From a virus: a stretch of 23,327 bases of DNA. The translations under genes were made by a program, and so were the position numbers. The stretch lies in the IMG/VR virus record IMGVR_UViG_3300027963_000351, positions 1-23,327 of that record. One strand, written 5' to 3'. Below are positions 1-23,327 of the stretch, one piece after another; within the stretch, counting starts at the first letter, position 1, and every line of letters begins with the position of its first letter. The notes under the pieces were generated by a model that was not told the origin of the DNA, did no database searches, and was given only the letters and a program-made list of their open reading frames with translations.

Positions 1-702
1 AATTATGGTGAAGTTGTATTATGTTGCGACAACCGTAAATATTGGCGCAAAGAATATTTTCCATTCTACAAAGCCAATCGTAAGAAAACCCGTGATAAGT
101 CCAATTTAGATTGGCATTTAATTTTTGATATGTTGGCTAAATTCAAACAAGAACTAAAAGAAAACTTTCCATATAAAGTCTTGGATGTTGATGGTGCCGA
201 AGCAGACGATATCATTGGTACGCTTGTACCACTTTATGCTGCACATGAAAAGATTTTAATTCTATCATCCGATGGTGATTTCTTACAATTACAACAGTAT
301 GGTAATAATGTCAAACAATATAATCCATCACAGAAGAAATATGTTATATCTGAAAACCCACATTTGGAGTTGAAGGAGAAGGTCATCCGTGGTGATAAGG
401 GTGACGGCATACCCAATATGTTCTCTCCATCGGATTGCTTTGTCCGTGACCTAAGGCAAAAACCAATCACACAAAAAGTATTGGATAAGTACTTGAAGGA
501 AAGTCCAGAAGACTGGAATGATAGTGATAGAATTAACTACACTAGGAATTTAACTCTTATTGACTTGACTAAAATACCAACTGAGATAAAAGAGAAAATT
601 ATAAATACCTATGAAGAAACAAAACCTGTTAAAGGTAAATTGTTGAATTATTTTATTGAGCATAAACTGAAAAATTTAATGGAAGTAATAGAGGAATTCT
701 AA
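1..702 (+). CDS. rnh: T4-type RNase H / 5'-3' flap exonuclease, 5' end missing
   Basis: The reading frame is open from base 1 and lacks its N-terminus, so the first ATG at 130 is internal. FEN-1 family nucleases of this type remove RNA primers and flaps during lagging-strand synthesis. The visible 233 residues include a basic helical-arch-like stretch (YWRKEYFPFYKANRKK, near the start), the acidic metal-site segment DGAEADDIIG (about residue 64), the SSDGDF segment, and the helix-hairpin-helix-like GDKGDGIPN. The stop codon shares its last base with the ATG of the next gene. Assignment to the T4 RNase H branch is from motif order and memory of the family. Confidence 0.87.
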   Translation, partial: NYGEVVLCCDNRKYWRKEYFPFYKANRKKTRDKSNLDWHLIFDMLAKFKQELKENFPYKVLDVDGAEADDIIGTLVPLYAAHEKILILSSDGDFLQLQQYGNNVKQYNPSQKKYVISENPHLELKEKVIRGDKGDGIPNMFSPSDCFVRDLRQKPITQKVLDKYLKESPEDWNDSDRINYTRNLTLIDLTKIPTEIKEKIINTYEETKPVKGKLLNYFIEHKLKNLMEVIEEF

Positions 703-1127
703 TGAGAAATGTATATGAAATTTTTGATGAGTTTGAGTTGGCTGAAAATAAAAAAGAGAGAATGGCAGTAATCGAAAAGAATCTGTCAAAAACTCTTGTT
801 GATGTTTTGGCCTTAACCTATCATCCAAATTCTCAATGGTTAATTAAAGAAATGCCAGATAATTATAAGATTCCTACTGATATGATACCAGGACTTTCTG
901 GTACTCAGTTATCTACCGAACTTAGAAAATTATATTTGTTCCAAAAAGGCCATCCATCGGCCGAACAATTAACAGAACAAAAACGAACACAATTATTACT
1001 ACAACTACTAGAAGCACTTGAACCCCGTGAAGCTGAAGTCGTTTTAGGTATTTTCCAAAAAGACCAAGGCGTCAAAGGATTAGATTATAAATTTGTTAAA
1101 GAGGCTTTTCCAGACCTATTACCATAA
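702..1127 (+). CDS. Conserved T4-like phage protein (DUF6433-like)
   Basis: A 141-residue soluble protein with no signal peptide or membrane segment. The phrases KEMPDNYKIP, LSTELRKLYLF and EPREAEVVLGIFQKDQGVKGL recall a conserved family of T4-like cyanophages and relatives that I remember as DUF6433; its function is not known to me. It starts one base inside the RNase H stop (TAATG) and the next gene starts immediately after its stop, so the three genes are probably co-translated. The position next to RNase H is compatible with a DNA-metabolism role, but that is only inference from context. Confidence 0.75.
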   Translation: MRNVYEIFDEFELAENKKERMAVIEKNLSKTLVDVLALTYHPNSQWLIKEMPDNYKIPTDMIPGLSGTQLSTELRKLYLFQKGHPSAEQLTEQKRTQLLLQLLEALEPREAEVVLGIFQKDQGVKGLDYKFVKEAFPDLLP

Positions 1128-1499
1128 ATGAACCGCAAAGACCGAATCACAGTTATAAGTGGCACATTTGATTCTCTAACTATTGAGGATTTAAATTTTA
1201 TAAAAAGATGCCAGAAAAAAGGTGACCTGTTGGTTGTCGGTATTCATTCCGACTGGTGGATGGCATATACACAAGGTGGGTATTTACAAGACTTTGAAAC
1301 AAGAAGCCAAATAGTAAAAAGTTTAAAATATGTTGACGAAATCTTTACATTCAATGATACAGATGGCACAGTTTGCCAATTACTCAAACTAATAAAAATA
1401 TGTTATCCCAATTCCGAAATTACATATGTCTCGCAAGAGGATATGCACAATATGCCTGAAACTAAAATCAGAGGCATAACATTTGAAACCATGAAATAG
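1128..1499 (+). CDS. Cytidylyltransferase-like protein with degenerate active site
   Basis: The 123 residues follow the fold signature of the HxGH nucleotidyltransferases (glycerol-3-phosphate cytidylyltransferase/RfaE type): an N-terminal GTFDSL turn, then a helix followed by GDLLVVGIHSD, and near the C-terminus ETKIRG, matching the end of the ISSTKIR motif. The catalytic HxGH that should follow GTFD is replaced by T-I-E-D (about residues 18-21), so both catalytic histidines are absent. It may therefore be a binding or regulatory relative and not an active enzyme. The ATG directly abuts the preceding stop with no spacer. Confidence 0.7.
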   Translation: MNRKDRITVISGTFDSLTIEDLNFIKRCQKKGDLLVVGIHSDWWMAYTQGGYLQDFETRSQIVKSLKYVDEIFTFNDTDGTVCQLLKLIKICYPNSEITYVSQEDMHNMPETKIRGITFETMK

Positions 1500-1510
1500 G
1501 AGAATAAGAA

Positions 1511-1690
1511 GTGAGTAAATCAGTAGTAAAGTTCCGCACGGAAAAAGACTATAATGATGATTATAATTTTGTAGTGAAGAAAAAGAAGCGGCATGACCAA
1601 GCCGAGATAAGAAGATTGAAGAATCGAGAATTCAATGAATATTATGAAGACTATAAAGATAGTGTGCCAAGGAAAGTCAAAAGATTTTAA
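1511..1690 (+). CDS. Small basic hypothetical protein, GTG start
   Basis: A 59-residue protein starting with GTG, preceded at eight bases by AGGAG (1498-1502), which decides the start. It is rich in Lys, Arg, Tyr and Asp, with a cluster VVKKKKRHDQAEIRRLKNRE in the middle that looks like a charged helix, and it ends in a basic tail. There is no recognisable domain. It sits last in the RNase H group; the following 120 bases hold a promoter, so it likely closes that transcription unit. Nucleic-acid binding would suit the charge, but this is not shown. Confidence 0.7.
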   Translation: MSKSVVKFRTEKDYNDDYNFVVKKKKRHDQAEIRRLKNREFNEYYEDYKDSVPRKVKRF

Positions 1691-1754
1691 TTGGACGGTG
1701 ATATCCGTTGGATGGTACCACAAAACACAGCGTTGTTAAAATACAACAGACGGC

Positions 1755-1783
1755 TTGACAAGTGACCTAATTTAATGTATAAT
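1755..1783 (+). promoter_or_regulatory. Consensus sigma70-type promoter
   Basis: TTGACA (1755-1760), a 17-base spacer and TATAAT (1778-1783) match the bacterial housekeeping consensus exactly. The start would fall near 1790, just before the Shine-Dalgarno GGAG at 1800-1803. A small GTTGT/ACAAC inverted repeat (1732-1747) lies just upstream of the -35. Confidence 0.9.
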
Positions 1784-1810
1784 AGAATCTCAATTGTACG
1801 GAGAACTATT

Positions 1811-2167
1811 ATGTTAATTTACGGTTATGTTCCAAAATCCAAAAAGCGTAAAACACCAAAAGCTCAAAAAGAGCAATATGAACAATGGTTAGAATCAGTG
1901 AATAAACCATTGCCAAAATTTACTAGAACTACTGCGTATTTGACAAAAAGCGCAAGATCCATCTCTAGCCTCAGTCCTAAGAATTTTGTGCGGGAAACAG
2001 TTTATTACCCAAGCAAAAATTCAGACAATATGAGCGCCTGTACAAAACCCCAACAAAATCGATACACCGGTGACAAGATTATCGGTATCGGCACGATGCA
2101 CAAGTCGAATGCTGTGCCTATTTTTAACGATTCTGAAGCAAAGGACATTTCTTCTATGCGGAGATAA
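1811..2167 (+). CDS. Conserved phage protein with TGDKIIGIGTMHKSNAVP motif
   Basis: 118 residues. The frame is open further upstream (an ATG at 1775), but that ATG overlaps the promoter -10 box and would precede the transcript; the ATG at 1811 has GGAG seven bases upstream and is preferred. The N-terminus is basic (KSKKRKTPKAQ) and the C-terminus holds a conserved block around IIGIGTMHKSNAVPIF ending in EAKDISSMRR, which I remember from many phage and some plasmid proteins of unknown function. First gene of the promoter-headed unit that leads to the CobT-like gene. Confidence 0.78.
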   Translation: MLIYGYVPKSKKRKTPKAQKEQYEQWLESVNKPLPKFTRTTAYLTKSARSISSLSPKNFVRETVYYPSKNSDNMSACTKPQQNRYTGDKIIGIGTMHKSNAVPIFNDSEAKDISSMRR

Positions 2168-2212
2168 GAAAATTAAACGGAAATATCGCAAAAATGACTT
2201 TAGGAGTAAAAA

Positions 2213-2368
2213 ATGTCGCAAAAATTGCAAGAAGATTGGTCAGAAGTGAAAGAATTGCTCGAAAAAATGTCAATTGAGCAAATTGAAGAATTTATAAGCG
2301 CTGTTGAAGTGCTCGGAAAAGCAAAAAAAGCAGGAATGCTCTTTGATAATTATGAAAATTTACAATAA
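2213..2368 (+). CDS. Small hypothetical protein
   Basis: 51 residues, ATG with AGGAG (2202-2206) six bases upstream. The translation is amphipathic and mostly helical by composition, with Glu/Lys-rich heptad-like spacing (VKELLEKMSIEQIEEFISAVEVL) followed by GKAKKAG. No known domain is recognised. It lies between the IIGIGTMHKSNAVP-family gene and another short gene, all in the same direction with spacers of 14-45 bases, so it is probably part of the same message. Confidence 0.72.
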   Translation: MSQKLQEDWSEVKELLEKMSIEQIEEFISAVEVLGKAKKAGMLFDNYENLQ

Positions 2369-2382
2369 AATAGGAAATATAT

Positions 2383-2544
2383 ATGAATGAAGATAAACAA
2401 AACATTTGGCTTGATGCAAAAGTTGATGATGATGAGATTCCTGCGTGGAAACGCTTGGATGTTGTCATTCGGAAATGGGCAGCATTGACAGGAATGGAAA
2501 ATGACTTGTCGGACTATCAACAACGTAAAGAATACTATCAATAA
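2383..2544 (+). CDS. Small hypothetical protein
   Basis: 53 residues; AGGA lies a few bases before the ATG. The protein is acidic at the N-terminus (NEDKQN, DAKVDDDEIP) and has a central Trp-containing segment AWKRLDVVIRKWAAL that could form an amphipathic helix. Not recognised. It immediately precedes the CobT-like gene (13-base spacer) in what looks like one operon. Confidence 0.7.
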   Translation: MNEDKQNIWLDAKVDDDEIPAWKRLDVVIRKWAALTGMENDLSDYQQRKEYYQ

Positions 2545-2557
2545 TTTTGGAAATTAA

Positions 2558-4717
2558 ATGGAACTTATTCAATCAAAATCACTTTTAGCCAAATTAATGG
2601 CAACAGAGAACTTAATCGTAGAGCAACGCAATGTTGCAACGGCAAGCTTTGATGTACAAAGTCGAGTACTTACCGTTCCTACGCTAGATAAAAATATTTC
2701 TGGATTTCTTTATGACCTTTTTATGGGACATGAAGTCGGTCACGCACTTTACACTCCTTTGGAAGGAATGAAAAGAGCAAGAGATGAAAAAATTTCTATG
2801 TCTATCGCAAATGTGGTAGAAGATTGCCGTATTGAACGTAAGGTCAAGAACAAATATCCAGGTATTCGTTCTAGCTTTGTCCGTGCATATCGTGAATTGA
2901 TTGAAAAAGATTTCTTTGGTACAGCTGGTGTAAACCTCAATGAGTTAAATTTTATTGACCGTTTGAATCTTTATACAAAAGGCGGTGCTGCACAAGGTAT
3001 CAAATTTACAGAGTATGAGAAATCTCTTGTTGATATGGTTGAAAAAACAGAATCATATGATAATGTGATTGAGACTACCCGTATTATTGCAAAATATATG
3101 AAAGAAGTTGCTGAAGAACAGCGCAAGAAGAACGCCAAAGAATTATCTAAACTACAAGAAGATGAAGATGGTGAAGATGAATTTGAGGATGTAGAGTTAG
3201 ACGAAGACGGTGAGTTGACTGGTGATGAAGATATCAATATGGATTTTGATTCTGATGAAGATGATTCTTCCGAAGATTCAACGAATGATATACAAACAGG
3301 CAATCAAAACGGAATACAAGATGAAGATTTGAAATCATTCACAGATGAAGCATATCGTCAGAATGAACAAAAATTGTTTTCTAAAGATAGTCAATCATAT
3401 TACTATGGTAATATTCCAAATGTAAATTTAGATGATATTATTATTGACCATAAAGTTCTATGGAAAAGATTCTATAGTGAAGCCGCAGTGGATGGATATA
3501 TTAGTGATTCTGCCAAAAGAGAATTCCAAAAAATAAGAAATGATTCCAAGAAAGTTGTTGGTTATCTCGCCAAGGAATTTGAACTCCGTAAAAATGCTGA
3601 CCAGTTGAAACGTGCATCTATTGCTAAAACTGGTGAATTGAATATGAATAGGATTTATGCATATCAATTAACTGATGATATCTTCAAAAAAATTACGGTA
3701 GTTCCTGGCGCTAAATCACATGGTCTAATTATGTTCCTCGATTGGTCTGGTTCTATGGGTTCTCATATTGATAATACAGTTAAACAATTAATCAATTTAG
3801 TAATGTTCTGTAAAAAAGTAAATATTCCTTTTGATGTGTATGCTTTCAGTTCAGAATATCATGATGAAAATTATGTTGATAACTTTAAGAGACTTGAAAA
3901 ATCATCTAAAGAAGGTGATATTAAATTAGAACGATTTAATCTATTAAACATATTGTCTAGTAGAATGTCTGCTATCGAATTCAAAAATGCTGGAAGTGGA
4001 CTTATACAAGTTTCAAATCGCTTTTGGAGACCAAACTGGTTTGGTCGTGGTGGTACACCTCTGAATGAAACAATTATCTCTGCTATGAAGATTGTTCCGG
4101 AATTTCAGAAAAGATACAAATTACAAATTGTAAATACAGTATTCTTAACTGATGGTGATGGCCATTCTAATAATGAAGTATTTTATAAAACGACTGATGA
4201 ACCGCTCCGTGACGGCCAACGACCATTGAGAGTTGGTCACAGAAATTCTGGTCCCATGATTGATGAAGATGGTTATAAGAAAATTAAGAAATTGATAATC
4301 CGTGACCCTATCACAAAACTTGAACATATACCAGATTTTGACCGTAGCCGTGAATTGACTGCCGCATATATAAAAATGTTGAAGGCAAGAACCAACTGTA
4401 ACATCCTTGGTTTCTATGTATTGTCTGGTCGTGAACTTGGCCGTGAGTTGTATAGGTTTTATCCTGGTAAACCAGATTCTTTCTATAATAATTTAAGAAT
4501 CGAATTCCGTAAAAATAAAGCAACTGTGGTTACTTCATCTGGTTTTGATGAGTATTACTTGTTACGCTCTAACGCACTAGATACTAATGATGATGTTGAA
4601 TTTGAGGTGAAAGAGAATGCAACGACCCGTGGTCTTGTTTCTGCTTTTAGCAAATACACAGGGAACCGATTAAGTAATCGGGTAGTTTTAAATCGTTTTA
4701 TAGGAATGATAGCATGA
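2558..4717 (+). CDS. cobT: CobT-like protein: HExxH metallopeptidase-like domain plus VWA domain
   Basis: 719 residues. The N-terminal part has a zincin-like signature, HEVGH at 58-62 followed by VVEDCRIE near 86-93 as possible third ligand. Residues about 200-245 are a long acidic linker (Asp/Glu/Ser-rich), as in cobaltochelatase CobT. The C-terminal half is a von Willebrand A domain with a complete MIDAS site: D395-W-S397-G-S399, T500 in GGTPL and D532 in LTDGDGH. CobT pairs with the AAA+ protein CobS in aerobic cobaltochelatase; a CobS-like gene lies at 17090-18238 in this window. In a phage the pair more probably acts as a AAA+/VWA remodelling machine than as a full cobalt chelatase, since no large CobN subunit is seen. 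The stop overlaps the next ATG. Confidence 0.8.
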   Translation: MELIQSKSLLAKLMATENLIVEQRNVATASFDVQSRVLTVPTLDKNISGFLYDLFMGHEVGHALYTPLEGMKRARDEKISMSIANVVEDCRIERKVKNKYPGIRSSFVRAYRELIEKDFFGTAGVNLNELNFIDRLNLYTKGGAAQGIKFTEYEKSLVDMVEKTESYDNVIETTRIIAKYMKEVAEEQRKKNAKELSKLQEDEDGEDEFEDVELDEDGELTGDEDINMDFDSDEDDSSEDSTNDIQTGNQNGIQDEDLKSFTDEAYRQNEQKLFSKDSQSYYYGNIPNVNLDDIIIDHKVLWKRFYSEAAVDGYISDSAKREFQKIRNDSKKVVGYLAKEFELRKNADQLKRASIAKTGELNMNRIYAYQLTDDIFKKITVVPGAKSHGLIMFLDWSGSMGSHIDNTVKQLINLVMFCKKVNIPFDVYAFSSEYHDENYVDNFKRLEKSSKEGDIKLERFNLLNILSSRMSAIEFKNAGSGLIQVSNRFWRPNWFGRGGTPLNETIISAMKIVPEFQKRYKLQIVNTVFLTDGDGHSNNEVFYKTTDEPLRDGQRPLRVGHRNSGPMIDEDGYKKIKKLIIRDPITKLEHIPDFDRSRELTAAYIKMLKARTNCNILGFYVLSGRELGRELYRFYPGKPDSFYNNLRIEFRKNKATVVTSSGFDEYYLLRSNALDTNDDVEFEVKENATTRGLVSAFSKYTGNRLSNRVVLNRFIGMIA

Positions 4718-4926
4718 AAGACTTAACAACATTTATGGGTGCTGGTGGAAAAATTACTGCAACGGTAATGGAAGCCGAAGATAAATCATATTATATGGTA
4801 AACTACGGTTCACAAGATTATCCAGCCAGTTTTAATAAAGTGTTTATGACTGAAGAAGAGGCAACTAAGTTTGCTAGTGATTATATTGACAGAGGAAATA
4901 AACCAACATTTTTGAGCGAAGCATGA
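4714..4926 (+). CDS. Small hypothetical protein after CobT-like gene
   Basis: 70 residues. It starts inside the CobT-like stop (ATGA) and its own stop overlaps the next ATG the same way, so translation is probably coupled on both sides. Contains MGAGGKITATVMEAEDKSYYMVNYGS, which reads as short beta strands, and an EEEATKFASDYID helix: a small alpha/beta fold. No family recognised. Coupling to the CobT-like protein suggests matched expression but not a known function. Confidence 0.75.
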   Translation: MKDLTTFMGAGGKITATVMEAEDKSYYMVNYGSQDYPASFNKVFMTEEEATKFASDYIDRGNKPTFLSEA

Positions 4927-5216
4927 TTGAAATAGAAAACAAGATTAAAGAAACATTAGTAATTACGCAAGAAGAATGTGCTGAAGTAATTCAGTCAGTT
5001 TCAAAGATTCTCCGTTTTGGATTTGACTCAAGTTATCCATTCGAAGATTCTGCAACAACAAGAGAATGTTTAGAAATGGAAGTTGGCCAATTACTTTGTA
5101 TGATTGATATTCTGGTAGAACAGGGTGTTCTTGATGCAACGAATGTTCGCCAAGCTAGAAGTTACAAAAGAGAAAAACTAAAAGAGTGGTCGAGTATATT
5201 CGATGCAACAAATTAA
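4923..5216 (+). CDS. MazG-like nucleotide pyrophosphohydrolase family protein
   Basis: 97 residues, all-alpha by appearance. The segment EECAEVIQSVSKILRFGFD (residues 17-35) carries the EExxE metal-binding motif of the MazG/dUTPase superfamily, followed after about 30 residues by the second helix ECLEMEVGQLLCMIDIL. In canonical members the second motif is E-x-x-D; here the Asp position appears to be Gln (E53-V-G-Q56), so metal coordination may differ. Such proteins hydrolyse non-canonical or excess nucleoside triphosphates and are common in aquatic phages. It overlaps the preceding stop by ATGA. Confidence 0.77.
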   Translation: MIEIENKIKETLVITQEECAEVIQSVSKILRFGFDSSYPFEDSATTRECLEMEVGQLLCMIDILVEQGVLDATNVRQARSYKREKLKEWSSIFDATN

Positions 5217-5343
5217 TATTGATTTAGAACAACTCATTACGTTTTTAAATAAAGTATATTGTTGGATTCCACCAAATAATAGCTATATACGGACCGAAAT
5301 TGAAAATTTTATCAACCAATTGAAACAACATAGGCAACGTTAA
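5203..5343 (+). CDS. Small hypothetical protein overlapping MazG-like gene
   Basis: 46 residues read in a different frame from the last 14 bases of the MazG-like gene. No clear Shine-Dalgarno; translational coupling is the likely way it is expressed. The translation (LEQLITFLNKVYCWIPPNNS then RTEIENFINQLKQHRQR) suggests two short helices split by a Pro-Pro-Asn-Asn turn. Unrecognised. Followed after one base by another short gene. Confidence 0.62.
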   Translation: MQQINIDLEQLITFLNKVYCWIPPNNSYIRTEIENFINQLKQHRQR

Positions 5344-5344
5344 A

Positions 5345-5464
5345 ATGGAATACATTAGAACCTTGTTTTTGATTTTGGTAGTAATAACTCTGTATCTATT
5401 TTTGGCTGATGATGATTATTACCAAAAAATGGTTGACACCCCTATCTCCATGAGATATAATTAA
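5345..5464 (+). CDS. Single-span membrane peptide
   Basis: 39 residues starting one base after the preceding stop. Residues 7-20 are strongly hydrophobic (LFLILVVITLYLFL), flanked by Arg on the N side and DDD on the C side, which suggests one membrane helix with the acidic tail outside the cytoplasm. Its 3' end contains the promoter for the GroES-like gene. Function unknown; one of several tiny membrane proteins in this window. Confidence 0.62.
   Translation: MEYIRTLFLILVVITLYLFLADDDYYQKMVDTPISMRYN
5433..5461 (+). promoter_or_regulatory. Consensus sigma70-type promoter for the GroES-like operon
   Basis: TTGACA (5433-5438), 17-base spacer, TATAAT (5456-5461): an exact consensus embedded in the last codons of the membrane-peptide gene. 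Transcription would begin about a dozen bases before the GroES-like ATG, leaving a very short leader. Confidence 0.88.
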
Positions 5465-5480
5465 ATTTTAGAAAGTGAAT

Positions 5481-5741
5481 ATGTTAAAACCAATTAGAAA
5501 AAATATTGTCGTTGAACTACTTGAAAAAGAGAAGGTTACCGAAACTGGTATCATTTTGACTTCCGCTGACTCAGCCGAAGTAAGTAAAGGTATAGTCCTT
5601 GCTATTGGTGATGAATGTGAAGATATTAAAGTCGGTGATACAATTCTACCGAACTGGCAGAAAGCCAGACCTACAAAGTTTGAAGGTACTGATTTCTATA
5701 TTGTTAATGAAGATGATGTTGTATTAGTTTTTGAGGAGTAA
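5481..5741 (+). CDS. groES: GroES-like co-chaperonin
   Basis: 86 residues against about 97 in bacterial GroES. The N-terminus MLKPIRKNIVVELLEKEKV matches the first GroES strands; the mobile loop follows (about 17-31) with I24-I25-L26 at the position of the GroEL-contacting hydrophobic tripeptide; GIVLAIGDECEDIKVGDTILP and DDVVLVFEE match the central and C-terminal strands. No GroEL is seen in the window, so it would cap the host GroEL, as gp31 does in T4. A GTG at 5475 is possible in frame, but GAAAG lies five bases before the ATG at 5481. Strong promoter immediately upstream. Confidence 0.85.
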   Translation: MLKPIRKNIVVELLEKEKVTETGIILTSADSAEVSKGIVLAIGDECEDIKVGDTILPNWQKARPTKFEGTDFYIVNEDDVVLVFEE

Positions 5742-5743
5742 TT

Positions 5744-5920
5744 ATGAACTTTACATATAATGAAATGTATCTTGCCGTTCTAAGAAAAGAACGTGAGACA
5801 CTTTTAAAAGAATATTATGATCCACATTCCGAAGGAACTGGACACTTTAATACTGCTGCAAATGTATTAGAGATGCGTATCAATGAAATTGTAAATATTA
5901 TGGAGACCGAAAATGCCTAA
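5744..5920 (+). CDS. Small conserved-looking T4-like hypothetical protein
   Basis: 58 residues with GAGGAG just upstream (in the last GroES codons). Two helices flank a DPHSEGTGHFNTAANVLEMRI segment; a TGH-containing turn followed by LExRIxEI recalls small cyanophage proteins, though I cannot name a family. Overlaps the Api92-like gene by eight bases, so it probably belongs to the GroES-like operon. Confidence 0.72.
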   Translation: MNFTYNEMYLAVLRKERETLLKEYYDPHSEGTGHFNTAANVLEMRINEIVNIMETENA

Positions 5921-6710
5921 TTGGTGTACAAACGTGGCTACAATCAACCACGGTGATAGTGCTTTGATTGATGCAATTGAGACAGAACTCAAAAAGGAAA
6001 AGCCAGAACTTTTCCAGATGTTACGTCCACGGCCACCTGAATTTGAAGAACAGTGGTATTCTTGGAATGTAGATAACTGGGGAACCAAGTGGGAAGCCAA
6101 TATCTATAACTATGAACGTGTAGACGATAACAATATTAAAATCAGTTTTGACACCGCATGGGGTCCTTGTGTTTCTTTGTATGAATATCTATTTGAAAAT
6201 GGATATGATACGACTGCCTACTATGAAGAAGGCGGTATGGCATTCTGTGGTAAGTATGAGTTTGGCGAAGATTACTACTATGATTATTCTGGTATGAATT
6301 CTGAAACAATGAAAGAAGAACTTCCTTCAGACCTTGATGAAATGTTTGGTCTATCTGAACGAATGGCTGACCAAGAAGCCGAAGATGAGGAAGACGAGGA
6401 TGATGAAGAAGATGAAGAAGATACAGAACCAAATTGGGAACTACAGTATGGTTTTACTGATTGGTTTCCTAAGAAAATCAAACCTGTTCGTGATGGCATC
6501 TATGAAGTATCGACCGACTCATGGCCGTTTCCACAGAAATGTGAATGGGATGGAAAGAAATGGAATCACCTAGGTGGTGCTAAGATTACACAATGGCGTG
6601 GTCTTGCTGTGGATCCAGTAGCGAAACAATCAGACCTTGAAAAGGCTTTAGAAGAACTCAAAGAAGAATTTGATAAACTAATGGCTGAGGAAAACGAAAA
6701 GTCTAACTAA
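5913..6710 (+). CDS. Api92-like / YubB (DUF1281) ferredoxin-fold protein with extra C-terminal domain
   Basis: 265 residues. The start MPNWCTN and the blocks WGTKWE (56-61), FDTAWGPC (79-86) and YYEEGGMAFCG (103-113) are typical of the Api92-like family (ferredoxin-like domain; role unknown). An acidic tract (155-172, almost all Asp/Glu) separates it from a C-terminal domain, about 179-235, with GFTDWFPKKIKPVRDGIYEV, Trp-rich strands and an ending QWRGL; this second domain is found alone or fused in phage proteins as far as I recall. A paralogue lacking the C-terminal domain lies at 10690-11301. Overlaps the previous gene by eight bases. Confidence 0.82.
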   Translation: MPNWCTNVATINHGDSALIDAIETELKKEKPELFQMLRPRPPEFEEQWYSWNVDNWGTKWEANIYNYERVDDNNIKISFDTAWGPCVSLYEYLFENGYDTTAYYEEGGMAFCGKYEFGEDYYYDYSGMNSETMKEELPSDLDEMFGLSERMADQEAEDEEDEDDEEDEEDTEPNWELQYGFTDWFPKKIKPVRDGIYEVSTDSWPFPQKCEWDGKKWNHLGGAKITQWRGLAVDPVAKQSDLEKALEELKEEFDKLMAEENEKSN

Positions 6711-6755
6711 TACCTTTGAGTTTTCACCCAGCGATTTCCGAGAGCTTCCTTCGAA

Positions 6756-6926
6756 TTACCACATTCTTTGTTCAGAGTGGAAATCCCGAACAATTCTTTC
6801 CAAGTCTGAAGCATTCTGAGGTTGTCTCCAGTTAATATACTCCTCAAGGCGAGAGCCTCTCGGTACATTAACGATGGAAGACAGAGATTGAGCGAAGTTT
6901 GCGATAGCGTCAAATAATGGTTGCAT
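6756..6926 (-). CDS. Small minus-strand hypothetical protein
   Basis: The only gene I can support on the minus strand. It encodes 56 residues beginning MQPLFDAIANFAQSLSS and ending in DLERIVRDFHSEQRMW, with a good Shine-Dalgarno (AAGGA, 6936-6932) five bases before the ATG. It fills a stretch that has no plus-strand gene. The layout, a hydrophobic N-terminal helix followed by a C-terminal DLERxxR helix, resembles the very small DUF3563-type bacterial proteins, but that link is tentative. It is divergent from the gene at 6952, with 25 bases between the two start codons. Confidence 0.7.
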   Translation of the reverse strand: MQPLFDAIANFAQSLSSIVNVPRGSRLEEYINWRQPQNASDLERIVRDFHSEQRMW

Positions 6927-6951
6927 GGTAGTCCTTTTGAGATTGAGATAG

Positions 6952-7149
6952 ATGACACTAGTAGTTGTACTATTAGTGTTTATACTAATATATAGGTATA
7001 GAAAATATTACGGGAGTATGACAATGACATTAGAAGAAAAATTAACCGAAGAAGTTCGAGTACTAGCCGAGATGCTACGTGCTCTTTCTCAAAAAATGAG
7101 TGAATTAGAAGCCGCTCTGGCCGAAAAAAATGACGCAACAAGAGATTGA
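6952..7149 (+). CDS. Membrane-anchored coiled-coil protein, or shorter soluble form
   Basis: 65 residues from ATG 6952: residues 2-14 are hydrophobic (TLVVVLLVFILIY), followed by RYRKYY and then a helical heptad-like region (EEKLTEEVRVLAEMLRALSQKMSELEAAL). This would be an anchored coiled coil. However, the best Shine-Dalgarno (GGGAG, 7012-7016) serves an internal in-frame ATG at 7024, giving a 41-residue soluble coiled coil. The hydrophobic segment looks too ordered to be chance, so both starts may be used. Unknown function. The end overlaps the next gene by 20 bases. Confidence 0.6.
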   Translation: MTLVVVLLVFILIYRYRKYYGSMTMTLEEKLTEEVRVLAEMLRALSQKMSELEAALAEKNDATRD

Positions 7150-7438
7150 ATTCTTCTGGCCACTAACAGAACAGATTCGGTTAGACCTGGATTATACTGA
7201 TTGTTACAAACCACAACACTATTGTAGTAGTGTGAATTCTATTGGTGCTATTCCTGTTTCTACCTCATATTCATTAGCACCAATTATGACAGGCTTTCAG
7301 ATTAGACCTACACCAGTTAGTGTTGGATATTGGGGAATTGGTGATGATTCAATGCAAATTCACAGAGAAAATAGACCGAACTGGTTACGTAGGACATTCA
7401 GTAAGATACTCATTGGTTGGGAATGGAAAGACAAATGA
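7130..7438 (+). CDS. Conserved-looking phage hypothetical protein
   Basis: 102 residues. N-terminus reads IEFFWPLTEQIRLDLDYTDC, followed by a Ser/Pro/Gly/Tyr-rich middle and a basic C-terminus (NRPNWLRRTFSKILIGWEWKDK). No domain recognised. It starts 20 bases inside the preceding gene without a clear Shine-Dalgarno and overlaps the next by ATGA, so it is probably made by coupled translation. Confidence 0.72.
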   Translation: MTQQEIEFFWPLTEQIRLDLDYTDCYKPQHYCSSVNSIGAIPVSTSYSLAPIMTGFQIRPTPVSVGYWGIGDDSMQIHRENRPNWLRRTFSKILIGWEWKDK

Positions 7439-7674
7439 AAAAATGGATGGAAAAAGAGTTTTTTCAATGGGTGTACTATGATGATGAGGATGGAAAAATC
7501 ATTGGATCTGTATACAAAGTTGGAAACTCTACAGGCATTTGGGGTGGTAAAATCTACCACGACCAACATGAAGGTGTACTAGGTCAGTATATTAATTCTG
7601 ATTATGCCAGAAAAGCCGTTGAGAAATTTTGGGCTATAATGAGTAGAACATTATTGGAGAATCATAGTGAATGA
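7435..7674 (+). CDS. Small hypothetical protein
   Basis: 79 residues. Start chosen at 7435 because the ATGA overlaps the previous stop and GGAAAG lies four bases upstream; the frame is open further back. Sequence features are an aromatic N-terminus (KKWMEKEFFQWVYYDDEDG), a Gly-rich beta-like middle (GNSTGIWGGKIYHDQHEG) and a C-terminal helix. Unrecognised. Followed with an eight-base overlap by the GTG-started gene at 7667. Confidence 0.72.
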   Translation: MKKWMEKEFFQWVYYDDEDGKIIGSVYKVGNSTGIWGGKIYHDQHEGVLGQYINSDYARKAVEKFWAIMSRTLLENHSE

Positions 7675-7879
7675 ACGAATTAAAGAACTTGGTGTACAAT
7701 CCAAAATACTACAACATATTAACGGAATGAAGCGGTATAACAACCAAGACAAGATAGAAAAGTTCGCCGAGTTGATTATTATAGAATGTGTTCGTGAGTT
7801 TGTTCGTAAGACACCAGTATCCGTAAATGTGTCTAACCGTGCACGCCATGTATTTAAACATTTTGGAATAAAAGAATGA
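7667..7879 (+). CDS. Small phage protein of the KFAELI...HFGI family, GTG start
   Basis: 70 residues from a GTG with GGAG (7656-7659) seven bases upstream; the nearby ATG at 7671 is out of frame. The core IEKFAELIIIECVREF and the ending HVFKHFGIKE match a short protein common in tailed phages (KFAELIxxEC...HFGxE); its function is unknown to me. A second copy with the same two blocks lies at 14453-14668. Confidence 0.8.
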   Translation: MNERIKELGVQSKILQHINGMKRYNNQDKIEKFAELIIIECVREFVRKTPVSVNVSNRARHVFKHFGIKE

Positions 7880-8079
7880 ACAACTATGAATTTTGGGCTC
7901 TACTGAAAGATGGTACTGAACTACTGGTACAAAACTTGTCCAAAGAAGATGCCACTCTAAAATACTCAAAATTCATGGCCAGGAATGGTGACCTATCTCA
8001 TGCCTGTGGTACCTATGAAATGTCAGAGAAGACGAATAGCATACACCAGACAACAAAGAGAATATTCGGAGTCAAATAA
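7876..8079 (+). CDS. Small hypothetical protein
   Basis: 67 residues, ATGA overlap with the preceding gene and TAATG overlap with the next. It opens with NNYEFWALLKDGTELLVQNLSKEDA, a likely beta-hairpin and helix as in small substrate- or nucleic-acid-binding folds, and ends with a basic tail (KTNSIHQTTKRIFGVK). No family recognised. Confidence 0.7.
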   Translation: MNNYEFWALLKDGTELLVQNLSKEDATLKYSKFMARNGDLSHACGTYEMSEKTNSIHQTTKRIFGVK

Positions 8080-8384
8080 TGTATGAAATGATTGACGATC
8101 CTGAAGAAGAAGCCTTCCGTGACCTTGAACGAAAGCTGAGTGCAAACACTAAGACGCTATCTGACTATGTGAAACCAGTGGGATGGACTAAAGATACGAA
8201 CCTGACAGGATATCTTCGAGGCACCTATGACGTACTGGCTGTATGGCGAAAAGGACCAGAGAAAGAACCTCTGAGTAATATCGGTATCTACACAACGGCA
8301 CAAGTGGAAGAAATACTGAAAAAATGTGGGGTGAGTCAGGACCTCCTGGAAAAAAATTTAGGTCCACAAAAAGTCAAATCCTGA
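8079..8384 (+). CDS. Hypothetical protein closing the 6952-8384 operon
   Basis: 101 residues beginning YEMIDDPEEEAFRDLERKLSA, an acidic helical N-terminus, then a Trp/Tyr/Gly-rich part and a C-terminal helix (VEEILKKCGVSQDLLEKNL). Unrecognised. It shares one base with the preceding stop (TAATG). Third positions are visibly richer in C and G than in genes further left, marking the beginning of a compositionally different stretch that runs to about 9500. Confidence 0.7.
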   Translation: MYEMIDDPEEEAFRDLERKLSANTKTLSDYVKPVGWTKDTNLTGYLRGTYDVLAVWRKGPEKEPLSNIGIYTTAQVEEILKKCGVSQDLLEKNLGPQKVKS

Positions 8385-8590
8385 AAAAAATTCCTTCGGT
8401 AGGAGTTATCAGTTCGTGAGTTTGACCTACCAGTAAAACTTTATTATTACTGCTCATCCAGCGTTGTTTCCATACAACACTAAGCGCCTCTGAGCCTAAT
8501 ACCAAAGCACTACAAGCGTGCACAGTCTGAAACCAAAAGCACTCACTCTCCAAAATACTCCATTATTCCACTCAAGTATTCCGATAATTC
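8385..8590 (+). other. Gene-free leader stretch with weak hairpins
   Basis: No supported ORF on either strand. It contains GGTAGG/CCTACC (around 8399-8432) enclosing a smaller stem, a GTTGT-N6-ACAAC hairpin (8463-8478), and an AATACT (8554-8559)/AGTATT (8575-8580) inverted pair ten bases before the -35 of the next promoter. A TTGACC near 8422 might be another -35, but its -10 is poor. It probably serves as untranslated and regulatory DNA. Confidence 0.5.
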
Positions 8591-8618
8591 TTGCCAATTC
8601 GGCGGATCCGTGTATAAT
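8591..8618 (+). promoter_or_regulatory. TTGCCA-type promoter
   Basis: TTGCCA (8591-8596), 16-base spacer, TATAAT (8613-8618). An AGTATT half-site ends ten bases before the -35, the same spacing seen at 8706 and nearly the same at 11351. It lies only 115 bases before a second, similar promoter. Confidence 0.75.
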
Positions 8619-8668
8619 TGACAAAATCAACACAGCAGAGAGCAGCAGAATATAACAATTAAAACAAA

Positions 8669-8695
8669 AGTATTCCAGTAAAAATTGTGAATACT
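8669..8695 (+). promoter_or_regulatory. Inverted-repeat operator candidate
   Basis: AGTATTC (8669-8675) and GAATACT (8689-8695) are perfect inverted arms around a 13-base centre (cagtaaaaattgt), ten bases before the -35 at 8706. The element at 11310-11342 has the same arms, the same centre length and almost the same centre sequence. Likely a protein-binding site or an RNA hairpin; the position upstream of the -35 favours DNA binding. Confidence 0.7.
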
Positions 8696-8705
8696 AATGA
8701 CGTAA

Positions 8706-8733
8706 TTGCCAAATCTGCCAAAACCTGTATAAT
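8706..8733 (+). promoter_or_regulatory. TTGCCA-type promoter for the basic Ala-rich gene
   Basis: TTGCCA (8706-8711), 16-base spacer, TATAAT (8728-8733), followed 35 bases later by the ATG at 8769 with AAAGGA in front. It closely resembles the promoter at 8591, including the TGTATAATTGACAA stretch around the -10. Confidence 0.82.
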
Positions 8734-8768
8734 TGACAACATCACAACACAACATACAAAGGAAATAT

Positions 8769-9104
8769 ATGTTTACATTCGCCTGTGCCTCTATCGAAGG
8801 TCTCACTCTCAACCAAAAACGTGAAACGCTCAAAGCGCTCCGTGAAAGCATCAAGCAGGACGTAGCGTCACGCAAATTCGCTCGCTTGGTTAACTCTGAA
8901 GCAAAAGCGCAAGCACGTGCTGACAAGGTCACAGCTTCTATCGCTCGTGCTGAAGCAAGGTTGCAAAAACTGCTCGCCAAGCAGGTAGGTGCTGTAGGTA
9001 GCAAAGCACTCAAAGCAAACCGCAAACCCTCTAAGGTTGTCACTTATGGTGCAGAAGCAAACGCAATTGCTGCTGCTATCATGGCGAAAAAGCAAAGCGC
9101 TTAA
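8769..9104 (+). CDS. Basic Ala/Lys-rich helical protein, possible nucleic-acid binder
   Basis: 111 residues; ATG 8769 chosen for AAAGGAAA just upstream, although the frame is open from 8733 within the promoter. From residue 16 on, the protein is almost wholly charged helix (LTLNQKRETLKALRESIKQD; then alternating Ala, Lys, Arg, Glu), ending in ANAIAAAIMAKKQSA. No recognised domain. The composition is histone-like, but no HU/IHF motif is seen. Codons are distinctly C/G-richer than in most of the window, hinting at a different origin or high-expression selection. It stands alone between strong promoters. Confidence 0.75.
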   Translation: MFTFACASIEGLTLNQKRETLKALRESIKQDVASRKFARLVNSEAKAQARADKVTASIARAEARLQKLLAKQVGAVGSKALKANRKPSKVVTYGAEANAIAAAIMAKKQSA

Positions 9105-9110
9105 ACCGAA

Positions 9111-9231
9111 AGGATCGCATCCTCTAGGTGCCGATTGAAAAATTATCGGCAACTAATATTATAACGCTTTCAGGACGAATACCCTCCTGTCAGTGCGTTA
9201 TTGTAGTAGTAGACCGTAAAGGTCTGCTATT
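9111..9231 (+). ncRNA. Hairpin field, candidate structured RNA
   Basis: Four stems follow one another with almost no gaps: AGGAT/ATCCT (9111-9123); TGCCGAT/ATCGGCA (9129-9151); ATAACGC/GCGTTAT (9161-9201) enclosing CAGGA/TCCTG (9171-9189); and an 11-pair stem with two G-U pairs, 9205-9215 with 9221-9231, capped by GTAAA. No ORF covers this region. It could be the structured 3' end of the message from 8706, a separate small RNA, or a terminator complex, though no T-run follows. No family was recognised. Confidence 0.5.
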
Positions 9232-9271
9232 ATATCAAATGCTTGCCTAAATGTAGGTTTTTGATATAATA
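9228..9271 (+). promoter_or_regulatory. Promoter inside a 12-base perfect inverted repeat
   Basis: Arms TATTATATCAAA (9228-9239) and TTTGATATAATA (9260-9271) are perfect reverse complements with a 20-base centre. The right arm contains the -10 TATAAT (9265-9270); the centre contains the -35 TTGCCT (9243-9248; spacer 16). By symmetry the left arm carries a TATAAT box on the minus strand. A dimeric repressor binding here would block the promoter. The 11-base core ATTATATCAAA recurs inside the promoter at 11357-11367. Confidence 0.72.
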
Positions 9272-9293
9272 GTAAACAACAAGGAGAGAGAAA

Positions 9294-9410
9294 ATGGCAA
9301 AAAGAAAAACGCCAAAAACCTTAGGTGAATTGCTTCGCAAGCGCCTCAAGGTCAAACCGACACTAGGTGCACTACTTAGAGTCCGTTTGGGTTTACCGGT
9401 AACGGTATAA
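9294..9410 (+). CDS. 38-residue basic peptide made of two repeats
   Basis: A very strong Shine-Dalgarno (AAGGAGAG, 9281-9288) precedes the ATG. The peptide is very basic and consists of two copies of TLGxLLRxRL (residues 9-18 and 23-32), 14 residues apart, with a short tail GLPVTV. Six of the ten repeat codons differ synonymously between the copies while only two residues change, which argues that the peptide is translated and under selection. Two amphipathic helices joined by KVKP are likely. Its function is unknown; a host-takeover or membrane-active peptide is one guess. It has its own promoter. Confidence 0.7.
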   Translation: MAKRKTPKTLGELLRKRLKVKPTLGALLRVRLGLPVTV

Positions 9411-9564
9411 CCACAGAAGTGCTTAGAATGGTACTTATTGCGCTTAGATGGTCTCGGAAAACCTATCAGGATTTACCAGGACGCACTAGGACAATCTGAA
9501 ATGAAAACTAAGACCATTCAATAGCACCTATGCAGCGACAATGGTAGCGACAAATCACACAAAA

Positions 9565-9593
9565 TGACACTTTTTGACACTTTGTGACACTTT
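9565..9593 (+). repeat. Three tandem TGACACTTT repeats with 10-base period
   Basis: Exact 9-base copies start at 9565, 9575 and 9585, so they face the same side of the helix. They lie 25 bases before the ATG at 9618. The middle copy forms a TTGACA -35 (9574-9579) that could pair with TATTAG near 9598 (18-base spacer), which would place the repeats over the promoter as an operator. The preceding 9411-9564 holds no supported gene. Confidence 0.7.
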
Positions 9594-9617
9594 GAGGTAT
9601 TAGAGAGGTAAAATATA

Positions 9618-9851
9618 ATGGCAATACATTATAAATTGGTGAAGGTAGAAGATAATAAACCGTTGCAATATACGGTTTTATCAGAAGGTGAGTATTATTC
9701 ATTGTTGGATTCTCTGACAGTATATAATAACCATCTAACTGATTCGGAACCATATGAGTCGGATGGTGATGATTTTGCTGAATGGGAAGCAAATTATTTT
9801 CATTTCGAATCTTTGGATCGTAAGATTGGCATTTTTAATGGAGTTATGTAA
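9618..9851 (+). CDS. Small acidic hypothetical protein
   Basis: 77 residues, AGAGG about nine bases before the ATG. N-terminal strands (IHYKLVKVEDNKPLQYTVLSE) are followed by a Tyr/Asp/Glu-rich part (SEPYESDGDDFAEWEANYF). Not recognised. Its stop overlaps the next ATG by one base (TAATG), so the pair is probably co-translated under the triple-repeat control region. Confidence 0.72.
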   Translation: MAIHYKLVKVEDNKPLQYTVLSEGEYYSLLDSLTVYNNHLTDSEPYESDGDDFAEWEANYFHFESLDRKIGIFNGVM

Positions 9852-10105
9852 TGAGTAAACGGACATATTATCAATACTGTGAAATGTATGATGAAATTTT
9901 GGATGATTGTGAAGGTGAGGTAATGATAGCAGGCATTAGATTCTCTCCTTCTTACATATTAAAAGAATTAGATCCAACTGCATATCGTTTAGGTGTGTTA
10001 GATTTGATGGATTCTATCGAGGAAGAAGATGATCCAGAATCGTTAAAAGAGATGGATGCTTATTTGTTAGATATTATCGAACAAACGAAATTCGATTATT
10101 ATTAA
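9851..10105 (+). CDS. Small phage protein with DPTAYR motif
   Basis: 84 residues. The segment GEVMIAGIRFSPSYILKELDPTAYRLGVLDLMDSIEE resembles a recurrent small phage protein with a short beta strand, a Ser-Pro helix cap and the phrase LxxxDPxAYRxGxxD; no function is known to me. The rest is acidic (EEDDPESLKEMD). Followed by a hairpin and gene-free DNA, so it ends its unit. Confidence 0.73.
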   Translation: MSKRTYYQYCEMYDEILDDCEGEVMIAGIRFSPSYILKELDPTAYRLGVLDLMDSIEEEDDPESLKEMDAYLLDIIEQTKFDYY

Positions 10106-10116
10106 CATTTAGCATA

Positions 10117-10140
10117 TTGAGTTAGTTTCGACTAACTTAA
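10117..10140 (+). terminator. Hairpin with TTCG tetraloop, possible terminator
   Basis: TTGAGTTAGT (10117-10126) and ACTAACTTAA (10131-10140) pair over ten positions, with one G-T wobble, around a stable TTCG loop. It lies 12 bases after the stop at 10105. The following U-tract is short and broken, so it may be an RNA-stabilising 3' hairpin or a weak terminator. Confidence 0.5.
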
Positions 10141-10182
10141 TACTTTAGTATTCTAGCGGTAGTGTGGAGTATTAAAGTATTA
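10138..10182 (+). promoter_or_regulatory. Inverted repeat upstream of promoter
   Basis: TAATACTTTA (10138-10147) and TAAAGTATTA (10173-10182) are perfect inverted arms ending two bases before the -35. Inside lies another AGTATT (10168-10173), 11 bases before the -35, the spacing of the other AGTATT elements. The left arm overlaps the preceding hairpin, so the two structures would compete in RNA. Confidence 0.62.
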
Positions 10183-10184
10183 GG

Positions 10185-10213
10185 TTGCCAAAATGATGGT
10201 AGTTTAGTATAAT
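10185..10213 (+). promoter_or_regulatory. TTGCCA-type promoter
   Basis: TTGCCA (10185-10190), 17-base spacer, TATAAT (10208-10213), with GAGG and the ATG at 10237 following. Preceded by AGTATT-containing inverted repeats. Confidence 0.82.
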
Positions 10214-10236
10214 GGTTTTTTTTAATGAGGTACAAA

Positions 10237-10395
10237 ATGGAAAACAATGAAATGTATTTTTCTACCCTTTCCGTAGCAACGGGTTGGGCAATCAATTTGG
10301 TTAATTTGGTACAAAATACTAAATTGTCCGATGAAGATAAAGCAGAGATTTTGATGAATGTTGTTGAGTTAATCAACGAATCACAACCAATATAA
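10237..10395 (+). CDS. Small hypothetical protein
   Basis: 52 residues with GAGG (10227-10230) six bases before the ATG. Middle region STLSVATGWAINLVNLVQN is moderately hydrophobic; the C-terminal half SDEDKAEILMNVVELINES is a likely helix. Unrecognised. First gene after the promoter at 10185; the next gene starts one base after its stop. Confidence 0.68.
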   Translation: MENNEMYFSTLSVATGWAINLVNLVQNTKLSDEDKAEILMNVVELINESQPI

Positions 10396-10396
10396 T

Positions 10397-10612
10397 ATGA
10401 AAACAGTATCAATCGGTTTTTTCCGTGATGATGGTGATTTTGCATTATTTGCAACCCTCAACAATCTAGATGAGCATCTAAGTGATGATGCTTTTGCTAA
10501 ATTGATTGAGCATATTGCGTCAGAATTGCGTAAATCAACAAATGACGAAGTGCATATCCTAGAGCGGGAAGATGCTTTGTGTTATATTACAATGCCTGAT
10601 AGCATTTATTAA
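10397..10612 (+). CDS. Small hypothetical protein
   Basis: 71 residues. Opening strand KTVSIGFFRDDGDFALFATL, then helices (LSDDAFAKLIEHIASELRKS) and a closing strand HILEREDALCYITM: a compact alpha/beta protein. No family recognised. Starts one base after the previous stop with no clear Shine-Dalgarno, so probably coupled. Confidence 0.7.
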   Translation: MKTVSIGFFRDDGDFALFATLNNLDEHLSDDAFAKLIEHIASELRKSTNDEVHILEREDALCYITMPDSIY

Positions 10613-10619
10613 TCTAATT

Positions 10620-10650
10620 AGATAGTATTTTCAGTTAGTGAATACTATCT
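10620..10650 (+). promoter_or_regulatory. AGTATT/AATACT inverted repeat without a clear promoter
   Basis: AGATAGTATT (10620-10629) and AATACTATCT (10641-10650) form ten perfect pairs around an 11-base centre. The following TGTGAGGTTG copies the layout that precedes the TTGCCA promoter at 11351, but no good -35/-10 pair follows and a run of seven T lies 12 bases downstream. It could be an operator with a decayed or activator-dependent promoter, or a 3' hairpin. Confidence 0.6.
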
Positions 10651-10689
10651 TGTGAGGTTGATTTTTTTCACAACAAACGAAAGGTAATT

Positions 10690-11301
10690 ATGCCAAATTG
10701 GTGTAGTAATTATATTGAGTTAGAGCATTCTGACTCTGGAATGATTTCCCGTGCTGCCAAAGCATTAGGTGAAGGTACATTATTGAATGAATTCATTCCC
10801 GTGCCTGCTGACTTGCATATTACTGCAGGTAATGTAGGTGCAAAAGGTTCACCTGAACAAATTGCTCATGAGTTGCAAGTTGAGCAAAATATCGCCAAAC
10901 ACGGTTATGCTGATTGGTATGCTTTTTGTGTTGCTGAATGGGGCACAAAATGGGACTTAGGCGGTGATGGTTCACAAGCAACGATTGACGAATCAGGCAA
11001 GAAATTGACATTTTCCGTTGATTCTGCATGGTGCCCGCCTATTGCCGCTTATGAAAAACTGGAAGAATTAGGTTTTACGATAAAAGCAATGTATTATGAA
11101 GGCGGTATGCTTTTTGCTGGTGTGTATTCTAACGGTTGTGATGATTATTATGAATTCGATTCTTTGAATTCTGAAGATGTTGCAAGTATGTTGCCAGAAG
11201 AATTGAATGAAATGTTTGGTATTTCAGAAAATATGGCAATGTGGGAAGAGGAAAACGAAGAAATCGACTTGGACGGCGGTCTGAGTGCTACAAACGAGTA
11301 A
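10690..11301 (+). CDS. Api92-like / YubB (DUF1281) ferredoxin-fold protein
   Basis: 203 residues, AAAGG seven bases before the ATG. It shares MPNWCSN, EWGTKWD, FSVDSAWCPP, YYEGGMLFAG and LPEELNEMFGISENMA with the protein at 5913-6710 and is clearly a paralogue. Unlike that copy it keeps the longer family middle (LNEFIPVPADL and a long helical insert, about residues 34-70) and lacks the acidic linker and the C-terminal QWRGL domain. Role unknown; such genes occur in phages and plasmids. Confidence 0.84.
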   Translation: MPNWCSNYIELEHSDSGMISRAAKALGEGTLLNEFIPVPADLHITAGNVGAKGSPEQIAHELQVEQNIAKHGYADWYAFCVAEWGTKWDLGGDGSQATIDESGKKLTFSVDSAWCPPIAAYEKLEELGFTIKAMYYEGGMLFAGVYSNGCDDYYEFDSLNSEDVASMLPEELNEMFGISENMAMWEEENEEIDLDGGLSATNE

Positions 11302-11309
11302 TGTAATTA

Positions 11310-11342
11310 GATAGTATTCCAGTTAAAAATGTGAATACTATC
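11310..11342 (+). promoter_or_regulatory. Inverted-repeat operator candidate
   Basis: GATAGTATTC (11310-11319) and GAATACTATC (11333-11342), ten perfect pairs around cagttaaaaatgt. It is nearly identical to the element at 8669-8695 and ends eight bases before a TTGCCA -35. It also follows the stop of the Api92-like gene by eight bases. Confidence 0.72.
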
Positions 11343-11350
11343 GTGTTAGG

Positions 11351-11379
11351 TTGCCAATTATATCAAAATACGGTATAAT
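11351..11379 (+). promoter_or_regulatory. TTGCCA-type promoter for the Gp88-like operon
   Basis: TTGCCA (11351-11356), 17-base spacer, TATAAT (11374-11379). The spacer contains ATTATATCAAA (11357-11367), also an arm of the inverted repeat at 9228. The GTG at 11412 follows with AGGA. Confidence 0.85.
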
Positions 11380-11411
11380 GGTGTTTGTTTTTAACGATAA
11401 AAGGAAAATTA

Positions 11412-12161
11412 GTGAAATTATTATCCGTGGGTAATCCAAAGACCTTAAAAGGTCAATCAGTTGGTTACATGACATTTATTCTACATTTGGCACCCGCCAA
11501 TGTGTCAGGTCGTGAAACCTGTCCAAAGCGGACTGCTGGTTGTACCTCTGCTTGTCTCAATACTGCTGGTCGTGGCGGTATGTTCAAGCGTGGTGAAACC
11601 ACCAATACTATTCAACAAGCAAGAATTCGTAAAACCAATATGTTCTTTGAAGAGCGGACTGGTTTTATGGAATGGTTAGTTGCTGATATTACATTGGCAA
11701 TCAAACAGGCAAAGCGTCAAAACCTTATTCCTGTATTCCGTTTGAATGGTACAAGTGACCTATCATGGGAAAAATACAGAGTTATCCGTAATGGATTAGT
11801 ATACACTAACATATTCTCGGCATTCCCTGAAGTCCAATTCTATGACTACACCAAGGTGCTTGGTCGTAAGGTCAAAGATATCAAAAACTATCACCTGACA
11901 TTCTCTGCTGCTGACGGTAATGATGGAGATGTATTGTCCGCCATGACCCAAGGTTATAATGTTGCTGTTGTTTTTGGTATCAAGAAAACCCTACCAATGC
12001 CTGAGTTATACAAGTTCCGTTCCGTGTTCAATGGTGACGATAGCGACCTACGCTTTTTAGATCCAAAAGGCGTTGTCGTTGGTTTGTATGCCAAAGGTAA
12101 AGCAAAAAAAGATACAACAGGTTTTGTGAAGTATCCAACAATTATGTTAATGGCGGCGTAA
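11412..12161 (+). CDS. Gp88/DUF7227-like phage protein with Cys cluster
   Basis: 249 residues from GTG 11412 (AGGA at 11402-11405, spacer six); the in-frame TTG at 11385 lacks such a site. The N-terminal LSVGNPKTLKG and HLAPANVSGRETCPKRTAGCTSACLNTAGRGG carry three cysteines (37, 44, 48) spaced CX6CX3C. Further on, VFRLNGTSDLSWE (108-120), FYDYTKVLG and YHLTFSAADGN correspond to blocks of the Gp88-type phage family, which I remember as of unknown function. The cysteine cluster followed by a barrel-like pattern suggests metal or Fe-S binding, but this is not the canonical radical-SAM CX3CX2C spacing. Confidence 0.75.
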   Translation: MKLLSVGNPKTLKGQSVGYMTFILHLAPANVSGRETCPKRTAGCTSACLNTAGRGGMFKRGETTNTIQQARIRKTNMFFEERTGFMEWLVADITLAIKQAKRQNLIPVFRLNGTSDLSWEKYRVIRNGLVYTNIFSAFPEVQFYDYTKVLGRKVKDIKNYHLTFSAADGNDGDVLSAMTQGYNVAVVFGIKKTLPMPELYKFRSVFNGDDSDLRFLDPKGVVVGLYAKGKAKKDTTGFVKYPTIMLMAA

Positions 12162-12162
12162 T

Positions 12163-12321
12163 ATGAAATATGTTATTCGATGTGTAAATGACCACGAACT
12201 ATTGTGGTCAAATGATGAAGGTTATACCGATTCAGATAATTTCGAAATATATTCTTTCGAAGAAACGAAAATATATCATTTACCCATTGAAGGTGAATGG
12301 ATAGAATTGGTAACATCATAA
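12163..12321 (+). CDS. Small acidic hypothetical protein immediately before the ribozyme
   Basis: 52 residues starting one base after the previous stop. Reads as beta strands with acidic loops (MKYVIRCVNDHELLWSNDEG; EIYSFEETKIYHLPIEGEW). No family recognised. Its TAA (12319-12321) is directly followed by the first base of the hammerhead ribozyme, so a terminating ribosome would sit on the ribozyme's first strand. Confidence 0.7.
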   Translation: MKYVIRCVNDHELLWSNDEGYTDSDNFEIYSFEETKIYHLPIEGEWIELVTS

Positions 12322-12374
12322 GCATTACTGATGAGGCTTTAATAGCCGAAACCGATTTTGAATCGGTCTAATGC
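12322..12374 (+). ncRNA. Type I hammerhead ribozyme
   Basis: Every conserved piece is present in order. Stem I: GCATTA (12322-12327) pairs with TAATGC (12369-12374). Core CTGATGA (12328-12334). Stem II: GGCT/AGCC (12335-12338 with 12344-12347), loop TTAAT. Core GAA (12348-12350). Stem III: ACCGATT/AATCGGT (12351-12357 with 12361-12367), loop TTG, including the required A15.1-U16.1 pair. Then C17 (12368), giving a GTC cleavage triplet. Cleavage is expected between 12368 and 12369. Stem I is the open stem, hence type I. Stem I is short, with no obvious internal loop to contact loop II, so cleavage might be slow or use flanking sequence. Confidence 0.93.
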
Positions 12375-12377
12375 AAA

Positions 12378-12563
12378 ATGAATATTTTAATAAAGAAAAA
12401 ATATATGACAAAAGAAACGATTAATATGCTTGTTACTGCTCGATGGAAAATCGAATTGGCAGCATCCATGGTGGACAATGAATCAGAAATCTATGATGGT
12501 TTGGTAAATTGTCTGGTTGAGTTAGATAATATATTGAAAGAAAAAACAGATGCATTTCTTTGA
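12378..12563 (+). CDS. Small helical hypothetical protein downstream of the ribozyme
   Basis: 61 residues from ATG 12378, or 52 from the in-frame ATG at 12405 (TKETINMLVTARWKIELAAS...). Neither has a convincing Shine-Dalgarno. After ribozyme cleavage the message would begin at 12369, leaving a leader of nine bases before 12378 or 36 before 12405; the second is easier to reconcile with normal initiation. The protein is helical and moderately acidic (VNCLVELDNILKEKTDAFL) and unrecognised. Confidence 0.66.
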   Translation: MNILIKKKYMTKETINMLVTARWKIELAASMVDNESEIYDGLVNCLVELDNILKEKTDAFL

Positions 12564-12723
12564 AGCAATGAGAATTATCAACGAATTTGGTGCCAAAGCA
12601 AAGTCACCAAGTCTATTCGATGCAATGATTGAGATGGAAGAAAATATGTCATATTTGAAACCAGAACAAAAAGAAGCATGGAATGTGATTGTTGGTGGTT
12701 GGGAAAATGAAGATGTGGCGTAA
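12550..12723 (+). CDS. Small hypothetical protein
   Basis: 57 residues, overlapping the end of the previous gene by 14 bases in another frame. Sequence is helical: FFEAMRIINEFGAKAKS, then LFDAMIEMEENMSYLKPEQKEAWNVIVGGW. The LKPEQKEAW turn is reminiscent of small phage helical proteins, but no family can be named. Its end overlaps an upstream extension of the next frame. Confidence 0.66.
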   Translation: MHFFEAMRIINEFGAKAKSPSLFDAMIEMEENMSYLKPEQKEAWNVIVGGWENEDVA

Positions 12724-12742
12724 ACGACAAATAAGGGAATCT

Positions 12743-12937
12743 ATGACAAATTCAGAAATGATTGATAAGTTAAAACAGGCACAGCAATTACTTGCTGATG
12801 TATATCATTGGGCTGATACCCCAATGTCCAATGGGTTACAGGTTTCTCCTTTGAAAACCAATGCTCAGATTGCAAGTGAGTTATCGGTTGCCGATTCTTG
12901 CATTTGTGAATGTCTTGATTTATTGAGAGATGAATAA
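12743..12937 (+). CDS. Small hypothetical protein
   Basis: 64 residues. The frame is open from further upstream with ATGs at 12707 and 12713, but AAGGGA (12733-12738) supports ATG 12743 and avoids overlap with the preceding gene. Helical N-terminus (EMIDKLKQAQQLLADVYHWA), a Pro/Asn-rich middle and a C-terminal helix containing DSCICECLDLL with three cysteines. Unrecognised. TAATG overlap with the next gene. Confidence 0.7.
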   Translation: MTNSEMIDKLKQAQQLLADVYHWADTPMSNGLQVSPLKTNAQIASELSVADSCICECLDLLRDE

Positions 12938-13212
12938 TGATTCATAATTATGGTATGTTTAGTGTCGAAGGCAATAATGCCATCCACTTGATTGTTGAAA
13001 ATGCTCTCAAAAACAATTTACGATGGATTGATGTATATCGTGAGTTGCAAGACCTTTCACTTACAGAAGGTTTTGAAGAAGCAATGGATACAGAAGTCCG
13101 TGAAATTGTATACGAAGTGTTAGAATCAACGGATAATTTTTATGGTAGTGATGATTCCGATGGTCAACCTGACGAAGCGCAAGAATGGCACGATTACGAT
13201 CCAGATTGTTGA
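12937..13212 (+). CDS. Acidic hypothetical protein
   Basis: 91 residues, last gene before the promoter at 13239. N-terminal half is helical (NNAIHLIVENALKNNLRWIDVYRELQD); the C-terminal 30 residues are strongly acidic and polar (STDNFYGSDDSDGQPDEAQEW). It shares one base with the preceding stop. No family recognised; the acidic tail recalls DNA-mimic or chaperone-like tails but nothing supports a function. Confidence 0.7.
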   Translation: MIHNYGMFSVEGNNAIHLIVENALKNNLRWIDVYRELQDLSLTEGFEEAMDTEVREIVYEVLESTDNFYGSDDSDGQPDEAQEWHDYDPDC

Positions 13213-13238
13213 GTGTTGTATTTTAACGACAGGGGTGG

Positions 13239-13266
13239 TTGCCACACCCTGTGGTTAGTGTATAAT
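13239..13266 (+). promoter_or_regulatory. TTGCCA-type promoter under a hairpin
   Basis: TTGCCA (13239-13244), 16-base spacer, TATAAT (13261-13266). The -35 lies in the loop region of an imperfect GC-rich inverted repeat, ACAGGGGTGG/CCACACCCTGT (about 13229-13252, one bulge), which may be a terminator stem for the upstream unit or an operator. Confidence 0.8.
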
Positions 13267-13291
13267 ATGTGTTTTATTTGACAGGAAATGT

Positions 13292-14164
13292 ATGATTGAA
13301 GTGAAATTCATAAACGGAAAGTATGTTGCCAACATAAATGGCAAGATTGTCAAGCGCTCCAAAAAAGAGCATATGGATTATGTTGTCAAAAAAGCTGGTG
13401 CCGATACTGTGCAACCTATTGTAGAATCTAAATTCTCTATCAATGAGCGTTTTGGTTTTCTATCAGATATGGTCACAATGGTTGCAAAAGGCGACCAAGC
13501 ATCCGTTGTTGTTACAGGACCTGGCGGTCTTGGTAAATCCCATACTGTGACAAAATCACTTCGCAAGGCAGGTTTCAACGATTTGTCTACATTAGATAAT
13601 ATGCAAGTTGGCGAACCTGTGCCAAAAAATGCCTTTATCGTAATCAAAGGTTATTCTACACCTAAAGGTTTGTATCGTACCTTATATGAGAACCGTAACT
13701 CGGTTATTGTATTTGATGATTGTGACAGCGTGCTCAAAGATCCTGTATCACTAAACCTACTCAAAGGTGCATTAGATAGTTACTCACGCCGTGTAATCTC
13801 TTGGCGTGCTGATATCAAAGAGGAAGACTTACCAACCACTTTTGAGTTCAAAGGTCGTGTGGTGTTTATCTCTAACATTGCTTCATCCAATCTCGACCAA
13901 GCGATTATATCACGGTCAATGGCAGTTGATTTGTCTATGACTACCAAACAAAAGGTAGAGCGTATGCGATTCTTATTGACTCAACCAGAGTTTATGCCAG
14001 AATCCACGATGGTAGAGAAAAAAGATGCTATGGATTTGATTGACAAACTCAAAGATTCGGTCAAAGAATTGTCACTCCGTACCTTGATTCAAGTGACCAA
14101 GATTCGTAAATCTAATCCTAATCAAAATTGGCGTAACTTGGCAGAATATGCCATCTGTGGTTAA
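13292..14164 (+). CDS. AAA+ family ATPase
   Basis: 290 residues. A short basic N-terminal region (IKVxxGKIVKRSKKEH-like; residues 1-50) precedes the ATPase core: Walker A GPGGLGKS at 76-83, Walker B VIVFDDCD with D142-D143, a sensor-1-like VVFISN about residue 195, and an arginine-rich ISRSMAVDL. The C-terminal part is helical (DLIDKLKDSVKELSLRTLIQV). It resembles phage AAA+ proteins with a short ATPase domain; substrate unknown. The second Walker B acid is Asp, not Glu, which is unusual for AAA+ and could lower hydrolysis. Own promoter upstream. Confidence 0.82.
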   Translation: MIEVKFINGKYVANINGKIVKRSKKEHMDYVVKKAGADTVQPIVESKFSINERFGFLSDMVTMVAKGDQASVVVTGPGGLGKSHTVTKSLRKAGFNDLSTLDNMQVGEPVPKNAFIVIKGYSTPKGLYRTLYENRNSVIVFDDCDSVLKDPVSLNLLKGALDSYSRRVISWRADIKEEDLPTTFEFKGRVVFISNIASSNLDQAIISRSMAVDLSMTTKQKVERMRFLLTQPEFMPESTMVEKKDAMDLIDKLKDSVKELSLRTLIQVTKIRKSNPNQNWRNLAEYAICG

Positions 14165-14167
14165 TTT

Positions 14168-14362
14168 ATGTTTTCACCAATTGAATTTGTGTTAGTATCT
14201 GTAATGGTTGTGGGTAATCCCGCAACTGGCAAACTGAATTTGTTATATGAACCAATGGATCATTATAAAACAATAAAAGAGTGTAACAAGGAAGCGGCAA
14301 GGCTGAACAAAAAAGCCAATGTCAATACTTCCTATATTTGTATGAAAGTTGATTATGATTGA
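14168..14362 (+). CDS. Small protein with hydrophobic N-terminus
   Basis: 64 residues starting three bases after the ATPase stop. The first 16 residues (MFSPIEFVLVSVMVVG) are hydrophobic without positive charge; the rest contains ATGKLNLLYEPMDHY, then KTIKECNKEAARLNKKAN and a closing strand with a second cysteine (YICMKVDYD). This is like small exported phage proteins with an N-terminal signal or anchor and a disulfide. No signal-peptidase site is obvious. Confidence 0.66.
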   Translation: MFSPIEFVLVSVMVVGNPATGKLNLLYEPMDHYKTIKECNKEAARLNKKANVNTSYICMKVDYD

Positions 14363-14456
14363 TTTCTTAGAAGATGCATTTTTGTATTCTATTGCAACAT
14401 TGTATTTTTGTGTAGTTGGATTTGCCTTAGGTATGGTCGTGGGTTATTTAATATGA
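14355..14456 (+). CDS. 33-residue single-span membrane peptide
   Basis: Overlaps the end of the previous gene by eight bases and the start of the next by ATGA. After an acidic MIDFLED start, residues 8-33 are almost all hydrophobic (AFLYSIATLYFCVVGFALG...), with a GxxxxxxG pattern typical of helix packing. It is a membrane peptide of unknown role. The tight overlaps on both sides support its being real. Confidence 0.62.
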   Translation: MIDFLEDAFLYSIATLYFCVVGFALGMVVGYLI

Positions 14457-14668
14457 ATAAAATTGTAAATGAATTATTCAACCGTGCAGGCGGTTGGACG
14501 GAAGTGTGTGATGTATCAGGTGAAGAAATTCTGACCTATAACGAGCACTTGGATCCTGAGAAATTCGCCGAGTTGATTATTCGTGAATGTGCTGATATTG
14601 CAACCATAAATCAATTCCAGTGGAATTCTACTGGTGGGTATGTGTTAAAACATTTTGGCATTGAATAA
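14453..14668 (+). CDS. Small phage protein of the KFAELI...HFGI family
   Basis: 71 residues from the ATG at 14453, overlapping the preceding stop as ATGA; the frame is open upstream, but that part would extend into the membrane-peptide gene. PEKFAELIIRECADIA and the ending YVLKHFGIE match the protein at 7667-7879, so these are paralogues or two members of a common phage family. N-terminal VNELFNRAGGW is the typical family opening. Confidence 0.8.
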   Translation: MNKIVNELFNRAGGWTEVCDVSGEEILTYNEHLDPEKFAELIIRECADIATINQFQWNSTGGYVLKHFGIE

Positions 14669-14703
14669 TACTTGACCAAAAAAACTGAGAACTAAAGTAT
14701 TAT
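14665..14703 (+). promoter_or_regulatory. Inverted repeat upstream of promoter
   Basis: ATAATACTT (14665-14673) and AAGTATTAT (14695-14703) are nine-base perfect inverted arms with a 21-base centre. The right arm ends one base before the -35 at 14705. The left arm overlaps the TAA stop of the previous gene. Contains the AATACT/AGTATT core shared with other control regions here. Confidence 0.62.
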
Positions 14704-14704
14704 A

Positions 14705-14732
14705 TTGACAATTCCACCAGAATGTGTATAAT
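14705..14732 (+). promoter_or_regulatory. Sigma70-type promoter
   Basis: TTGACA (14705-14710), 16-base spacer, TATAAT (14727-14732), then AAGGA and the ATG at 14762. Confidence 0.87.
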
Positions 14733-14761
14733 GGTACCTGTTTCGTTGATTAAGGATGATT

Positions 14762-15019
14762 ATGTTTGAATATGAAAAGCGTGAAATTTCCATGTATGGT
14801 AACACCAAAGACCGTATCATGGAATCAATTAAGAATTCTACCACTTACAAGTATTCTGGCATTGGCATGATTATTTGTAGTTATATGTCCGACATTCAGG
14901 AAATGAATGAACACAATGAAGAAGGACATTATAATGAACAAATTCGCCAGGTATTGAATATCTGTAAAATGTTGATGATGGATTATGAACTCGGTTTTAA
15001 AGAAAGGGAGACAGTATAA
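14762..15019 (+). CDS. Hypothetical protein
   Basis: 85 residues. ATG 14762 is preferred over 14756 because AAGGA (14752-14756) is too close to the latter. The sequence has a basic opening (FEYEKREISMYGNTKDRIMES), a central IGMIICSYMSDIQEMNEH and a helical C-terminus with KMLMMDYELGFKERE. Unrecognised. Its stop overlaps the next ATG by one base. Confidence 0.72.
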   Translation: MFEYEKREISMYGNTKDRIMESIKNSTTYKYSGIGMIICSYMSDIQEMNEHNEEGHYNEQIRQVLNICKMLMMDYELGFKERETV

Positions 15020-15276
15020 TGTCGCATATGAAAGATTTATTTTTTGATATCATGGAACTAGGTGATTTTAGTTATTATAGGCGTGCAGGTAGTCATGCAC
15101 ACTATAGCAGAATTCCAATTCATTTGTTAGACCATTTTCGTAATGTTCACCCAAACAAATACAAAATTCGTTACCGTGGTCCACGTGCGCATAGGACTTA
15201 TCGTAGTCCCATCAGCAAGGCATCAACCTGTTTGAAGGAAGATGCCACACATTTTAGTGTTTATGATTATAATTGA
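15019..15276 (+). CDS. Basic His/Arg/Tyr-rich hypothetical protein
   Basis: 85 residues, TAATG overlap with the previous gene. After a helical start (KDLFFDIMELGDFSYY) the remainder is rich in Arg, His, Tyr and Pro (RRAGSHAHYSRIP; KYKIRYRGPRAHRTYRSP), a composition suited to nucleic-acid binding. No domain recognised. Its end overlaps a membrane-protein gene by 14 bases. Confidence 0.72.
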   Translation: MSHMKDLFFDIMELGDFSYYRRAGSHAHYSRIPIHLLDHFRNVHPNKYKIRYRGPRAHRTYRSPISKASTCLKEDATHFSVYDYN

Positions 15277-15406
15277 AATCATATTCGCTTGGATATTGTT
15301 GGCAATATCCCGTGACTTCTTTAAGAGAGAAATGAATATTGCAGGATGGCTTGCTTTATTTTGTTCTGCTTTTCAAATGTCATTGATTTTTTTAAAACTA
15401 TTTTAG
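15263..15406 (+). CDS. Small membrane protein with two hydrophobic segments
   Basis: 47 residues in a frame overlapping the last 14 bases of the previous gene. Hydrophobic segments at about 1-15 (MIIIEIIFAWILLAI) and 27-46 (AGWLALFCSAFQMSLIFLKL) flank a basic turn SRDFFKRE, predicting two membrane helices with the loop inside. That is holin-like in size and layout but too small to assign. The Shine-Dalgarno of the following gene overlaps its stop. Confidence 0.62.
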   Translation: MIIIEIIFAWILLAISRDFFKREMNIAGWLALFCSAFQMSLIFLKLF

Positions 15407-15415
15407 GAGTAAACT

Positions 15416-15808
15416 GTGGGTTTAGATATGTATGCGTACCGTGTCAAAGCGGAAGATGTGATTGATGATTTCAATGTGCGTGAAGAAACTGATGGTCGTA
15501 AAGAAAAGTTGGAAGAATTAGCCTATTGGCGTAAGCACCACGACCTACATGGTTGGATGGAACGCCTGTATCGTGCTAAAGGCGGCACCAAAGAATCGTT
15601 TAACTGTGTGCCTGTTCGATTGACCAAAGCGGACATTACTTGCTTGGAACATGATGTATTGACCAATAGACTGCCTGAAACACAAGGGTTTTTCTTTGGC
15701 ACCAATCCACCTGATGAATTCACACGGGAACAGGATATGGAATTTATTAAGAAAGCAAAAATTGCCATGGCTGATGGTGATGCTGTTTACTATGATTCTT
15801 GGTGGTAA
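15416..15808 (+). CDS. Conserved MGLDMY-type phage protein
   Basis: 130 residues, GTG start with AGGAG (15405-15409) six bases upstream. The opening MGLDMYAYRV and LAYWRKHHDLHGWMERLY, together with FNCVPVRLTKADI and the ending YYDSWW, mark a family widely found in phages and some bacteria whose function I do not know. The His- and Trp-rich YWRKHHDLHGWM block could bind metal. A DxxDxxF-like acidic helix precedes it. Confidence 0.8.
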   Translation: MGLDMYAYRVKAEDVIDDFNVREETDGRKEKLEELAYWRKHHDLHGWMERLYRAKGGTKESFNCVPVRLTKADITCLEHDVLTNRLPETQGFFFGTNPPDEFTREQDMEFIKKAKIAMADGDAVYYDSWW

Positions 15809-15809
15809 T

Positions 15810-15890
15810 ATGGTAGATTACATATTCTGCGTTGTAATTGCTGTTGCGTTGTATTTGCATTTAGTATCTGATTCGGTTGTGGTCGTATGA
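15810..15890 (+). CDS. 26-residue membrane peptide
   Basis: Starts one base after the previous stop and overlaps the next gene by ATGA. Nearly all of MVDYIFCVVIAVALYLHLVS is hydrophobic, followed by DSVVVV: one membrane helix. Very short and without a clear Shine-Dalgarno, so it rests on its gene-to-gene packing and hydrophobic pattern. Confidence 0.5.
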   Translation: MVDYIFCVVIAVALYLHLVSDSVVVV

Positions 15891-16057
15891 TTACCACATT
15901 AACGGAAACAGAAAATAAAGATATTCGTATGGCCGCAGCAATGAATACAAAACCAATTGCTGGCAAAACCATGGGTGAATGTTTTCAGTTGACTTTGATA
16001 GAAATGGTTCTTGAAAAGATAAGACAAAAAAACAAAATAGTTGGAGACAAAAAATGA
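15887..16057 (+). CDS. Small hypothetical protein
   Basis: 56 residues, with ATGA overlaps at both ends. Polar N-terminus (TTLTETENKDIRMAAAMNTK), then a helix ECFQLTLIEMVLEKIRQK and a basic tail. Not recognised. The packed start and stop suggest coupled translation with both neighbours. Confidence 0.66.
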   Translation: MITTLTETENKDIRMAAAMNTKPIAGKTMGECFQLTLIEMVLEKIRQKNKIVGDKK

Positions 16058-16236
16058 GTTATGAATTGAAAAACTACATAGTTGCCTTCCGTAAAGGAAA
16101 GAACAAAATTAAATATTGGCCTGTATTGGCGGAAGATGTAGAAGAGGCCAAATATTCAATCGAATTGGGTTGGCCAGAATATGAAATTATTGGTGTCTAT
16201 GTGGAAACGTGGTCTAATGAAACGGAAGAAATATGA
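16054..16236 (+). CDS. Small hypothetical protein
   Basis: 60 residues; TTGGAG lies a few bases before the ATG. A short alpha/beta protein: strand NYIVAFRKGKNKIKYWPVLA, helix EDVEEAKYSIEL, strand EYEIIGVYVETW, acidic tail. The layout, a strand followed by an EAxxxA helix, recalls small single-domain phage proteins, but no family is named. Overlaps the next gene by ATGA. Confidence 0.7.
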   Translation: MSYELKNYIVAFRKGKNKIKYWPVLAEDVEEAKYSIELGWPEYEIIGVYVETWSNETEEI

Positions 16237-16640
16237 GTATCGCAGCTTATAAAGAAATTACACAATGGGCGGATGACCCAAGTGGCAAGTCCAACAAAAT
16301 CTATCTATTTGATGGAAAATCAAATGCCTTGGCTTTTTCAAAAGATGAAGACTCGGATATTTTCATTTTCAAGGTGCCAATGGCTCTCTCAACCAGAGGT
16401 CGGAAGTTCATTAAAATCAAGCACAAGGCACTAGATGAGTATGGCGCCACCGTTGCGTTGGAACCGCCTCCAGTTGCGAATAATGTGACATCCTTCAGCG
16501 TACTAAGTGACTCTGGGAAGACCTATGTGGTCAATGTGACAGACGGTGGCAGTTACACCTGCAACTGCGTGGGATTCTCCTACCGTGGGAAATGTAAGCA
16601 CTCGGACTCTGTTGCTAAAAAACAACAGTCTGCCAAATAA
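16233..16640 (+). CDS. SWIM-type zinc-finger protein
   Basis: 135 residues. The C-terminus carries C110-N-C112 and C121-K-H123, the CxC...CxH pattern of SWIM zinc fingers (YTCNCVGFSYRGKCKH), which bind DNA or proteins. The N-terminal region is a beta-rich unknown domain with KIYLFDGKSNALAFSKDED, a basic KFIKIKHKALDEYG segment and a Pro-rich linker (EPPPVAN). ATGA overlap with the previous gene. A phage DNA-metabolism or regulatory adaptor is plausible. Confidence 0.8.
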   Translation: MSIAAYKEITQWADDPSGKSNKIYLFDGKSNALAFSKDEDSDIFIFKVPMALSTRGRKFIKIKHKALDEYGATVALEPPPVANNVTSFSVLSDSGKTYVVNVTDGGSYTCNCVGFSYRGKCKHSDSVAKKQQSAK

Positions 16641-16643
16641 TGC

Positions 16644-16671
16644 TTGACATTTACCGTGGTACCTGTATAAT
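16644..16671 (+). promoter_or_regulatory. Sigma70-type promoter
   Basis: TTGACA (16644-16649), 16-base spacer, TATAAT (16666-16671), beginning four bases after the SWIM-protein stop. It heads the operon that ends with the CobS-like gene. Confidence 0.87.
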
Positions 16672-16698
16672 TGGTAGTTCCAAAACGAAAGGATTATT

Positions 16699-16914
16699 GT
16701 GAAATTACCCTATAAAGATATTGTTGTTGGTTCTCAATCAGAATTGATTACCAATCCTTTTTCTGGTGAATCTGTAATGTTGAAACCGGAAGCAGTTGCA
16801 GTGTATGATACATTGCGTGGTTGTGCATGGTTTGGTGACCACAAAGGTCTGCGCAAAGGTCTTGATTGGTTTCGTCAACATTTTCCTGCAGAATACATGA
16901 TTTTATTGGATTAA
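16699..16914 (+). CDS. Small hypothetical protein, GTG start
   Basis: 71 residues; AAAGGA precedes the GTG by five bases. Opens KLPYKDIVVGSQSELITNPFSGESVMLKPEAVAVYDTLRGCA, suggesting a beta-then-helix fold, and ends DWFRQHFPAEYMILLD. The LKPEAVAVYDxLxGxE-like block is common in small phage proteins of unknown function. First gene of the promoter-headed CobS-like unit. Confidence 0.76.
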   Translation: MKLPYKDIVVGSQSELITNPFSGESVMLKPEAVAVYDTLRGCAWFGDHKGLRKGLDWFRQHFPAEYMILLD

Positions 16915-16916
16915 AT

Positions 16917-17093
16917 ATGATTGAAAAAGATTATAGTGAAGAATTTGAATATCTGAATGAATTAAGAGAATCTGGTGAGACCAATATGTTTGGCGCTGGC
17001 CGATACCTTCAAAATGATTTTGGTTTGAATAAGTATGAAGCAAGAGATATTGTCCTTGCTTGGATGAAATCTTTTAATAAGGAAAATGTATGA
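16917..17093 (+). CDS. Small conserved phage protein (TNMFGA...GL..EAR family)
   Basis: 58 residues from ATG 16917, two bases after the previous stop. YLNELRESGETNMFGAGRYLQNDFGLNKYEARDIVLAWMKSF is the hallmark of a widespread short phage protein; I know no function. Predominantly helical. Its stop overlaps the CobS-like start (ATGA), so the two are translationally coupled. Confidence 0.82.
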   Translation: MIEKDYSEEFEYLNELRESGETNMFGAGRYLQNDFGLNKYEARDIVLAWMKSFNKENV

Positions 17094-18238
17094 ATAAGAA
17101 TGCAAAGGCATTTATTGTCGCTGCTGAACGTATCTTTGGTTCTGAAGTGTTATTGACACGGGAAGGCATCAAAGAAGTATGTAACGAATCTGGTGCACCA
17201 TATCCATATTGGTTGGTGACCAAAGAACAATATCGTGCTGGTCGTGGTCAATATAAGATTCCACCATCAGGTGAAAAGATTATCAGAAAAACTGTTGTTG
17301 AAGAACCAGTTGCTGAGATTGCACTTGCTGCACAAGTTTTAGAGTTTCGTCAACCAAAATTGATTGATGATTCAGATGTTTCAATCCCTGCAAAGTACCC
17401 CGATTATGTACCATTTGGCTTTTATAAAGACCTTAACAATATTGTTAGGTCTCATCAATTTTATCCTGTTTTTATCACAGGTCTATCTGGTAACGGGAAA
17501 ACCCTCATGGTTGAGCAAGTCTGTGCTGAACTTAAACGGGAGTGTATCCGTGTCAACATTAGTATCGAAACGGACGAAACTGATTTACTTGGCGGTCCTA
17601 CTCTCGTCAATGGTAATGTGGTCAACCGTGATGGTCCTGTTATTACTGCAATGAAGCGTGGCGCAGTCCTATTGATTGACGAAGTTGACCGTGGTTCTAA
17701 TAAACTAATGTGTTTGCAAGGTATCATGGAAGGCAAACCACATTACAATAAGAAATCAGGCGAGATGGTTTATCCAAAGAATGGATTTACCGTCATTGCT
17801 ACTGCCAATACAAAAGGTCGTGGTTCAGACGAAGGCAAATATCTATCACAAATCTTAGATGATGCTTTCTTAGAACGATTCCCAATTACAGTAGAACAGG
17901 AATATCCTGATGCTAAAACAGAAAAGAAAATCCTTACACCATTAATTGATGATAAGGATTTTGTATCTAATCTCTGCCAATGGGCGGATGTGGTTCGCAA
18001 ATCGTATGATGAAGGCGCAACAGATGAGATTATCTCAACTCGCCGTCTTGTACACATTGCTAAAGCATACGCCATTTTCGGAGATAAGATGAAAGCCATT
18101 ACATTATGTGTAAATCGTTTTGACGAAGAAACTAAAATGGCTTTCTTAGACTTGTATTCCAAAGTAGACTCCACGGTGGAATCTCCAGCGAATACCAGCA
18201 CTATATCTACCACAATAGATGTTGCCAACCAACCATAA
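17090..18238 (+). CDS. cobS: CobS-like AAA+ ATPase
   Basis: 382 residues. About 110 N-terminal residues (a helical region including CNESGAPYPYWLVTKEQYR) precede a MoxR/CobS-type AAA+ core: Walker A GLSGNGKT at 131-138, a DETDLLGG segment, Walker B VLLIDEVDRG with D197-E198, and sensor-1 FTVIATAN. AFLERFPITVEQEYP provides the arginine-finger region. CobS is the ATPase of aerobic cobaltochelatase and a frequent marine-phage gene; its partner type, a VWA CobT-like protein, is encoded at 2558-4717. No large chelatase subunit is visible, so a chaperone-like role cannot be excluded. Confidence 0.83.
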   Translation: MNKNAKAFIVAAERIFGSEVLLTREGIKEVCNESGAPYPYWLVTKEQYRAGRGQYKIPPSGEKIIRKTVVEEPVAEIALAAQVLEFRQPKLIDDSDVSIPAKYPDYVPFGFYKDLNNIVRSHQFYPVFITGLSGNGKTLMVEQVCAELKRECIRVNISIETDETDLLGGPTLVNGNVVNRDGPVITAMKRGAVLLIDEVDRGSNKLMCLQGIMEGKPHYNKKSGEMVYPKNGFTVIATANTKGRGSDEGKYLSQILDDAFLERFPITVEQEYPDAKTEKKILTPLIDDKDFVSNLCQWADVVRKSYDEGATDEIISTRRLVHIAKAYAIFGDKMKAITLCVNRFDEETKMAFLDLYSKVDSTVESPANTSTISTTIDVANQP

Positions 18239-18250
18239 TTGTGTTAGAAT
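18222..18250 (+). promoter_or_regulatory. TTGCCA-type promoter overlapping the end of cobS
   Basis: TTGCCA (18222-18227), 17-base spacer, TAGAAT (18245-18250). The -10 is one mismatch from consensus, so it is somewhat weaker than the others. It would drive the winged-helix-like gene at 18287. Confidence 0.66.
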
Positions 18251-18286
18251 ATAGATTCATTATGTTATATTTGAAAGGAAATTAAA

Positions 18287-18610
18287 ATGGCATTAACAGT
18301 TCGTAAGGGTAAACCCAATCGTCACGAAAAAATCACTCAGGTTATGTTGAGTGGCAAACCAGTAACACCATCAGAAATTGGTGAAGTGTTTAGAGGTACT
18401 GACCAAGAGGCGGTATTATATCGTTTATCAACCAATATCTACAACATTCGTAAGGATGGTGGTATTGTGAAGGTAATCAAAGATGGTCGCAAAGTTCAAG
18501 CGTACCAATTGGTCAATCATACAGAGTTCGATAAGAACGGTCGTTATGTTGGCAAACCAGCAGCACCTGCAACACCTAAAGTTGCACCTGCGCAAACAGT
18601 CACAGTCTAA
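18287..18610 (+). CDS. Winged-helix-like DNA-binding protein (candidate regulator)
   Basis: 107 residues; GAAAGGA lies about eight bases before the ATG. ITQVMLSGKPVTPSEIGEVF (16-35) and YRLSTNIYNIRKDGGIVKVIKDGRKVQAYQL (about 46-76) fit a helix-turn-helix followed by a beta-wing, a small winged-helix domain. The C-terminus is a low-complexity Ala/Pro/Lys tail (KPAAPATPKVAPAQTVTV). It could bind the repeated AGTATT/AATACT operators in this window, although nothing directly links the two. Resembles small phage regulators or accessory DNA-binding proteins. Confidence 0.72.
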   Translation: MALTVRKGKPNRHEKITQVMLSGKPVTPSEIGEVFRGTDQEAVLYRLSTNIYNIRKDGGIVKVIKDGRKVQAYQLVNHTEFDKNGRYVGKPAAPATPKVAPAQTVTV

Positions 18611-18619
18611 GGTGATATT

Positions 18620-18907
18620 ATGAGAGATAGATTCGATTTCGAACAACAACTAATCAACACTTGGGGCATTCTTGACGAAATTAAAGAATTAGACAAGAAT
18701 GTTTTAGAAGGTAAACTTGATGGCAGTAAAATGACATTAGATGAGATTGCCAATTATTTGGCCGGACTTGAATCTATCTATGGTATGAAGTTCGAACAAC
18801 TATGGCACGATTTTGAAAATGTGTTTATGGACATTGTACGTGAAAACAAAATATTGGCTGATGAAATTATTTCATTACGCCAACAATTAATTGCGAAAGA
18901 TAAATGA
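18620..18907 (+). CDS. Conserved T4-like small helical protein
   Basis: 95 residues. RFDFEQQLINTWGILDEIKEL, the acidic middle and IANYLAGLESIYGMKFEQLWHDFENV form a family I remember in T4-like aquatic phages; function unknown. All-helical, with a final EIISLRQQLIAKDK coiled-coil-like segment. Overlaps the next gene by ATGA. Confidence 0.8.
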   Translation: MRDRFDFEQQLINTWGILDEIKELDKNVLEGKLDGSKMTLDEIANYLAGLESIYGMKFEQLWHDFENVFMDIVRENKILADEIISLRQQLIAKDK

Positions 18908-19125
18908 TGAAATACGTTGCTAAACCCAGTTTGTTTAATAACAATGGTATGAAAGAGTTTGAATCTGCCTTAGATGCGGTTCTATACTTGAATGAGAAAC
19001 TGTCAGACAAGAATGTTAAACCAGAGTTAGACTATGTTTATATTGCACCTAGGACCTCTCCAAAGCACCTTAAACACGCTGTGGAAGACTATGTGAACAT
19101 TGGTAAGTTAATTTGTATTGCTTAA
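18904..19125 (+). CDS. Small hypothetical protein
   Basis: 73 residues; two consecutive ATGs, of which the first overlaps the previous stop. The sequence has an N-terminal KYVAKPSLFNNNGMKEFESALDAVLYLNEKLSD helix and a strand LDYVYIAP, then a helix containing KHLKHAVEDYVN. No family recognised. AGGAG for the next gene lies just after its stop. Confidence 0.72.
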   Translation: MMKYVAKPSLFNNNGMKEFESALDAVLYLNEKLSDKNVKPELDYVYIAPRTSPKHLKHAVEDYVNIGKLICIA

Positions 19126-19137
19126 AGGAGAAACAAT

Positions 19138-19521
19138 ATGGCAATATGGTCAATTAAACCATCATGGAAAAAATCAATCATTGAACGTAATTACTTCTCC
19201 AAAGATGGTAATACGGTCATGGTTGAAACTGGATGGCGATGGGGTGAATTCACTTGTGAAACAGAAGGTGATTCTGAACCAGAAATCACATCAGGTACAG
19301 ACCTCTACAACTGTGATTATGAAGTTGAAATGGTTGAACTAAATGATGGTTGTTGGGAAGAACACGATTTTGATGATTGTGATGAAGAAACAACTGAATG
19401 GTTGGAAAACTTCTTTGAAGAAGGCAATTCATATCTCGACCTTGAAGAACATGGTTGGACTATGGATGAATGTGAAATGATTTTGGATTGTGATCCAGAG
19501 TTTGAAAAACTGGAAGATTAA
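19138..19521 (+). CDS. Conserved acidic T4-like protein
   Basis: 127 residues with AGGAG seven bases upstream. MAIWSIKPSWKKSIIERNYFSKDG followed by MVETGWRWGEF is a recurrent opening in proteins of T4-like phages (unknown function). From residue 40 on the protein is extremely acidic (ELNDGCWEEHDFDDCDEETTEWLENFFEEG), with several cysteines; DNA mimicry or metal binding are possibilities only. Confidence 0.8.
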   Translation: MAIWSIKPSWKKSIIERNYFSKDGNTVMVETGWRWGEFTCETEGDSEPEITSGTDLYNCDYEVEMVELNDGCWEEHDFDDCDEETTEWLENFFEEGNSYLDLEEHGWTMDECEMILDCDPEFEKLED

Positions 19522-19522
19522 A

Positions 19523-19783
19523 ATGAAATATATTTTGTTATGTTCTGTTATATCTTTGGCTGCTTGTACCTCCACACCAAAATTGGTGGAGTTTGAGGGA
19601 CCAAAAGCCTTAGATAGAACAGATGTGATTAAAGGTCATAAAGACTGCCATGAAGCAGGTTTACGACCTAATGTTGAATACTTGGTACAAAAGACATCCA
19701 ATGGTAAGGTGTTGGTACCAGTTAATGTGCATTGTGAACAATATCAGACTAAAGGATTCTTGGGATACCCCGAGAAACGTTAA
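19523..19783 (+). CDS. Small lipoprotein
   Basis: 86 residues from ATG 19523. The N-terminus MKYILLCSVISLAAC is a signal peptide with a lipobox (LAAC; Cys15), so the mature protein is lipid-anchored in the host envelope. The rest contains two further cysteines (KDCHEAG and VHCEQ) that could form a disulfide and a GKVLVPVNVHC strand. Small phage lipoproteins often act in superinfection exclusion or lysis (outer-spanin type), but this one is not recognised. An in-frame TTG at 19490 would bury the signal peptide. Confidence 0.78.
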   Translation: MKYILLCSVISLAACTSTPKLVEFEGPKALDRTDVIKGHKDCHEAGLRPNVEYLVQKTSNGKVLVPVNVHCEQYQTKGFLGYPEKR

Positions 19784-19785
19784 TC

Positions 19786-20166
19786 ATGGAACTATTTGAT
19801 AATTTGGCATCGTTAGGTTTAACACCTAAAGTTTTACAGATAATTATTATATCTGTAGTTGTTATTTTCTTTGTTGGTATGTTTTGGAAGTTTATTCTAA
19901 TTGGTTCAGCGGTAGCCTTCTGCGTGTTTGCATTGACATTACCATCAACGGCAAAAGATAAACCAAAACAAGAACAAGTCATTGAAGAAAAACAAGAACA
20001 AATAATGACTGATGAACAAATGTATATTGAAGATTGTTTGAGTTTAACAGACTACACTAAAGCACAATGTAAGGCATTATGGAATGACCGTGAAGCCGAA
20101 TCAAAGAAGATGGTGTGGCGTGAAGACTTCACAACAAAAACATTGAAAGTACGTAATGGAACTTAA
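19786..20166 (+). CDS. Membrane protein with long charged C-terminus
   Basis: 126 residues. Two adjacent hydrophobic stretches (about 17-33 and 36-53, with WKF between) make a membrane hairpin; a Lys/Glu/Gln-rich helix (KDKPKQEQVIEEKQEQ) and a soluble tail with paired cysteines (DCLSLTDYTKAQCKALWNDREAES) follow. The CxxxxxxYTKAQCxALWxDREAE region recalls small T4-like phage proteins. It could be a spanin or inner-membrane partner of the lipoprotein just upstream, which is an inference from adjacency. It overlaps the next gene by 11 bases. Confidence 0.7.
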   Translation: MELFDNLASLGLTPKVLQIIIISVVVIFFVGMFWKFILIGSAVAFCVFALTLPSTAKDKPKQEQVIEEKQEQIMTDEQMYIEDCLSLTDYTKAQCKALWNDREAESKKMVWREDFTTKTLKVRNGT

Positions 20167-20395
20167 AGAAGATAAACTGAGAACAGTTGTGGACTCATTG
20201 GATAAAATGTTAGACACAACTTGTTTTGAATATGAAATACCACCATTGTCCATGTGTGGTATTCTTTTAGCAAGAATGGTACATTTATGTAGAATGTTAT
20301 CATTGGAAGAAGATTTGGCTAAATTAATGATAAGTATAAGTGAAAGTATCGTAAATAAAGAATTGGAACAACCTGATTTGAAGAACCTACATTAG
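20156..20395 (+). CDS. Small helical hypothetical protein
   Basis: 79 residues; no Shine-Dalgarno, start lies inside the previous gene. KLRTVVDSLDKMLDTTCF, then MCGILLARMVHLCRMLSLEEDLAKLMISISESI: two to three helices with two cysteines. Unrecognised. Last gene of the 18222-20395 unit. Confidence 0.72.
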   Translation: MELKEDKLRTVVDSLDKMLDTTCFEYEIPPLSMCGILLARMVHLCRMLSLEEDLAKLMISISESIVNKELEQPDLKNLH

Positions 20396-20414
20396 TGTTG
20401 TTGTTTTACAACAC
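20395..20414 (+). promoter_or_regulatory. GTGTTGT/ACAACAC inverted repeat
   Basis: Seven-base perfect inverted arms (20395-20401 and 20408-20414) with a six-base T-rich centre, 15 bases before the -35 at 20430. Similar GTTGT/ACAAC elements occur at 1732-1747 and 8463-8478. No T-run follows, so a simple terminator is unlikely. Confidence 0.5.
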
Positions 20415-20429
20415 AACTGCAATTAATGC

Positions 20430-20457
20430 TTGACATATTATGTGGTTGTGTTATAAT
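20430..20457 (+). promoter_or_regulatory. Sigma70-type promoter for phosphoesterase operon
   Basis: TTGACA (20430-20435), 16-base spacer, TATAAT (20452-20457). The ATG at 20483 follows with only a weak GAAAG upstream. Confidence 0.87.
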
Positions 20458-20482
20458 GGTATTTTAGAAAGCAGAATTACAA

Positions 20483-21418
20483 ATGAAAATAGCACTTGCA
20501 TCAGATATTCACCTCGAATTTGGTGATATCAATTTACAAAATACTGATAACGCCGAGGTTTTAATCCTTGGTGGTGATATTTGCGTTGCTGAAGATATTG
20601 TTGCAACCAATTCTTTTAGTCAAGCACGTAGTGAAAGAATTACTAATTTTTTCAAACGTTGTTCTTTCCAATTTCCCCATGTTGTATACATTATGGGTAA
20701 CCACGAGCATTACGAAGGTGACTTTGCTAAGAGTGCCAATATACTCAAATCAATGTTACAATCTAATGCATTGAGCAATGTGTATTTGCTTGAGAAAGAA
20801 ACCAAAAAGATTGGTGATGTTACATTCATTGGTGGTACATTGTGGACAGATATGAATAGAGAAGATAGTATGACTATGCATCATGTTGGTCATAGAATGA
20901 ATGATTTTCGTTGTGTGAAGAATGGTAATCGTATGGTTACTCGTACTGTTCCAATTTATGAACTAAATCCAAACTATACCGAAGATGGTAAGAATGGTGG
21001 TAAGTATGCACAAAACGAAGCTGGCTTTAATATCAGGATTGGTGAAAAGAAAAAACAAGAACCTGGTCATTTTTCACCAGAAGATGCCGTGGTCGAATAC
21101 AAGAAAATGGTTCAATTCATTCAAACTATAATTGAAGGTAAGAATGATGAGAAGTTTGTTGTAGTTGGTCACCATGCACCTTCAAGATTGTCTACACATC
21201 CTCGTTATAAGCGTGATGTGTTGATGAATGGTGCATATAGTTCCTCATTAGATGAATATATACTTGACCACCCACAAATTAAATTGTGGACACATGGACA
21301 TACCCATGAAGATTTTGATTACATGATTGGTTCAACCCGTATCGTTTGTAATCCCCGTGGTTATGATGGTTACGAAAAACGTGCTGATAATTTTGAATTG
21401 AAATTCATGGAGATATGA
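20483..21418 (+). CDS. Calcineurin-like metallophosphoesterase
   Basis: 311 residues. All metal-site motifs of the superfamily are present: D8-x-H10, GGD32, GNH74E, GH230H and H271-G-H273-T-H275. The middle (about 115-200) is an insert with a Met/His stretch TMHHVGHRMN. Such enzymes hydrolyse phosphomono- or diesters using two metal ions; phage members include phosphatases and nucleases, so the substrate cannot be told from sequence. The stop overlaps an ATG, but the next gene probably begins at 21421. Confidence 0.85.
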   Translation: MKIALASDIHLEFGDINLQNTDNAEVLILGGDICVAEDIVATNSFSQARSERITNFFKRCSFQFPHVVYIMGNHEHYEGDFAKSANILKSMLQSNALSNVYLLEKETKKIGDVTFIGGTLWTDMNREDSMTMHHVGHRMNDFRCVKNGNRMVTRTVPIYELNPNYTEDGKNGGKYAQNEAGFNIRIGEKKKQEPGHFSPEDAVVEYKKMVQFIQTIIEGKNDEKFVVVGHHAPSRLSTHPRYKRDVLMNGAYSSSLDEYILDHPQIKLWTHGHTHEDFDYMIGSTRIVCNPRGYDGYEKRADNFELKFMEI

Positions 21419-21420
21419 GA

Positions 21421-21702
21421 ATGAAGATTGTAATTAATTCCGAATATGGTGGATTTGGTTTGTCTGATGAAGCCATGACAGAATATAAAAAACGTGCCGG
21501 TATCACCGACTCCGATTTTTGGATATGGGAAATCCCTCGGGATTGCCCACATCTAATTGAAATGGTTGAAGAAGGTGGTACCGATGTGAATGACCGTTTT
21601 TCATTTTTGAAGGTTGTGGAAATTCCAGATGATGTAGACTGGGAAATTTGTGAGTATGACGGCATGGAGTGGGTCGCCGAAAAACATAGAACTTGGAGTT
21701 AA
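21421..21702 (+). CDS. Conserved phage protein (INSEYGGFGLSDEAM family)
   Basis: 93 residues. Start 21421 is favoured over the ATGA-overlapping 21415 because GGAG (21409-21412) is too near the latter. KIVINSEYGGFGLSDEAMTEY, RDCPHLIEMVEE and IPDDVDWEICEYDGMEWVAEKHRTW define a small protein found across many phages and some plasmids; function unknown. An alpha/beta fold is likely. Confidence 0.82.
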   Translation: MKIVINSEYGGFGLSDEAMTEYKKRAGITDSDFWIWEIPRDCPHLIEMVEEGGTDVNDRFSFLKVVEIPDDVDWEICEYDGMEWVAEKHRTWS

Positions 21703-21704
21703 TC

Positions 21705-22052
21705 ATGGGAATGTTTGACAATATACAATACAAAGACAAATGGTATCAAACTAAAGATACACCCAACCAAGCATTAGATAACTTTAAGATAGAGGCTGAC
21801 CAAGAATCAGGTCATGAATATCTTTGGGAAGAAAAGTATGATGCTGAATGGGTAAATGAACCTGATGTTTTTCTAGGTGGATTTTTAAAACATTCTAATG
21901 AACGTTGGGTTCGTTCTGATGACTTTGACGGCAAAATTATATTCTATATGCCATTTACTAATGATGAAGGTAAGAGAGTATGGCATGAGTATCATGCTTT
22001 GTTTATGAATGGTAAGATGATTAAGATTGAGGATAGGACAAAAGATGAATAA
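21705..22052 (+). CDS. Conserved phage protein (MGMFDNIQYKDKWYQTKDTP family)
   Basis: 115 residues. Start 21705 has GGAG (21695-21698) six bases upstream. MFDNIQYKDKWYQTKDTPNQALDNFKIE is a recognised opening of a beta-rich small protein in phages of the T4-like group and others, with function unknown. The body reads as strands with aromatic residues (YLWEEKYDAEWV; FDGKIIFYMPF). Overlaps the epimerase gene by eight bases. Confidence 0.8.
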   Translation: MGMFDNIQYKDKWYQTKDTPNQALDNFKIEADQESGHEYLWEEKYDAEWVNEPDVFLGGFLKHSNERWVRSDDFDGKIIFYMPFTNDEGKRVWHEYHALFMNGKMIKIEDRTKDE

Positions 22053-22884
22053 AATATTAATAACAGGCAGTTCAGGTTACATTGGTCGCCATCTGGCGGC
22101 CTTGTTGGCTGTGTATGAAGATGATTACCATTTAACAGGTGTTGATAAAATGTGGCGTAAGCAATTATGCCATGAATTCATTGGTCAAAATATTTTAGAA
22201 AACTCGGAGATTACAGGTAAATATGATACAGTTATCCATTTGGCTGGATTGGTTAATGTTGGTATGTCTATGCAGGCACCAATGGATTATTATCGCAATA
22301 ATGTTATTGGCACCTTAAATATGTTGGAGAAAGTTGATTATAATCATTTCATCTTTGCTTCTACTGGTGCTGCCACAGATCCTGCCAGTCCATATGGTAT
22401 GTCAAAATTTGTTGCTGAACAATTAGTTCGCCAGTATTGTAAATTGAATAACAAGAAATGTACAATATTCAGATTCTATAATGTGATTGGTTCTGCTGGT
22501 TATGAACCAACCAATGTGGATGGTCTAATGTATAATCTAATGAAAGCCAAAGAGACTGGTTTATTTCATCTGTATGGTATTGATTATGATATGTTGCCTG
22601 ATGGTTCTGCTATCAGAGATTATCTCCATGTTACTGAAGTATGTCAAGCAATTAAGTTTGCTGTTGATACACCAACATCCAATTCTTTGATTGAAAACCT
22701 AGGACATGGTAAGGGACATTCTGTATTAGAAATGGTGAATGCATTTAAGAAAGCAAACAACTGTGATTTTGGTGTAAAGATTATGCAACGCCGTGAAGGT
22801 GACGTTGCAAAAACTGTATTGGATGATGTATCAACATATATGCCATTGGCCAATATTACAATAGAAGAAATGTTAAAGATATGA
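22045..22884 (+). CDS. NAD-dependent epimerase/dehydratase, GalE-like
   Basis: 279 residues from ATG 22045 (AGGA 22034-22037). N-terminal Rossmann motif G8-SS-G11-YI-G14; catalytic Y117-GMS-K121 with S106/T107 upstream; RDYLHVTEVCQAI near 202-214 as in UDP-glucose 4-epimerase. It is shorter than typical GalE (about 335), mostly because the C-terminal region is reduced, and the NAD-motif glycine spacing is normal. It probably modifies nucleotide sugars for host or phage glycans during infection; the substrate is not determinable. The stop overlaps the next ATG. Confidence 0.82.
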   Translation: MNKILITGSSGYIGRHLAALLAVYEDDYHLTGVDKMWRKQLCHEFIGQNILENSEITGKYDTVIHLAGLVNVGMSMQAPMDYYRNNVIGTLNMLEKVDYNHFIFASTGAATDPASPYGMSKFVAEQLVRQYCKLNNKKCTIFRFYNVIGSAGYEPTNVDGLMYNLMKAKETGLFHLYGIDYDMLPDGSAIRDYLHVTEVCQAIKFAVDTPTSNSLIENLGHGKGHSVLEMVNAFKKANNCDFGVKIMQRREGDVAKTVLDDVSTYMPLANITIEEMLKI

Positions 22885-23051
22885 GTGACGGCGGAAAAGG
22901 GTCTAAACAAAGACCTACTGATTTCGAAAAGTTTAGTGACAACTATGACCAGATATTTGGTAAGAAAGATAAACTAATCTTACCAATGCCTGGAACTATC
23001 GGATCGGCCAAAGTAGTATTCAAAGAAAAAGCTAAACAGGAAAAGAAATGA
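22881..23051 (+). CDS. Small conserved phage protein (GKGSKQRP...IFGK family)
   Basis: 56 residues. MSDGGKGSKQRPTDFEKFSDNYDQIFGKK is the hallmark of a short family I recall in many phages; it may bind nucleic acid given the basic GKGS..RP opening and Lys-rich end, but function is unknown. ATGA overlaps at both ends. Confidence 0.8.
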   Translation: MSDGGKGSKQRPTDFEKFSDNYDQIFGKKDKLILPMPGTIGSAKVVFKEKAKQEKK

Positions 23052-23327
23052 AAGTATACAAAAGTAATTACCGCCATCATTGGATTTCTCCGTATATAAT
23101 ACTGGAGAAAGTTTTCTTTTGGCGTGAGATTGATTATGATGAACCATTGATTGAGAAATGGGCTGACCGTTTGTTGCCTTTTTCTAAGGCATATCAGGCG
23201 GTTATGGATTTCATTCATCCAAAAATTGATTATGTAAAGATTGACCGTTATGATACATGGTCAATGGATCATACATTGGCTGATATCATTCTGCCTATGT
23301 TGAAACAGTTGAATGCTGAGAAACATG
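23048..23327 (+). CDS. Conserved T4-like protein, 3' end outside window
   Basis: 93 codons are visible and the frame is open at the right edge. KVYKSNYRHHWISPYIILEKVFFWREIDYDE, WADRLLPFSKA, IDYVKIDRYDTWSMDHTLADIILPMLKQL is a conserved small protein of T4-like aquatic phages of unknown function. ATGA overlap with the preceding gene. Confidence 0.82.
   Translation, partial: MKVYKSNYRHHWISPYIILEKVFFWREIDYDEPLIEKWADRLLPFSKAYQAVMDFIHPKIDYVKIDRYDTWSMDHTLADIILPMLKQLNAEKH

Follow-up and report, generated by a model that had tools for sequence, protein, structure and literature searches.

What a self-cleaving RNA would do at the boundary between two small phage genes is the question raised by positions 12322-12374 of the viral record IMGVR_UViG_3300027963_000351, whose 23,327 nt, analysed here as a whole, are referred to as the window. 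This plus-strand stretch is a real and complete type I hammerhead ribozyme. We hold with good though not full confidence that it is a natural hammerhead of type I and serves as a site of intercistronic processing, a reading that includes a predicted cleavage, a putative promoter and a presumed effect on expression.

A complete type I hammerhead in the window

The letters of the motif are given part by part, in order, together with the neighbouring features in the table. An earlier note on this DNA had recognized all invariant hammerhead elements in their proper order, with all 17 stem positions paired, and both statements are borne out by the descriptor scan, which found every core base in place, including the A15.1-U16.1 pair and C17 at 12368, and stems I, II, and III of 6, 4, and 7 pairs, 17/17 of them Watson-Crick. 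The invariant core (CUGANGA ... GAA ... H17) is located at 12328-12334, 12348-12350, and C12368, the topology is that of type I, in which loops close stems II and III and stem I is open, and the canonical pairs adjacent to the core are present (12351/12367, 12327/12369, and 12335/12347). Scanning both strands of the window for types I, II, and III returned this type I match as the single one, while 300 random Markov-1 windows (14 Mb over both strands) gave eight weak matches of any type and none having stems of at least 5, 4, and 5 pairs along with A15.1-U16.1. Moreover, the hammerhead is itself the predicted structure of minimum free energy, at −15.9 kcal/mol compared to −8.2 in shuffles (z −2.8; 1 of 200 shuffles equally good), and folding within transcripts of 141 to 1177 nt assigns the hammerhead pairs a mean probability of 0.68-0.74. 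The window also carries the marks of a subtype that lie outside the core, namely an A just 5′ of stem I, six pairs in stem I with G-C as the closing pair, a TNANT-type loop II, and AA just 3′ of stem I. The TNANT loop and the A/G...C/AA flanks, both conserved, may serve a putative tertiary contact between loop II and stem I. The window ribozyme is probably active.

Table. Hammerhead parts and neighbouring features, in window coordinates
Feature	Positions	Strand	Basis
Promoter-like TTGCCA-17-TATAAT heading the unit	11351..11379	+	consensus match only
GP88-family gene (Pfam PF17338), first of the unit, GTG start after AAAGGA	11412..12161	+	
Upstream gene, 52 aa, no known family	12163..12321	+	homologue (76% aa) in L201
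TAA stop of the upstream 52-aa gene, abutting stem I	12319..12321	+	same contact in L315/L316 with the GP88 stop
Type I hammerhead ribozyme	12322..12374	+	descriptor scan; covariance model R1; identical 53 nt in L315/L316
Stem I, 5′ strand GCATTA	12322..12327	+	pairs with 12369-12374; same stem I in relatives' copies, which were partly selected on stem I
Core box CTGATGA	12328..12334	+	invariant hammerhead core
Stem II GGCT/AGCC (12335-12338/12344-12347) with loop II TTAAT	12335..12347	+	compensatory changes in relatives
Core GAA (G12 A13 A14)	12348..12350	+	descriptor scan
Stem III ACCGATT/AATCGGT (12351-12357/12361-12367) with TTG loop	12351..12367	+	minimum free energy fold; descriptor scan
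A15.1-U16.1 pair	12351/12367	+	descriptor scan
C17, predicted cleavage 3′ of this base	12368	+	position in the hammerhead fold
Stem I, 3′ strand TAATGC, 5′ end of the predicted downstream product	12369..12374	+	descriptor scan
Downstream gene, 52 residues plus stop (53 counting the stop), no known family	12405..12563	+	start context AAAGAAAAAATATATG
Promoter-like TTGCCA-16-TATAAT, taken as the end of the unit	13239..13266	+	consensus match only

A covariance model search, proposed earlier as a check, has a divided outcome: taken narrowly, as an Rfam search, it is negative, and with a model built from phage sequences it is positive. At gathering thresholds no Rfam family matched in the window. 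With relaxed thresholds, RF00008 Hammerhead_3, a type III model, scored 25.8 bits (cut-off 48.5) in the wrong register, 12305-12357, leaving out C17 at 12368, and RF03152 RAGATH-1-hammerhead scored 25.4 bits in the correct register (cut-off 56.3 bits over 77 positions), aligning 12323-12373 with the correct stems over model positions 26-77, the first 25 being absent. The window was not among the matches of RF00163 Hammerhead_1, on which a similar viral copy in L018 reached 22.7 bits (cut-off 34 bits). The window's relatives attained at most 39.2 bits (L323 on RF03152), and eleven viral loci containing more than 20 clear hammerheads gave nothing at the Rfam gathering level. Since these other phage hammerheads are missed too, we attribute the failure to the models, whose cut-offs miss this viral subtype. 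Model R1, built from 63 other viral hammerheads with the window excluded, assigned 68.8 bits and an E value of 6.5e-15 to 12318-12378, the runner-up in the window scoring 13.1 bits.

Neighbouring genes and the processing reading

The location of the hammerhead between two small genes, as originally described, stands, for both are co-oriented with it inside one promoter-to-promoter unit, in which two promoter-like sites bracket the GP88-family gene, the 52-aa gene, the ribozyme, and the following small genes. The motif TTG[AC]CA-16/17-TATAAT repeats on the plus strand at 1755, 5433, 8591, 8706, 10185, 11351, 13239, 14705, 16644, and 20430, and it is probable that it divides the window into early operons. 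Given that similar promoter-like sites recur through the window, by consensus matching only, the unit from GP88 to 13239 looks like one early operon. A late promoter of T4 type (TATAAATA) was sought near the ribozyme and not found. Genes for a peptidase, a CobS-like ATPase family member, and a T4 RNase H-type exonuclease lie nearby and point to a T4-like myophage; the peptidase has about 34% identity to its counterpart in cyanophage S-CAM1, and almost all of its relatives in named phages come from cyanophages. A BLAST search with the region gave no DNA-level match to named phages, the small neighbour genes matched no PHROG or Pfam family, and no relative of the downstream small gene was found in viral contigs. 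Elsewhere in the window, 5913-6710 and 10690-11301 encode two related proteins that both start with MPNWC, and in L201 a homologue of these occupies the position behind the 52-aa gene that the ribozyme has in the window. A 91-aa protein (12937-13212) has an acidic C-terminal end that recurs in many otherwise different viral proteins, with up to 100% identity over 17 residues (residues 75-91).

The start of the downstream gene had been placed at 12378, which is doubtful. The ATG at 12378 lies 9 nt past the predicted cut, has no ribosome site and would add nine residues, and in L323 the equivalent ATG runs into a stop two codons on. With 36 nt between it and the cut, the ATG at 12405 stands in the context AAAGAAAAAATATATG, which recurs as AAAGAAAAAACAGATG at the next gene start, 12550. 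Because of the missing ribosome site at 12378, the repeated context, and the stop in L323, the gene was taken as 12405-12563, and it probably starts at 12405.

Judged from this arrangement, the hammerhead most likely cuts the message common to the two genes between them. RNA polymerase would start at about 11387 and transcribe GP88, the 52-aa gene, and then the ribozyme, which upon closure of stem I would cut itself co-transcriptionally after C12368. The upstream message, comprising GP88 and the 52-aa gene, would then end just past the stop codon in a folded ribozyme carrying a 2′,3′-cyclic phosphate, and the downstream message, from the 12405 gene onwards, would bear a 5′-hydroxyl and a 36-nt leader with a ribosome site, so that the cut would uncouple the stability and the translation of the two halves of the early operon. 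What the computation shows in favour of such processing is the fold, its preservation through compensatory changes, its location between a stop and a start codon, and the identical copy in diverged relatives. The idea that cleavage unmasks the ribosome site at 12405 found no support in folding, which predicts that its accessibility barely changes (0.58-0.66 before cleavage and 0.62-0.66 after); separate control of stability or dosage is therefore the more likely role.

A similar anatomy recurs in viral hammerheads at large. Searching IMG/VR with a core pattern, the pairing of stems I and III not being required, gave at least 119 viral stretches, and in 114 of the 119 loci listed the descriptor recognized one or more complete hammerheads, mostly of type I, and often several copies in one orientation. 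This is the less biased figure, given that the loci were found by the core pattern alone; pairing statistics of alignment A1 were set aside as proof because its sequences had been selected for pairing. The 63 aligned viral hammerheads have in common the preceding A, a stem I of 6 bp with a closing G-C pair, and one or two A residues on the 3′ side of that stem; in most of them loop II has 5 nt of the form TNANT. Among 163 viral type I hammerheads, an upstream open reading frame of at least 60 aa has its stop codon near the 5′ part of the ribozyme (from 10 nt upstream to 24 nt inside) in 71%, a figure that owes something to the TGATGA of the core itself, compared to 7.6% of random same-strand sites and 3.7% on the opposite strand. 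A start codon ATG with a Shine-Dalgarno-like site follows 15-45 nt past the cut in 45% (4.6% at random sites and 0% on the opposite strand), the commonest distance from cut to start being 25-26 nt. The recurrent anatomy is thus a stop codon, the ribozyme, the cut, about 25 nt, and a start codon, and in the window the TAA directly abuts stem I.

Hammerheads of the same subtype were also observed, unannotated, in the cultured Pelagibacter phages HTVC019P (L336, 2502-2562), HTVC131P (L337, 2497-2559), and Jormungand (L338, 3003-3063), where they lie upstream of MarR and integrase genes; in HTVC019P the cut is predicted to fall after base 3002 of the record, and Jormungand carries ardA genes about 1-2 kb upstream of the hammerhead on the same strand. 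One further copy of the subtype occurs in a Mucilaginibacter sp. SP1R1 assembly (L203, 4583-4637), and a Verrucomicrobia MAG (L204, 679-2559) contains three type I hammerheads and one type III.

Relatives of the locus and alternative readings

In two relatives, L315 and L316, the same 53 of 53 nt stand directly after the GP88 stop, and their GP88 genes have 68-69% DNA identity to that of the window, with no 53-nt stretch at 98% or above. L327 carries the ribozyme about 4 nt past the GP88 stop; its stem II reads GGAT/ATCC instead of GGCT/AGCC, so that pairing is preserved, and its stem III loop differs as well. In L323, two copies that have stem I in common lie on either side of a short run of genes, one of them directly before GP88, with 22 nt from the cut to the GP88 start. 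L201 possesses GP88 and the 52-aa gene (76% aa identity) and no ribozyme, and its DNA similarity to the window stops at stem I. Searching 55 relative loci (0.63 Mb) with the ribozyme model gave no match, nor did searches of 18 and 23 viral records. The ribozyme is missing from most relatives and is therefore dispensable, which speaks against the processing reading. Throughout the six copies compared (set A3), all pairs are kept and loop TTAAT is constant, while stem II also appears as GGAT/ATCC, GACC/GGTC, or GGGT/ACCC; two-sided changes occur at four pairs of stems II and III (shuffle mean 0.9), and stem I is invariant, an identity partly imposed by the search. The simplest account is that a unit of about 57 nt has recently been transferred or recombined at gene junctions while selection maintained the fold, and the compact phage subtype seems to pass between related phages as such a unit.

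These same observations bear on a second possibility, that the ribozyme is a selfish or neutral module, which spreads by recombination at gene junctions and cleaves without benefit to the phage. The complete identity to L315 and L316 despite the divergence of GP88 would be expected of such a module, as would its absence from most relatives and its variable position, which is behind the 52-aa gene in the window, behind GP88 in L315, L316, and L327, and ahead of GP88 in L323. However, recurrence around one gene on the same strand, the exact placement between stop and start, and the compensatory changes indicate selection on the fold, and no mobility gene was seen beside the ribozyme. We consider this account possible and on balance unlikely.

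Another explanation takes up the shared stem I. In 31 viral contigs with at least two type I copies, stem I identity within a contig is 0.69 against 0.46 in a GC-preserving null (0 of 1000), stem II identity is 0.52 against 0.51, and stem III is weakly shared (0.56 against 0.45). Several type I hammerheads on the same strand were seen per contig in L018, L026, L035, L042, L062, L091, L109, L111, and others, and the 51-kb record behind L026 holds nine. If stem I were kept common in multi-hammerhead phages so that any upstream product re-ligates to any downstream product, the ribozymes could exchange or circularize ends and yield spliced, shuffled, or circular phage RNAs, and the window copy would be one exchangeable unit, passed between phages with stem I unchanged. 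Copies within one contig do share stem I far more than stem II, the two copies of L323 with the same stem I surround a short gene stretch, and the type I product retains the whole catalytic part and a cyclic phosphate, as remarked for ligation by Perreault et al. (2011; PMC3088659). On the contrary, the window has a single copy, spliced or circular products were sought in the same study and none was found, and similar stems could also arise when a copy is duplicated inside one genome, stem III being somewhat shared as well. Re-ligation of ends would explain the sharing, local duplication or a constraint on the 5′ end of the product might also do so, and we regard the re-joining of products as rather improbable.

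That the hairpin is merely a protector of a 3′ end or a transcription terminator, with an incidental hammerhead core, is very improbable: stem III is indeed a 7-bp hairpin, but no T-run follows, the terminator scan did not list it, and conservation extends to the core, loop II, and stem I, none of which a terminator needs. A chance match, for which one could cite the shortness of hammerheads and the lack of an Rfam report at cut-offs, is refuted by the E value under the independent model, the identical copies, and the compensatory changes in relatives, and its probability is negligible.

Comparison with known systems

The processing reading has precedents. Perreault et al. (2011; PMC3088659) describe prophage hammerheads on the flanks of single genes and another placed 13 nt ahead of a phage start codon. 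Tandem phage hammerheads in that study cleaved in vitro, co-transcriptionally, and in E. coli, and the 5′ end of a halovirus early transcript lies within 3 nt of a predicted hammerhead cut, the ribozyme standing 13 nt ahead of a helicase gene. On the opposing side, 4 of 18 consensus hammerheads tested there had no activity. Hence, of the earlier remark that a hammerhead placed between short genes is notable, the setting is upheld and the notability is weakened, since hammerheads beside phage genes were already reported there. The question of their role in phages dates from 2011, and the window case gives it a precise and recurrent anatomy. Near-neighbour phages with and without the ribozyme, together with cultured Pelagibacter phages having the same subtype, make the function directly testable.

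Among Rfam families, RF03152 RAGATH-1-hammerhead resembles the window copy in its type I register and correct stems, whereas the window stays below threshold and lacks the first part of the model, and RF00163 Hammerhead_1 has the same permutation with open stem I, although it does not list the window. Theta ribozymes of gut phages (PMC10879173) are likewise small, self-cleaving, and proposed for RNA processing in phages; however, theirs is an HDV-like fold next to tRNAs, and the window ribozyme lies between protein genes. The closest likeness is to the prophage and phage hammerheads of PMC3088659, including the clusters around single genes and HHphage of haloviruses HF1 and HF2, which share the core, the sense orientation, and a position between or before phage genes. 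Several of those were shown to cleave, whereas cleavage of the window copy is predicted; the window copy differs further in belonging to a putative T4-like phage, in being single in its fragment, in recurring as an identical unit in diverged relatives, and in its canonical core, unlike HHphage. Its kind and setting have been known since 2011, and what is added here is the exact anatomy of stop, ribozyme, and start, the evidence that the ribozyme is transferred as one unit, and the sharing of stem I.
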